Shown piece by piece: positions 1-47,677 of a stretch of DNA of 47,677 nt. A program made the position numbers and the translations under genes. How positions within the stretch are numbered: position 1 is the stretch's first letter; the number at the start of each line of letters is the position of its first letter. Source of the DNA: a virus; IMG/VR virus record IMGVR_UViG_3300046559_000432, positions 1 to 47,677 of that record; one strand, written 5' to 3'. The notes under the pieces are model-generated. The model worked only from the letters and a program-made list of their open reading frames with translations. It did no database searches and was not told the DNA's origin.

Positions 1-91
1 CGACGGCCTTCATCAGGCCAAAGGCCGCGGCAGCGCCACCTGCCACGCTGACGCCGTGCCGGGCGACGGCCAGGACTTGGTCGCGCGTCAT
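1..91 (-). CDS. Holin-like protein, N-terminal fragment (left repeat copy)
   Basis: The first 30 codons of the gene that is complete at 46405-46776 are repeated here and run off the window edge. The start codon at 89-91 overlaps the stop of the upstream 37-residue membrane ORF as ATGA. The fragment is identical in protein sequence to the right-hand copy. It is partial because the window was cut here, not because of a visible mutation. Confidence 0.75.
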   Translation of the reverse strand, partial: MTRDQVLAVARHGVSVAGGAAAAFGLMKAV

Positions 92-201
92 ATGAGGACA
101 CCAAATGTGAACATCATGCCGACCAGCAGAGCGCCGACCATGATCCCAAGGACACCCAATAGGAGAAAGTCGAGCCAGATGAGCGGGAGCCTGCGCGTCA
201 T
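88..201 (-). CDS. 37-residue single-span membrane protein (left copy)
   Basis: The ORF begins MTRRLPLIWLDFLLLG and is almost entirely one hydrophobic segment after a short basic N-terminus, which fits a small inner-membrane protein such as a holin or lysis accessory. Its start overlaps the stop of the 67-residue upstream gene (ATGA) and its stop overlaps the next start (ATGA), so it is probably translated by coupling. The same ORF is kept at 46773-46886 with only synonymous changes, which supports it being real. The function is inferred from size, hydrophobicity and context only. Confidence 0.6.
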   Translation of the reverse strand: MTRRLPLIWLDFLLLGVLGIMVGALLVGMMFTFGVLI

Positions 202-401
202 TCCGGCGCCGCTTGGATCTGCGCGTGCAGGCTTTCCATCTGCGCGTCGATCACCGCGCGCTGGTCGGCGGTGAGAGCCGTTCCGGTGATGACATCCTTG
301 AGCACGCCGATGAATGGCTGCACGTCGGACCCGAGCTGGATCGCGATGGGCACAAGCTGCATGGCCTGCTGGACGAGAGCCATGATGGCGAGGGGATTCA
401 T
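198..401 (-). CDS. 67-residue lysis-region protein (left copy)
   Basis: I chose the start at 399-401 because AGGAGAT lies just upstream at good spacing; a longer frame upstream has no such site. The N-terminal half is hydrophobic and amphipathic (MNPLAIMALVQQAMQLVPIA). The C-terminal half is polar and helical, with LTADQRAVIDAQMESL. The copy at 46883-47086 encodes the identical protein despite several base changes, a sign of purifying selection. It sits in a chain of overlapping small genes between a lipoprotein and holin-like proteins. No specific function is recognised. Confidence 0.7.
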   Translation of the reverse strand: MNPLAIMALVQQAMQLVPIAIQLGSDVQPFIGVLKDVITGTALTADQRAVIDAQMESLHAQIQAAPE

Positions 402-415
402 GGTGGATCTCCTAT

Positions 416-559
416 TTAAGAGTTCATAAGCACGACCATCAGCCCAAGAGCCATCAGACCAAAAACAATGAGGGCCACGCCCGGCCCGAAGGCCAACCAC
501 GTCCCGCCTACGATCGAGCCGACCGCAAAGAGGAAGATGATCTGGATGGGGTCGGACAT
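416..559 (-). CDS. 47-residue two-span membrane protein (left copy)
   Basis: Starting MSDPIQIIFLFAVGS, this ORF has two hydrophobic stretches separated by a Gly/Pro turn, as in very small holins. It ends in TAA here but TAG in the right-hand copy (47101-47244), and one residue near the end differs (Met for Leu). It lies directly downstream of the 127-residue lipoprotein and upstream of the 67-residue protein. A role in membrane permeabilisation during lysis is inferred from context. Confidence 0.6.
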   Translation of the reverse strand: MSDPIQIIFLFAVGSIVGGTWLAFGPGVALIVFGLMALGLMVVLMNS

Positions 560-562
560 GGA

Positions 563-946
563 TCACGATGTCTTCAGCCCAGCCGTGAGCGTCTGGTAGG
601 CCGCCAGCACAGTCTGAAGCTGGCCGTAGGCCGCGACGGCGCCTGACGCATTGCCGCTCGAGACGGCCGCCTGCGTGTCGTGGAGCGCCTTGTAGATAGC
701 CTGGTCGTCAGCCTTAATTGTCGCGACGGTCGTATGGCGGGCGCAGGGCTGGACGACCGGCGTGCCGCAGCGCGGCAGCTTGAGGTAGCCGAGCGCGATC
801 GCTTGTGCCGTGCCGTAGACTACGGTCGCGTCGTCCACGTCCTTCTGTGTCACGTGAAACGCCGTGGCGGCCGTGAGGGCGGTATTGACGTTGGCGCAGC
901 CGGACAGGCCGGCGAGCAGGACGGAGGCTATTGCGAGCTTGCGCAT
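563..946 (-). CDS. Phage lipoprotein (left copy)
   Basis: The 127-residue product has a Sec/lipoprotein signal: MRKLAIASVLLAGLSGC with lipobox LSGC, Cys17 being the likely lipidated residue. The start at 944-946 has AGGGA about 8 bases upstream; the longer ORF start at 1045 has none. The mature part is Ala-rich and helical with two cysteines. It could be an outer-membrane lysis component or another envelope protein. The repeated-word promoter candidate at 997-1006 lies 50 bases upstream. This copy differs from 47248-47631 at about nine conservative residues, far more than the surrounding genes. Confidence 0.8.
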   Translation of the reverse strand: MRKLAIASVLLAGLSGCANVNTALTAATAFHVTQKDVDDATVVYGTAQAIALGYLKLPRCGTPVVQPCARHTTVATIKADDQAIYKALHDTQAAVSSGNASGAVAAYGQLQTVLAAYQTLTAGLKTS

Positions 947-996
947 GGGTTTGTCCCTGGTTTCAACGGGATAAGAGCCTGCGGCAGGTCGACGCT

Positions 997-1006
997 CAAC
1001 GCACCC
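997..1006 (-). promoter_or_regulatory. Late-gene word CAACGCACC (copy 1)
   Basis: On the minus strand this reads GGGTGCGTTGAGC, preceded by GTGAC. It lies 50 bases upstream of the lipoprotein start at 946 and directly after the stop of the 26-residue lipoprotein gene. It is one of nine copies in the window; the word alone is expected less than once by chance. I infer a late promoter or transcription-factor site. Confidence 0.6.
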
Positions 1007-1007
1007 G

Positions 1008-1088
1008 TCACATCCGCCACTGGCTCGAATGCCCGCAGGCGGCAATCAGCGGCGCGAGCGCGAGGAGCAGCCACCAGATCCAGCGCAT
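1008..1088 (-). CDS. 26-residue mini-lipoprotein
   Basis: This very short ORF begins MRWIWWLLLALAPLIAAC and has a clear lipobox (LIAAC), followed by only eight residues. Its ATG overlaps the TGA of the upstream 63-residue gene (TGATG), so it is probably translationally coupled. Tiny lipoproteins of this kind occur as Rz1-type outer-membrane spanins and as entericidin-like toxins. Its place beside lysis genes favours a spanin-type role, but it is shorter than typical Rz1 and has no embedded Rz frame. The assignment is tentative. Confidence 0.55.
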   Translation of the reverse strand: MRWIWWLLLALAPLIAACGHSSQWRM

Positions 1089-1279
1089 CAGTCCAGCCGC
1101 CGCTTTTTGACGTGGCCTCGCCGCTTAGGCGGCATTTCGCAATGGCGGATAGCGTTGATGCGTTCAAGATTGCGGAGCCTATATTGCCGCTGATACTCGC
1201 GACGATCCGCCAAGAACTTTTCCCGGTCCCCGTAATATCTATCTGTAATTATAGAGCAGTTGATCACACCGTTTCCCAT
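1088..1279 (-). CDS. Small basic protein, unknown
   Basis: The 63-residue product from the ATG at 1277-1279 is rich in Arg and Tyr (RREYQRQYRLRNLERINAI) and ends in a basic tail. The Arg-rich helix resembles the spacer repeats seen in the HNH protein at 11253-11987, so it could be a remnant of such an endonuclease or a small nucleic-acid binding protein. It starts immediately after the stop of the upstream secreted-protein gene (TGACATG). No function is assigned. Confidence 0.5.
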   Translation of the reverse strand: MGNGVINCSIITDRYYGDREKFLADRREYQRQYRLRNLERINAIRHCEMPPKRRGHVKKRRLD

Positions 1280-1280
1280 G

Positions 1281-1679
1281 TCAGAAGCCCTTCGCCGGAG
1301 CGAAGAAGCACCATACATTCGTGGATGCCCATGTGTCCCTGTAGAATATCCAATACTCGCCATCCTGAGATGGCAGTTCTTTGCCATAGGGCAGCACGAC
1401 CTTTACGCCGTCGATATGCCAGCCATCAGGCAAGGTATGAACCTGGGAGCTTTCAAGATGGTGAGCGTCGGCAGGACCGCAGCACGAGGCACCCACCCAG
1501 GAAGGAACAGGATCGCCATTCGCCCAACGCTCATGAGCAAATGCCGGCGAGTGGAAGAAGCAGAAGGCCAGCACTGCGGCAATTGGGATGGCGACAATTA
1601 TCCGCCTGTCCTCTAAGGCATGTCCCAAAAAGGGTGCATCGGATCTCCTTTCAATTGCAGCTACGGCTATGCGTGACAC
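1281..1679 (-). CDS. Secreted cysteine-containing protein, unknown
   Basis: A hydrophobic signal segment (IIVAIPIAAVLAFCFF then SPAFA) precedes a mature domain of about 85 residues with a CCGPADAHH motif, several Trp and a conserved-looking YWIFYRDTWAS stretch. Proteins of this look are familiar from Rhizobiales phages and genomes, but I know no activity for them. The start is uncertain: the longest frame opens with GTG at 1677-1679 without a ribosome site, while a strong AGGAGA lies further in beside an out-of-frame ATG. It is probably exported to the periplasm. Confidence 0.6.
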   Translation of the reverse strand: MSRIAVAAIERRSDAPFLGHALEDRRIIVAIPIAAVLAFCFFHSPAFAHERWANGDPVPSWVGASCCGPADAHHLESSQVHTLPDGWHIDGVKVVLPYGKELPSQDGEYWIFYRDTWASTNVWCFFAPAKGF

Positions 1680-1742
1680 ACGTCAGGACCGCACAGCCGG
1701 ACAGGCACGGAAGACACAAGAGAAGGACGAGCGCGACGATCC

Positions 1743-2801
1743 TCATATCGTGATGACCTCGCAGCGGTCGATCGTGAGGTTGTGCGAGACGTCTGCCAAT
1801 TGCGCGGAGAGCGTCAAGGAAACCGGGGTGGCGGGCGCGAAGTTCGCGGCGGTCGAGAGGCGGCGTTGTGCGACCAGGTAGGGCGTGGTCGTGCAGCGCA
1901 GATCGTTGTTAGAGACCTGGTGCGTCGTCGTGAGGGCATCGATATTCCACTCGGCTTCTAGATTCTGTGCCGCACCTGCATTGACCGGAGGCGTGAGCGT
2001 GCCCAACGTCGTCACTGTTCCGGCGCCGACAGCGATCGAGGGGTTTCCAATCCAAGAACCCAGCATTCGGACCTTGACGCTCCGGGGAGTGGAGAACACA
2101 CCGCTCGCGAAGGTGACGAGGTTCGAGATCATGACCGTCGGCGCGAGCGTGCCGGTGAGTACGATCGGCCCCTCGATGACGTTCGCGCGGGCGAGCACCG
2201 GGAAGCCGCTTACCGATTGCGATTGCACGATGAGGGCTTGCGACCAGTCGCCGGCGCTCGCCGAGTTCTTCACGTAAAAGATCGGCCGCATCGCCGTGTC
2301 GTCGGTCTGCAGATAGACGAAGCCCGCAGCCGCTCCGTCATAATTAGAGCGGTTGCCTAGCGTGCCCGAGGCGTCGGCGTGCATCGCAACGGGCGCCGCC
2401 GTCTTCCCGAGCTGACGCTTGATCTCGCGAAGCGTCGACCACAGCCCGCCCGTCACCTGGTTGAACTCGCGCCGCGCGAGCCCCGGCGCCGTCGGCATGG
2501 ACGTCTGCCGCGGCTGGAATGAGCCAATGATCTCGACCACGGACCCCGACGGTATGACCGGAGAGAACATGACCTGCCCGTCGGTGATCGGGCGAGGGAG
2601 CTGGCTCGTCGGCGTGCCCGATGCCGAGACGAGTTGCCAGCTTTCCAAGCCGAGCTCCACGCCGTTCACCGTGACGGCTATGTCCTCCTGCTCGCCGTAT
2701 ACCGGGAAATTGACGGTGATCGTCAGCGTGTCCTGCGCGAGCGTATAGATCGCGTATCTGTCAAGGTCCGGAACCGGAGGGACTGGCGGAAGAACGGTCA
2801 T
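1743..2801 (-). CDS. Tail fibre protein with T7-type N-terminal domain
   Basis: The first ~130 of 352 residues have the pattern of the T7 gp17 virion-attachment domain: a beta-rich part with a VNGVELG stretch, then an alpha-helical EFNQVTGGLWSTLREIK stretch. The rest is a Gly/Thr/Val-rich beta domain with two late cysteines, probably the receptor-contacting or trimerising part. Its start overlaps the stop of the upstream 119-residue gene by one base (TGATG). It lies near the end of the structural block, where fibre genes usually sit. Confidence 0.7.
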   Translation of the reverse strand: MTVLPPVPPVPDLDRYAIYTLAQDTLTITVNFPVYGEQEDIAVTVNGVELGLESWQLVSASGTPTSQLPRPITDGQVMFSPVIPSGSVVEIIGSFQPRQTSMPTAPGLARREFNQVTGGLWSTLREIKRQLGKTAAPVAMHADASGTLGNRSNYDGAAAGFVYLQTDDTAMRPIFYVKNSASAGDWSQALIVQSQSVSGFPVLARANVIEGPIVLTGTLAPTVMISNLVTFASGVFSTPRSVKVRMLGSWIGNPSIAVGAGTVTTLGTLTPPVNAGAAQNLEAEWNIDALTTTHQVSNNDLRCTTTPYLVAQRRLSTAANFAPATPVSLTLSAQLADVSHNLTIDRCEVITI

Positions 2802-3160
2802 CAGTGTGGCAGGGCCGTTACGGTCGGAGCGCCAGTATGAGTGATGCGGAGCGAATCACCCTGGCCAATGCTGATTTCGCCGGCGATCACGCCAGTGTCT
2901 ACGAAGGTGCCCCTGCGCCCGACCTCTATCTTCGAGACCGTTCCGCCTTGAACGAAAACCGTCATTCTCGCGGCCGTCGGTATGTTGTGGACCCAAGTGA
3001 AAGGCGAGTCGCCGACGGTGATCACTAGCTCATCATCTGGTCTCGCGACGGGCGTAAGCGAGTAGCGATAGCTGGACTTCGTTACGGCGCGCATCGCGTC
3101 GATCGGGTCCATCTCGATCGTCATCGAGTTTGCGGAATCCGTAACGGCTATTTTTTTCAT
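2801..3160 (-). CDS. Small beta-rich virion-associated protein, unknown
   Basis: The 119-residue product has no signal peptide. It is dominated by short beta strands (DELVITVGDSPFTWVHN, ISIGQGDSLRITH), as in small tail-tip or fibre-adaptor proteins. The ATG at 3158-3160 has GGAGG upstream. It is the first gene after the late-promoter word at 3210-3219 and is coupled to the fibre gene. A fibre adaptor or chaperone is a guess. Confidence 0.6.
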   Translation of the reverse strand: MKKIAVTDSANSMTIEMDPIDAMRAVTKSSYRYSLTPVARPDDELVITVGDSPFTWVHNIPTAARMTVFVQGGTVSKIEVGRRGTFVDTGVIAGEISIGQGDSLRITHTGAPTVTALPH

Positions 3161-3209
3161 GGGCGCCTCCTGGCAACGGCCCCAAAATGGGCGAGCGTCG
3201 CGCCGCCCT

Positions 3210-3219
3210 CAACGCACCC
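3210..3219 (-). promoter_or_regulatory. Late-gene word CAACGCACC (copy 2)
   Basis: The minus-strand reading is CGTAACGGGTGCGTTGAGG. It lies between the stop of the 1507-residue gene (3221) and the start at 3160, 49 bases upstream of that start. The fibre genes therefore probably have their own late start in addition to read-through. Confidence 0.6.
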
Positions 3220-3220
3220 G

Positions 3221-6200
3221 TTACGGAATGCGGTTTTCGCCCGGCCGAGTGCGCGGCTTGATGCCGAATGCGTTCGCTAGCCCGTCCTCGCCACTGTCGA
3301 GCAGCCGCCGGAACGCCCAAAGGTTTTGCAGCGGCAGCACCTCGCGCAGCTTGTGCGAGTCCGTAGCGTTCCACGTGCCGCGTATTGCGTCCGATCCAGC
3401 GTTCTTCATCGCCTCGAGGTGCGACCAGGTAGGGCCGAGAAGCTCGGATAGCCCGGATCGGTCGACGCGGTTCGACAGCGGGCGCCCCGCGCCGATTGCC
3501 CGGAACGCGTCGGTCGAGCCGCCGAGGAGCCGGCTTTGCATGGCGTTCAACTCGGAGAACCAGCCGGTAACCGCGCTCCTATGCACCGCCTCCTTGATCC
3601 AGTCCTGCGGCTTGTCGCTAGCCGCCTGCCCGGACACCAGCGTGTAGAGCCGATAGGAGAGCATGCCCGACGCGATGAGGGCGAAGAAGCCTTGCAGCGT
3701 GCGCCCGTCACGCTGCTGCAAGTTCGAGAGCAGGATTCGCTCGTGCGCGCCTGCGATGAAGCTTTTGAACTGTCCGATGAGGCCGATGACCGGATTGGAC
3801 ATCCATAGTGGCTTCTCGGCGCCAGGCGTCACGACCGAGATATTAGCCTCGTGCAGCATGGCGTGCTCGAAGGCCTGGCGCGCGCCCGTGTCCTTCCAAT
3901 CGCCCGTGTTCGGCAGGTTGACGCCGTCGATCTTCTCTCCCCCATCCTCGGAGAATGCCTTCCAGATGCGCGCAGCCATGTGCGGATCGATCGATGCGCC
4001 GGCCATGCGCGCGAGCGCCTTCGGATCGCCCGCGCCTTCGGCAATCGCCTTTGCGTCGCGCAGGAAGTCCTGGCTCGCCGCCGAGGTTGCGAGCGTCTTC
4101 ATCCAATCGGTCCACGGCCCGTGCAGGTTGACCAGCATCGAGCGGTCCGTCGCCCAAGAGAGCCCGCGCTCGAACTTGGAACCCGGCCGGTAGTTCTCCG
4201 TCACGTCGGCGAACTGCGTCCGCATGTGGCCCATCATGCCGTCGACTCCGACCGCCATCGCCTTGGCCTGCGCCCGCATCGCCTTGGGCAACGGCGACAT
4301 GCCGATCATGCCCTTGAAGAACGGGATATAGGCGTCGCGCATCACGTTCATGAAGCCGTATCGGGCGACGGCGTTGACGAGATCCTGCTGCCGGTTCGCC
4401 ACCGATGTGCCGAGGCCGGCGAGCGAGTTGATGTTGCCGAACATGCGGGCATAGCGCGCGGCGTTCCTCATGCGCGGATCGGGCGACCAGCCGTAGACGC
4501 CCCGGATGCGGTCGCGCTGCGCTGCAATATCGCGGATGGTGGCTTTGCGCATGTCGCCGATGCGCTTCAGCTCCTTGTCGCTCTTCGCCGCGTCCGCCAT
4601 GCGGGCATAGTCCTCGTTCACCCGGCGCATGACGTCGGTCGCCTCGACGTCGCCGAAGCGGCGCGTGAGCGCGATGTCCGGCACGACGGTCCGCAGGTGC
4701 GCGGCGAGGGCGTGCTCGACGTCCGTCTCGACGAAATCCTTTACGTGCGAGGTCGGGATGGCGAAGTCGCGCCGGTTGAGCGAGCCGCGGACTTGCTGCT
4801 TTGCGTTAATCGGGCCGATCGCCGGACCGCCAGAGGCGATGTCATAGGGAATGCGCCCATCCGGCGAGCCGACGATGCGGTCGATCGTCTCGTCCGCGCG
4901 GTTACCGAGCTCCTCGCGCGACAGGTCGCGGTCGCTCTCGAGGATGCGCTTGACGGCGCGATCGACGGGATGATCCGCCGAGGTGAGCCGCGCGCCCTTG
5001 CCCTCATAGACGCCGGCCTGCTGCTTCAGCCCGCGCACGCGCTCGGCTTCGTCACGCGCCTTCAGGGCGTGGATGGCCTCGGCCGAGCTGTCGCCTTTCC
5101 AGCCGCGAATCTCATCCTCGATCTTGCCGCGCACCTTGCCGCGCGCATCTTCGGCATTGGTTCGCGCCGCCTCGAGGAGGTCGCGCATCATGCTTTGGCG
5201 GTCGAGGCGCTGCTGCAGGAGCTTGGCTCGGCCGCTCGCCCTCGTCTCGGCGACTCCGGCCTCGCCGGTGCGCGCGCCCGCAATCGTCTCGCGTTGAGTG
5301 AGCTTGCCGCGATCCGCCTGCGCGCGCTCGACGAAGTCTCGTAGCTGCTGAAGAGCGGCCCGCTGACCTGCGATGTCCTGCGTGGCGCCCTCAAGATCCT
5401 TGCCTGCCTCGACCTTCTCTTGCAGCCGCTTCAAGACGGCCGGGATGCGACCCTGGTCCTCCTTGATCGCGCGGGCGACGCCCGCGAGAGTGGTCGGCCT
5501 GTCCGCGCCACCGAGCGCCTCCTCGAATGCCGTCGCCATCTCGCGGACGTGCTGCGTCTTGTCGCCGCTGGCTTCCAGCCACCACGAAGGCTCGCGACCG
5601 CGGCTGGCCTCGTCGATGATATCGAGCACCTGCGCCGGCGTCGGGCGACCGCCTTCGAACGAGTGCGGCGACATCTCGCCGAATAGCTCGCCCCATGCGT
5701 CGGCGTCGCGGCCGGCGCTGTTGATCAATCCCGGCCGGCGATTTGCCCCGCCGATGATGGACGAGACGTCGCCGCCTGTGTCCTTGATGCCGCCTTCCTT
5801 GACGATGTGGGACAGGATGCTTGCGGGCTTTGGCGCCTTGCGCCGACCGAGAAATACTTCGGCCGCCTTGCGGATATCGCCCGGAAGAACGTCGCCAACC
5901 TCTTCCTTCTCAACGCGCGCTTGCTCGGCCTGAGACATGGGCGCGGCCTCACGCCGGAGCGAAGCTGCTTCCCTCTCGAGATCGGCGAGCCGCTCAAGCG
6001 TCGCCGGGTCGCGCGCTTCGCCGCGCATAGCCGAAATGAATTCTCCGACCTCCGATAGCGCCTCGGCGATATCTGTCTGACGAGCGCGAACCGTATCGGT
6101 GCGCGCCCCGGCCTGCCGAGCGCCCATCGAGGCCTCATCGGCGCGCGTTCCGGTCTCGGCCCCCCGCTGCTGAAGCGTCGCGATCCTGCCCTCTAGCTTG

Positions 6201-7744
6201 TCGATCTGGTCGGAGAGCTTCGCATGCTGGTCGCTGAGATCCTGAAGCCGATCCTTGGTCGCGGCCTTCTCCGTCTGCTCGCTCGCATACCAATCCGTGA
6301 ATATGCGTTTGACCTCCGGTCGGCGCGCTTCGATGACGTTTGGGCGCCACTGGCGCGGGTAGTGGCTCTGATCGCCCTTCGGCGGCTCGAGCTCCTCGCC
6401 GAGCATGGGCTTGCCATCTGGACCCATGGTGTCCTGCGCCCAGCCCTTGACTGGATCGAGCACCTTCTGCCGGAGTTCCTGCGCGGCCTGCTGGACCTGG
6501 GGGATGGCGTGCTCATCGCCGCTCCAAAGGGCTTGCGCGACCTCCGTCTTGAATTCACCGTAGGTCATCTTGCCGCCGCCCGCGCCGCGCAGATCGTCGA
6601 CGGTTGCACGCTGGAAAGCCATGGGCGGCTGGCTCTCGCCGTAACGATAATCAACGAACGCATCGCGCAGCGCATCATGCGCCTTGATCGTCAGGCCGTT
6701 GATCTGCTGCTTGACGGATAGGTCGACCGGCGGCCCGCCGAAGGATGGCGTGACGCCCTGCTCGCCTTCCTCGAAGCGTAGCGGCGTATCGGCAGCATCG
6801 CCCCAGAACCGACGCGCGGCGAGCGACGGGTTGCTAAAGCCGCGCAAGGTCGGGCTGATCTTCATGTTCAGATTGCCGAAGGCCTCGAAGGCCGAGCCGA
6901 TGATGGGGAGATCCTTCACTGCCTGCGGGATCGGGATGAAGCTCTTGAGCTGCATCTGACGAACGTCGGACGCCGCGGCGCCGGCCGCCTGCGCCACGCC
7001 GGGGCCGAAGGGCGCGTTCTCGTTGGCGGCCGCCTCGAGCGGAGCCTCGCCGGTGCTGACGACTTTCCGCGCCACATCGAGGTCGGCGGTCGCGGCCTTC
7101 ACCTCGGCCGGGCTCATCAGCGCGTGGGCGCCGGCGCCGAGTATCCCCATGAGGAGCGTTGCCGAGGCGACGTTGCCGGCGCTCTCCGATAGCGTCCGGC
7201 TCACCTGCGAGGACTGAAGCGCCGCCTCCGAGACGGAGGACTGCAACGCTCCGAGCGCCGCCATCCGCCGCGCCGCGGCGATGACGCTCACCCCGCGCTC
7301 GGCCATGCCGACGAAGGGCAGATACATGGTCGGGTCGACGAGACCGGCCGCCAAACTCGCCACGGTCCCGCCCCACCCCGAAGCCGCGAGCGTCTTGCGG
7401 TCGGCATCCTCGCTATCGATGCGCGCCATGATCGAGCGCGTCGTCGCCTCATTGGGCGAGCTCGTGAAGCTCGACAGGTGCTCGGCCTCGTATTTCGTGC
7501 CACGGATAATATCGAGCGGATTGTGGTTCGGATCGTAGGCCGTCGAGGGCGAGCCCTGCTGGATCGCCGATATGACGGAGGCGATCGGGTTCTGCTGCCG
7601 GAAGGCGGCGCCGATTGTCTCGCTCGAGGAAGGCCCGGCGAAGGGATCGGGCGGCGGCTGGCCGAGCGGCGCGCGGAAGAGCGGCGGCGCGGCATCCGGT
7701 GCGGGCGCGGCGGGAAGCGTCGCGGTGCTGTCGTCGAGCGGCAT
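3221..7744 (-). CDS. Giant internal virion protein (1507 residues)
   Basis: The size and position fit the large ejected or internal-core protein of podoviruses (T7 gp16-type role). The N-terminal ~60 residues are Pro/Ala-rich. A hydrophobic segment lies around residues 125-210 (GGTVASLAAGLVDPTMYLPF and an Ala-rich stretch). A long coiled coil occupies roughly 490-620 and further Arg/Glu-rich helices run to about 950. A mixed alpha domain with short hydrophobic stretches ends the protein. Its ATG adjoins the stop of the 1169-residue gene. I see no enzymatic motif. A role in DNA ejection across the envelope is inferred from gene order. Confidence 0.7.
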   Translation of the reverse strand: MPLDDSTATLPAAPAPDAAPPLFRAPLGQPPPDPFAGPSSSETIGAAFRQQNPIASVISAIQQGSPSTAYDPNHNPLDIIRGTKYEAEHLSSFTSSPNEATTRSIMARIDSEDADRKTLAASGWGGTVASLAAGLVDPTMYLPFVGMAERGVSVIAAARRMAALGALQSSVSEAALQSSQVSRTLSESAGNVASATLLMGILGAGAHALMSPAEVKAATADLDVARKVVSTGEAPLEAAANENAPFGPGVAQAAGAAASDVRQMQLKSFIPIPQAVKDLPIIGSAFEAFGNLNMKISPTLRGFSNPSLAARRFWGDAADTPLRFEEGEQGVTPSFGGPPVDLSVKQQINGLTIKAHDALRDAFVDYRYGESQPPMAFQRATVDDLRGAGGGKMTYGEFKTEVAQALWSGDEHAIPQVQQAAQELRQKVLDPVKGWAQDTMGPDGKPMLGEELEPPKGDQSHYPRQWRPNVIEARRPEVKRIFTDWYASEQTEKAATKDRLQDLSDQHAKLSDQIDKLEGRIATLQQRGAETGTRADEASMGARQAGARTDTVRARQTDIAEALSEVGEFISAMRGEARDPATLERLADLEREAASLRREAAPMSQAEQARVEKEEVGDVLPGDIRKAAEVFLGRRKAPKPASILSHIVKEGGIKDTGGDVSSIIGGANRRPGLINSAGRDADAWGELFGEMSPHSFEGGRPTPAQVLDIIDEASRGREPSWWLEASGDKTQHVREMATAFEEALGGADRPTTLAGVARAIKEDQGRIPAVLKRLQEKVEAGKDLEGATQDIAGQRAALQQLRDFVERAQADRGKLTQRETIAGARTGEAGVAETRASGRAKLLQQRLDRQSMMRDLLEAARTNAEDARGKVRGKIEDEIRGWKGDSSAEAIHALKARDEAERVRGLKQQAGVYEGKGARLTSADHPVDRAVKRILESDRDLSREELGNRADETIDRIVGSPDGRIPYDIASGGPAIGPINAKQQVRGSLNRRDFAIPTSHVKDFVETDVEHALAAHLRTVVPDIALTRRFGDVEATDVMRRVNEDYARMADAAKSDKELKRIGDMRKATIRDIAAQRDRIRGVYGWSPDPRMRNAARYARMFGNINSLAGLGTSVANRQQDLVNAVARYGFMNVMRDAYIPFFKGMIGMSPLPKAMRAQAKAMAVGVDGMMGHMRTQFADVTENYRPGSKFERGLSWATDRSMLVNLHGPWTDWMKTLATSAASQDFLRDAKAIAEGAGDPKALARMAGASIDPHMAARIWKAFSEDGGEKIDGVNLPNTGDWKDTGARQAFEHAMLHEANISVVTPGAEKPLWMSNPVIGLIGQFKSFIAGAHERILLSNLQQRDGRTLQGFFALIASGMLSYRLYTLVSGQAASDKPQDWIKEAVHRSAVTGWFSELNAMQSRLLGGSTDAFRAIGAGRPLSNRVDRSGLSELLGPTWSHLEAMKNAGSDAIRGTWNATDSHKLREVLPLQNLWAFRRLLDSGEDGLANAFGIKPRTRPGENRIP

Positions 7745-10700
7745 CAGGGCTGACCCCAGGGCACCATGCTCTCCATGCCTCGTATGGCCTCACCCGCGCG
7801 CGCGGCCCGATCATGCGCCGTCGTGAAGCGCTGCTCGGCCGTGGCTTGCGGCTGCGTCGGGTCGCCATGGAAACGCGCCGGCCGGTCCCCGTCCATGAGC
7901 AGGTGGAATTGCCCGCTGGTGTCGCTCACGACGACCTGATAGCCGGGCAACTGGCGGTTCGCGATTTCGGCCTGCGTCTGCGCGTCCGGGACGAGCGCAT
8001 GGGCACCGCTCGCGATATTCAGAGCGCGTTGCTGCTCGGCGGTTTCCGCCACCGGGCTCGTTTGGACGAGGCCGAGGCCAGGCATGAAGGCTTGCGCAGG
8101 CGCCGGCAGCTCGACCCCCTGGGCGCCGGCGCGATTCCTGACGAAGTCGTTGAGCTGAGTCCGTACATAGTCCGTCGATCCGCCGACCTGCGGGTAATAG
8201 CGCTCCGGCGGATAGGCCATCACGCGGCTGTTATTGGCGTCCGACGTGCCCCATTTCTGGGCGATGTTCTCCTGCGCGAACTTGTCCGAATCCGCCGCTG
8301 ATCCGGTCTTGCCATATTGCATGCGGAACGCCTGCTCGTAGTCGTCCTTGAGCGCCATCGCCGTCATCGCGGGCGCCTCGCTAGCGGGCGCGCCTGCCGA
8401 CGTAAACCAGCCGCCGAACTTCTTAATGACCTGCGCCGGCGTCAGCCCCTTGAGGGGCCCGGCATCCGCCTGCTGCTCGAGATCCTTCCTCGCCTTCATC
8501 ACGCCCGGATCGTCGTTGCGCCGCATCTCCTTGGCGAGCTGGTCCGGCGGCAGGAAGGCGAGATGCGACTGCCAGTAGCGGAGATCGGAGAGCGCCTCCG
8601 GTCCGAAGTCCTTCTTGAAGGTCTCAGCGTTGCCATTCCGATAGATCGCGTCGAGCGCGCCATAGGCCGCGCCCATCTTCGCCGGGTCGCCCGAGCGCGT
8701 GAGACCCGAGATCGCCGCCTTCATGTCGGGCGAGGCCATAAGCGCGTCCATCTCCTCGGGCTTGAGGCCGCCCACAAGGCCGTTGAGGAGGTTCTGCGCG
8801 CCGCCGGGAGGCGCCGACTGCAGAAAGTTCGCCATGCCCTTCGTGTCTGCCGCCGAGAACATGAGCGGCGCCGGCGGCTCCTTGCGATACGATCCGATCA
8901 TAGCGGCAGCCGTGCGGCGCTCTAGCAGCCCTTGCGAGAAGGCGTCGCCGTTCGACGGGTCGAGCGGGATCGGCGGCCGCGGAATCCAATTGCGCTTGAC
9001 CGCATCGCCCATCGGGTCGGTCTGATGTTCCTGCGTGCGCTTGATGAATTGCGACTGTGCTTGCTCGGCAAGCTTCTGCTGGTAGATCGAGCTGCCCTGC
9101 GCCATGGCCTTGGCTTGATCGATTTTTGCCTGTCCCTCCCCGAGAGGAAGGCCGGAAGCGGACATGGCGAGCGCGTTCCCCTTGACCATGGCCTCGATAT
9201 TCTGCGCCTGCTCACCGAGCTCCTTCGTATGCTTGCTGGCGAGCTGCATGAAATTCGCGAGCGTCTCCGGGTTCGGATCGAAGCCCGCCCGCAATCCGCT
9301 TTCGATCGCCGGTCCGATCTGCCGCGCGAGCGCCAGCGTGTTGCGGTCGTCGCTCGCGGCCTGGCGCACCTGCTCGGAGAGGAGGAACGGATTCTGCTGC
9401 ACCTGCGCGGCCGTGAAGGGAACACCGTTGACCGAGGACGGCATGGTGAGCGTCTTGCCCTGGAAGGTCGAGCCAGCCGGGATGGCGTAACCGAGGATCG
9501 ACGCAGCCTCCTGCCGACGTCGGGACGGGTTCGCCGGGAGCCCCGCGATCGCCGCCGCCACAGCTTCCGGGTCGCCGGATTTTGCGGCCTGGACGACGGA
9601 GCCGGGCAGGTGCCCGTAATTGTAGGCGACGCTCGTCATGGCGGCCTGCGCTTTGTCGCCGAGCCTCGCCCAAGCGTCGCCGCCGATTTGCCCTTGGATC
9701 TGGCTCTGCGTTTCTCCCGCCCGCCGGGCGAGATCGCGGTCGGCATCGGCCGGGCTCACCGCTATCCCCGGCTGGACCTTCACTACCGTCCCGTCGGCAC
9801 GGGTGATCGTATCGGAGCCGTAGCCGACGCGATAACCGGCCGGGTTGCCATGCACATCGTGATCCATGTAGGGCGTCGTGCGGAAGCCCTCGAAATGCTT
9901 AATCATATCGGCGGTCGTGTTCGTGACGCCGCCCGGTGCGCCCGCAGCCGCCGCGCCCTGGACCTGAACCGCCCCGGCCCCTGCATCGCGCTGCGCATTC
10001 GGCCCGGCATAGGTCGTCCCATCCGCCGATTTCCACGTGGACCAGCCCTGCCCCCCTTGGCCCGTCGGCACCGGCGCGGCGACGGGATGCGGGCCGCCTC
10101 CGGGGAAATGCGCGTTGAACTGCTGTTCCGGCGTTCCCTGCGCGGTCGCCTTGCTAATCCCGTAGATGTCGCGCGCGGCCTGGAGCTTCGACACGCTCTC
10201 GCTATCGCCGAGATTCTGCGCGTTGGTGATAACCTGGTCGAGCATGCCGTCGGGCAGATCGCGCCCGGCATGGATCGCCGTGAGCGTCTCGTTCACGGTG
10301 CCGCGGTTTGCGTCGACCTTCGCTTTCTGGTCGCCCCCCAGGTATTCGAGCCGGTGCAGGCCGAGATTGTATAGGCGGTTCCGCTCCTGCTCGGGAATGT
10401 TCAGCTTCGGGTTGTTGAGGATCTCGTCCTCGAGGATCTTCTGCGCCGCCGCGCGGCCGCCACCAGGCCCCGTGCGCGTGAAGGTCGAGTCCACATGGCC
10501 GATGATCGCCTCGGCCTGCAAGAGGTCGGTCGAGCGCTGCTTCTCGCTCGCGATCTTCTCCGGCGAGATCTTGAACAGCGGGTTCGTGCCGAGGCTGTCA
10601 TAGAGCGCGTCGAGCTCCTTCGATCCCTTGATGAAGTCCGGCGTCCCGGTGCCGCCCTGGCGCGCTAGCGCGGCGAGCTGGTTCTTGTGGTCCTCGATCT

Positions 10701-11253
10701 GCGTCAGGATCGCCTGGTGCGCGTTGTTGACGTCGAGCGCGGCCTTCTGGTTGACGAGGCCGTCGTAATGCTGGACCGCGAGCCGCGATCCATCGCGGAA
10801 GATCGCCTCGCCCATTGCACCTGGATTGTTGGCGCGGCGCTGGTCGAGATAGTCTCCGGCCGCTTTCTGGAAGCCAGCCGGGTCGTTGATATGGTCCCTC
10901 GCCATGTTGGTGAAGTCGGCGAGCATATTCGTCTGCGTCGACGCGACGACGCCCGTCGACACGGCTGCGTTATAGGCCTCGCCTGCGCGCCCCAGAATGA
11001 ACGAGGTCGCCGGCGTCGTGACGTTCATCGAGCCGTCGGGATTGCGCGTGACCGACTTCTGCAAATCCTCGGCCGCCTGGCGCTTCGCCAGTGGCACCGC
11101 GACGTCCTCGAGGCCCTGCCCGAGCGCCGCGATGCCCTGGCTCGCGTCCGTCCGGCCCTTGATCTGGATCGGCTGAAACACGTCCGCACCGACTTTTTGT
11201 TGCGGCGGCTCCGACACCACTAATTGTGGCTGGGGCAGAGGCAAGTCAACCAT
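7744..11253 (-). CDS. Internal virion protein with GH24 lysozyme domain (1169 residues)
   Basis: Residues about 447-600 form a phage-lysozyme (GH24) domain: MIKHFEGFRTTPYMD with catalytic Glu455, then GYRVGYGSDT and AMTSVAYNYG. This would cut peptidoglycan during DNA entry, like the muralytic domains of other podovirus core proteins. The flanks are long Ala/Gln-rich helical regions typical of internal virion proteins. The start overlaps the stop of the HNH gene (TAATG). The first residues, MVDLP, are shared with the HNH protein upstream. It is the only recognisable muralytic enzyme in the window. Confidence 0.8.
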   Translation of the reverse strand: MVDLPLPQPQLVVSEPPQQKVGADVFQPIQIKGRTDASQGIAALGQGLEDVAVPLAKRQAAEDLQKSVTRNPDGSMNVTTPATSFILGRAGEAYNAAVSTGVVASTQTNMLADFTNMARDHINDPAGFQKAAGDYLDQRRANNPGAMGEAIFRDGSRLAVQHYDGLVNQKAALDVNNAHQAILTQIEDHKNQLAALARQGGTGTPDFIKGSKELDALYDSLGTNPLFKISPEKIASEKQRSTDLLQAEAIIGHVDSTFTRTGPGGGRAAAQKILEDEILNNPKLNIPEQERNRLYNLGLHRLEYLGGDQKAKVDANRGTVNETLTAIHAGRDLPDGMLDQVITNAQNLGDSESVSKLQAARDIYGISKATAQGTPEQQFNAHFPGGGPHPVAAPVPTGQGGQGWSTWKSADGTTYAGPNAQRDAGAGAVQVQGAAAAGAPGGVTNTTADMIKHFEGFRTTPYMDHDVHGNPAGYRVGYGSDTITRADGTVVKVQPGIAVSPADADRDLARRAGETQSQIQGQIGGDAWARLGDKAQAAMTSVAYNYGHLPGSVVQAAKSGDPEAVAAAIAGLPANPSRRRQEAASILGYAIPAGSTFQGKTLTMPSSVNGVPFTAAQVQQNPFLLSEQVRQAASDDRNTLALARQIGPAIESGLRAGFDPNPETLANFMQLASKHTKELGEQAQNIEAMVKGNALAMSASGLPLGEGQAKIDQAKAMAQGSSIYQQKLAEQAQSQFIKRTQEHQTDPMGDAVKRNWIPRPPIPLDPSNGDAFSQGLLERRTAAAMIGSYRKEPPAPLMFSAADTKGMANFLQSAPPGGAQNLLNGLVGGLKPEEMDALMASPDMKAAISGLTRSGDPAKMGAAYGALDAIYRNGNAETFKKDFGPEALSDLRYWQSHLAFLPPDQLAKEMRRNDDPGVMKARKDLEQQADAGPLKGLTPAQVIKKFGGWFTSAGAPASEAPAMTAMALKDDYEQAFRMQYGKTGSAADSDKFAQENIAQKWGTSDANNSRVMAYPPERYYPQVGGSTDYVRTQLNDFVRNRAGAQGVELPAPAQAFMPGLGLVQTSPVAETAEQQRALNIASGAHALVPDAQTQAEIANRQLPGYQVVVSDTSGQFHLLMDGDRPARFHGDPTQPQATAEQRFTTAHDRAARAGEAIRGMESMVPWGQP

Positions 11254-11987
11254 TAGAGAAGCATCCCAATGTCGCGCGCGAAGTCTATAGGATGACGAGC
11301 GCTCTTTCTCGCATTACACGCCCTGCATAGAAACTGTATATTTGCGAGAACGTGCGCGCCGCCCTTGGAGACAGCAACAATGTGGTCTATCTCCATCGGC
11401 CTCTTGTTCATGGCGCGACAGCCGCACATTGCACACTTGCTGCCATATTTGCGTCTATGCTCCGCCATCTGCTCCGTAGTTATCTTTCCGCCGTTTCTTT
11501 TTTTCCTTGCCCTATAATTATGGCTCTGCACTCTACGAGCTTCTGGATTTTTTTCGTCCCATTCCCGTCGCTGCTGCTTGCGCCGCTCTTTGTTCTCTTC
11601 GGCATAAGCCCTATCTCTCGAACGATTTTTCTCATGCCATAGCCGCATAGTGCTAAGTTTTCGCTCTCGGTTGCGCTCGCGCCATGCCGCCCCTGTGGCC
11701 GCCTTGCGCTCGGCATTCTTTAGCCGCCAGGCCCTATTGAGGTCACTTCGATGCTCGCGGTTGGCCTGGCAATATGCTTTGGAGGAAGCCGCGTGCCTCG
11801 CCTTATATTCGGGCGTCTTTTGTAGACGCCGGTCGCGCTCTCGATCGCACTCGATGCAGCAACATCCCTTCACGCGACGCGGCGAAACGTGGCCCGACGG
11901 GCACGGACGCCCGGTCATATAGACTGGAGACCCGATCTGCCTGGCTTCACGAGGGTTGGCGGGCATTGCTTGTGGCAAATCAACCAT
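11253..11987 (-). CDS. HNH homing endonuclease
   Basis: The 244-residue protein has an N-terminal zinc-ribbon-like stretch (CPSGHVSPRR then CCCIECDRERDRR). Next come Arg-rich helical spacers with repeated RxWRLKNxER-like units. A C-terminal HNH domain follows: CAMCGC, IDHIVAVSKGG, then LANIQFLCRACN. It sits between two internal virion genes with overlaps or near-overlaps at both ends, so the insertion does not disrupt either. Its first 15 bases nearly repeat those at the start of the downstream gene, suggesting that the invading gene took over or copied the old start region. It is probably a selfish intergenic element. Confidence 0.85.
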   Translation of the reverse strand: MVDLPQAMPANPREARQIGSPVYMTGRPCPSGHVSPRRVKGCCCIECDRERDRRLQKTPEYKARHAASSKAYCQANREHRSDLNRAWRLKNAERKAATGAAWRERNRERKLSTMRLWHEKNRSRDRAYAEENKERRKQQRREWDEKNPEARRVQSHNYRARKKRNGGKITTEQMAEHRRKYGSKCAMCGCRAMNKRPMEIDHIVAVSKGGAHVLANIQFLCRACNARKSARHPIDFARDIGMLL

Positions 11988-11990
11988 CGG

Positions 11991-12542
11991 TCAGGCCTTG
12001 AGCGCGCCGGAGATGCCGCTGAGCAAACCGCCGAGGCCGCCGAGATCTCCGGTGAGCCGCGCCGCGGACGCGTTCGACTCGTCGGTCGCGGCGTTGATCT
12101 GCGCCATCGACATCGCCGAGATGCCGGCCGCGCGCTCCATTGCGGCGCCCGAGCGGTCGGTCGCGATCTGCGCATTGATGTTCGCGAGCCGCTGCTGGCG
12201 CGCGGTGTCCGACAGTGCCTCGACGCGGTTCTCGATCGCCGCGCCCGTCGGCGAGTCGCCCGCCACATTCGCCGAGGCCCGCACCGCCGAGATGTTCGCC
12301 AGCGCACCGACGAGCTGGTCGCGCATGAACGTATCGGTTTCGGAGGCTTTCGCCTGCCCATAGGTCGCGTCGATATCGAGGTTCTTCGCCCTGAAATTGT
12401 GAAGCGCCTGCGACTCCTGGCCCTGCAAGATCGCGTTGACCGCCTGCGTCCGATCGTTCGAGGCCGCGGTGTCGCCGGCAATGAGCTTCGAGCCGGCGGA
12501 CAGCCCGGTTGCGGCGAGAGCGAGCGGAGCGGCGACACCCAT
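11991..12542 (-). CDS. Internal virion protein, small (183 residues)
   Basis: The protein is Ala/Ser/Gln-rich and mostly helical, with a short hydrophobic N-terminus (MGVAAPLALAATGLSAGSK) and a Gly-rich hydrophobic C-terminus. This resembles the small internal core proteins (T7 gp14-type role) that precede the two large ones. Its start adjoins the stop of the tail tubular B gene. The role is inferred from order and composition. Confidence 0.65.
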   Translation of the reverse strand: MGVAAPLALAATGLSAGSKLIAGDTAASNDRTQAVNAILQGQESQALHNFRAKNLDIDATYGQAKASETDTFMRDQLVGALANISAVRASANVAGDSPTGAAIENRVEALSDTARQQRLANINAQIATDRSGAAMERAAGISAMSMAQINAATDESNASAARLTGDLGGLGGLLSGISGALKA

Positions 12543-14782
12543 TAAATTGTGACCTCTAGCGAGAGCTCGCAGATGCGCATCGGGCCGGGTCGGTCCTTGG
12601 TGATCGTTACCGAAGGATCGTATGAGCGACCGAGCGGCCGGATTGAAAACTGGTCGCCGCGCACGACAGGCGGCTTTGTCGCATCATCCCCGAAATACGT
12701 CACCGGGAACGTCCGGTTGCCGAAGGTAAACCCTGAGAAATTCTGCACGTTCACCATGGCGCGCTTGATCTTGCGGCGCTTCTGGCGCTGACCGAGATCG
12801 TCTCCCGGCTGCGCGCCCGGAACGATCGGCTCGAAGACCGGCGGCGCGAATATGCCTGCGACGAGCGTCGGAGTGTGGAGCAAGTCCTCGCCGTTCTGCG
12901 CGATGATGAAGCCGTTGCCGTCCACCTGCCGGTCGCCCATGTCGAGCGCCCCGTCCATCAGCGTCACCGTCTGGTTCGTGAAGAGCCAGAGCGGACCCTT
13001 GCCGGCCGGCGGAGCGAGCGCGGCGGGAAGGTTGTTTATGAACAAGCACTGATCCATGAACAGGCTCGTGTCCTCGACCTCGACGAACGTGTTCTGATAG
13101 AGCGATGTGAAATACACGGTTTCTTCGATAGAGGACGCCCAGGAGATGCCTTGACCGGTGGCCGGATCTGCTCTCGTGTCCCAGATCGACCAGCCGACGA
13201 AGGTCCGATCCGGCGTGAATTTTCCCACGACCATCGTCTTGTCTGAATTCACCACGTAGACGTATCGCTCGGGAATTTGTCCGTCGCCTGCGACGAGAGT
13301 GAAGGTCGTTGGCGAGTCGAACAGGTCAGAATGGTTGTCGCTCATGTCCTGCGTCACGTAGGGGCGCGAATAGGCGCCCGTCGCGCGCACGACGCACATG
13401 CGGTTGCGCCCAAAATTCATGTAGACGATCACATCCTGCGAGGGGATCGGCCGAATGTTGGAGACGCCATCATTACTGATCATGCGGAACTCGACGGAGC
13501 CGGGCTTAAGGGGGTTGCCGGACGAGGAGATCGGGATCTGAAAGATGCCCCGGTCCGTGAACACGAACTCGTCGCCCCAGCCCACGACATGATGCACGCC
13601 AGGCGGCCCTTGCGAGGTCGACGCTATGAACTCGAGCATTGCCGAGTCGGCGAGAGTCCCGGCCTGTGGGTTGAGGGCCGCCGCCACCTGATCGACCCAT
13701 AGGCTATTCGGAACGTCGATAGTGCTCCACAGCACGGCCTCGGGCTTTTGCGGAAAGTCGCAGAAGCCGAGCCTCGAGTGGTCATAGAAGCAAGAGCCCG
13801 GCCAGCCGCGCGCCGCCGACATGAACTCCTCTTGCCATTCCGACGTGATCTGGTCGCTCGTGCTGCCCTGGACCGGGTTCGCCGTGAAGGCGCTAGAACC
13901 ATAGGGGCCGACGAGGATATCGGCGACCGAGCCGTCGGGTTTCCAGACCCAGGCGCCATTGAACTTGATCGCCGATATCAGGACGCCGTTCACCGTCCCG
14001 GACCCGATCGAGGTTACCTCGAACTTGATGGGCTGGATCGTCGCCGAGACGACCTGACCGACCTGGAATGGCGTCGTGTCGACGACCGGCACGGAGATCG
14101 CGTCGGGAAGGCGGAAGCCCACCGTCGCCGTGGCATGCGTAGAATTCGCTACGCCCGTTATGACGACCTGCTGCCCGGCGATCGAGAGCGACGCCCCGAT
14201 ATAGGAGGCACTGAAGAAGGGCACCGAGCAGGTAAGCGTGATCCCGGCGCCAACCGTTCCCGTATACGCCATCGTCGAGCCGTCTTGCCGAAAATTGTAG
14301 AACGGCTCGAAGACCTGGCCGCCCCCGCTTTGGAAATTGAACTGAGCCGGCACGCCCCATGTTTGAGTGTCTGGGTCCCACGGGACGACCTGCGGTCGCA
14401 TGCCGCCAAAGGTAATGACGATCTGGTTCCCAGCCTTTACCCACTGCACAAGCCAGATAGTGTCGGCGGTCCAAATATAATCGGCGGACTTGCGCGTCAC
14501 GAGGACCGTGCCGCTCGTGTTGGCGATGGAGATCTGGCCCGCGCCGAAGCCGATGAGATAATCGAAACCCGTCGCCATGCGCACCGGATCGGCGCGAAGC
14601 CCGATCGACAGGCTGATCGGCCGCCGGCCCGGCCGCGGCACCAGTTGCCCGGCCTGCTCGATGCGCCAATTGCGCTGTGTCCTCGCCCCGGTGCGCGCTG
14701 CGTCGCCGTCATCCCGGCGCTGCATGCCGGCATTTACCTGGCCGCCCGAGAAGTCGCGTTGGGCGAATAGCAGCGCCTTCAC
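12542..14782 (-). CDS. Tail tubular protein B-like (nozzle)
   Basis: I place the start at a GTG (14780-14782) that overlaps the TGA of tail tubular A as GTGA; the longer frame to 15061 is an out-of-frame shadow of that gene. This gives 746 residues, close to T7 gp12 (794). The N-terminus KALLFAQRDFSGGQVN has the FSGG signature common in this family, then RNWRIEQAGQLVPRPG. The body is beta-rich throughout. Together with the preceding gene it would form the tail tube and nozzle. Confidence 0.8.
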   Translation of the reverse strand: MKALLFAQRDFSGGQVNAGMQRRDDGDAARTGARTQRNWRIEQAGQLVPRPGRRPISLSIGLRADPVRMATGFDYLIGFGAGQISIANTSGTVLVTRKSADYIWTADTIWLVQWVKAGNQIVITFGGMRPQVVPWDPDTQTWGVPAQFNFQSGGGQVFEPFYNFRQDGSTMAYTGTVGAGITLTCSVPFFSASYIGASLSIAGQQVVITGVANSTHATATVGFRLPDAISVPVVDTTPFQVGQVVSATIQPIKFEVTSIGSGTVNGVLISAIKFNGAWVWKPDGSVADILVGPYGSSAFTANPVQGSTSDQITSEWQEEFMSAARGWPGSCFYDHSRLGFCDFPQKPEAVLWSTIDVPNSLWVDQVAAALNPQAGTLADSAMLEFIASTSQGPPGVHHVVGWGDEFVFTDRGIFQIPISSSGNPLKPGSVEFRMISNDGVSNIRPIPSQDVIVYMNFGRNRMCVVRATGAYSRPYVTQDMSDNHSDLFDSPTTFTLVAGDGQIPERYVYVVNSDKTMVVGKFTPDRTFVGWSIWDTRADPATGQGISWASSIEETVYFTSLYQNTFVEVEDTSLFMDQCLFINNLPAALAPPAGKGPLWLFTNQTVTLMDGALDMGDRQVDGNGFIIAQNGEDLLHTPTLVAGIFAPPVFEPIVPGAQPGDDLGQRQKRRKIKRAMVNVQNFSGFTFGNRTFPVTYFGDDATKPPVVRGDQFSIRPLGRSYDPSVTITKDRPGPMRICELSLEVTI

Positions 14783-15534
14783 GGCCAATACCCCGTCGAC
14801 CGCCTCCGGCGCCGCTCGAGGATCGACGAGCGGAACATCACGCGCCGCGGCTCCTCGCCGTCCGAGCGGGAGCGCGCGAGCTTCAGCGCGTCCTCGGCCT
14901 TCTTGTCGCGGGCCTCGGCCTCGGGGAAATCTTCGTTGAGCCCGCGCAGGCAGGCCGCCTCGATCTTGAGGCGCAGCGTCGCCACGAATCCGATCGACCA
15001 GGGCTGAGCCCCGACGGGAAAGGGAATGTAGATCGCGACGACGCCCATCGGCCCGACGCAATGGATCATGTCCTGCACGATCCGGTATTCGAGATCGGGC
15101 GGCCGCGTGTCTTCCTCCGGCATGCCATAGCCGAGCGAAGGCAGGACGAGCGCGGCGAGGTCAGCTCGGTAGACGGTCTGGACAATCAGGCAATCCCCAG
15201 GCTTCTCGTAGACGTCTTTGAAGCCCGGATACAACGAATCCCCGATGCGCGAGAGCTGCTGGAACCGCGTTGCGAACTTCCAGTCATGCCGATAGAGCAG
15301 CGTCGCGACCTCCTGCTCATAGGCCGAAGAGGCGACGCGCCACTCGTCGGAGGCGTCATCTGGGACGGTGACGGTATTATTCGCGGTGTTGACGAGCGCT
15401 TCGTTGATGATGCGCAGCTTGTCGTTGAAGAGCGTGAAGCGCTGCGGCGTTGCGCCCGTCTCGGCGACGATATCGATGCCGATGCCGTCGCTCGGCGTCT
15501 CGGTCGTGAGGAGCGTTGGATTGGGATCGGCCAT
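14779..15534 (-). CDS. Tail tubular protein A-like (adaptor/gatekeeper)
   Basis: At 251 residues it is somewhat longer than T7 gp11. The helical pattern with ALVNTANNTV, YEQEVATLLYRHDWKFAT and FQQLSRIGD is typical of tail tubular A. The ATG at 15532-15534 follows the late-promoter word at 15566-15575 by 31 bases. Its stop overlaps the start of tail tubular B, matching their stoichiometric assembly at the portal ring. A Glu/Arg-rich tail ends the protein. Confidence 0.8.
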   Translation of the reverse strand: MADPNPTLLTTETPSDGIGIDIVAETGATPQRFTLFNDKLRIINEALVNTANNTVTVPDDASDEWRVASSAYEQEVATLLYRHDWKFATRFQQLSRIGDSLYPGFKDVYEKPGDCLIVQTVYRADLAALVLPSLGYGMPEEDTRPPDLEYRIVQDMIHCVGPMGVVAIYIPFPVGAQPWSIGFVATLRLKIEAACLRGLNEDFPEAEARDKKAEDALKLARSRSDGEEPRRVMFRSSILERRRRRSTGYWP

Positions 15535-15565
15535 GCCGCACGATGGCGCTGGCGCGGCCCCCTCT

Positions 15566-15575
15566 CAACGCACCC
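15566..15575 (-). promoter_or_regulatory. Late-gene word CAACGCACC (copy 3)
   Basis: The minus-strand reading is TTTAATCGGGTGCGTTGAGA. It lies between the stop of the spike gene (15578) and the tail tubular A start (15534), in a gap of only 43 bases. Confidence 0.6.
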
Positions 15576-15577
15576 GA

Positions 15578-17047
15578 TTAAATCCCGTGAGCAATAATCG
15601 TGACGTCGTTCACTGTGGCCGTGCCTCCCGTGATGTTGGAGAGGCCGAGATCGATCCAATATGGCGTGCCGGGAGTTAGCCCCGTGGCGATGCAGCTCTG
15701 CGAGAAAACGCCCTTCCCCGCCGTGGTCGAGGCTACATATTTTGTCGATGTTGTTCCGCAAAGCGTCCCGGTAACGGCATCGCCATTGCTGGGAGGGGTT
15801 CCCGTGCCAAACCTGATGCTGAAGGCCGCACCATCACCGATCGTCGACGCATTGAAAATATCACCGCTAACCGTGATCACGGCCCTCGAGCTAATAAGGG
15901 GCGTGATGCTAGCGACCCCACCAAACCCCATCATGACCTGCGTCGCGCTTGTCGTCCCGGTGGGATTGTTGGGAGTGAATCCCGATACCGCGAACTTGCC
16001 AGTGGTCAACACGCAAGCCGAGTTTGTCCAATTGGTCTGACACGCCCCTGCGATGTTTCCCGCCATCACCGAGACAGAGTCAACGGTCGCGCTATTGGTG
16101 ACGCTCGTTCCGCCGACCGATCCAAGGCTGTTGGTAAGGATCGTCGCGTTGATCGTGTTGTCGAATGAGAGCTGCCCCTGGATCGTCTGGTTTACGACCA
16201 TGACCTCGGTCGTCTGCACCGCGGGCGTGCCGCCGAACACCACATCGCCAGAGGCCGACGAGGTGCATCCGGCCGGAAAGACTCCCCCGCCCATGAGGCT
16301 AAATCCGACGAGGCCGGCGCCATAGATCGAATAGGTTTTGGCTCCGAAAACCGTGATATTGTCGAAATTGTCGTCGCGGATGCCGATAGGGGCGACGCTG
16401 TTCAGCGTCCCGTTCATGTAGAGCATGTATTCGGTAGTGCAGTTTCCGGTAGTCGACAGGACCATATCATGGAAGTGCAAGAAGCCTATCGGCGGCCCGA
16501 CGGGCTGGTTGATTGATATCAGGGAGCCGCCGGTCGTCCCAGCCTTGCCGTAGATCCCCATGTTCCCGATGGACGAGTCATTTGCGGCAAAGCTCGAGAT
16601 GCAGAACAGCCCGCGCGTCGGATCGGTCTCATTGTAGTTTCTATAGATAACGGTTGGACCGATGCCCGCGCCGAAGAGGTTGATCTGCCCGTGTAGGCAG
16701 TTTGGGCGGCTCGTGAAATTATAATTTCCCGGCGGCATGAAGCATTGCTTCGTCGGGCCGGCCGCGCATGCGTCGATGAAGGCGTTGAAGGCCGGCGTGT
16801 CGTCGCTCGATCCGGGCGTGCCGTAGGTCAGGAAATTTGTCTCTTGGAGCAGCGCGCCTGCGAGAAATGGCGTCAGGTTCGAGAGCAGGCCCTTGCGTGT
16901 GATGCCGTTCTGCACGAGGGCGAAAAGCTCAGATCCCGTGAAGGGCACGGCCGCCGGCGGAAGGTTGCTGATCGGTACGGTCCTGGTCTGCGCCAGCGCG
17001 CCGAACGACGCTAGCGCGATGAGAGCGGAGAGGACGAAGCGCTTCAT
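15578..17047 (-). CDS. Tailspike-like beta-helix protein with Sec signal peptide
   Basis: The 489-residue product begins with a signal peptide (MKRFVLSALIALASFGALA, cut before QT). A short linker PISNLPPAAVPFTGSELF follows, of the type found at the head-binding end of many phage spikes. A pectate-lyase-like start comes next (SSDDTPAFNAFIDAC and PPGNYNF). The rest is an Asn/Gly/Thr-rich beta-helix with paired cysteines. A signal peptide is unexpected for a protein assembled on virions in the cytoplasm. It may be exported, or the hydrophobic N-terminus may serve in assembly. The word at 17080-17089 lies 32 bases upstream. Confidence 0.7.
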   Translation of the reverse strand: MKRFVLSALIALASFGALAQTRTVPISNLPPAAVPFTGSELFALVQNGITRKGLLSNLTPFLAGALLQETNFLTYGTPGSSDDTPAFNAFIDACAAGPTKQCFMPPGNYNFTSRPNCLHGQINLFGAGIGPTVIYRNYNETDPTRGLFCISSFAANDSSIGNMGIYGKAGTTGGSLISINQPVGPPIGFLHFHDMVLSTTGNCTTEYMLYMNGTLNSVAPIGIRDDNFDNITVFGAKTYSIYGAGLVGFSLMGGGVFPAGCTSSASGDVVFGGTPAVQTTEVMVVNQTIQGQLSFDNTINATILTNSLGSVGGTSVTNSATVDSVSVMAGNIAGACQTNWTNSACVLTTGKFAVSGFTPNNPTGTTSATQVMMGFGGVASITPLISSRAVITVSGDIFNASTIGDGAAFSIRFGTGTPPSNGDAVTGTLCGTTSTKYVASTTAGKGVFSQSCIATGLTPGTPYWIDLGLSNITGGTATVNDVTIIAHGI

Positions 17048-17079
17048 GCCGCGAGGGTGGCGGCGCTCCCGTTCAGCAG

Positions 17080-17089
17080 CAACGCACCC
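17080..17089 (-). promoter_or_regulatory. Late-gene word CAACGCACC (copy 4)
   Basis: The minus-strand reading is CAACATAAGGGTGCGTTGCTG, 32 bases upstream of the spike start at 17047. It also sits next to the plus-strand promoter candidate of the PEP-CTERM gene, so the two divergent transcripts share about 100 bases of control region. Confidence 0.6.
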
Positions 17090-17094
17090 TTATG

Positions 17095-17129
17095 TTGACA
17101 CCTCCGTCGATTGAGAGCCTAGCTATAAA
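17095..17129 (+). promoter_or_regulatory. Candidate sigma70-type promoter of the PEP-CTERM gene
   Basis: A perfect -35 box TTGACA lies at 17095-17100. An AT-rich TAGCTATAAAA follows from 17120, giving a spacer of about 19 bases to TAGCTA. The spacer is longer than ideal. It is the only plus-strand promoter-like signal in this late minus-strand region. Confidence 0.4.
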
Positions 17130-17147
17130 AAATCCTGGGAGGACAGG

Positions 17148-17675
17148 ATGAAGAGAGCTTTCTTGGCTGCGCCATTGGCATTGGTGATGGGGGGCGGGAC
17201 GGCGGGAGCAACCGTCTGCACGATCGACGTTCCGATCGAGGTTCACCGCGGTGGCTCGCACGATGTCCTCCAAGCCTTCGGCCATGCTTCCTTCCCCGAC
17301 CTCACCTTGCACTTTGGCGACATCGCCAACTTCACTGTCGAATTCGGCAAGGAGCTGATCGTCGATCATCCTCATTTCCTGGCCGACAGCTTCCACAGCG
17401 ACGGCCAGCTTATCGTCTCTCAGCTTCCGCTCGGCAACGGCTTTGTGCATTTCGTCTATGACTCTCTTTTTTATCTTTCCGACCCAGACATCGGAAATAG
17501 CTTCAATGTCTCTGCTGGCTTCATCGGCACGCCCAATTCGGATATCAGCCTCACGCTGAATGGATTGAGCTTTGAGGTGACCGCTGTTCCGGAGCCGGCG
17601 CCCTGGATGCTGCTGGGTTTGGCATTCCTCGGGATTTTCATGTTCAAAGGTTGCCCCCTTCGCGATCATCCATGA
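17148..17675 (+). CDS. PEP-CTERM surface protein (phage cargo gene)
   Basis: The 175-residue protein has an N-terminal signal peptide (MKRAFLAAPLALVMGGG, cut near AGA). A beta-sandwich-like middle follows, and the C-terminus is VPEPAPWMLLGLAFLGIFMF plus a short tail with Lys and Arg. This is the three-part PEP-CTERM signal: PEP motif, membrane span, basic end. Known PEP-CTERM proteins are processed by exosortase and placed on the cell surface or in the EPS matrix. The ATG has a strong GGGAGGA upstream. It is the only plus-strand gene in the late block and ends tail to tail with the next gene (10-base overlap). It is probably host-derived cargo expressed in the lysogen. The basic tail is weaker than usual. 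Confidence 0.75.
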   Translation: MKRAFLAAPLALVMGGGTAGATVCTIDVPIEVHRGGSHDVLQAFGHASFPDLTLHFGDIANFTVEFGKELIVDHPHFLADSFHSDGQLIVSQLPLGNGFVHFVYDSLFYLSDPDIGNSFNVSAGFIGTPNSDISLTLNGLSFEVTAVPEPAPWMLLGLAFLGIFMFKGCPLRDHP

Positions 17676-19084
17676 TTGTTACAGTTGATGATGTTATCAT
17701 CCGCGATCGGCGAATTATCAGTTAAATTAATGTTCCCGCCGTAGGTCGGGGTCGGCATCCCCGCAGTAACAAGCATGCATCCAACCGCTCCTGTCGGATC
17801 AATGTAATTGTTGGTCCAATTCACAGACCCAACTGAGGCCATCGGGTTCATGTCGCCTATCAAATATGACACTCCGGTGTGGTTCGATACTCCGCTCCAG
17901 GCGTCCGCGAGCTTATTCGCCACAAATACATTGTGATCCGTCACCCATGACGTCAACGCGTTGGTCGTGCCGTTAAGGTTGTTAGGAATGACGCAGGACG
18001 TCGTTCCGGTCGTGTCCGAACCCTCCATGCATAGGGAGTAGGATTTCTGATAAAGCGCAAAAGTATGCCCACCTGTTCCAACAAATTGCTCCGCGTCACC
18101 ATGGTTTGAGGTCAAAAGTGTCATCTGTGTGCTAGCTGTGACTACCGGCGAGGATAGTTGAAAGGCTGTCCCAGCGCATGATCCTGTCGATGAAGTAATT
18201 TGTCCAAGAAAAGCATTTCCATTTCCCATAACGGGACTGCCGGCTTTAACGGTCCCTGTCTGAGAACCAGCAACAAACGAAGTTATGCATAGCGTGGTTC
18301 CTGAAATGCTGCCTATGGCCTGCCCGATAGGATAGGTCATTCCTTCTTCGTAGTCATATTGCATCACGAAATTGCCATAGCCCGCGGATGTGATACATCT
18401 TCCAGGACAATGTAGAAATACCGAGTAGGTAATATTTACATCGCTATTACCAATAAGCCCTCCCAAAAGCGTCGTCGCCACTGTTGTTGATGTGGCCTCA
18501 TACGTCCAAGGCGTCCCGACTCCATCGAACACGGAGTTCAGAACCGTCACGGTCGGTGGAGCGGCGGTGAGGTTACCAATGTTGACAAGCTGAGCAATGT
18601 TGCCGCAGTTGGTGCCCCATTTGAAATTGGAGTTTTCAAGGGTGATATTGCCAGAGAAGGGATTAGCGAAGTTTAAGAATGTGCAGTTGTTGGCGCCAAA
18701 ATCCCAACCGTCAAAGGTGACATCCGTCGATGCCACATTGCAAGTCATTGTATGGGTTACACTCGAGTAAGAACACCCTGTTGGAGGGGCATCGGTGCCG
18801 GGGATTTTCAAGACCGTAGCAGATGGGATGCCAATGGCGTAATCGACCCCCGCGACGTTCCACGTGGGACGGGTTGCGTAAGTCTGCCCGGACTGAAGCG
18901 CATAGGACGTGAAAAAGTTCGAATGCTGGAAGTTGCCGCCGACCGGAGCTCCGGGACATCCGTCCGGCAGCGCAGCGCCGAGTGGGCATGAGCCTGGCGC
19001 AGCCACAGCACCATGCAGGCGCATTGCCGCGTCTGCTCCCGCACAGTTCAGCAGCAGAGCAAGACCTGCAACGAGAAGCTTCAT
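17666..19084 (-). CDS. Secreted beta-helix-like protein (472 residues)
   Basis: A signal peptide (MKLLVAGLALLLNCAGADA) precedes a Thr/Asn/Gly-rich body with many short beta repeats (VTFDGWDFGANNCTFLNFAN, SGNITLENSNFKWG), as in right-handed beta-helix spikes. Repeated cysteines suit an oxidising compartment. The start overlaps the stop of the preceding gene (ATGA). The gene is visibly more AT-rich than its neighbours, suggesting exchange of a host-range module. It could be a virion spike or an exported surface protein. Confidence 0.65.
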   Translation of the reverse strand: MKLLVAGLALLLNCAGADAAMRLHGAVAAPGSCPLGAALPDGCPGAPVGGNFQHSNFFTSYALQSGQTYATRPTWNVAGVDYAIGIPSATVLKIPGTDAPPTGCSYSSVTHTMTCNVASTDVTFDGWDFGANNCTFLNFANPFSGNITLENSNFKWGTNCGNIAQLVNIGNLTAAPPTVTVLNSVFDGVGTPWTYEATSTTVATTLLGGLIGNSDVNITYSVFLHCPGRCITSAGYGNFVMQYDYEEGMTYPIGQAIGSISGTTLCITSFVAGSQTGTVKAGSPVMGNGNAFLGQITSSTGSCAGTAFQLSSPVVTASTQMTLLTSNHGDAEQFVGTGGHTFALYQKSYSLCMEGSDTTGTTSCVIPNNLNGTTNALTSWVTDHNVFVANKLADAWSGVSNHTGVSYLIGDMNPMASVGSVNWTNNYIDPTGAVGCMLVTAGMPTPTYGGNINLTDNSPIADDNIINCNNHG

Positions 19085-20478
19085 GGCACAGTTACCACAG
19101 CTCCAGTTTTATGATAGGTCACGGCCGTCTGAGTGCCACTCGGCACAGTTTGAATCGACAACAACTCACCCGCAGCAGCCCCATAGCTGTTTGTTGAGTC
19201 ATTGCAAGTCGCTGGAGTTGCCGCACCGTTAATCACACAGGCGATATTCCCTGGAGATCCAACAGCCGATCCGCCTGAGAGCAGATTGTCTGTCCTGCTG
19301 GTGCCCAATGCCCAGGTGCTCTGGATCACTCGGAGCTTCTTGATCGTCATCGCCACAGGGGCAATATTGCGATTATCCGTCTCTGTAGCTGAGTTACCAC
19401 TGATGCCGGCCAAATCAAGAAATCTATTGGCACTGACAGAGATCCCGGCACCGCCGGTCTGAAACACCAGAGCTTCATTAGAAATAGTGGGTATCCATCT
19501 CACACTCGCCTTTGGAGCGCCGGCCGTTGGGGTTGTCCCAGTCAAGCACCCTGTTAGGCTATTACCTGCTGGGCAGCTTTCGAATGACAATGTATCTCCC
19601 GCCGCGATGGTGATTGCATGAGCCCCATTGGTGTCGTTGCATGTTGTGTTGGGAGCGCCCGAGCCGGTCAGGAAACATGTTAAAGTCGTTGGGGTGCCGT
19701 TTTTAAGAACATAGTAGTCGTATCGCCCCGTTCCAGGTGCGGCTGGTGACAACACATAGAGGTTGTCGATCGTGCCAGCGGTTGGCATAACAGCAGAGGC
19801 GAGTGTCTCTGTCGTTTGAAGGCTCGCCGCACCGCCCCAGCCATAATAATCAATCACGGTCGCCGATGAATTAGCGGTGCTCTGTCCACTGAACAGCGGG
19901 CTTTCTTGCCCTATTGTAGAAGTGAAGGTGCCGGAAATCTGCACTGTGGTCTGTGCAGTCGGAACTGCGCCAGCTTGACAACTTGTGGCATTGCTAGGAC
20001 ACACTTGCCACTCAGCAACATCCCCAGGATTTACACTCACAGTATGCACAACGTCCGCACAGGACGTGGCGGTGGGATTGGTTGAGGAGCCGCTAGTGCC
20101 ATCTATTGTGCAGGTAAGCGTCGTCGCCACTGGACTGACCGAGCCGGCTGCAGTAAACAGCGTGATCTTATATGTCCCTGTGCCTACTCCGGCTGGGAAA
20201 TTGGCATAGAGATTGCCAATTGTTCCTTGCGTAGCGATAATGCTCTGCCGCCCAGTGACCGAGGTTCCCCAGTTGTTATTCGCAGTCCCGGACGCCAACG
20301 AGCCGTAGTTGAGCAATGTCTGGCTCACAGCCGTGATTGTTGACCCTCCTTGGCTTAGGATTGGCGTGACCATCATGACCACGGGAGGACCAATAGAAGT
20401 TTGCAGTACAGAGTGCCACGAGGCCTCGGCTGGAGTGGCGATTAGCAGCCCTGCAAGAAGGAGGTCACGTAGTCTCAT
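19081..20478 (-). CDS. Secreted triple-repeat beta protein
   Basis: I chose the ATG at 20476-20478, which overlaps the upstream TGA as ATGA and opens a signal peptide (MRLRDLLLAGLLIATPAEA). The mature protein of about 445 residues contains three tandem domains of about 140 residues. Each has an IGNLY or IDNLY-like strand, a GTGTYKITLF or GTGRYDYYVL-like strand, TTLTC, a second Cys before an Asp, and a GD/CP motif. The paired cysteines suggest disulphides. It is probably a fibre-like or surface protein. The function is not known. Confidence 0.65.
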   Translation of the reverse strand: MRLRDLLLAGLLIATPAEASWHSVLQTSIGPPVVMMVTPILSQGGSTITAVSQTLLNYGSLASGTANNNWGTSVTGRQSIIATQGTIGNLYANFPAGVGTGTYKITLFTAAGSVSPVATTLTCTIDGTSGSSTNPTATSCADVVHTVSVNPGDVAEWQVCPSNATSCQAGAVPTAQTTVQISGTFTSTIGQESPLFSGQSTANSSATVIDYYGWGGAASLQTTETLASAVMPTAGTIDNLYVLSPAAPGTGRYDYYVLKNGTPTTLTCFLTGSGAPNTTCNDTNGAHAITIAAGDTLSFESCPAGNSLTGCLTGTTPTAGAPKASVRWIPTISNEALVFQTGGAGISVSANRFLDLAGISGNSATETDNRNIAPVAMTIKKLRVIQSTWALGTSRTDNLLSGGSAVGSPGNIACVINGAATPATCNDSTNSYGAAAGELLSIQTVPSGTQTAVTYHKTGAVVTVP

Positions 20479-21674
20479 AATTGATAGCCCCATGCTGACA
20501 CCGAGACTACACCGCCTGTGCCAGGGGCGGCGGAGATCACGGCGATGCCAGTATTAATGGCCGAAGACGGGACGCAGGGAGTGAAGATCATCTCAGTGAT
20601 GCCAATGCCACTGGTCGATGGCGCGGTCCATTGAGTGAAATTCATAGTGGCGGTCACGGTCCCAGTAACAGTTGAATTGGCAGTCGCTGCGGCGTTGGCA
20701 TTGGCGCGAATAGAGAAGCCGCAAATATACGTCTTGATCGAGGCCGAGGCCGCAAGCGTCGCAGTGGTTGCCGCAGTCGTGCCCGTGGCCGTGGCGGTGA
20801 TCGGCACCGCTCCGAATGGATACTGGCTCGCGAGCGTCGCCGGATTTCCGGCCGTCGTGTTGAGCGTGTCGAGCTTGGTGTTGCTCGAGGTGATATCGGC
20901 CTCGATCGTCGTGAGGCGCTGCGCTAGGCGCTGCATCTGCTGATTGAGAGAGCACGAGGCCGTATCGGTCGTGCAGGCCGTCGCGCCGGGCGCTCCGAGG
21001 TTCGTGTTCGTCGTCGCTATGGCAGTCGCGACGTTCTTCAGGATGGCGATGACGGAACCGCTGCCAGAGGTCCAGGCCGCATCGGCCAAGGCACCCACAT
21101 CGACGAGCGCCCCGGTGAGATAGGCGCCCCCGACCACGGACCCCGCGGCCAATGTCGCCGCCCCGGCGCCGCCGCCGCCTCCCCCGGTGCCGGTTGGCAA
21201 TCCCGTGCCGCCGACCATGTTAATCACTACATTGCCGGTGCCAGGCTTGGTTTCGCAAGCCACCTGCGTGGCCGCGCCTTTGGTGAAGGCAAACCAGCCG
21301 CCGCCACCAGAGATGAAAACGCCGGTCTGGGATGGAGTCGGGCCGAGGTTGCAGTAGACCCCCACCGCGCCGCCGTTGGACACGACCACAATGTCGCCCG
21401 CGGGCAGTGTTCCGACCTGGCCGGCCTCGGAGGCCGTAAAGGGGGTGCCAAGGGCGGAAGCTGTGAACCCGCCGACTGTCGTGGCCGAAATCGACCCGCT
21501 GATGCACGTCGCCCCAAACGCATCGACGGTCTGATAGGCAGGGCCGGTCGCTGTCAGGCTTTCGCCGTTGCAAGCGCCGCTCTTGCCGAGCTGGACGCCC
21601 TGCGCGCTGGCCGGAACGACGGAAATGCAGGTCGCCGCCGCGAGGGCGGCAAGGGCAAGCAGCAATCTACGCAT
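20475..21674 (-). CDS. Secreted Gly/Ala-rich structural-type protein
   Basis: The 399-residue product has a signal peptide (MRRLLLALAALAAATC then VVPASA before QG). An N-terminal Gly/Thr-rich beta region carries a few cysteines, followed by a GTGGGGGGAGAATLAAG linker. A helical stretch (MQRLAQRLTTIEADI) may trimerise it. The C-terminal beta domain is one I have seen in proteins from phages of this type, without a known role. It is the first of four consecutive signal-peptide proteins downstream of the capsid block. Confidence 0.65.
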   Translation of the reverse strand: MRRLLLALAALAAATCISVVPASAQGVQLGKSGACNGESLTATGPAYQTVDAFGATCISGSISATTVGGFTASALGTPFTASEAGQVGTLPAGDIVVVSNGGAVGVYCNLGPTPSQTGVFISGGGGWFAFTKGAATQVACETKPGTGNVVINMVGGTGLPTGTGGGGGGAGAATLAAGSVVGGAYLTGALVDVGALADAAWTSGSGSVIAILKNVATAIATTNTNLGAPGATACTTDTASCSLNQQMQRLAQRLTTIEADITSSNTKLDTLNTTAGNPATLASQYPFGAVPITATATGTTAATTATLAASASIKTYICGFSIRANANAAATANSTVTGTVTATMNFTQWTAPSTSGIGITEMIFTPCVPSSAINTGIAVISAAPGTGGVVSVSAWGYQL

Positions 21675-21701
21675 GGCGGTCCTCCAATGAGGCGCCGCCG
21701 G

Positions 21702-21953
21702 TCAGGGGGCGCGAGGTGTCTTGGTCTGCGTCGGATCGTGAAGGTGGGATTGCTCCGCAGTCAGAAGCTCGGGCTTAACCTCGAGCGGCGGCGGCGTCAG
21801 ATCCTTGACGTCCTTCGCGCCCTTCCACTCCTCAAAGGAGTATTCCTTCGGGTGCCTGGCGACGGCCTCGTCGGCGTCGATGTCCTCGAGCGTGTATTTC
21901 TCGAAGGCATCGGCGCCCTTGGCGTCCTTGAACTTGCGGTGAACGACCTTCAT
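21702..21953 (-). CDS. Small acidic/basic protein, unknown
   Basis: The 83-residue, highly charged protein (FKDAKGADAFEKYTLEDIDA) has a Pro-rich C-terminus and no membrane segment. It lies just downstream of the head decoration-like gene and is probably a minor head or neck protein. No family is recognised. Confidence 0.6.
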   Translation of the reverse strand: MKVVHRKFKDAKGADAFEKYTLEDIDADEAVARHPKEYSFEEWKGAKDVKDLTPPPLEVKPELLTAEQSHLHDPTQTKTPRAP

Positions 21954-21957
21954 GGGA

Positions 21958-22458
21958 TCACTCCAAAGGCAGCAGCACGGCCTCAGACGTGAAGGTGATC
22001 GACTTACCGGTGCCGGTCACGGTCACGTAGAGATACATGTATTGATAGTTGATGCCGTTCTGCTCGGTCGCGACCATGAGCTCGTAGCGGCCGGGGTAGC
22101 TGTCCGATCCGGTGCCGGCTGGCGCGCCCCCCGTCGAGTGGGCGCCGTTCGGGACGAGCGTGCCGTAGCCGAGCGTCATGCCGCCGAGGTTGACCGGGTT
22201 GGTGCCGGCCGCGACGTTCGAGCCCATGACGTCGATGTGGTAAACATCGTCGTTGGTGCCGATGACCATCGCCGACACGTCGATCAGGATGCCGATGTTG
22301 AAGCGGGCATAACCGCCGATGACGCCGAGATCGGTCCGCGTGGGCTTGCCGCCGAGGTCGAGGATGGCGTTCGCCGAGGCGACCTGTCCGATGCCGTTCC
22401 CCGTGTAGGCCGCTGCCCCATCCGAGAGCAGCATCAGTTTGTCTTGTGTATAGCTCAT
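21958..22458 (-). CDS. Head decoration-like protein
   Basis: The 166-residue beta-rich protein has no signal sequence (MSYTQDKLMLLSDGAAAYTG). It lies directly downstream of the major capsid gene, where podoviruses of this kind encode a head-decoration or stabilising protein. Strands such as RFNIGILIDVSAMVIG and YELMVATEQNGINYQYMY suggest a compact beta fold. The assignment rests on position and composition. Confidence 0.6.
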   Translation of the reverse strand: MSYTQDKLMLLSDGAAAYTGNGIGQVASANAILDLGGKPTRTDLGVIGGYARFNIGILIDVSAMVIGTNDDVYHIDVMGSNVAAGTNPVNLGGMTLGYGTLVPNGAHSTGGAPAGTGSDSYPGRYELMVATEQNGINYQYMYLYVTVTGTGKSITFTSEAVLLPLE

Positions 22459-22483
22459 TGATGCTCTCCGTTAGCGCCGCCGA

Positions 22484-23452
22484 TCAAGCGACGAAGGTCG
22501 CGTTGGTGATCCCCGACAGGCGGGTGAAGGCGAACAGGTGCTCGACGACCAGGCCCACATCCCACGACACATGCGTGTTGTAGGTGATCGAATCCTGCAA
22601 GAGGCCGACGTCACGGATTTCCATCGGCTTGATCTGGATACCCTTCACGCCACCCTCGCTAAAATTGCAGATATACATCGACGAGGTCACGGCCGAGCCG
22701 CCATTGGTCGCGACTTCGGTGAAGGGCAGGATCGCGGCGTGCAGATCCTTCTCGTAGCCGAACAGAAGCGGATAGCCCGCATAGGAGAGCTTCGGCTTTC
22801 CGGTCTCGTCGAAGGTCTGCGCGACGAAGCCCGTCAGGGTCGTGGTGCGAGCTGCGGCGATCCAGCGATACTTGATCGCCCACGGGCAAATGATATGCGA
22901 CGGCCTGCGGCATTGCTGGATAGCGTTATCCAGCATCGAGAGCGAAAGCGCACTGCCGCCAGCCGTGTTGAGCGAGTTGTCGACGTTGCGGCCATAAAAG
23001 GCCGAGCGCTTTTGCAGACCGGAGAACACCGTGCCGTCGGTCGTGTTGTCGCCCTTGAGGAACGTCGAGAGCCAGAGCTCGCCCAGCCTCGCCATGCCCA
23101 TCTGCTCTTCCCAGGCCCGGCGGCGCGGGCCGCCGCGGTCGACGATCGCCCGGTCGACCGGGATGTCGTGGTCGATGATGAAGGTCGCCTCTTGGAACGG
23201 CGTCACCGTGCCGGCGCCGCTGGTCGAGGCCGAGTTCACCCGGCGGAAGGCCATGCTCGACGCGAGCGAGGCCTGCCGGTAGCCCTGGTAGATCGGGCCG
23301 GAGAGCCCCTCGAAGGGGAGCACCTGCATGACGTCCGACGAGTTCGCGAACATCTCGACGAGAGGCCGCGCGTTGTCGTCGATGTCCTGCCCCTTCAGAT
23401 ATTCGGGCAAGGTCATGACTGGCGTGATGAAGGGGACTGCGTTGGCGGCCAT
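22484..23452 (-). CDS. Major capsid protein
   Basis: The 322-residue protein follows the scaffold gene and has the composition and length of an HK97-fold coat protein. Its features include an N-arm with VMTLPEYLKGQ, a central PRRRAWEEQMGMARLGE helix and a C-terminal VSWDVGLVVEHLFAFTR stretch. It would form the icosahedral shell assembled on the upstream scaffold. I recognise it by order and general pattern rather than by a single diagnostic motif. Confidence 0.75.
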   Translation of the reverse strand: MAANAVPFITPVMTLPEYLKGQDIDDNARPLVEMFANSSDVMQVLPFEGLSGPIYQGYRQASLASSMAFRRVNSASTSGAGTVTPFQEATFIIDHDIPVDRAIVDRGGPRRRAWEEQMGMARLGELWLSTFLKGDNTTDGTVFSGLQKRSAFYGRNVDNSLNTAGGSALSLSMLDNAIQQCRRPSHIICPWAIKYRWIAAARTTTLTGFVAQTFDETGKPKLSYAGYPLLFGYEKDLHAAILPFTEVATNGGSAVTSSMYICNFSEGGVKGIQIKPMEIRDVGLLQDSITYNTHVSWDVGLVVEHLFAFTRLSGITNATFVA

Positions 23453-23469
23453 GGTTCAGGTCTCCGTCT

Positions 23470-24252
23470 TCACCGCTGCTTGGCGTTCTGTTGCTGGATG
23501 AGGTCCCAGGTCCGCCGGTCGACCGCGCTCATCGTTTCCCAATTCTCAGGTCTGCCGTCGTTGCGGCCCTGGGCGCGGCCGCCATCGGAAAGGTTGACGA
23601 TACCTTGCGTCGTCATGGCGAGCTGAATCCGCTCGAAAGCCGAGACGATGTCAGGGGTGAAGAGCGTCTGCGAAAGTTGCTTCGCAACCTTCTCGTCGAA
23701 GTTCGCGCCAAACCAATTGTTCAGCGCCTCGACGCGGGACGGCCCGTTGGCGCCGAGAGCCTTGTCGCGGGCCGCGACCATCGCGGCGAGCTCGCCGTCG
23801 GACTGCGCCTTCTCGGCGATCTGCCCCTCGACGTAGAGCTTGGCCAACCCGGAGAACTGCTCTTGCGTCAGCCCGTTCGCCTTTGCGAATTCGCGTCCGG
23901 CCTTCCACAGCGGCTTTTCGGGATTGATGACCCAGCCGTCGGGGAGATTGAAGTCCTTCGGCAGGACCGCCTCGTATTTGTCCGCGCTCTCGGGCACGAG
24001 GCCAGCGCGCTTGTCAGCTTCCGCCTTGAACGCCGAAAGCTCGGCCTGCGACTTGACGAGATCCTCGAGCTTGACGCCGACCTTCGGATCCCAGAAGGCA
24101 TCGGCCAAGCCCTGCGGCCTAGTTGCCTGCGTCGTCTGCTGGGTCGATTGGGACGCGTCTACGGATGCCTGAGCCTGTGACGTTGCGGACGACGCCGGGC
24201 TGTCGCCTTGCGAGCTCTGCTGCGCTGCCGTTGTCGTAGTGTCGTCCGCCAT
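23470..24252 (-). CDS. Scaffolding protein
   Basis: The N-terminal 45 of 260 residues are low-complexity Ser/Thr/Gln/Ala. A helical, charged body follows (LVKSQAELSAFKAEADKRAG, FAKANGLTQEQFSGLAKLYV) and a polar C-terminus ending in NAKQR. This is the usual make-up of phage scaffolds, and the position between portal and capsid agrees. The late-gene word at 24323-24332 lies 70 bases upstream, inside the preceding small gene. Confidence 0.75.
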   Translation of the reverse strand: MADDTTTTAAQQSSQGDSPASSATSQAQASVDASQSTQQTTQATRPQGLADAFWDPKVGVKLEDLVKSQAELSAFKAEADKRAGLVPESADKYEAVLPKDFNLPDGWVINPEKPLWKAGREFAKANGLTQEQFSGLAKLYVEGQIAEKAQSDGELAAMVAARDKALGANGPSRVEALNNWFGANFDEKVAKQLSQTLFTPDIVSAFERIQLAMTTQGIVNLSDGGRAQGRNDGRPENWETMSAVDRRTWDLIQQQNAKQR

Positions 24253-24457
24253 CTCGTCCTTGCTCGTAGTCGAGTGCCTTGATCAATTCGGACGCGAAAT
24301 TACGAGCCCCCTCATGGTGCCTCAACGCACCATCCGAAACGCCAGGGCCGAGCGTCGAAAGCTGCACCTGCAAGAGATACTGGATAAGGAACGGCGCTTG
24401 CGCCGAGCGGCCGATGACCTTGAGCTGCAGCGCGATGTCCTCAGGCGTGAAGATCAT
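24119..24457 (-). CDS. Small protein overlapping the scaffold start, unknown
   Basis: The ATG at 24455-24457 overlaps the portal stop as ATGA. The first ~70 of 112 residues look like genuine protein (MIFTPEDIALQLKVIGRSAQ, FLIQYLLQVQLSTL). The frame then runs about 130 bases into the scaffold gene, where it becomes Arg-rich and less convincing. It is probably a short portal-coupled head gene. Confidence 0.55.
   Translation of the reverse strand: MIFTPEDIALQLKVIGRSAQAPFLIQYLLQVQLSTLGPGVSDGALRHHEGARNFASELIKALDYEQGRDGGRHYDNGSAAELARRQPGVVRNVTGSGIRRRVPIDPADDAGN
24323..24332 (-). promoter_or_regulatory. Late-gene word CAACGCACC (copy 5)
   Basis: The minus-strand reading is TTCGGATGGTGCGTTGAGG. It lies inside the C-terminal part of the small gene at 24119-24457 and 70 bases upstream of the scaffold start, which would allow separate high expression of scaffold and capsid. 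Confidence 0.55.
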
Positions 24458-26130
24458 ACGTTGGCCCTAAGCTTCAGCGGCGCTCCGACACCGCCCGCGA
24501 GGTCGGCCGGCGGCGCGGACACGGCGCCCGGCGGTTGCGGCGCGGCCTGGCCAGGCTGTCCGCCGCTCAACCCGGAGAGCATCTTGATCGCTGCCGCGAC
24601 GTGCTCGGGCGGACGCATGGCGATAATGCCGTCGGCGCCAAGCTTCTGCACGAGCTTCTTGATCGTTGCCGACCCATCGACCGCGGCCTTCCACTCCTCG
24701 GGGAAGGCCTGAGCGCCGATCTCGATCGCGCGCGACGCCTGCGCGACCTCCTGCTGCTCGGCCGCCTTCTGCGCCGGGTTATACGGCACGAGCGACACCG
24801 ACTTGCCTTCGAGCGCCGGCGGCTTGATCGCGCCCTGCTTCTCTAAGATATACTGAAACCGCGAGACCGTGCCGCCGCAAAACTCCGTCCAGAACACATA
24901 ACCCGGCGTGCCGATGCGCTGCTGCGCCTTCGTCATCTCGTCGAGCCACTGCGTCGCGGTCGGTGGCGTGTCGCCGCGCTGCTGTGGCCAATCCAAAAAG
25001 AACAGCCGGCGCAAGCGCTGTTCTAGATCCTGCGTCAGGAAGATCGCGGCATCTTGGGGCGGTGGGTCATAGATGTTCTTGATCGCCCCCTCAGATCCGG
25101 GCCTGATCGGATAGGCCATGCCCGCCTCGAGCCCCGCCTCAATGTGCGTGAAGCTATCGTCAGGATACCCGGTCGGCGGCATCAACAGCATGTCGATCGC
25201 CTTGATCTTCTTCATGGCGAGTTCGTCGAGCGAGCGAAGATCGGGCAGCGCCTTGATCATGGGACCGACGCCCCACGGCCATTCGGGCGAAGCCCCAAAG
25301 CGCGCCACGACGAGCGGGCAGCAGCCGACGCCCTTGATCTTCGGGCACGGGCCTACCGCCTCGCCGTCGACCATGACGACAGACTGCCAGGTTTCCTCGC
25401 CGTCGTCTTCATAGAGACGCCAAAAGCCCCAGATCACGATGCAGTCGGCAAGCGGACGCTTCTCGATCGCCTTCTCGACCTTCGCGGGAAGCGAGATCCC
25501 CGGCAGGAGCATCTTCACGTAGCCGAAATTCGTGTAGCGGACGACAAAGCGCTCGCTAACCGTCCCGTCAGGCCCCGTGTTGATCTCGAGCTCTCGGATC
25601 GGAATCCCCTGGCAGCGGATCGGCTCGTAGCCCTTGCGCGGCTCGATCCACATCGCCACCGTCCCGATCGCGAGGTCGGGCTCGAAGGCCTTGCCGCACT
25701 CCTCGTAGAAATTAGACCCCAGGATCGCCTCGAAAATCTTCTTGTCGCCCTTCGCCGCGTCCTGGCGCACCGCCTCGCGCGAGCCATCGGGCACGATCAT
25801 CGATGGCCGTCGCACAAACCACGGTTCGACCTGCGGCAGGAACGTATTAATAATGACGGTCGGAAAATCACCGCAAAGCTCGAAGGCAAAGCTCGTATTG
25901 AGCTCCTGCGCGTCCTTCGGCTTCACCCGCATCGGCTTGATGGTCGAAAGCACGCTGCGCTGACGGTGCGGAGCCGCAAACCAATAGCTCTCGCGCATGT
26001 CGAGCTCGAATTGCGTCTTCATCAGCCGGCATCGCGCGAGCCGGTCCTTGGCCTCCGCGCCGATCTTGGCGCGGCCCTTCTCCGCCGTCATTTCCAGCGC
26101 GGAACGCTGACCTTGCGGATAATCGACCAT
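24454..26130 (-). CDS. Portal (head-tail connector) protein
   Basis: The 558-residue size matches T7-like connectors (about 535). An N-terminal helical region (LEMTAEKGRAKIGAEAKDRL) and a crown-like Ala/Gln/Pro-rich C-terminus flank a mixed core. The core contains MKALPDLRSLDELAMKKIKA and LMPPTGYP, patterns typical of this portal family. Its ATG overlaps the stop of the 104-residue gene (TGATG). It sits between terminase and scaffold, the standard order. Confidence 0.8.
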   Translation of the reverse strand: MVDYPQGQRSALEMTAEKGRAKIGAEAKDRLARCRLMKTQFELDMRESYWFAAPHRQRSVLSTIKPMRVKPKDAQELNTSFAFELCGDFPTVIINTFLPQVEPWFVRRPSMIVPDGSREAVRQDAAKGDKKIFEAILGSNFYEECGKAFEPDLAIGTVAMWIEPRKGYEPIRCQGIPIRELEINTGPDGTVSERFVVRYTNFGYVKMLLPGISLPAKVEKAIEKRPLADCIVIWGFWRLYEDDGEETWQSVVMVDGEAVGPCPKIKGVGCCPLVVARFGASPEWPWGVGPMIKALPDLRSLDELAMKKIKAIDMLLMPPTGYPDDSFTHIEAGLEAGMAYPIRPGSEGAIKNIYDPPPQDAAIFLTQDLEQRLRRLFFLDWPQQRGDTPPTATQWLDEMTKAQQRIGTPGYVFWTEFCGGTVSRFQYILEKQGAIKPPALEGKSVSLVPYNPAQKAAEQQEVAQASRAIEIGAQAFPEEWKAAVDGSATIKKLVQKLGADGIIAMRPPEHVAAAIKMLSGLSGGQPGQAAPQPPGAVSAPPADLAGGVGAPLKLRANV

Positions 26131-26444
26131 CAGCGCGGACGCCCGCTCGCGGTCGCCGGCGGATTGGCAAACCCGCCCGTCGCCGTCGACAGCGGTACGC
26201 TCAAATTAGCGCCCGCTATCGCGTTGCGCTGCCCGAACTGCTTCAGCAAATTCCAGGTGTCGACCGAGACGTTCCGCTGGATGGCGCTGATCTGCGTCTG
26301 CTGCGCCAGCGCCGCCGCATCCTGCGCCGATTGAAGCTGCTGCTGCTGAAACGCTGCCGCTTGAGCGTTAGCGTCCGCCTGCTGCTGCGACGCCGAGATC
26401 GCCGCGACCCGCGACGCATGGCTCGACCCGATTGCTGCTCCCAT
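26130..26444 (-). CDS. Small Gln/Ala-rich virion protein, unknown
   Basis: Most of the 104 residues form an Ala/Gln-rich helix (AAFQQQQLQSAQDAAALAQQ) followed by a Pro/Gly tail. It is coupled to the portal gene and lies 55 bases after the late-gene word at 26500-26509. It is probably a minor head or internal protein; no family is recognised. Confidence 0.6.
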   Translation of the reverse strand: MGAAIGSSHASRVAAISASQQQADANAQAAAFQQQQLQSAQDAAALAQQTQISAIQRNVSVDTWNLLKQFGQRNAIAGANLSVPLSTATGGFANPPATASGRPR

Positions 26445-26850
26445 CGAAAACCATCTCCGCGCCGGAGCGCAGAAGATCGCGCATGAGGGCGTCGGGCCTC
26501 AACGCACCCCCCGTAACACCGACCAAATGCCGAATTGCCGAGACGCAGGAGAACACCAACCGAATCCGCTCCCTCGCGCGCGCGCGCGCGCGGACTTTCA
26601 GTATGGAGCAATGCGCAGTCCAGAGAGCCAGCCGGTCGATCGCAGCCTGGCCTTCCGGCAGCACCATCACCTTCGTTTGAGCGAGCGATACGTCATAAAA
26701 CACCCAAACCCGGCAACCCTCGACCCAGGCAAACGCCGAAACATGCTTGAAACGACCCGGAATGAGACGCGCCCACCACGCCACGCAATCCGGGTGAAAA
26801 ACCACGAACCACGTCGCCACCTCCTGCGCCTCGCGGAAGACGATCATCAA
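26368..26850 (-). CDS. Conserved-looking phage protein of unknown function (160 residues)
   Basis: The N-terminal part (MMIVFREAQEVATWFVVFHP, then WWARLIPGRFKHVSAF) resembles proteins found beside terminase genes in related podophages. A middle RARARARARE stretch is encoded by a (CG)9 tract. The C-terminus, RPDALMRDLLRSGAEMVFDG, overlaps both a late-gene word and the next gene. It could be a small enzyme or a packaging accessory. No catalytic motif is certain. Confidence 0.6.
   Translation of the reverse strand: MMIVFREAQEVATWFVVFHPDCVAWWARLIPGRFKHVSAFAWVEGCRVWVFYDVSLAQTKVMVLPEGQAAIDRLALWTAHCSILKVRARARARERIRLVFSCVSAIRHLVGVTGGALRPDALMRDLLRSGAEMVFDGSSNRVEPCVAGRGDLGVAAAGGR
26500..26509 (-). promoter_or_regulatory. 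Late-gene word CAACGCACC (copy 6)
   Basis: The minus-strand reading is GTTACGGGGGGTGCGTTGAGG. It lies inside the 3' part of the 160-residue gene and 55 bases upstream of the start at 26444, before the portal gene. Confidence 0.55.
26575..26592. repeat. (CG)9 dinucleotide tract
   Basis: Eighteen alternating C and G bases lie within the coding sequence of the 160-residue protein and encode alternating Arg-Ala. Slippage by one unit would shift the frame. The tract is also a potential Z-DNA former. Confidence 0.9.
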
Positions 26851-27098
26851 TCGTCACTCAACAGCTTGCCGATCTGATACGACATCGACAGCACGCCAGC
26901 CGCCACCGTGTGCCGGCTCATGTGCGCGCCGTAAATCCGCGTCTCGAACATCAGAGGATCACGCGACACCGAGACCAGCGCCACCCCGACAATCTTGCCG
27001 CTACGCGCACCCTCCAGCGCCGCTTCCAAAATCGCGACAACCTCCTCAACCGGCTCAGCAGCCGGAACCGAGAACCCAGGAAGCGCGACGACGCTCAC
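26847..27098 (-). CDS. Small protein, unknown (83 residues)
   Basis: It starts with GTG overlapping the stop of the 51-residue gene (GTGA), and its own stop overlaps the next ATG (ATGA). The sequence has a helical EEVVAILEAALEGARSG stretch and a strand-rich second half (IVGVALVSVSRDPLMFETRI). It lies in the terminase-portal operon. No function is recognised. Confidence 0.65.
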   Translation of the reverse strand: MSVVALPGFSVPAAEPVEEVVAILEAALEGARSGKIVGVALVSVSRDPLMFETRIYGAHMSRHTVAAGVLSMSYQIGKLLSDD

Positions 27099-27250
27099 TT
27101 CTTCTTCGAGGGCTTGTGCCCGTATTTGCCGCGATCGGCGTTGTGGAACTCCTTCGCCACCTTCTGCGGAATCCCAGCCTTCTTCGCGAACGCCTTGTTA
27201 TGCGCCGCCGCGCTCATGAACTTCCGCTGCTTCTCGCTCGTGGACGACAT
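27095..27250 (-). CDS. 51-residue basic phage protein
   Basis: The sequence MSSTSEKQRKFMSAAAHNKA followed by a Lys/Gly-rich C-terminus (KYGHKPSKKK) matches a class of tiny basic proteins common in phages and plasmids. GAGGAG lies upstream of the ATG. It is coupled to the next gene by GTGA. It may bind nucleic acid, but no activity is established. Confidence 0.7.
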   Translation of the reverse strand: MSSTSEKQRKFMSAAAHNKAFAKKAGIPQKVAKEFHNADRGKYGHKPSKKK

Positions 27251-27285
27251 GGCTCGCTCCTCTTATGATAAGTGATATGTTAACG

Positions 27286-28788
27286 CTATGATACCCGCCT
27301 CAACGACCGCGGCGCACCCATCACCCGCATCGCGCCGACCTTCACCGCGGCATCGATGCCGACCATCCGCCGGCCCTCCCCAATGAACAGGCAGAAATAC
27401 TGCGCGCAGTCCGCGATGTCCGACCACTTGTCCTTGATCGGCTCGGGATCGCCCAACCCAGCCTTCTTCACCCGATATCGTCCCGCCATCGCCAGCTTCA
27501 GCGTATAGCACCGCGGCGACAGCTGGACGCGCGGCAAGCCCATCCACATCGAGTTCAGCGCATGCTCGACCGCCATCAGCCGCGTCTGTAAATGGTTGTT
27601 CTTCACCGGCGCCGGAACGATCTTCATCCCATACGACGCAAAAACATCATAGGCGGTCCGCTCGTCTGCCTGGCCCTTGTCCGCCCCCTTCGGGTCGCCG
27701 GTAAACCGAGCAGAAAAATGAGGATAAGTCTGTTCCAGAAACCGCTTCACCTTCGGCGCAAACGTCGTCGCGCTCTCACCATAGGCCCGCACCTCGAATT
27801 GCCAGAATATCCGGTTACCGATCTCCTGCCCGAACAGCGCGCAAGGCCGCCGACCGAAATCCAGCGATACGATCACCGCATGCCCGGCAACCGGCTCCAA
27901 CGGCCTCTTCGACACATGCGTGTCATCCCGGAACATCGGCCACACCGGATCGCCGTCCGCCACGAACGTGATCTTGTTGCGCAGCCGCGAATCAATCCAC
28001 GCCTTCGACTTCCCCCGCATCTTCTCTTCGTAGAAGCCAGGCTTCAACCATTTCAGGTTCTCGGCCTTCGGGTTGATGTGGTAGCCGACAACCTCTTTCC
28101 CGTCCGCCGACATCTCCTCGTCGAGCGCCGGCGGCTGCACATGGTAGCCCCAATCCGTCGGCCACACCGGACGCTCGTCCATGGGCGTCTCGTCGGGATA
28201 CGGCGTCTCGCCCGTCATCATCGGAAGCCAATGGTCCTCAGACGGCGCGTTCATGTCCCCGATCACCCCATCCCACGCCGTCCCGCCCTCCGCTACAGAC
28301 GGAAACCGACCCGTCCGAGACTCGGCCTCGTCGAAAATCGCCTTCTCAATGTACTCGAGCTCGTTGAACCACCACCCCGTAACCTCCAACGAACGCATCT
28401 TCCGAACGTCGTCGGCATCGTCTAACGCCAGAAACAACGCCTCAAGCCGCACATCACCAACCGTGATCTCATGCCGCATCGGCTTGTCCAGATAAATCCG
28501 CCCGTAAATGTCCTCCGGAAACCAGAAACGCCACGTAACCAACGTCGTGTTCTTCAGCTCCGGATACGAATTCCGAACTATCCCCCATCGAGACCGCCGC
28601 AACCCGTCCGGCCCAACACGCTGCTCCATCGCGTGCATCCAGATCTTCAAACACGACGCAGACGACGACCCAGACCCAATCGGACCACGGATCACAGACA
28701 CATGCGCACGATCCTCCAAATACGCCGCCAAAACAGCACCAGCAGGCTCGTATATCCGACGACCCGCGTCATCAACCTCGATCGGCAT
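27286..28788 (-). CDS. terL: Terminase large subunit
   Basis: The protein has about 500 residues, with an N-terminal ATPase and a C-terminal nuclease. The P-loop region reads RGPIGSGSSSAS, where the usual Lys is replaced by Ser. The Walker B-like segment is GWWFNEL. Nuclease acidic residues appear in VSLDFGRRP, GDPKGAD and DKWSDIADCAQYF. It packages DNA into the head together with the small subunit and portal. The ATG at 28786-28788 is preferred over the adjacent in-frame TTG at 28791. The plus strand here is strongly C/A-rich. Confidence 0.85.
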   Translation of the reverse strand: MPIEVDDAGRRIYEPAGAVLAAYLEDRAHVSVIRGPIGSGSSSASCLKIWMHAMEQRVGPDGLRRSRWGIVRNSYPELKNTTLVTWRFWFPEDIYGRIYLDKPMRHEITVGDVRLEALFLALDDADDVRKMRSLEVTGWWFNELEYIEKAIFDEAESRTGRFPSVAEGGTAWDGVIGDMNAPSEDHWLPMMTGETPYPDETPMDERPVWPTDWGYHVQPPALDEEMSADGKEVVGYHINPKAENLKWLKPGFYEEKMRGKSKAWIDSRLRNKITFVADGDPVWPMFRDDTHVSKRPLEPVAGHAVIVSLDFGRRPCALFGQEIGNRIFWQFEVRAYGESATTFAPKVKRFLEQTYPHFSARFTGDPKGADKGQADERTAYDVFASYGMKIVPAPVKNNHLQTRLMAVEHALNSMWMGLPRVQLSPRCYTLKLAMAGRYRVKKAGLGDPEPIKDKWSDIADCAQYFCLFIGEGRRMVGIDAAVKVGAMRVMGAPRSLRRVS

Positions 28789-28791
28789 CAA

Positions 28792-28908
28792 TCACCCCCA
28801 CGCATAATCAAATCGATGGTCCCAATCATACAGACGACCATGCCAACCATCCCACCGCAACATGCACCCGTCATGCACAACCCCAACCACCCACGTCCGA
28901 CCTACCAT
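28792..28908 (-). CDS. 38-residue protein upstream of terminase
   Basis: A strong GGAGGG lies seven bases before the ATG at 28906-28908. The product is MVGRTWVVGVVHDGC plus a Trp/Asp/Tyr-rich remainder (WDGWHGRLYDWDHRFDYAWG). The stop lies directly before the terminase start. The ribosome site and placement argue for a real small gene, possibly a packaging accessory. It is too short to classify. Confidence 0.5.
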   Translation of the reverse strand: MVGRTWVVGVVHDGCMLRWDGWHGRLYDWDHRFDYAWG

Positions 28909-29333
28909 CCCAAAACCCTCCGAAAATACAAAACTCTCACCAAAAACCCAGAAACCAACAAATGCCCTAAACCCAAAAAAAATACAGCAAAGACCTAACC
29001 GACCCATTCACCTAAACACCAACATATATTTTCAGAGAGACTTGCGTCCGCAAACGTCGAGCTGAAGTTCGACCGGCCTTTTTGCCCCCCCACCCGCCTC
29101 GCCCGGTCGCCATCTCGCGCAGCCGCCCATCCGGCCCTCGCGCGCGCTCGCGGGTAGCATCCTCCCTCGCGTAGGGAGCGCAGATGCTTGATATCGCATC
29201 GCTTTCCCGCAACTCCACGGGCGCCGCACCGATCGAGGGTCATCGCCCGGAGCCGAGGCGCCAGCACGCCTCACAGTGCGCGTAGGCATCGCCGCGGGAA
29301 TGTGCGGTCCCGGGCGCGCGCAACCTTTGCATC
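28909..29333. other. Non-coding gap between terminase genes; candidate origin or packaging site
   Basis: No convincing gene is visible in these ~425 bases, although short GC-rich frames are open. The plus strand changes abruptly here from C/A-rich (28.8-29.0 kb) to G/T-rich (from about 29.34 kb), while both flanking terminase genes are read from the same strand. A coding-independent skew switch in a non-coding gap next to the terminase genes fits a replication origin or a pac/cos region. This is inference from composition. Confidence 0.35.
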
Positions 29334-30020
29334 TCAATCCGTCTCATCGTGGCTGCGCTTGAGGGTGGTTTGGTTTGGGCTTGCATCGATGGTTACGGGC
29401 TGCTGCGGTGTGGTTGGCAGGCGGATTACGTATCCCGGGCTGACCTGGACGCCGACGTTTACGGTAACGCCTGGTGAGCGTTTGTCGGTTTGTTCGCCGA
29501 GGATCATTGCTGCGGCTTCTAGGCTGACCTTTGCGTCGGCGGCTCGTGCGGTGTCGCGTCGCATTGTGGCGATGACCTTGTGAACGGCTTCGGCCTTGTG
29601 TCCGTCTCGTAGGGCTTGGAGCTTTGCCGCAAGGGTTCGCTGGATGAGCGGCGCTTGGAACAGTTGCCGGGCGTTTCGTCGTCGGATGCCTACGAGATCT
29701 GCAGCGTGCTCGAGGGAGAGTGGCGTTCCGCGAGCGATGCCGAGCTTGTCCTCAGCCCATTGGTGCGGGCATCCATGCGTCATGTAGTCGAGCATGAGAA
29801 CCATCTCGGGCGACAGCTCTTTGAGGACGCCCGGTTGATTGCGTGTTCGCTTGTATAGCGAGAGCTTGCGCTGAGGTTTGAGTTCGCTGTTCGTTGGCTG
29901 TTGCATGAGGTCCGCGCGCGTGACGCGAGATGAGGCGGCGCGAGGATCGGCGATTTCTGGCGCTTTTTCCAACGCACCGACAGCGGCATGGTCGCGCGTG
30001 CTCTTAAATTCCTGTGTCAT
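29334..30020 (-). CDS. Terminase small subunit-like DNA-binding protein
   Basis: The protein has up to 228 residues and lies immediately upstream of the large terminase region. A helix-turn-helix-like segment (SLEHAADLVGIRRRNARQLF) and Arg/Lys-rich helices fit a small terminase that recognises the packaging site. A beta-rich tail follows (GVTVNVGVQVSPGYVIRL). The start is unsure: the ATG at 30018-30020 has no ribosome site. An internal ATG at 29904-29906 would place the late-gene word (29970-29979) 63 bases upstream, as for other late genes. Confidence 0.65.
   Translation of the reverse strand: MTQEFKSTRDHAAVGALEKAPEIADPRAASSRVTRADLMQQPTNSELKPQRKLSLYKRTRNQPGVLKELSPEMVLMLDYMTHGCPHQWAEDKLGIARGTPLSLEHAADLVGIRRRNARQLFQAPLIQRTLAAKLQALRDGHKAEAVHKVIATMRRDTARAADAKVSLEAAAMILGEQTDKRSPGVTVNVGVQVSPGYVIRLPTTPQQPVTIDASPNQTTLKRSHDETD
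29970..29979 (-). promoter_or_regulatory. Late-gene word CAACGCACC (copy 7)
   Basis: The minus-strand reading is GCTGTCGGTGCGTTGG. It lies within the longest frame of the small terminase but upstream of its internal ATG at 29906, and would start the packaging/head transcript. Confidence 0.5.
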
Positions 30021-30107
30021 GGTGCGTTTTTATGTCGTTTTGATTTGGCTAGGCTCTTGACTGCCTTAATTTTCGGGACGTGATTCCGTGCATTTGGAGG
30101 GCATGTG

Positions 30108-30431
30108 ATGACCGCGATGAACTGGCCTCGAGCTCGGCGCAAGCAATGGGATTCGATTGGTCGCCCTAAAAGGAAAGGCTCGCGCGTCATGACTGTTGAC
30201 GACGTGCTCCGCGATCTGGATCGGCTTGTGACGAGAGAGGAGGACTTGCACGCGCGCGAGGCGCGGCGCTTGGCCTTGCGGAGTTCTAAGCGTGACGACC
30301 GCAAAGAGCGCTTTGCAGCAGCGGGCAGGATCGAGGCTGAGAACCGCGCTCGTCTCATCGCTGCTGTGGACGAGCAGGAGCGGCGCCGAGCGCAGGCTCG
30401 CGCGATCGCGGTTTTGCACAACGAGCGCTAG
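30108..30431 (+). CDS. Charged helical protein, unknown (107 residues)
   Basis: GGAGGG precedes the ATG at 30108-30110 at good spacing. The product is very rich in Arg, Glu and Ala (REEDLHAREARRLALRSSKR), a soluble, mostly helical protein. It is the first gene of a plus-strand island that runs against the late genes. A GC-rich palindrome (GGGCC-GTT-GGCCC) begins at its stop. No function is recognised. Confidence 0.6.
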   Translation: MTAMNWPRARRKQWDSIGRPKRKGSRVMTVDDVLRDLDRLVTREEDLHAREARRLALRSSKRDDRKERFAAAGRIEAENRARLIAAVDEQERRRAQARAIAVLHNER

Positions 30432-30448
30432 GGCCGTTGGCCCGTTTC
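30431..30448 (+). terminator. Possible weak terminator
   Basis: A perfect 5-bp stem GGGCC/GGCCC with loop GTT is followed by GTTTCT. The short stem and weak T-run make it a marginal intrinsic terminator. A closely similar palindrome follows the ArdC gene at 31951-31963. Confidence 0.35.
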
Positions 30449-30476
30449 TGCATGGGAGCCATGCACTAAATAGCGC

Positions 30477-30506
30477 TTGACGGATTAGGGCCATCGGTCC
30501 TATCTT
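30477..30506 (+). promoter_or_regulatory. Host-type sigma70 promoter
   Basis: TTGACG at 30477-30482 and TATCTT at 30501-30506 are separated by 18 bases, a good match to the housekeeping consensus. It would drive the 131-residue gene and probably the ArdC gene. This suggests expression by host polymerase early or in the lysogen. Confidence 0.55.
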
Positions 30507-30522
30507 AAGGGCATCGAAGCAA

Positions 30523-30535
30523 GGGCACGGTGCCC
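30523..30535 (+). promoter_or_regulatory. Leader hairpin GGGCA-CGG-TGCCC
   Basis: A 5-bp hairpin lies 19 bases upstream of the ATG at 30555. An almost identical one, GGGCA-CGCA-TGCCC, precedes the ArdC start at 31062. The repeated leader suggests shared control of translation or mRNA stability. Confidence 0.4.
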
Positions 30536-30554
30536 AGCGCGAAGGATAAATCCC

Positions 30555-30950
30555 ATGACAGTCCATTTTCGATTTGAGAGCTCTTATCGGCTTTCGGCCG
30601 ATTACCTGGTGACGGATGCGACCGGGACATATCGCGTTGAATTCCGCTCTGACGCCTATCCCTACGAAGGGAGCCATTACAACGGGTCGGCGGAAGAGTA
30701 TGAGCGCGACGTTGTCGGCGGCATTGGTCTGCTGCGCCGCTACATTGCCGACCGCCCCCCCTCGCAAGAAGTTGTCGACGCTTTCAATGCGTGGCGTCTC
30801 GAAGAGCATCTCACCTGGAGACGCAAGATCGAGGCTGACCCAGATCGATATGGGGTCTTGAAGCCTGGCGATCATTTCTTGACGCCCCCTATGGTTGCGC
30901 GTGGCGCGCACTACGAGACCGGACGCGGCTGGATTGTCGCGACCGCTTGA
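30555..30950 (+). CDS. Unknown protein beside ArdC (131 residues)
   Basis: A mixed alpha/beta protein with MTVHFRFESSYRLSADYLVT at the N-terminus and a Trp/Arg-rich middle (AWRLEEHLTWRRKIEADPDR). It has a host-type promoter about 50 bases upstream and lies 110 bases before the antirestriction gene, so a defence-evasion accessory role is possible. I recognise no family. Confidence 0.6.
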   Translation: MTVHFRFESSYRLSADYLVTDATGTYRVEFRSDAYPYEGSHYNGSAEEYERDVVGGIGLLRRYIADRPPSQEVVDAFNAWRLEEHLTWRRKIEADPDRYGVLKPGDHFLTPPMVARGAHYETGRGWIVATA

Positions 30951-31035
30951 CGTTTCGCAGGGCGCTCCCATGTGGAGCGCCTCACGAAGCGCCTAGCAGC
31001 TTCACGCGAGGGCAATCCTGCCCCGCGGCACTCAA

Positions 31036-31049
31036 GGGCACGCATGCCC
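31036..31049 (+). promoter_or_regulatory. Leader hairpin GGGCA-CGCA-TGCCC
   Basis: It lies 12 bases upstream of the ArdC start, just before the GGAGA ribosome site, and is a near copy of the hairpin before the preceding gene. Pairing could affect ribosome access. Confidence 0.4.
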
Positions 31050-31061
31050 GGAGATTTGACC

Positions 31062-31934
31062 ATGTCCCGCAATCTTTATGCCGAAGTGACTGCGCGCATT
31101 TTGTCCGAGATGGAGACTGGTGCGCTGCCATGGGTGAAGCCGTGGAAATCGTTCGGAGCCGGAACGCAGCCACGCAATGGCGTGTCAAAGCGCCCGTATT
31201 CCGGCGTCAATGTCGTCTTGTTGTGGATGGCTGGCAGTGCGAACGGCTGGACGAACCCGCGGTATCTGACCTTCAAGCAGGCGCTCGACGCCGGCGGCAA
31301 TGTGCGCAAGGGCGAGAAATCGACGCGCATTTACTTTGTGTCGACGCTTGAGAAAGAGGTCGAGGAGGGCGAGGACCCGCGCCGCATCCACTTCCTGAAA
31401 GAGTATTGCGTGTTCAATGTTGCGCAGTGCGAGAACCTGCCGGAGAGCGTTACCGGAGGTACGCAGGCGCCCATCAATGCCGATCGCCGAGACGAGCTCG
31501 CCGATGAGTTTTTGTCGGCGACTGGCGCCGAGATCAAGGATGGCCACGGCGAAGCGTATTACGCGCCTGGCCCCGACTACATCAGCATGCCGGCGTTCGA
31601 GGCTTTCAAGAGCGCTGACCATTTCTATTCCACAAGCTTTCATGAGCTTGCGCACTGGACAGGCGCCAAGTCCAGACTCGACCGTGACTTGCGCCACCGG
31701 TTTGGTTCCGAGGCTTACGCTGCCGAGGAGCTTGTGGCCGACCTGGCTAGCGCGTTCCTTTGCGCCGAGTTCGGATATGACGGCGATCTCCGGCATGCCG
31801 GCTATATCGCGAACTGGATCAAGCTTCTGAAGAGCGACGATCGGGCGTTCTTCACTGCAGCGAGCAAGGCGCAGAAGGCGGCGGACTATCTGCGAGGGCT
31901 GGCGCTCGCCGAGCCGGTTGCGATCGCGGCGTGA
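31062..31934 (+). CDS. ardC: ArdC-type antirestriction protein
   Basis: I chose the ATG at 31062-31064 for its GGAGA site; the longer frame from 30972 lacks one. The 290-residue product starts with the DUF1738/ArdC N-terminal ssDNA-binding domain (MSRNLYAEVTARILSEMETG then GALPWVKPW). It ends with a zinc-metalloprotease-like domain: HELAH near residues 194-198 and a downstream Glu in YAAEELVADLASAFL. ArdC proteins protect incoming DNA from restriction. Two methyltransferases lie elsewhere in the early region, so the phage carries layered protection. Confidence 0.85.
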   Translation: MSRNLYAEVTARILSEMETGALPWVKPWKSFGAGTQPRNGVSKRPYSGVNVVLLWMAGSANGWTNPRYLTFKQALDAGGNVRKGEKSTRIYFVSTLEKEVEEGEDPRRIHFLKEYCVFNVAQCENLPESVTGGTQAPINADRRDELADEFLSATGAEIKDGHGEAYYAPGPDYISMPAFEAFKSADHFYSTSFHELAHWTGAKSRLDRDLRHRFGSEAYAAEELVADLASAFLCAEFGYDGDLRHAGYIANWIKLLKSDDRAFFTAASKAQKAADYLRGLALAEPVAIAA

Positions 31935-31973
31935 ATCTTTCTTGCTAACCGGGCCAATGGCCCATAGTATCGG

Positions 31974-32002
31974 CGTGGCTCCAGACTGGAGCCACGTTTT
32001 TT
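31974..32002 (+). terminator. Rho-independent terminator
   Basis: CGTGGCTCC and GGAGCCACG form a perfect 9-bp stem with a five-base loop, followed by six T residues. It lies 40 bases after the ArdC stop and would end the antirestriction transcript. Confidence 0.85.
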
Positions 32003-32037
32003 GCCAATTTGGGTGACTTGGTTTTTTGGTTATTTCT

Positions 32038-32280
32038 ATGGACGCAGATTCCGAGGAGCGCCGTGCCCATCTTTCGCCCGAGGCATATCGGGCACTGATT
32101 GCGGCGCTAGGCCTTTCCCAGGCCTCAGCGGCCCGCCTGCTGGGCGTGGACGGTCGGACGTCTCGCAGGTGGGCCGCGGGTGACAGAGACGTGCCAGCGC
32201 CCGCGGAGCGCTTCCTGCGCTACCTCGAGGCGTCGGGTACCTCACCTGCGCGTGTGCTGCGGATGCTGGGCGAGGGCTGA
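32038..32280 (+). CDS. Small helix-turn-helix regulator
   Basis: The 80-residue protein from the ATG at 32038-32040 contains a clear HTH: SQASAARLLGVDGRTSRRWA. This type of short XRE-like protein is widespread in alphaproteobacterial genomes and phages. There is no ribosome site, and a strong terminator ends 35 bases upstream, so it may have its own promoter and a very short leader. It faces the early operon tail to tail. Confidence 0.7.
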   Translation: MDADSEERRAHLSPEAYRALIAALGLSQASAARLLGVDGRTSRRWAAGDRDVPAPAERFLRYLEASGTSPARVLRMLGEG

Positions 32281-32481
32281 GTCCACGTATTCGTAGTCGA
32301 TGTCTGATCGGCGCGGCGGGCACGGAAAGCAGTATTCGACGGTCGGTCCATTCCTTCCGAAGTCGATGGCTCCGATGCGTCTATGAAGCCCTTCAGTGAA
32401 CGCTACGGCCGGGTCCGCCTTGACGGCCGCGGGCGCGACCGCGATGCCGAGCAGCCAGCCGAAGAGCCCGCGGCGGGTCAT
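32242..32481 (-). CDS. Small exported protein, unknown (79 residues)
   Basis: An N-terminal MTRRGLFGWLLGIAVAPAAV segment with twin Arg resembles a Tat or Sec signal. The remainder is short and polar with CFPCPP. Its ATG overlaps the stop of the 35-residue upstream gene (ATGA). Its 3' end overlaps the convergent HTH gene by about 40 bases. It is the last gene of the early leftward operon. Confidence 0.55.
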   Translation of the reverse strand: MTRRGLFGWLLGIAVAPAAVKADPAVAFTEGLHRRIGAIDFGRNGPTVEYCFPCPPRRSDIDYEYVDSALAQHPQHTRR

Positions 32482-32585
32482 CCAAGCGCCCGCATCGTTT
32501 CGGCGTCAATCTTGACGGTGAGATTGATCGCCCTCGGCGTCTTCTTGGAGGAATGACTATTAAAATTGCTTCTGGTCCGGCTCAT
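32478..32585 (-). CDS. 35-residue protein, unknown
   Basis: The ATG at 32583-32585 has GGGAGAG upstream and the stop overlaps the next ATG. The sequence SSKKTPRAINLTVKIDAETM resembles the start of a ribbon-helix-helix or CopG-type regulator, but it stops after 35 residues. It could be a truncated regulator or a minimal one. Confidence 0.45.
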   Translation of the reverse strand: MSRTRSNFNSHSSKKTPRAINLTVKIDAETMRALG

Positions 32586-32616
32586 GTTTCTCTCCCATTT
32601 TTCATCGGCGCGTGGA

Positions 32617-33057
32617 TCACGGGCGCGCCTCCCGCTTCTCGGCCTTGATTGCTAGCCATTTGGCGCGGTTGGCGCGGCCGGCTTTGAGGGCGTTTTGATG
32701 GCGTCGGAAGTCTGAGAGCCTGGCTCGCGTAATTCTTCCGCCCTTGCGTCCCAATTCCCGGTAATATGCCAGGAAAGCCAACAGCTTGCGGTTTCTTTCA
32801 TCGTCCATCGCAGCGGCGGCGCGATCTATGGGCATGAGTGCCAGTTCACAACCGAGCGCATCGAGCAGAAGCGTCAGGCTTAGGGGGCCTAGGTTTTTCA
32901 TTCTGCGCCCTCCGAAAATTTTTCCGGCATATCCTGGCTGCAATCCCGCATTCTCGCTCAGCACCTCCATGGACATGCCTAGCTGCTGGCGCCGCATGTT
33001 GAGGGCGAGCCGGAGTTCGTCATAGGAGCGCGCGCGGAATATGGGCTCGACGGTCAT
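32617..33057 (-). CDS. XRE-family HTH regulator
   Basis: The 146-residue protein has an N-terminal HTH (LRLALNMRRQQLGMSMEVLS, NAGLQPGYAGKIFGG) and a basic C-terminus (RITRARLSDFRRHQNALKAG). It may be a late regulator or antirepressor-type factor of the early operon. Its ATG overlaps the upstream stop (ATGA). Confidence 0.75.
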   Translation of the reverse strand: MTVEPIFRARSYDELRLALNMRRQQLGMSMEVLSENAGLQPGYAGKIFGGRRMKNLGPLSLTLLLDALGCELALMPIDRAAAAMDDERNRKLLAFLAYYRELGRKGGRITRARLSDFRRHQNALKAGRANRAKWLAIKAEKREARP

Positions 33058-33353
33058 TGGACGGGCCCGAACATGGGGCGGTGAGCGAAGGCCTGCTCCT
33101 TGAAGCGCTGCACGTGGTAGGCGAGGAGATCCATGAATTGTCCGGCCGCGGCGTCAGCCTGGTGCGTTGAGACGAGGATCGCCGCGACTGCCGGAGCCAG
33201 CGCGCAGATGCACATATCGGCCTCGAGCTGCTCGTAGTTCTTGCGCTCTTCCTTGGGGATGCCGTGGTGCTCGTAAAGCTCATGGATGAGCCGCAAGCGC
33301 AGCGCTTCTATTTCGCGGGAGCGCGTCCGCATGGTCTTCTCGAGAATGGTCAT
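33054..33353 (-). CDS. Small helical protein, unknown (99 residues)
   Basis: A charged helix (SREIEALRLRLIHELYEHHG) is followed by a hydrophobic CICALAPAVAAILVS segment and another helix. It lies between the helicase-loader-like gene and the HTH regulator in the replication operon. It is unclassified. Confidence 0.6.
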   Translation of the reverse strand: MTILEKTMRTRSREIEALRLRLIHELYEHHGIPKEERKNYEQLEADMCICALAPAVAAILVSTHQADAAAGQFMDLLAYHVQRFKEQAFAHRPMFGPVQ

Positions 33354-33355
33354 GG

Positions 33356-34054
33356 CTATGTCCCGTCGTTCCAGGGGCGAGCGGCATGAGGATCATATGG
33401 CACGTAGTCGGCGGCAGCCTTGTCGAGATAGTCTCGGAGCCATGGCGTGCAGCGATACGGGCCGGCGCGCTCGGTATTCATCGCCTCGCAAGCCCGGTCG
33501 AGGATGCGCCGCTCGAGATCGGTTATCTTGCGGCGTCCCATCGCTCGGTTCCCCTCGCTGGTCGACGGAACCTCGAACCGGCCGATGTGCTTTCCGGGAT
33601 CGGGCAGCTTTCCGCCGTTGCGCAAATATTCGCCGATCTCGCCGCGCTCATATCGAGCATATATCTCGCGAAGCTTCGGGTTGGCGTGGAACCATTTCTC
33701 TCGATCGGCTAGCTGATCGCGTATGCGCTCCGTTCGCTCATTGGCGTCGAGCTTTGGCGTGGCGGCTTTTTCGCAGGCCTCACGAAGCTGGTTGATGGTC
33801 GGTGCTCGATCTCGATGCGCGGGAATGCCGCTGGTCGGATCCGTCACAGCCATGATGATCGGCTCGGGGAACTGGCTCAAGATCGCAGCGAGGGCCGCCA
33901 AATACATATCGGGATTATCGGCCCTAGTTTTTGGGAAGCAGGCGAGCATGATTTTCACGCGATGGGCCGCTAACGAATTGATCGAAGAGCCCGGCGCCGC
34001 CGTTGACGAGCTTGTCGAGTTTGCAGCTTGCTGCGTAAACTGATCGTTGCTCAT
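33356..34054 (-). CDS. Replication-associated protein, possible helicase loader
   Basis: The ATG at 34052-34054 has GGAGG upstream. The 232-residue protein has a Ser/Thr-rich start and a helical core (MYLAALAAILSQFPEPIIMA). Next comes a charged linker and a region with TDLERRILDRACEAMNTERA. It follows the initiator-like gene and overlaps it by about 130 bases, the position of lambda P-type loaders. No P-loop is visible, so the function is inferred from position. Confidence 0.5.
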   Translation of the reverse strand: MSNDQFTQQAANSTSSSTAAPGSSINSLAAHRVKIMLACFPKTRADNPDMYLAALAAILSQFPEPIIMAVTDPTSGIPAHRDRAPTINQLREACEKAATPKLDANERTERIRDQLADREKWFHANPKLREIYARYERGEIGEYLRNGGKLPDPGKHIGRFEVPSTSEGNRAMGRRKITDLERRILDRACEAMNTERAGPYRCTPWLRDYLDKAAADYVPYDPHAARPWNDGT

Positions 34055-34814
34055 CGAGGGCCTCCTTGGTTTGGATTTGATTATCGGCAGGAGCGTCAAG
34101 CCATCGCTCCTGGTTCAGCCAGGTGGCGGGATTGCACCATTCTCGGGTAGGGGGTTTCGTGCGCTTGTAGGTCTCGACACCGCGAAGCAGCGTGTCTGCA
34201 TCGGTCTTAGATCTTGCTTTCCGATAGGACTTTAGCGCGGCAGCCTTACCGATCTTGTGCTCGTTCGCTAGCCACCATCTATCGAATTCGGTGTCGATTT
34301 GACGAGCGAGCGAAGCGAGCGTTTCTTTCTTACTTTCTGTATCTGTATCTGTATCTGTATCTGTATCTGTATCTGGTAGTTTTGCCGCCGTTACGTATCC
34401 GTTACGTGGAGATGCTGAGGCGTTTGGTGGTCTCTTTTGGTCAGGATTGACAGCGTGAACCTGCCTATATCTGCGCTGCCTTTCGGCGTTCGTCGGGTCT
34501 TTGATGTCGACCTCGAATTGCCTTTCCTTCCAACGACATATCTCAATTATGTCGTTATCGTGGAACTTGAGCAATCCGGCACTTCTCATCTCGCCCATGA
34601 TCTTATCTACGAGGTCAGGGTCGAGGTCGAGAACGGCTGCGTAAAGGCAGCATCCGCGCGCTGCTTTTCCGCGATGAGATTCGTGAGAAGCATCCTCCAA
34701 GATAATTGCCCACACCGCGACCGTAACGGCGACCGTTACGCCAGCGTTACGGGCGACAAGGCGGAATTTGGCATCCTCAACCGTCCCTTCATACCAGCGA
34801 AACCAGCGGCTCAT
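33924..34814 (-). CDS. Replication initiator O-like protein
   Basis: From the ATG at 34812-34814, the first ~115 of 296 residues form a winged-helix-like domain (MSRWFRWYEGTVEDAKFRLV, LLKFHDNDIIEICRWKERQF) as in phage DnaT/O-type proteins. An acidic Asp-Thr repeat linker follows around residues 147-160. The C-terminal domain has FDRWWLANEHKIGKAAALKS and WLNQERW, a pattern familiar from phage replication proteins. It probably opens the origin and recruits host helicase. Confidence 0.65.
   Translation of the reverse strand: MSRWFRWYEGTVEDAKFRLVARNAGVTVAVTVAVWAIILEDASHESHRGKAARGCCLYAAVLDLDPDLVDKIMGEMRSAGLLKFHDNDIIEICRWKERQFEVDIKDPTNAERQRRYRQVHAVNPDQKRPPNASASPRNGYVTAAKLPDTDTDTDTDTDTESKKETLASLARQIDTEFDRWWLANEHKIGKAAALKSYRKARSKTDADTLLRGVETYKRTKPPTREWCNPATWLNQERWLDAPADNQIQTKEALDEQRSVYAASCKLDKLVNGGAGLFDQFVSGPSRENHARLLPKN
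34336..34375. repeat. Hexanucleotide tandem repeat (TCTGTA)6
   Basis: Six perfect copies plus a partial one lie inside the replication initiator gene and encode a run of Asp-Thr. Gain or loss of units would keep the frame and change only the linker length. Confidence 0.9.
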
Positions 34815-35047
34815 GGCGTTGCGATCTCCTGCCAGCATTTCCAGCAAAATGCGGTTCGGTGCGTCGGCCTGAAGCCTGGCTCGTCGGCGAGCAGGAACGG
34901 CGCGAGCTTGGCACCGCAGTTGGCGCATGGGTCGGGCTCGGGGCGCATGGGCGCTGGCTCCGGCCTCGACATGGCCGGCGGCATGACGGGCTCGGGTCCG
35001 GCCGCGAGCTGGCGCTTGAACGCGCGGGCGACCTCGGCGCCGCTCAT
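34811..35047 (-). CDS. Small zinc-ribbon protein
   Basis: The 78-residue protein has a Pro-rich middle and two Cys pairs (CANCGAK and CWKCWQ) that would bind one zinc. Start and stop overlap the neighbouring genes. It may be a DNA-binding accessory of replication. Confidence 0.6.
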   Translation of the reverse strand: MSGAEVARAFKRQLAAGPEPVMPPAMSRPEPAPMRPEPDPCANCGAKLAPFLLADEPGFRPTHRTAFCWKCWQEIATP

Positions 35048-35655
35048 GCTGGCGCTCCGTCGCGGTGCAGCCAGCCAATCGTGGGAGCACCAATGTGCCC
35101 GCGCTCCCACACGAACCAAGCGTAATCGGTCGTGCCGTTGCCGGGCCGCATGCCGGCGGCCAGCACGGCGCCGGGCGGCATGGACGGGCGGGGCGCCAGG
35201 AACCACACGCGCTTGAGCGGCGTGGTGGCGAGCCAGCGGGCGCGCTTGTCGCCTTGAACCCAATTCGCCGGCAGCAGCATCGCTGTCTTGTCTCGCGTGC
35301 GCTCAAGAGCCAGCGTGACGAATTCGAGAGCCTTTCCGAAGGGGGGATTGCAAACAATGTGGCCGGGGCCTTGCCGATCATCATCATCCCGATCAAGAAA
35401 ATCCATCGTGGCGAAACAGACGCCGGCCCGGTCGATAATATCGGAGCCGTAGGCCATGAGGCCAGCGGCCCTAGCGCTCTTGAGAATTGTCCCGATCCCG
35501 CAGGCTGGATCGATGATCCCAGGTGAGAAATCTTCGGCCTCGAAAAGCCTCTCTGAGCACCAAGCGGGCTCGACATACCAATCGTTGGCGTCGCGCAGCC
35601 ACAGGTGCGATTCGCGCTTGCGGAGTGGGCCGCGCAAGGGTCCGGCGAGGCTCAC
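35044..35655 (-). CDS. N6-adenine/N4-cytosine-type DNA methyltransferase
   Basis: The 203-residue protein carries the AdoMet motif DPACGIGTI and the catalytic CNPPFG. The NPPF tetrad is typical of amino-methyltransferases acting on adenine or cytosine N4. No target-recognition domain or partner nuclease is visible, so it looks like an orphan protective enzyme. It starts with GTG overlapping the upstream stop (GTGA). Confidence 0.8.
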   Translation of the reverse strand: MSLAGPLRGPLRKRESHLWLRDANDWYVEPAWCSERLFEAEDFSPGIIDPACGIGTILKSARAAGLMAYGSDIIDRAGVCFATMDFLDRDDDDRQGPGHIVCNPPFGKALEFVTLALERTRDKTAMLLPANWVQGDKRARWLATTPLKRVWFLAPRPSMPPGAVLAAGMRPGNGTTDYAWFVWERGHIGAPTIGWLHRDGAPA

Positions 35656-35918
35656 GTGCCGACCGCAAAGATCTGGCGCTCGGCCTCTTCCATGCGCTCC
35701 ATGTCCGTCGCGGTGAACTGCACGGCGCCCCGGTGTGCCGCGATGCTTTGCGTGACTGCGGCCTCCAGGATGCGGGCACGGACGGTCAGCCGCACGTCGG
35801 CGAGCAGGGCGTTCGGCAGCTCGGGATCATCCTGCGCGATTAATACTTTCGGGCGGCGCGAGTTATACTTCTCGGCGATCTTAGCTATCTCGTTGTCGTC
35901 CACTAGGACGTCGCTCAT
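35652..35918 (-). CDS. Small acidic protein, unknown (88 residues)
   Basis: It has no cysteines or membrane segment. The N-terminal half contains IAKIAEKYNSRRPKVLIAQD and the rest is helical. It lies between the resolvase and the methyltransferase in the early operon, so a DNA-metabolism accessory role is possible but unproven. Confidence 0.55.
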   Translation of the reverse strand: MSDVLVDDNEIAKIAEKYNSRRPKVLIAQDDPELPNALLADVRLTVRARILEAAVTQSIAAHRGAVQFTATDMERMEEAERQIFAVGT

Positions 35919-35927
35919 GCGGCCCTC

Positions 35928-36410
35928 CTAATTAGCGTTGATAGTTAGGTGCTCTTGAGTGCCTGCGACGGCGGCGATGCGCTCGAGCGGCGTGACCTCA
36001 ATGCGGAGTTCGGGGATCTCGGCGTAGAGCTTGACGACGGTGGCCGAGACGACCTGCTTGTCGTCGCGCCACACGACTTCCTTGAGGGCGTCGCAGGTCT
36101 TTCCGAAGTTGTCCCAGTCCGGTTTGACGGTCGGCCGGATGAACCCCGCGATCGCCAATGCGCGTTTCTTGGCGCCCCAAGAGGCCGGCACGGGCATCAG
36201 CGCGTGGACGGCTAGGGTGACGGCCCCCTCGATCGGAGGGGCACCACGCATGGCTTCCCGGGCCGCCTGGCGCAACATGCCCTCGTAGGAGACATTGCGC
36301 GCGTCGGGATAGGTCTGCACGAACTGCCGCGCGCCTCGACCGGCAATGCGCGCGCGATGCGCGCGCTTGCCCTCCGGCGGCCCCGGCAGGCGGATGACGA
36401 TGGCGGTCAC
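35928..36410 (-). CDS. rusA: RusA-family Holliday junction resolvase
   Basis: The 160-residue protein contains the RusA signature KPDWDNFGKTCDALKEVVW followed by RDDKQV, with the catalytic aspartates. It begins with a beta strand MTAIVIRLPGPPEGK typical of the family. It would cut branched intermediates made by the recombination genes at 40.7-42.5 kb before packaging. It starts with GTG overlapping the upstream TGA. Confidence 0.85.
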   Translation of the reverse strand: MTAIVIRLPGPPEGKRAHRARIAGRGARQFVQTYPDARNVSYEGMLRQAAREAMRGAPPIEGAVTLAVHALMPVPASWGAKKRALAIAGFIRPTVKPDWDNFGKTCDALKEVVWRDDKQVVSATVVKLYAEIPELRIEVTPLERIAAVAGTQEHLTINAN

Positions 36411-36997
36411 GCCGGCTCGAGAGCTTCTTCGGCCGGGATCGCGGCCGGCTGCATCTTGCCGATGGCGCTGAGCAGGACGGCTTGTCCTTCCTGCCAGCCG
36501 CGTATCCAGACTTGCTCGTCGCGGGTTCCCGGCGGGACGATGCAGGTGACGCCAGCCATGCCGTCCTGCTTGCCGGCCTCGTATTCGCGCTCGTCCTGCG
36601 GCGCGCGGTCCTCGTCGAAAAATGAGGCTTGCTCACCGACGGCGAGGCCGAGCCAGCGGGCGACGCGGCGTTTGCGCTCCATCTCGGCGCTGAATAACAC
36701 CTTGCCCTCGGGCGCCTCGAACGCGATGGCGTCCTTGATGTCGGCGATCGCATCGGGTCCGCATTCGGCCTTGGCGCGCTTGGTTACGTGCTTGAACGCG
36801 GCGTCAGCGGCTTTCTTCGCCTCGAGCGCCGTCGAGTAATGGCGCTTGTGATGGAAGAAGAGCGCGCGCTGCTCGTCCTCGGTCAGCTCGGGCGGCGGCG
36901 GCCCGTTGTGGCCGGGCGCGGGCGCGGCGTCGCCTGCGCCGTTCATCTTGTCGGCGGCTGCTTTGCTCTTATTACGCGAACCTTTTGGGCGTCCCAT
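36407..36997 (-). CDS. Protein with AT-hook-like start and RMF-like C-terminal region
   Basis: The first residues, GRPKGSRNKSK, resemble an AT-hook. A helical middle follows (HYSTALEAKKAADAAFKHVT). The C-terminal part has YEAGKQDGMAG and VWIRGWQEGQ, the spacing pattern of ribosome modulation factor (glycine-rich YxxG then WxxGW). RMF dimerises ribosomes in stationary cells, so the phage could influence translation. The full 196-residue architecture is unlike free RMF, and the assignment is by pattern only. Confidence 0.5.
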   Translation of the reverse strand: MGRPKGSRNKSKAAADKMNGAGDAAPAPGHNGPPPPELTEDEQRALFFHHKRHYSTALEAKKAADAAFKHVTKRAKAECGPDAIADIKDAIAFEAPEGKVLFSAEMERKRRVARWLGLAVGEQASFFDEDRAPQDEREYEAGKQDGMAGVTCIVPPGTRDEQVWIRGWQEGQAVLLSAIGKMQPAAIPAEEALEPA

Positions 36998-37161
36998 TTA
37001 TCGTTCTCCCTAAGTATTTCGTTCGGCGGGCGCGGTATGTCTCCGTGCGGCTCGTCCATAGGATCGTCCGGCTCGTCTGTGCTCAAGCCGCAGGCGATGA
37101 GCCAAATTCCGCCGATCACGAGGACGACAGCGGAGATCCAAAAGAACAGGTCGCCGTTCAT
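36943..37161 (-). CDS. 72-residue single-span membrane protein
   Basis: It starts MNGDLFFWISAVVLVIGGIW, one membrane span, followed by an acidic Pro-rich tail (STDEPDDPMDEPHGD). GAGGG lies upstream of the ATG at 37159-37161. It overlaps the methyltransferase 3' end by four bases and the next gene by about 55. It could be a superinfection-exclusion or envelope protein. Confidence 0.55.
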   Translation of the reverse strand: MNGDLFFWISAVVLVIGGIWLIACGLSTDEPDDPMDEPHGDIPRPPNEILRENDKWDAQKVRVIRAKQPPTR

Positions 37162-37868
37162 GCTGCCCTCGCTTCTGGCCGGAACACCGCCGCGATATGT
37201 CGGCTGAGGGGCAGAGGTATCTTGGCTATCATGGCGCTGGCGGCTTTCCGGGCCGTGGATTTGGAGCCGTGGCGCCTTTGCAAGGAACAATTGCTTCCCG
37301 ACCCGAACCAATCTGCGCCGTTCTTGATCGCCGTGGCTTCTCGACGGCGTTCATCGAGCGCTTTATCAAACCATGCCGCGCCACTGCCGCGTTGCTTCGT
37401 CCCGCCAGCCTCGCGCAGTGTGATCGGCATCAGCGCCGGCACATCGCCCCACAGATAGAACGAGCCGAAATTCCATCGCGCTCGGCCCACCCATGGCTGT
37501 GCGCCTCGCACGTTCTCGACGATCAGCGGGATATGCCGCCCGGCCGCCTCGCACGCCTCCCGCTGGATGCGAAAGCACGTCTCGAATAGCGTGTTGTCGG
37601 GCGGCGGGAGAGCCTTCGCCCTCTTCCACGGCATCGCGCGATAGCTGTAGGCTTGGCATGGTGGCGATGCGACGATCACGTCAGCGCCCTTGAACTGCGA
37701 TCCGTGCAGCGTCGTCACGTCCTGGATGACGAGCTGTGCCGGATAGCGATGCTCTCCGTAGACGTGCCGCTCGACGTCAAAGCCGATCACGTCATAGCCT
37801 TCGGCGAGAAGTCCGTCAGTCCAGCCTCCGAGGCCGCAGAAGAGGTCGATGGCGAGCGCCCGCGTCAT
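37158..37868 (-). CDS. C5-cytosine DNA methyltransferase
   Basis: At 236 residues it is a short Dcm-type enzyme. Motif I is DLFCGLGGW, the catalytic motif IV is SPPCQAYS and motif VI is ENVRGAQP. The C-terminal SAMIAKIPLPLSRHIA matches the family's last motifs. The target-recognition region is minimal. It probably protects phage DNA from host restriction. The ATG at 37866-37868 has GGAG six bases upstream and overlaps the preceding stop (ATGA). Confidence 0.85.
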   Translation of the reverse strand: MTRALAIDLFCGLGGWTDGLLAEGYDVIGFDVERHVYGEHRYPAQLVIQDVTTLHGSQFKGADVIVASPPCQAYSYRAMPWKRAKALPPPDNTLFETCFRIQREACEAAGRHIPLIVENVRGAQPWVGRARWNFGSFYLWGDVPALMPITLREAGGTKQRGSGAAWFDKALDERRREATAIKNGADWFGSGSNCSLQRRHGSKSTARKAASAMIAKIPLPLSRHIAAVFRPEARAA

Positions 37869-38002
37869 CCCCATCTCCAATCCGGCGGCGGCTCCTCGCG
37901 GCTCTGTCCTCGGGCGGCGAACAGGCGCGCCAGCACGAGGCCGAGACAGACGACCCCGTTTAGGATTAGCCACCAGAAGAGGCAGTGCGCGACGATGCTC
38001 AT
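37865..38002 (-). CDS. 45-residue membrane protein
   Basis: The ORF MSIVAHCLFWWLILNGVVCL has one hydrophobic span and a basic tail. Both ends overlap neighbours as ATGA. It belongs to the early operon; its role is unknown. Confidence 0.5.
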   Translation of the reverse strand: MSIVAHCLFWWLILNGVVCLGLVLARLFAARGQSREEPPPDWRWG

Positions 38003-38211
38003 GGCTCCAAGCTCCGCTCGCGGCGAGCCGCCGTGACTTGGCGGCGAAGCGCCATCGATTGATGGTTGATCGGGCAGGCGACATCGCGGACGTAGCGATG
38101 CACGCCGCTGGTCGAGTGGCCGACGGACGATGCGATCGTGGAGAGCTTGCCGCCGCGCGCCCGGAGCCTGCGCACGATCGAGACGACATCGACGGCCAGG
38201 CGGGCGCCCAT
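37999..38211 (-). CDS. Small HTH protein (70 residues)
   Basis: From the ATG at 38209-38211, the sequence VRRLRARGGKLSTIASSVGH followed by STSGVHRYVRDV is a resolvase/IclR-like helix-turn-helix. It is the second gene after the cro-like repressor, a position held by CII-type or other early regulators in lambdoid phages. No further domain is present. Confidence 0.6.
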   Translation of the reverse strand: MGARLAVDVVSIVRRLRARGGKLSTIASSVGHSTSGVHRYVRDVACPINHQSMALRRQVTAARRERSLEP

Positions 38212-38417
38212 CACGCAACGGCCTCGCGCTCGAAGTCCTCCCAGGTGACGAAGCCGTCGGTCTCCTTCTTGATCTTCATGGCGAGGGCGAAGGACGGCTT
38301 CTGCTTGCCGCTTTCGAGGCGCGATATGGTCGCTTTGGTTACCCCTAGCAGCTCGGCCAGCTTAGCGGCCGTCAGGCCTTTTCGAGAGCGGAAGTTTCGA
38401 AGCGGATGAGTTCCCAT
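38211..38417 (-). CDS. Cro-like XRE repressor
   Basis: The 68-residue HTH protein (GLTAAKLAELLGVTKATISR) is divergent from a second XRE protein, the layout of a cro/cI switch. It has no ribosome site, and the -10 box of its promoter ends only six bases before the ATG, so its mRNA is probably leaderless. It would repress the lysogeny genes during lytic growth. Confidence 0.75.
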   Translation of the reverse strand: MGTHPLRNFRSRKGLTAAKLAELLGVTKATISRLESGKQKPSFALAMKIKKETDGFVTWEDFEREAVA

Positions 38418-38423
38418 GAAAGT

Positions 38424-38452
38424 AGGTTACTTTGAACGAAACCGCTCGTCAA
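38424..38452 (-). promoter_or_regulatory. Candidate early promoter for the cro-like gene
   Basis: On the minus strand, TTGACG (38447-38452) and TAACCT (38424-38429) are 17 bases apart. The predicted transcript begins at or next to the ATG of the cro-like gene. Confidence 0.55.
38425..38443. promoter_or_regulatory. Candidate operator (GGTT-N11-AACC)
   Basis: The 19-bp imperfect palindrome GGTTACTTTGAACGAAACC covers the -10 box and most of the spacer of the cro promoter. A related half (GTTTCATTCAATG) lies at 38459-38471. This fits repression by the flanking XRE proteins. Confidence 0.5.
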
Positions 38453-38511
38453 GAACCAGTTTCATTCAATGCTCTCGACGAAGGGTTGCATTTGCCGTAA
38501 CTTATCGGTAT

Positions 38512-38844
38512 ATGCCCCGTCGAATTGCAGCACCCAAGGGAAGCGTTCAGCGCCATTTCATCAAAGAGTGGCGCAAGCGCCGAGGATTGACGCAAGACCA
38601 GCTAGCCGAGCGGATCGGGACGACAAAGGCCACGGTCTCGAGGATCGAGAATTATCAACAGGCCGCGCTTGATCCCTTCCTGCTCTTGTGCGCAGACGCG
38701 CTGCAAACGGACGTGCCGTCGCTTCGGATGCGTGATCCGAGCCAAGAGGATGCGATCTGGTCGATTTGGGAAGGCGCTACGCCGAACGAGCGCGAGACCA
38801 TCACCGAGATCGCGAAGACGATCGTGAAGCGACGATCGGCATAG
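38512..38844 (+). CDS. CI-like XRE repressor
   Basis: The 110-residue protein from the ATG at 38512-38514 has a basic N-terminus and a strong HTH (GLTQDQLAERIGTTKATVSR). A short C-terminal helix region follows (TPNERETITEIAKTIVKRRS). It lacks a LexA-type cleavage domain, so induction is probably not by self-cleavage. A longer frame starting at 38416 crosses the operators and lacks support. It would maintain lysogeny. The next gene follows nine bases downstream. Confidence 0.75.
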   Translation: MPRRIAAPKGSVQRHFIKEWRKRRGLTQDQLAERIGTTKATVSRIENYQQAALDPFLLLCADALQTDVPSLRMRDPSQEDAIWSIWEGATPNERETITEIAKTIVKRRSA

Positions 38845-38853
38845 GAGGCAAAT

Positions 38854-39246
38854 ATGCGAATGGGAAAATTCCCGCTGGCGCTCGCCGCTCTCGCGCTTAG
38901 CGCTGGTGCGGCGCTTGGAGACGTCTCAAAGCCGACCGGCGCTCTCATGGATGTGGCCATGGCATGCAGCAACAAGGCGCTGGCGAGGTTTGCTCAGTCC
39001 TCAAACGAAACCGCCAACGCTGTCGCCGGCGCGGCCTTCGATATTTGCCGTGGCATGTGGCTCAAAGCTGAAACCTCATATGCGGCAGAGCACGCGAGGA
39101 CGCCCGGCAAGTCGTTCGATGACGATGTTGAAACGGCCCGCGATGGCTTCAGGATCGCCTATCTTCGGATGATGACGGCCATGGTGTTTGAACTGCGCGC
39201 CGCGTCACCGGCCTCCAAGAAAACTCCCAGCGCCCGCGATTATTAG
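38854..39246 (+). CDS. Secreted protein co-transcribed with the repressor
   Basis: AGGAGG lies just before the ATG and the gene begins nine bases after the CI-like stop, so the two are probably on one lysogen-expressed mRNA. The 130-residue product has a signal peptide (MGKFPLALAALALSAGAALG) and a helical mature domain with two cysteines (AMACSNKALARF, FDICRGMW). It is a candidate lysogenic-conversion or superinfection-exclusion protein acting in the periplasm. No family function is known to me. Confidence 0.7.
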   Translation: MRMGKFPLALAALALSAGAALGDVSKPTGALMDVAMACSNKALARFAQSSNETANAVAGAAFDICRGMWLKAETSYAAEHARTPGKSFDDDVETARDGFRIAYLRMMTAMVFELRAASPASKKTPSARDY

Positions 39247-39380
39247 CGTCGGGCCATAGTCCTCTTTCCGCAAGTCCCGGCCCCTCCTACGGGGCCATGC
39301 GGTTGGGGAGCAACGCCAGCGCGTATCCGCAGGATGTGGGTAACGCCCACCACTCGCCCGGCGGCGGGGATCGGACCCGC

Positions 39381-39554
39381 CTATCTGCCGTTCATGCCCT
39401 GCATTTGACCGAGCGCCCGTTGCGGCAACTCGACCGGCCCGGAAATCCGCTCCTTAGCGGCAAAGAGGCCCGCGCGTCGTCGGCAATGTGCGGCTTCGGG
39501 CTTGTCGCCCTCGAATAGGACGTTGCGAACAACCATCACGCCGGTTATATGCAT
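39381..39554 (-). CDS. Possible small protein, unknown
   Basis: A minus-strand frame from the ATG at 39552-39554 gives 57 residues (VMVVRNVLFEGDKPEAAHCR and onward) with believable composition, ending just before a GC hairpin. No ribosome site is seen. The late-gene word at 39662-39670 lies 107 bases upstream. Otherwise the 39247-39777 stretch holds no gene I can support. Confidence 0.3.
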   Translation of the reverse strand: MHITGVMVVRNVLFEGDKPEAAHCRRRAGLFAAKERISGPVELPQRALGQMQGMNGR

Positions 39555-39596
39555 CGCAACGGTCGGGGGTTTCGTTTCGCCGCAGTAGCCCGATCT

Positions 39597-39634
39597 GAGC
39601 CGGCAGGGTTGCCACCTGGCCGGCTCAACTTTTT
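39597..39634 (+). terminator. Possible terminator
   Basis: GAGCCGGC and GCCGGCTC form an 8-bp stem with a loop of about 14 bases, followed by AACTTTTT on the plus strand. It would end the repressor/secreted-protein transcript 350 bases after its last gene. Confidence 0.5.
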
Positions 39635-39660
39635 CGAGGGTAAGGTCCGGGCGGCGGCGC

Positions 39661-39692
39661 TCAACGCACCTAAAAATTGTTACGTTCAACGC
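39661..39692. promoter_or_regulatory. Late-gene word (copy 8) with a second half-copy
   Basis: TCAACGCACC at 39661-39670 is followed 25 bases on by TCAACGCAAT (39686-39695), separated by an AT-rich stretch. It is the only copy not clearly upstream of a late gene. It lies about 110 bases before the rightward gene at 39778 and could control that operon or the uncertain leftward ORF. Confidence 0.45.
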
Positions 39693-39777
39693 AATTTGAT
39701 CTGGACATGCGGTTTCGTTGCATGTAACGTTCTCCCCATCGAACCCCGGCAGCAGCCGACACCGATGAGGACCGCAG

Positions 39778-40011
39778 ATGAGCAAGCGTCACGAACAGCG
39801 CACAGTCGAGTGGGGCAATTGGGGCATCACCCTCATGGACCCGCAGCCTGACCGCACGAAGAATTACGGCGTGATCGCTGGAAGCGTCTACTTCCCGGTC
39901 AGCACTCGCGGCCCGATTGACGCAGACAAGGGCAAGTATCGCGCCATGTGCGAAGCCTGGATTGCTGATCGCGCTATCCCCGATGGCTTCTTCATCTCTC
40001 GCGCCGCCTGA
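39778..40011 (+). CDS. Small protein, unknown (77 residues)
   Basis: A soluble, Trp-containing protein (TVEWGNWGITLMDPQPDRTK) with GAGGA upstream of the ATG. It is the first gene of the rightward recombination/accessory operon. It is unclassified. Confidence 0.6.
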   Translation: MSKRHEQRTVEWGNWGITLMDPQPDRTKNYGVIAGSVYFPVSTRGPIDADKGKYRAMCEAWIADRAIPDGFFISRAA

Positions 40012-40021
40012 GGAGCCCGCC

Positions 40022-40267
40022 ATGTCAGATGCAGCGCATACGCACGACCCGTCCACCCAGCTCGCACTGGTCCGCGCGCAGCTAGTCGGCCTCGCCGACT
40101 ACGGCCGGAAATACCGCGAGCCCACCTACGTAGAAGCCCTTACCGACGCGATTGGCTGCTGCGACATTGTCGAGACGCTGACGCTGCGCGCCACGGGCAC
40201 GCTCGCCGAGCAGGGGGCAGATTGGGATCGGCTGCGCGCTAAGATCAAAGAATGGAGGGCGCCATGA
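40022..40267 (+). CDS. Small helical protein, unknown (81 residues)
   Basis: GGAG precedes the ATG at 40022-40024. A helical protein with LALVRAQLVGLADYGRKYRE and two adjacent cysteines (AIGCCDIVETL). Its stop overlaps the next ATG (ATGA). The role is unknown. Confidence 0.6.
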   Translation: MSDAAHTHDPSTQLALVRAQLVGLADYGRKYREPTYVEALTDAIGCCDIVETLTLRATGTLAEQGADWDRLRAKIKEWRAP

Positions 40268-40464
40268 GGGGATACGACCGCTGGAAGCTCCGATCCGACC
40301 TCGACGACCGCGTCGACGAATTCGAGGACAGCGTCCGCGACTTCTTCGATCTCTGCCCGACCTGCGGCGGTTCGGGCATGATCCAGGAGCTTAGCGACGA
40401 GCTTGGATACTACGCTGGAAAGCCAGCCGCATGCCCCGACTGCGACGGAACAGGTGACGCATGA
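40264..40464 (+). CDS. Small protein with two DnaJ-type zinc motifs
   Basis: The 66-residue protein has CPTCGGSG and CPDCDGTG, two CxxCxGxG elements that together bind one zinc as in DnaJ. An acidic helix precedes them. Proteins of this kind are frequent in phage early regions and may act as adaptors. Both ends overlap neighbours. Confidence 0.7.
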   Translation: MRGYDRWKLRSDLDDRVDEFEDSVRDFFDLCPTCGGSGMIQELSDELGYYAGKPAACPDCDGTGDA

Positions 40465-40616
40465 TCGACGCCCTACGCACCATCGCTCCCGCCGACCGCG
40501 CCGCCGCCATCGACGAGGCCGCGCGCCACTTCTCGCGGCAGGCCCTCGTCATCGAGGCGCTCGGCATCGCCATGTTCATACTCGGCTTCGTCGTCGTGTG
40601 GAGCGCCCTGCCATGA
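40461..40616 (+). CDS. 51-residue membrane protein
   Basis: A polar, Ala-rich N-terminal half precedes one membrane span (ALGIAMFILGFVVVWSALP). Start and stop overlap the neighbours (ATGA at both ends). No function is recognised. Confidence 0.55.
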   Translation: MIDALRTIAPADRAAAIDEAARHFSRQALVIEALGIAMFILGFVVVWSALP

Positions 40617-40708
40617 AGTTTGTGGGCGTGAAGCCTGCAAAAGGCGCGTTCGGCCCAGCGGGACGCTCACCGGGCGCGCCTCCCCTATTCATAAGGAGAG
40701 ACGCATGA
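40613..40708 (+). CDS. 31-residue peptide, unknown
   Basis: The frame MKFVGVKPAKGAFGPAGRSP continues to a stop that overlaps the exonuclease start (ATGA at both ends). It may be a real leader peptide or only a coupling device. Confidence 0.35.
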   Translation: MKFVGVKPAKGAFGPAGRSPGAPPLFIRRDA

Positions 40709-41616
40709 AGCCAGGCATTTATGATGGGATTGCGGATAGCGTCTATCACGCTGATCCGTGCAGCGAGCCGAGCCTATCCTCGACGATCGCCCGACTCATC
40801 CTCGACCGGAGCCCGAGGCACGCCTTCACGGCTCACCCCAGGCTCAATAAGGACTATGAGCCCGAGCACGCGAAGCAACTCGACTTCGGGAGCGTCGCTC
40901 ACGCCATCATCACCGGGCGCGGGCGCTCGATCGAGATCATCGACGCGGCGGACTTCAAGACGAAAGCGGCGCGAGAGGCCAGGGACGCGGCACGCGATGT
41001 CGGCAAGCTGCCGATCCTGCCGCACGACTTCGAACGCGCCCGCGCGATGGTCGGCGCGGCCTTTGCGCAGATCCATTGCACGCCCGGTTGCGATGCCGCC
41101 TTCCGCCGCGGCCGCCCTGAGACAACGCTCATCTGGCGCGAGGGCGAGGCGTGGCTCCGAGCTCGGCCCGACTGGCTCGACGAGCAGGGGCCAGATGGCG
41201 TCACGGTCTACGACTATAAGGCGAGCGGCCGAAGCTGCCACCCGATGCTTTGGGCGCGCCACGCGGTCGAGATGGGATACGACGCCCAGGCCGCATTCTA
41301 CCAGCGCGGCATCCTCGCACTTGGGGTAACCGACCGGCACATCCGCTTTAGATTTGTTGCACAAGAGGACGAACCTCCATTCGCGCTGTCCATCATGGAG
41401 TTCGACGGCGAGACGCAGGCCAGCGCCCAGCGAGACATGAATCGCGCCATAGGAATTTGGCGTGACTGTATGGCGACCGGCATTTGGCCCGCTTACCCGC
41501 CGATCGTCCACCGCATCGCCGCTCCCGCCTACGCGCTGGCGCACAAGCTCGAGCGCGAGGTTTTTGCTGAGGACGCCGCGAAGTTTAGCATCCGCGCGCA
41601 GGAGCCGATCGAATGA
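40705..41616 (+). CDS. PD-(D/E)XK exonuclease (RecE/DUF3799-like)
   Basis: The 303-residue protein has LDFGSVAHAIITG in the N-terminal half and the nuclease core RPDWLDEQGPDG then VYDYKASG. These give the Asp and Asp-x-Lys of the fold. A later QAAFYQRGILAL helix is typical of RecE/YqaJ-type enzymes. AAGGAGAG lies before the ATG. It would produce 3' single strands for annealing by the next gene's product, forming a phage recombination pair. Confidence 0.75.
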   Translation: MKPGIYDGIADSVYHADPCSEPSLSSTIARLILDRSPRHAFTAHPRLNKDYEPEHAKQLDFGSVAHAIITGRGRSIEIIDAADFKTKAAREARDAARDVGKLPILPHDFERARAMVGAAFAQIHCTPGCDAAFRRGRPETTLIWREGEAWLRARPDWLDEQGPDGVTVYDYKASGRSCHPMLWARHAVEMGYDAQAAFYQRGILALGVTDRHIRFRFVAQEDEPPFALSIMEFDGETQASAQRDMNRAIGIWRDCMATGIWPAYPPIVHRIAAPAYALAHKLEREVFAEDAAKFSIRAQEPIE

Positions 41617-42539
41617 CGTTCGCGTTCAAGCCGGCCTCGCAGTTCACCGAGCGCGCCGGCGTCTTCGTGTCGCTCACCGGATCAACATGTTCTGGGAAGA
41701 CGTTCAGCTCGCTTCGCCTGGCGCGCGGCATCGCCGGACCCGGCGGCAAGGTCGCGGTGCTCGACACCGAGGGCGGACGCACGCTCCATCTCAAGGGCGA
41801 GTTCGACTTCGACGCGAACGTGATGGACCCCCCGTTCCACCCCGAGCGCTTCGCCGAAGCCGCGCGCGCGGCCGAGGATGCCGGCTACGGTGCGCTCGTG
41901 ATCGACTCGTTCAGCATGGAGTGGGTGGGCATCGGGGGCGTGCTGGATTGGCAGGCCGGAGAACTTGAGCGGATGGCCGGGGCCGATTTCAAAAAACAAG
42001 AGCGCGTCCGCATGGCCTCGTGGATTAAGCCGAAGATGGCGCACAAGAGCATGGTCTACAGCTTCTTGCAGCGTCGCATCCCGATCATCTTTTCGATCCG
42101 CGGCGAGGAGACGATCAAGCCCGGCGAGAACGGCGAGAAGCCCACGAAGCTGTTCAAGTCCGTATGCAACTCATCCTTTCCGTTCGAGATGACGATCGCC
42201 TTCCGCCTTGAGACGGAGCGCAAGGGCTACATCGACCTGTCCGACCCCGCGACCTGGAAGATGGAAAAATCCCACGCGGCGATTTTTAAATCCGGAGACC
42301 GCATCAGCGAGGAGCACGGTGCCGCGCTCGCCGAGTGGGCGAAGGGCGCTCCCGCAGCCCCGGCGCCTGATCCCTATCCCGCCGCGCGCGACGCCGCCGA
42401 GCGTGGCCTCGCCGCCTTCCGCGAGCACTGGAAGACGCTCCCTCCCGACGTGCGCGCCGCGCTGACGCCGCGCGTGCCGACGCTGAAGGAAATAGCCGAG
42501 CGCGCGGATGCGCCGGCGGATGAGGAGGCGGCGCCATGA
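41613..42539 (+). CDS. RecA-fold ATPase, Sak4-like recombinase candidate
   Basis: The Walker A motif GSTCSGKT lies at residues 23-30 and a Walker B-like ALVIDSFSMEW near 90-100. VAVLDTEGGRT between them is typical of RecA-like phage ATPases. The 308-residue length and an Ala/Pro-rich C-terminal tail agree with Sak4-type annealing proteins. Its ATG overlaps the exonuclease stop (ATGA), supporting a functional pair. A general AAA ATP-binding role is the alternative. Confidence 0.65.
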   Translation: MTFAFKPASQFTERAGVFVSLTGSTCSGKTFSSLRLARGIAGPGGKVAVLDTEGGRTLHLKGEFDFDANVMDPPFHPERFAEAARAAEDAGYGALVIDSFSMEWVGIGGVLDWQAGELERMAGADFKKQERVRMASWIKPKMAHKSMVYSFLQRRIPIIFSIRGEETIKPGENGEKPTKLFKSVCNSSFPFEMTIAFRLETERKGYIDLSDPATWKMEKSHAAIFKSGDRISEEHGAALAEWAKGAPAAPAPDPYPAARDAAERGLAAFREHWKTLPPDVRAALTPRVPTLKEIAERADAPADEEAAP

Positions 42540-43159
42540 CCGGAGAGCATAGCCCACAGGCGACCGAGCAAGAGCGGGACGGCAATCTTGCCCTGCTTCA
42601 GTTGGAGCGCAAATGCGGCGACGAGATCCAGCTTAGCTGTGACGAATGGCGCAAGCGGGCAATGGCAGCGGAACAGCAGTTACAAGAATTTTCTGCGCTC
42701 GAAGCGGAGCGAGATCGCCTTTCTAAAACCAACGAAGGGCTGGTCCACGATTTTAACAGCCTCTTGATAAGCGAATCTCGGATTGAGGATCGAGCAAAGG
42801 CCGCCGAAGCACTTCTCGCGGAGCGCGTGGCGGTGACGGAGGAAATGGTCGAAGCCGCCTGTAAAGCACAACTCAACTCACACATGCTCGATATCCCTGG
42901 CGATGTAGATACGAAACGGCATATTCGTATGCGGATAGCCCTCGAGGCCGCCATCGCCAGTCTCAATGACCGCATCATCGCGGAGCACATAAAGCCTGCT
43001 TGGGATGAAGGCGCAGAGGCGATGCGAGAGGCGTGCGCACAGGCGGCTGATAAATGCATGGAATATCCTCGCGGATCGGCCAACTCCACAATCGCCGCCG
43101 CTATCCGTTCCCTTCCTCTCCCCCGGAGGACCGCCCCATCCAGCGCCGAAAGGAGCTAA
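42536..43159 (+). CDS. Coiled-coil protein, unknown (207 residues)
   Basis: The central part is a coiled coil (LQEFSALEAERDRLSKTNEG). A VTEEMVEAACKAQ helix and a C-terminal segment common in alphaproteobacterial phage proteins follow (MREACAQAADKCMEYPRGSA). It overlaps the ATPase stop and may be an accessory of the recombination pair. No enzymatic motif is seen. Confidence 0.6.
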   Translation: MTGEHSPQATEQERDGNLALLQLERKCGDEIQLSCDEWRKRAMAAEQQLQEFSALEAERDRLSKTNEGLVHDFNSLLISESRIEDRAKAAEALLAERVAVTEEMVEAACKAQLNSHMLDIPGDVDTKRHIRMRIALEAAIASLNDRIIAEHIKPAWDEGAEAMREACAQAADKCMEYPRGSANSTIAAAIRSLPLPRRTAPSSAERS

Positions 43160-43163
43160 GCCC

Positions 43164-43361
43164 ATGAAGTTCGCCATCGCCATAGTTGCTTTTGCACTCA
43201 TCATGATCGGGTCATCTCTGTCACGCTGGTCAGCATTTAATCGTTGGTGGCATTGGCATGAGCTAGAGTGTCCGTGGACCGATGACCATCCACTGCATAT
43301 GGGGTGGGATGACCGTTACGGTGACCAGAAGTGCCCGCCTCTCCCCCGGAGGTCAGCATGA
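43164..43361 (+). CDS. 65-residue membrane-anchored protein
   Basis: AGGAG precedes the ATG at 43164. One span (MKFAIAIVAFALIMIGSSLS) is followed by a Trp/His-rich tail (NRWWHWHELECPWTDDHPLH) with two cysteines. Its stop overlaps the next ATG. It may bind metal. The role is unknown. Confidence 0.55.
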   Translation: MKFAIAIVAFALIMIGSSLSRWSAFNRWWHWHELECPWTDDHPLHMGWDDRYGDQKCPPLPRRSA

Positions 43362-43564
43362 TCGAGCGCACCTGGGGCTCAGTTTATAACCACCATCTCA
43401 GCAAGGGCTGTGACCGAAGCGAGGCGGCATATAGAGCCGATCAATGGGAAAAACACCAACGGCCGGATCGCTGGCGCGAATGCTCAAGCACGCATTGCGA
43501 GAGTGCCCAGGAATGCCGATCGCCGCACGACTGCGCAGCCAAGACACATAGGATACGGCCATGA
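43358..43564 (+). CDS. Small Cys/His-rich protein (68 residues)
   Basis: The C-terminal half has four Cys and two His residues (ECSSTHCESAQECRSPHDC), suggesting a zinc-binding knot. The N-terminus is aromatic and helical. It is coupled to the preceding gene by ATGA. It is unclassified. Confidence 0.55.
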   Translation: MIERTWGSVYNHHLSKGCDRSEAAYRADQWEKHQRPDRWRECSSTHCESAQECRSPHDCAAKTHRIRP

Positions 43565-43586
43565 CCGAGCGCACAGGTGAGCGGAC

Positions 43587-43946
43587 GTGAGCACGCTCCT
43601 GCGCATGGCAGACGTAGCCGAGCGGCTTGGCAAATCAGTCCGATGGCTTCAGGATTGGATGCGCGTCCACCCGTGCGGGCGCCTCGCCGGCCGCACGCGC
43701 CTGTTCACCGAGGCCGACTTCCGCCGTATCGTCGACTCCCTCCCGAGATACACAGGTGCCCCATGCCTCTCACGCTCGTCGAGCCCCGCGAAGGCCGCTC
43801 AGCATTCTTCCGCGTTCGGGGCACCTACCTCGGACTCTATGTGGATCGAAGCACAGAGACTTCTGACCGAAAGAAGGCGCGTCGATTCCTCAAGGCGCTC
43901 GCCGAGCAGATCGAACGTGGTCAGCTTGCCGGACCCGAGGAACTGA
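43587..43946 (+). CDS. Excisionase-like HTH protein
   Basis: From a GTG start, residues 1-55 form a MerR-like winged helix (LLRMADVAERLGKSVRWLQD, RTRLFTEADFRRIVDSL). Genes of this kind before an integrase usually encode a recombination directionality factor. The frame then runs about 180 bases into the integrase gene, where it is Ser/Arg-rich and probably unstructured. Confidence 0.6.
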   Translation: MSTLLRMADVAERLGKSVRWLQDWMRVHPCGRLAGRTRLFTEADFRRIVDSLPRYTGAPCLSRSSSPAKAAQHSSAFGAPTSDSMWIEAQRLLTERRRVDSSRRSPSRSNVVSLPDPRN

Positions 43947-44749
43947 CCTTCACCGCGGCGCTCGTATCTTACCGCAAGAGCGGGGGAGAGGGCCGGTTCC
44001 TGAAGCCAATTCTCGACTACTTCGGCCCGAGGATGCCGGCGCGGGATCTCACGCAAGCCGTGCTCGACGAGGCGGCGCACGCGCTTTACCCGAAGGCCAC
44101 GCCGGCGACGCGCAACAGGCAGTTCTACACGCCCGTCTCCGCTGTGCTGAAGCATGCCGGGATCGAGCGCTCGATCCGTCGGCCGAAGGGCGCCGACGGC
44201 ACGCGACGGGTCCGCTTCCTGATGGAAGGCGAGGCGGCGCGGCTCCTCGCGGGCGCCAGCTCCGTCGACCGGGAGTTCGGCATCTTCTGCGCCTGGCTAC
44301 TCTACACGGGGCTGCGCCTGTCCGAGGGCCTGCGCGTATCATGCCGAGCCGTCGACCTATCGGCCGGTTTCGCGCATGTCGAGGTAACCAAGAACGGTGC
44401 GCCGCGGCCCGTCCACCTACCGCCCGTCCTAGTCGCCGAGCTCGCGACGCATCCGCGTGGCCTCGGTCGCGATGGCCGGGTGTTCCGGTTCAGCAAGAAC
44501 TCGTCGCTCTATGCGATGCTCGAGGACGCGAAGGCTGCAGCCGGCGCCGATCTGGATTGGTTCACCTTCCACTACTTCCGTCATACATGGGGGGCTTGGT
44601 TAAGGATGCATGCGGGCCTGGATACCACTGGCTTAGTTGCGACTGGGGCATGGAAATCCAGAAGCGCAGCTTCCCGGTATGAACACGCTATGCCTTCAGA
44701 TGAAGCAAGGAAGTCCGATCTTCTGCCAAACGTGTTAAGGAAAGCGTGA
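43763..44749 (+). CDS. int: Tyrosine integrase
   Basis: The ATG at 43763-43765 gives 328 residues; upstream frame is a shadow of the excisionase gene. The catalytic set is visible: Arg185 in YTGLRLSEGL, His270-x-x-Arg273 in FHYFRHTWGAW and nucleophile Tyr306 in SRYEHAM. It would integrate the phage at a host att site. The last ~160 bases use noticeably more A/T than the body of the gene. An AT-rich region follows that may be attP. Confidence 0.9.
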   Translation: MPLTLVEPREGRSAFFRVRGTYLGLYVDRSTETSDRKKARRFLKALAEQIERGQLAGPEELTFTAALVSYRKSGGEGRFLKPILDYFGPRMPARDLTQAVLDEAAHALYPKATPATRNRQFYTPVSAVLKHAGIERSIRRPKGADGTRRVRFLMEGEAARLLAGASSVDREFGIFCAWLLYTGLRLSEGLRVSCRAVDLSAGFAHVEVTKNGAPRPVHLPPVLVAELATHPRGLGRDGRVFRFSKNSSLYAMLEDAKAAAGADLDWFTFHYFRHTWGAWLRMHAGLDTTGLVATGAWKSRSAASRYEHAMPSDEARKSDLLPNVLRKA

Positions 44750-44850
44750 TGGGCGAGCCCAAAATTCGAATCGTGCGCCACACGTGGAGCCGAGCTTATC
44801 TCTTTGATTTATAAATAAATAAATTACCATGAGCGGGGTGGTAGCTAAAG
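44750..44850. other. Candidate attP region
   Basis: Directly after the integrase stop is a tRNA T-loop-like word TTCGAATC (about 44766-44773) with GTGCGCCACACG after it. An AT-rich run then follows (about 44806-44827, including ATAAATAAATAAATT) that could host bending-protein sites. Phage att cores often copy a tRNA 3' end, but no complete tRNA is present and the host site is unknown. Confidence 0.4.
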
Positions 44851-44975
44851 CGCGCCACCCTCTCGCAGCACCACAATATCAACGACTTAGCCAATACCAT
44901 AGCGCAGGCTCGCGCAGAACGGCGCGCGAACGAACGGCGTCGACTCGGGCGAAACCCGTGGAGTGGGTGTTCACG

Positions 44976-45005
44976 AAAAGGCCCCGCGCTCTTTCGAGGC
45001 GGGGC
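44976..45005 (-). terminator. Terminator of the leftward lysis transcript
   Basis: On the minus strand GCCCCGC and GCGGGGC form a 7-bp GC stem with an 11-base loop, followed by CTTTTCG. It lies 85 bases after the stop of the 113-residue gene and separates late transcription from the convergent integrase. Confidence 0.7.
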
Positions 45006-45088
45006 AAGTGCCGCGTCAAGGTAGGCGCGGCGGAACGAGCCGCCGCTCTCAGCGCTCCGGCCGGGAGGGGAAGGCCGGAGCGATCTCG

Positions 45089-45430
45089 TCAGGGAGTGGG
45101 CGGCAACGGCATCGATGCCGCGATGGCACTCAGTCGGTCGCTGACTACCTGAAGCTTAGCGATCGAGGCAGCGATCGCCGCATCGGGCGTTCCGGTTGCG
45201 GGATTGTTGTTGGCCGCAGCCAACGCTGCGATCTCGGTCGCGAGGTCCGTGCCGACAGTCTCGATCTTCCCGGCAACTTCGTCGATTTTGGCGTTGAGGT
45301 CGTCGATTGCAGCCATGATCGTCGTCTCCATGTTTTTGAGGACATCTCGGAACCCGCCGAGAGCGGTCTCAATTCTGCGGGCTAGCTCCTCATTCGTATG
45401 GAGCTCGCCGCTGTGGGGCTGGTTGGGCAT
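45089..45430 (-). CDS. Coiled-coil protein, unknown (113 residues)
   Basis: A long coiled coil (KNMETTIMAAIDDLNAKIDE, AGKIETVGTDLATEI) precedes an Ala/Asn/Pro-rich tail. The late-gene word at 45463-45472 lies 32 bases upstream, so it is probably a late gene on its own transcript. It might be a virion accessory or a lysis regulator. No signal peptide is seen. Confidence 0.6.
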   Translation of the reverse strand: MPNQPHSGELHTNEELARRIETALGGFRDVLKNMETTIMAAIDDLNAKIDEVAGKIETVGTDLATEIAALAAANNNPATGTPDAAIAASIAKLQVVSDRLSAIAASMPLPPTP

Positions 45431-45462
45431 CAGGGCTTTTAGAACCTCGCGGAGACGTGCGG

Positions 45463-45472
45463 CAACGCACCC
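45463..45472 (-). promoter_or_regulatory. Late-gene word CAACGCACC (copy 9)
   Basis: The minus-strand reading is GACTTAAGGGGTGCGTTGCCG, 32 bases upstream of the start at 45430. The spacing is the same as for the spike and tail tubular A genes. Confidence 0.6.
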
Positions 45473-45574
45473 CTTAAGTCAGGCGTCGGCATTCTCATTC
45501 GTCAGCATCCTTCGCAGATCGGCGCCGGCGCCGGCGGTATCACGACGCGATCGGGGGTCTGGCTCTCGCGGCGA

Positions 45575-45790
45575 TTATCGAAAGGACCACGACCGAATTG
45601 AACCTCCAGCCAATAAGGTCAACGCGCCGATGATGATGAGCAACAGGACGATGAACCAGATGCCTTGCTGAATCCTCGCCGGGATCGGGGTGATGTAATT
45701 ATTGATCCCGTAGATCACGAGCCAGATGACGCCTGCGAGGCAGATCGCCCCGATCAGGAGCCACAGCACTTCAATCGCGATGTTAATCAT
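45575..45790 (-). CDS. Thivi_2564-like two-span membrane protein
   Basis: The 71-residue protein from the ATG at 45788-45790 (GGAG upstream) has two membrane spans (VLWLLIGAICLAGVIWLVIY and IWFIVLLLIIIGALTLL) separated by YITPIPARIQQG. This matches the pattern of the Thivi_2564 family of small membrane proteins and could act as a holin. Its ATG overlaps the stop of the interrupted coiled-coil frame upstream (ATGA). Confidence 0.65.
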   Translation of the reverse strand: MINIAIEVLWLLIGAICLAGVIWLVIYGINNYITPIPARIQQGIWFIVLLLIIIGALTLLAGGSIRSWSFR

Positions 45791-46083
45791 GGCGCGCTCC
45801 TTTGGTGTTTTTGTTCTTCGACCGTCAGTTTCTTCGCCTCGACCTCGACCGTCCTTATCCTCTCGGTCTCGATCTCGGCGGCTCTCATCTTGGTTTTCCC
45901 GTTTCGCAACTCGTCGATGTGTTGGCGGTTCGTAGCTAGCTGAACGTCGATCGCATCGAATCGGTTGGTTCAGTCCGCCAGCATCTTCTCGATCGAGAAC
46001 ATGTGCGCGATGACGAAGAACAGTGATGACAGCAACGCCACTGCGGTTACTATGACGATTGGAGTTGTCAGGGCGTCCAGCAT
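45787..46083 (-). pseudogene. Membrane/coiled-coil gene interrupted by an in-frame TGA
   Basis: From the ATG at 46081-46083 the frame gives a membrane span (PIVIVTAVALLSSLFFVIAH) and ends at TGA (45970-45972) after 37 residues. The same frame stays open beyond it for 60 codons, with a convincing coiled coil (FDAIDVQLATNRQHIDELRN, MRAAEIETERIRTVEVEAKK). It then ends in a stop that overlaps the next ATG. Together it would be a 98-residue inner-membrane spanin-like protein. The TGA is either a recent nonsense mutation, a programmed read-through site, or a sequencing error. Many other genes here end in TGA, so the code is standard. Confidence 0.55.
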
Positions 46084-46382
46084 CACGGTTTCCCATCGTA
46101 GCTGTCTTGCTCGGGTTTACTCCGATAGCTAGGACCCATGTATCGAAGTAACTCGGTCCTCACCCGTATGATTTCATCGTGGTCACGGTCTATCTTGGCC
46201 TGCATGTCCTTTTCAATAGACAAGATCTGTGCGACCTGAACTCTCGACAGTCTAATCTCCAGGGCCATGTCCTGAATATAGTTGATGATCCCCCATAGGA
46301 GCCCGAGGCTTGCGACGACGGCGGATGCCAGGCCTCCCCATTGGGAGATCACGCTCTTGGCTGCTGGAGCCTCCAGAACCAT
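46083..46382 (-). CDS. Membrane-anchored coiled-coil protein (99 residues)
   Basis: One membrane span (LASAVVASLGLLWGIINYIQ) is followed by a long charged helix (ILSIEKDMQAKIDRDHDEII) and a polar tail. This is the layout of an i-spanin or of a holin-associated protein. Its stop overlaps the start of the interrupted gene (TGATG). No partner o-spanin is nested in it. The lipoproteins of the same cluster could serve. Confidence 0.65.
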   Translation of the reverse strand: MVLEAPAAKSVISQWGGLASAVVASLGLLWGIINYIQDMALEIRLSRVQVAQILSIEKDMQAKIDRDHDEIIRVRTELLRYMGPSYRSKPEQDSYDGKP

Positions 46383-46404
46383 CCAGGCCTCCTGAGTTTA
46401 ATTT

Positions 46405-46776
46405 TCATGGAGGCACGAACGGCGCCGGCTTGACCGGCTCGACCTTGTGGCTATCGCTCGAGACGATGTTCTGCTCGGGCGTCGCTGCGGCGATGGCGGG
46501 CAGCGTCACGATCGTCGTCGCGGGGATTGCAGCGACCACGCTGAGTGCCTGCGTCTGCGCCACGTCCTTGGTCTTCCAGCTCGAGATCCACGCCATCAGG
46601 CCCGCAGCCATCGGCCCAAGCACGGCGAGCACTTCGCCGATGCCTTGCGAAATGTGGTCGAGCCCCGTCATGAGCTGTTGAACATCGACGGCCTTCATCA
46701 GGCCAAAGGCCGCGGCAGCGCCACCTGCCACGCTGACGCCGTGCCGGGCGACGGCCAGGACTTGGTCGCGCGTCAT
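46405..46776 (-). CDS. Holin-like protein
   Basis: The N-terminal ~80 of 123 residues resemble the Pam3_gp28-type holins: DQVLAVARHGVSVAGGAAAA, a QLMTGLDHISQG segment and a second hydrophobic stretch ending in WISSWKTK. A third hydrophobic part and a Pro-rich tail follow. Its ATG overlaps the stop of the 37-residue membrane ORF. It probably triggers release of muralytic activity to the periplasm. Confidence 0.65.
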   Translation of the reverse strand: MTRDQVLAVARHGVSVAGGAAAAFGLMKAVDVQQLMTGLDHISQGIGEVLAVLGPMAAGLMAWISSWKTKDVAQTQALSVVAAIPATTIVTLPAIAAATPEQNIVSSDSHKVEPVKPAPFVPP

Positions 46777-46886
46777 ATGAGGACACCAAATGTGAACATC
46801 ATGCCGACCAACAGAGCGCCGACCATGATCCCAAGGACACCCAATAGGAGAAAGTCGAGCCAGATGAGGGGGAGCCTGCGCGTCAT
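46773..46886 (-). CDS. 37-residue single-span membrane protein (right copy)
   Basis: This is the same protein as at 88-201, with base differences that are synonymous. Overlaps with the neighbouring genes on both sides are retained, so translation is probably coupled within the lysis operon. The downstream holin-like gene is complete on this side. Confidence 0.6.
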   Translation of the reverse strand: MTRRLPLIWLDFLLLGVLGIMVGALLVGMMFTFGVLI

Positions 46887-47086
46887 TCCGGCGCCGCTTG
46901 GATTTGCGCGTGCAGGCTTTCCATCTGCGCGTCGATCACCGCGCGCTGGTCGGCGGTGAGAGCCGTTCCGGTGATGACATCCTTGAGCACGCCGATGAAG
47001 GGCTGCACGTCGGAGCCGAGCTGGATCGCGATGGGAACAAGCTGCATGGCCTGCTGGACGAGAGCCATGATGGCGAGGGGATTCAT
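46883..47086 (-). CDS. 67-residue lysis-region protein (right copy)
   Basis: It encodes exactly the protein found at 198-401 although several bases differ, all at synonymous positions. The ribosome site AGGAGAT before the ATG at 47084-47086 is conserved. The function remains unknown. Confidence 0.7.
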   Translation of the reverse strand: MNPLAIMALVQQAMQLVPIAIQLGSDVQPFIGVLKDVITGTALTADQRAVIDAQMESLHAQIQAAPE

Positions 47087-47100
47087 GGTGGATCTCCTAT

Positions 47101-47244
47101 CTAAGAGTTCAGAAGCACGACCATCAGCCCAAGAGCCATCAGACCAAAAACAATGAGGGCCACGCCCGGCCCGAAGGCCAACCACGTCCCGCCTACGATC
47201 GAGCCGACCGCAAAGAGGAAGATGATCTGGATGGGGTCGGACAT
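47101..47244 (-). CDS. 47-residue two-span membrane protein (right copy)
   Basis: It differs from the left copy (416-559) by one residue near the C-terminus and by the stop codon (TAG rather than TAA). It is a small holin-like protein by hydrophobicity and context. Confidence 0.6.
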   Translation of the reverse strand: MSDPIQIIFLFAVGSIVGGTWLAFGPGVALIVFGLMALGLMVVLLNS

Positions 47245-47247
47245 GGA

Positions 47248-47631
47248 TCACGAGGTCTTCAGCCCAGCCGTGAGCGTCTGATAGGCCGTCAACACGGTCT
47301 GTAGCTGGCCGTAGGCCGCGACGGCGCCCGACGCATTGCCGCTCGAGACGGCCGCCTGCGTGTCGTGTAGCGCCTGGTAGATCGCCTGGTCGTCAGCCTT
47401 GATCACGGCAACCGTCGTGTGGCGGGCGCAGGGCTGGACGACCGGCGTGCCGCAGCGCGGCAGCCGAAGGTAGGCGAGCGCAATGGCCTGCGATGCGCCA
47501 TAGACTGCGGTCGCATCGTCGACGTCCTTCTGTGTCACGTGGAACGCCGAGGCGGCCGTGAGGGCGGTATTGACGTTGGCGCAGCCGGACAGGCCGGCGA
47601 GCAGGACGGAGGCTATTGCGAGCTTGCGCAT
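47248..47631 (-). CDS. Phage lipoprotein (right copy)
   Basis: The signal peptide and lipobox (LSGC) are identical to the left copy. The mature domain has about nine conservative substitutions, for example Lys to Arg and Thr to Ser. The dense substitutions in the middle of the gene, flanked by identical sequence, suggest recombination with a diverged allele. Its late-gene word would lie just beyond the window edge. Confidence 0.8.
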   Translation of the reverse strand: MRKLAIASVLLAGLSGCANVNTALTAASAFHVTQKDVDDATAVYGASQAIALAYLRLPRCGTPVVQPCARHTTVAVIKADDQAIYQALHDTQAAVSSGNASGAVAAYGQLQTVLTAYQTLTAGLKTS

Positions 47632-47677
47632 GGGTTTGTCCCTGGTTTCAACGGGATAAGAGCCTGCGGCAGGTCGA

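Follow-up and report, generated by a model that had tools for sequence, protein, structure and literature searches.

We found that an uncultivated phage carries, beside its tailspike-like gene and on the strand opposite to its late genes, a gene for an exported protein with a borderline PEP-CTERM-type C-terminus. The window analyzed here is the entire stretch of 47,677 nucleotides making up IMG/VR record IMGVR_UViG_3300046559_000432. The gene occupies a site at which sister phages carry methyltransferases, which suggests, by analogy, that phages of this group alter the host surface while dormant. We give an even chance to the reading that it is a lysogenic-conversion cargo gene (a 'moron'), whose product would be exported, anchored by an exosortase and thereby shield the receptor. 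Exosortase substrates form a large class of proteins, and what most of them are for is unknown. Should phages indeed carry them beside receptor-binding genes, a role in surface shielding or lysogen conversion becomes testable, and uncultivated soil phages would prove to have an unrecognised type of lysogenic conversion.

The phage, its relatives and its probable host

The window encodes a major capsid protein of the epsilon15 gp7 type (22484..23452, minus strand) and a tyrosine integrase (43577..44749, plus strand), both recognized by family matches, along with a portal protein, a terminase, tail proteins matching phrog_394 and phrog_376, exonuclease VIII and HTH regulators. Judged by this gene content, the phage is temperate and podovirus-like, the integrase and HTH regulators being the evidence for the temperate lifestyle. 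A short tandem repeat of GTATCT lies at 34339-34385, in or near a replication gene (33924-35576).

Relatives were drawn from IMG/VR, and no near DNA relative of the 12-34 kb stretch was detected among 50,697 phage records. A 4-kb contig from another metagenome, L177 (IMGVR_UViG_3300046727_000623), has a portal 100% identical to that of the window and appears to derive from this phage or one very close to it. One relative can be tied to a named host, Bradyrhizobium sp. ISRA432, in which it forms a circular 46.6-kb replicon; its late genes are colinear, with 49% and 53% identity in the portal and capsid proteins, respectively. This 'plasmid' (L254; NZ_CP094518.1, 1-46622), with its integrase, head-tail genes and S24-family repressor, looks like the complete circular genome of a temperate phage. 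Among plasmid integrases, too, the closest is from Bradyrhizobium (36%). Scanning GTDB contigs with an alignment of the capsid protein gave no match, and a tail-protein alignment was too divergent for use in scanning. The nearest relatives with named hosts point to Bradyrhizobium, and the window phage probably belongs to soil alphaproteobacteria.

A plus-strand gene amid late genes of the opposite strand

The stretch 17148..17675 on the plus strand is a real gene encoding 175 aa. When scored against the codon usage of conserved genes of this phage, its frame gives +0.138 bits/codon, as against -0.035 for the open antisense frame. Its GC content at the first, second and third codon positions is 0.59, 0.41 and 0.69, and this order (third > first > second) matches that of the head genes of this phage, while a plus-strand ORF at least as long arose in just 3 of 2000 shuffled versions of the region. 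The initial annotation had placed such a frame here, amid late genes of the opposite strand and behind a ribosome-binding site; both its orientation and the Shine-Dalgarno sequence GGGAGG (17137..17142, plus strand), 5 nt upstream of the ATG, are borne out. The promoter box proposed alongside these holds only in part: the hexamer TTGACA is present at 17095..17100 on the plus strand, and no sigma-70 -10 element was found at 16-18 bp from it. In alphaproteobacteria -10 elements are loose. A terminator-like site on the minus strand (17149-17132) was dismissed as lying within chance expectation.

A borderline PEP-CTERM-like protein

The protein begins with a signal-peptide-like N-terminus, MKRAFLAAPLALVMGGGTAGA (17148..17210), for which a rule-based check gives an h-region of 2.41 and an AGA cleavage site, in line with the export signal claimed earlier; window genes outside the variable slot do not exceed 1.88 in this measure. 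There follows an ectodomain (17211..17585) with no homologue detectable in phage records, plasmids or the PDB, and none in viral or genome contigs, which were scanned by exact short peptides, an insensitive method. The 175-aa protein as a whole has no PHROG family match and no PADLOC match. A single-sequence structure model, which might have borne on the beta-rich domain proposed in the initial annotation, was set aside, its pLDDT being 35.

At its C-terminus, which reads VPEPAPWMLLGLAFLGIFMFKGCPLRDHP, the protein has a VPEP motif followed by a hydrophobic span (17586..17645). The PEP motif and membrane span occupy residues 147-166, the hydrophobic part being residues 153-166, and in this respect the initial annotation was correct. 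It had also proposed a short basic end, which proved weak: the tail KGCPLRDHP (17646..17672) is not Arg/Lys-rich, and FKGCPLRDHP has a net charge of +1. By comparison, ends of viral PEP-CTERM ORFs (see below) have a net charge of +2 or higher in 152 of 155 cases, mostly +3 to +5, and of +1 or lower in just three. The suggested check against PEP-CTERM models gave a divided result. PF07589 matches residues 146-166 with 20.1 bits (E 6.4e-4) against a GA of 20.7 when the whole Pfam library is searched, and at the same site with 23.6 bits (E 4.6e-6), above the cut-off, in a one-genome search. TIGR02595, on the other hand, reaches 12 bits against a cut-off of 16, and several NCBIfam PEP-CTERM families, this one included, match the C-terminal part with E-values of 2e-4 to 0.3, all under their cut-offs. 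Because the profile scores lie near or under the cut-offs and the basic end is weak, we call the protein PEP-CTERM-like, a borderline case that falls short of full curated membership. No exosortase was found within the window.

A variable slot beside the receptor-binding gene

The stretch between the capsid gene and the tail genes is variable, ranging from about 0.3 to 7 kb across relatives. The window's version comprises three genes on the late strand, the opposite-strand PEP-CTERM-like gene and a tailspike-like gene, and is bordered downstream by the phrog_394 tail protein (14779..15534, minus strand; PHROG match). The tailspike-like gene (15578..17047, minus strand) has an N-terminus conserved in the relative L001 (49%) and a divergent remainder. 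The three other late-strand genes are 17666..19084, which has no family match in profile searches, 19081..20493 and 20475..21674. All four, the tailspike-like gene included, have signal-peptide-like N-termini, those of the last two being hydrophobic; slot genes with such starts also occur in L001, L002, L226, L229, L240, L249 and L254.

The PEP-CTERM-like gene and its tailspike neighbor point away from each other, with 100 bp between them. This region contains a minus-strand copy of the 9-mer GGTGCGTTG (17080..17088), 33 bp ahead of the tailspike start. The 9-mer occurs in 10 copies in the window where 0.48 would be expected, almost always on the late strand (other positions include 3210, 15566, 24323 and 26500, with 33161 on the plus strand), and is often placed 32-71 bp ahead of late gene starts. 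It is also enriched in L014 and L237 and present in other relatives, and probably serves this phage group as a regulatory element of late genes.

The PEP-CTERM-like gene is absent from the relatives, some of which have other cargo at the shared site. In L001, an FkbM methyltransferase gene (PF05050, E 1e-23) is divergent from the tailspike gene at about 54 bp. In the ISRA432 phage, a class I methyltransferase gene (PF08241, E 1.6e-8) is divergent from a tailspike-like gene at 98 bp, the pair being positioned further along the late block. L014 has a methyltransferase gene on the opposite strand, convergent with the tailspike-like gene; the PADLOC match of this methyltransferase to mad2 was rejected as evidence of a defence function, for it covers about 100 residues of methyltransferase fold. 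Because opposite-strand methyltransferases recur in these three phages, the site beside the receptor-binding gene is, by comparison of gene orders, a recurrent cargo slot of this phage group. Of the roughly 30 relatives in which the slot can be read, only a few have opposite-strand cargo, which counts against the cargo reading.

PEP-CTERM proteins in other viral genomes

A search for homologues in other phages, as the initial annotation had proposed, yielded none for the ectodomain, but did yield other PEP-CTERM proteins in viral contigs. One of these, a canonical PEP-CTERM protein of 231 aa (L176:6367-7062), is encoded elsewhere in the genome of a related phage represented by two records, G009 and G010, whose compared 20,960-base loci are 100% identical. 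No PEP-CTERM protein was seen in 38 further relatives identified by their portal, many of which are fragments; the controls of that search were silent as well.

Beyond this group, we scanned IMG/VR with two DNA patterns representing common PEP-CTERM endings and obtained 34 matching stretches with one and at least 120 with the other (at least 154 together); across 146 of these loci 155 ORFs end in a PEP-CTERM motif. Grouped by ectodomain, these ORFs form three larger families, with 25, 21 and 13 members (the G010 protein is counted in the last), and many small groups. In a neighbor survey of the first and third families (102 ORFs sampled), we obtained matches to capsid, portal, helicase, recombinase, endolysin and tail-fibre proteins and observed no obvious housekeeping genes, though host DNA may be part of some IMG/VR contigs. 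Eight viral PEP-CTERM proteins were compared with the PHROG families, all without a match, and representatives of families A and C matched nothing in phage records. In L112, a family A gene (4909-5556) belongs to the head cluster: it is read in the same direction as the major head protein gene and precedes it by two ORFs, in which it differs from the window gene; L100, L134, L155 and L160 are similar loci, head-cluster placement having been tested in L112 only.

Phage-borne PEP-CTERM proteins therefore look recurrent in uncultivated viral genomes. The earlier remark that phage-borne exosortase substrates are little described agrees with the literature searched, a body that excludes most subscription papers and in which we found no description of them. 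Within it, PEP-CTERM is mentioned together with phages or prophages only in passing, as judged chiefly from titles, and no paper combines PEP-CTERM with 'auxiliary metabolic genes'.

Possible role of the gene

The initial annotation had proposed a lysogen-expressed cargo gene that places a protein on the host surface. In favor of the cargo part of this proposal are the temperate nature of the phage, the absence of the gene from relatives and the methyltransferases in the slot of L001, L254 and L014. The PEP-CTERM assignment is borderline against the curated cut-offs. As in other morons, the carrier is temperate and the gene is an accessory one at a shared site with alternative cargo. The features suggestive of a promoter of its own are the opposite strand and the TTGACA box, with the -10 at standard spacing absent.

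We infer that the gene would be expressed in the lysogen, being transcribed separately from the late operon out of the 100-bp region shared with the divergent tailspike gene. The signal peptide would then direct the product to Sec export, and the PEP-type C-terminus would retain it at the cell envelope, most likely after processing by a host exosortase, the phage having none. Displayed there, it would change the layer met by incoming phages, the most likely effect being to shield the receptor from this phage or its competitors; the methyltransferases of sister phages in the same slot would achieve the same end by chemical modification. The main support for a host-surface role is that surface-type cargo recurs beside the receptor-binding gene, the link to the receptor being inferred. 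In the temperate podovirus Kapi1, which binds O-antigen, the receptor is altered on lysogenization, and this was suggested by the authors to be a possible cause of superinfection immunity (PMC8787464).

Among other explanations, we consider it unlikely that the gene is a passenger from a host chromosome, with a decaying sorting signal and no anchoring or function left. Such decay would fit the weak basic tail (net +1, where viral PEP-CTERM ORFs mostly have +3 to +5), the NCBIfam scores under cut-off and the lack of a homologue in any searched collection, but the open frame, signal peptide, Shine-Dalgarno sequence and codon bias are all intact, useless DNA gets lost from phages and the slot genes of relatives look functional. 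It is somewhat less probable still that the protein is exported during the lytic cycle or belongs to the virion instead of serving lysogeny: the signal-like N-termini shared by four adjacent late genes and the presence of some family A PEP-CTERM genes within head clusters, in the same orientation, speak for this, while the gene's orientation opposite to the late operon and its lack of a PHROG family match speak against it. We regard as rather improbable, a little more so than the preceding option, a surface adhesin or matrix protein that aids the lysogen in sticking or forming flocs with no anti-phage role; floc formation in Zoogloea reportedly requires PEP-CTERM proteins along with exopolysaccharide (PMC9012009), but adjacency to the tailspike, like the methyltransferases that sister phages carry in this slot, speaks for the receptor and not for adhesion. 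Finally, that the plus-strand ORF is a chance reading and the true gene is the minus-strand frame 17073-17669, which is open for 198 aa, fits the late operon and has a start overlapping the stop of 17666-19084, is highly improbable and was rejected on codon use, for this frame scores -0.035 to -0.086 bits/codon with GC1 > GC3 and has no family match, whereas the plus frame bears the PEP motif (E 4.6e-6 per genome).

Returning to the receptor-shielding cargo gene, a broader and more doubtful conjecture is that temperate phages of exosortase-bearing hosts commonly carry their own substrates, which the host's sorting machinery would display so that lysogens are coated with proteins of the phage's choosing, the coat gene here being exchanged together with the divergent tailspike gene and hiding the receptor of the latter. 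If this were true, each receptor-binding protein would travel with a factor that hides its receptor. The divergent layout of tailspike and cargo offers a simple rule for locating more such genes.

Comparison with known systems

Like the substrates of the PEP-CTERM/exosortase (EpsH) system (PF07589, TIGR02595), the window protein combines a signal peptide, a variable ectodomain and, at the C-terminus, a PEP motif with a membrane span behind it; it differs in its weak basic end, in scores around or under the curated cut-offs and in being phage-borne. The PEP-CTERM protein of G009/G010 is also phage-borne, and in the same phage group, but has an unrelated ectodomain, another genome position, an orientation on the late-gene strand and a full Arg-rich end. 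With the FkbM and class I methyltransferase cargo of L001, L014 and L254 the gene shares its placement on the opposite strand adjoining the tailspike gene, though theirs are enzymes and the window's is a predicted surface protein, and the L014 copy is convergent with the tailspike. The seroconversion genes of the temperate podoviruses Kapi1, Sf6 and Sf101 (PMC8787464) are comparable as accessory genes that alter the host surface to which the phage binds; these change the chemistry of the O-antigen, whereas the gene described here would add a protein to the surface.
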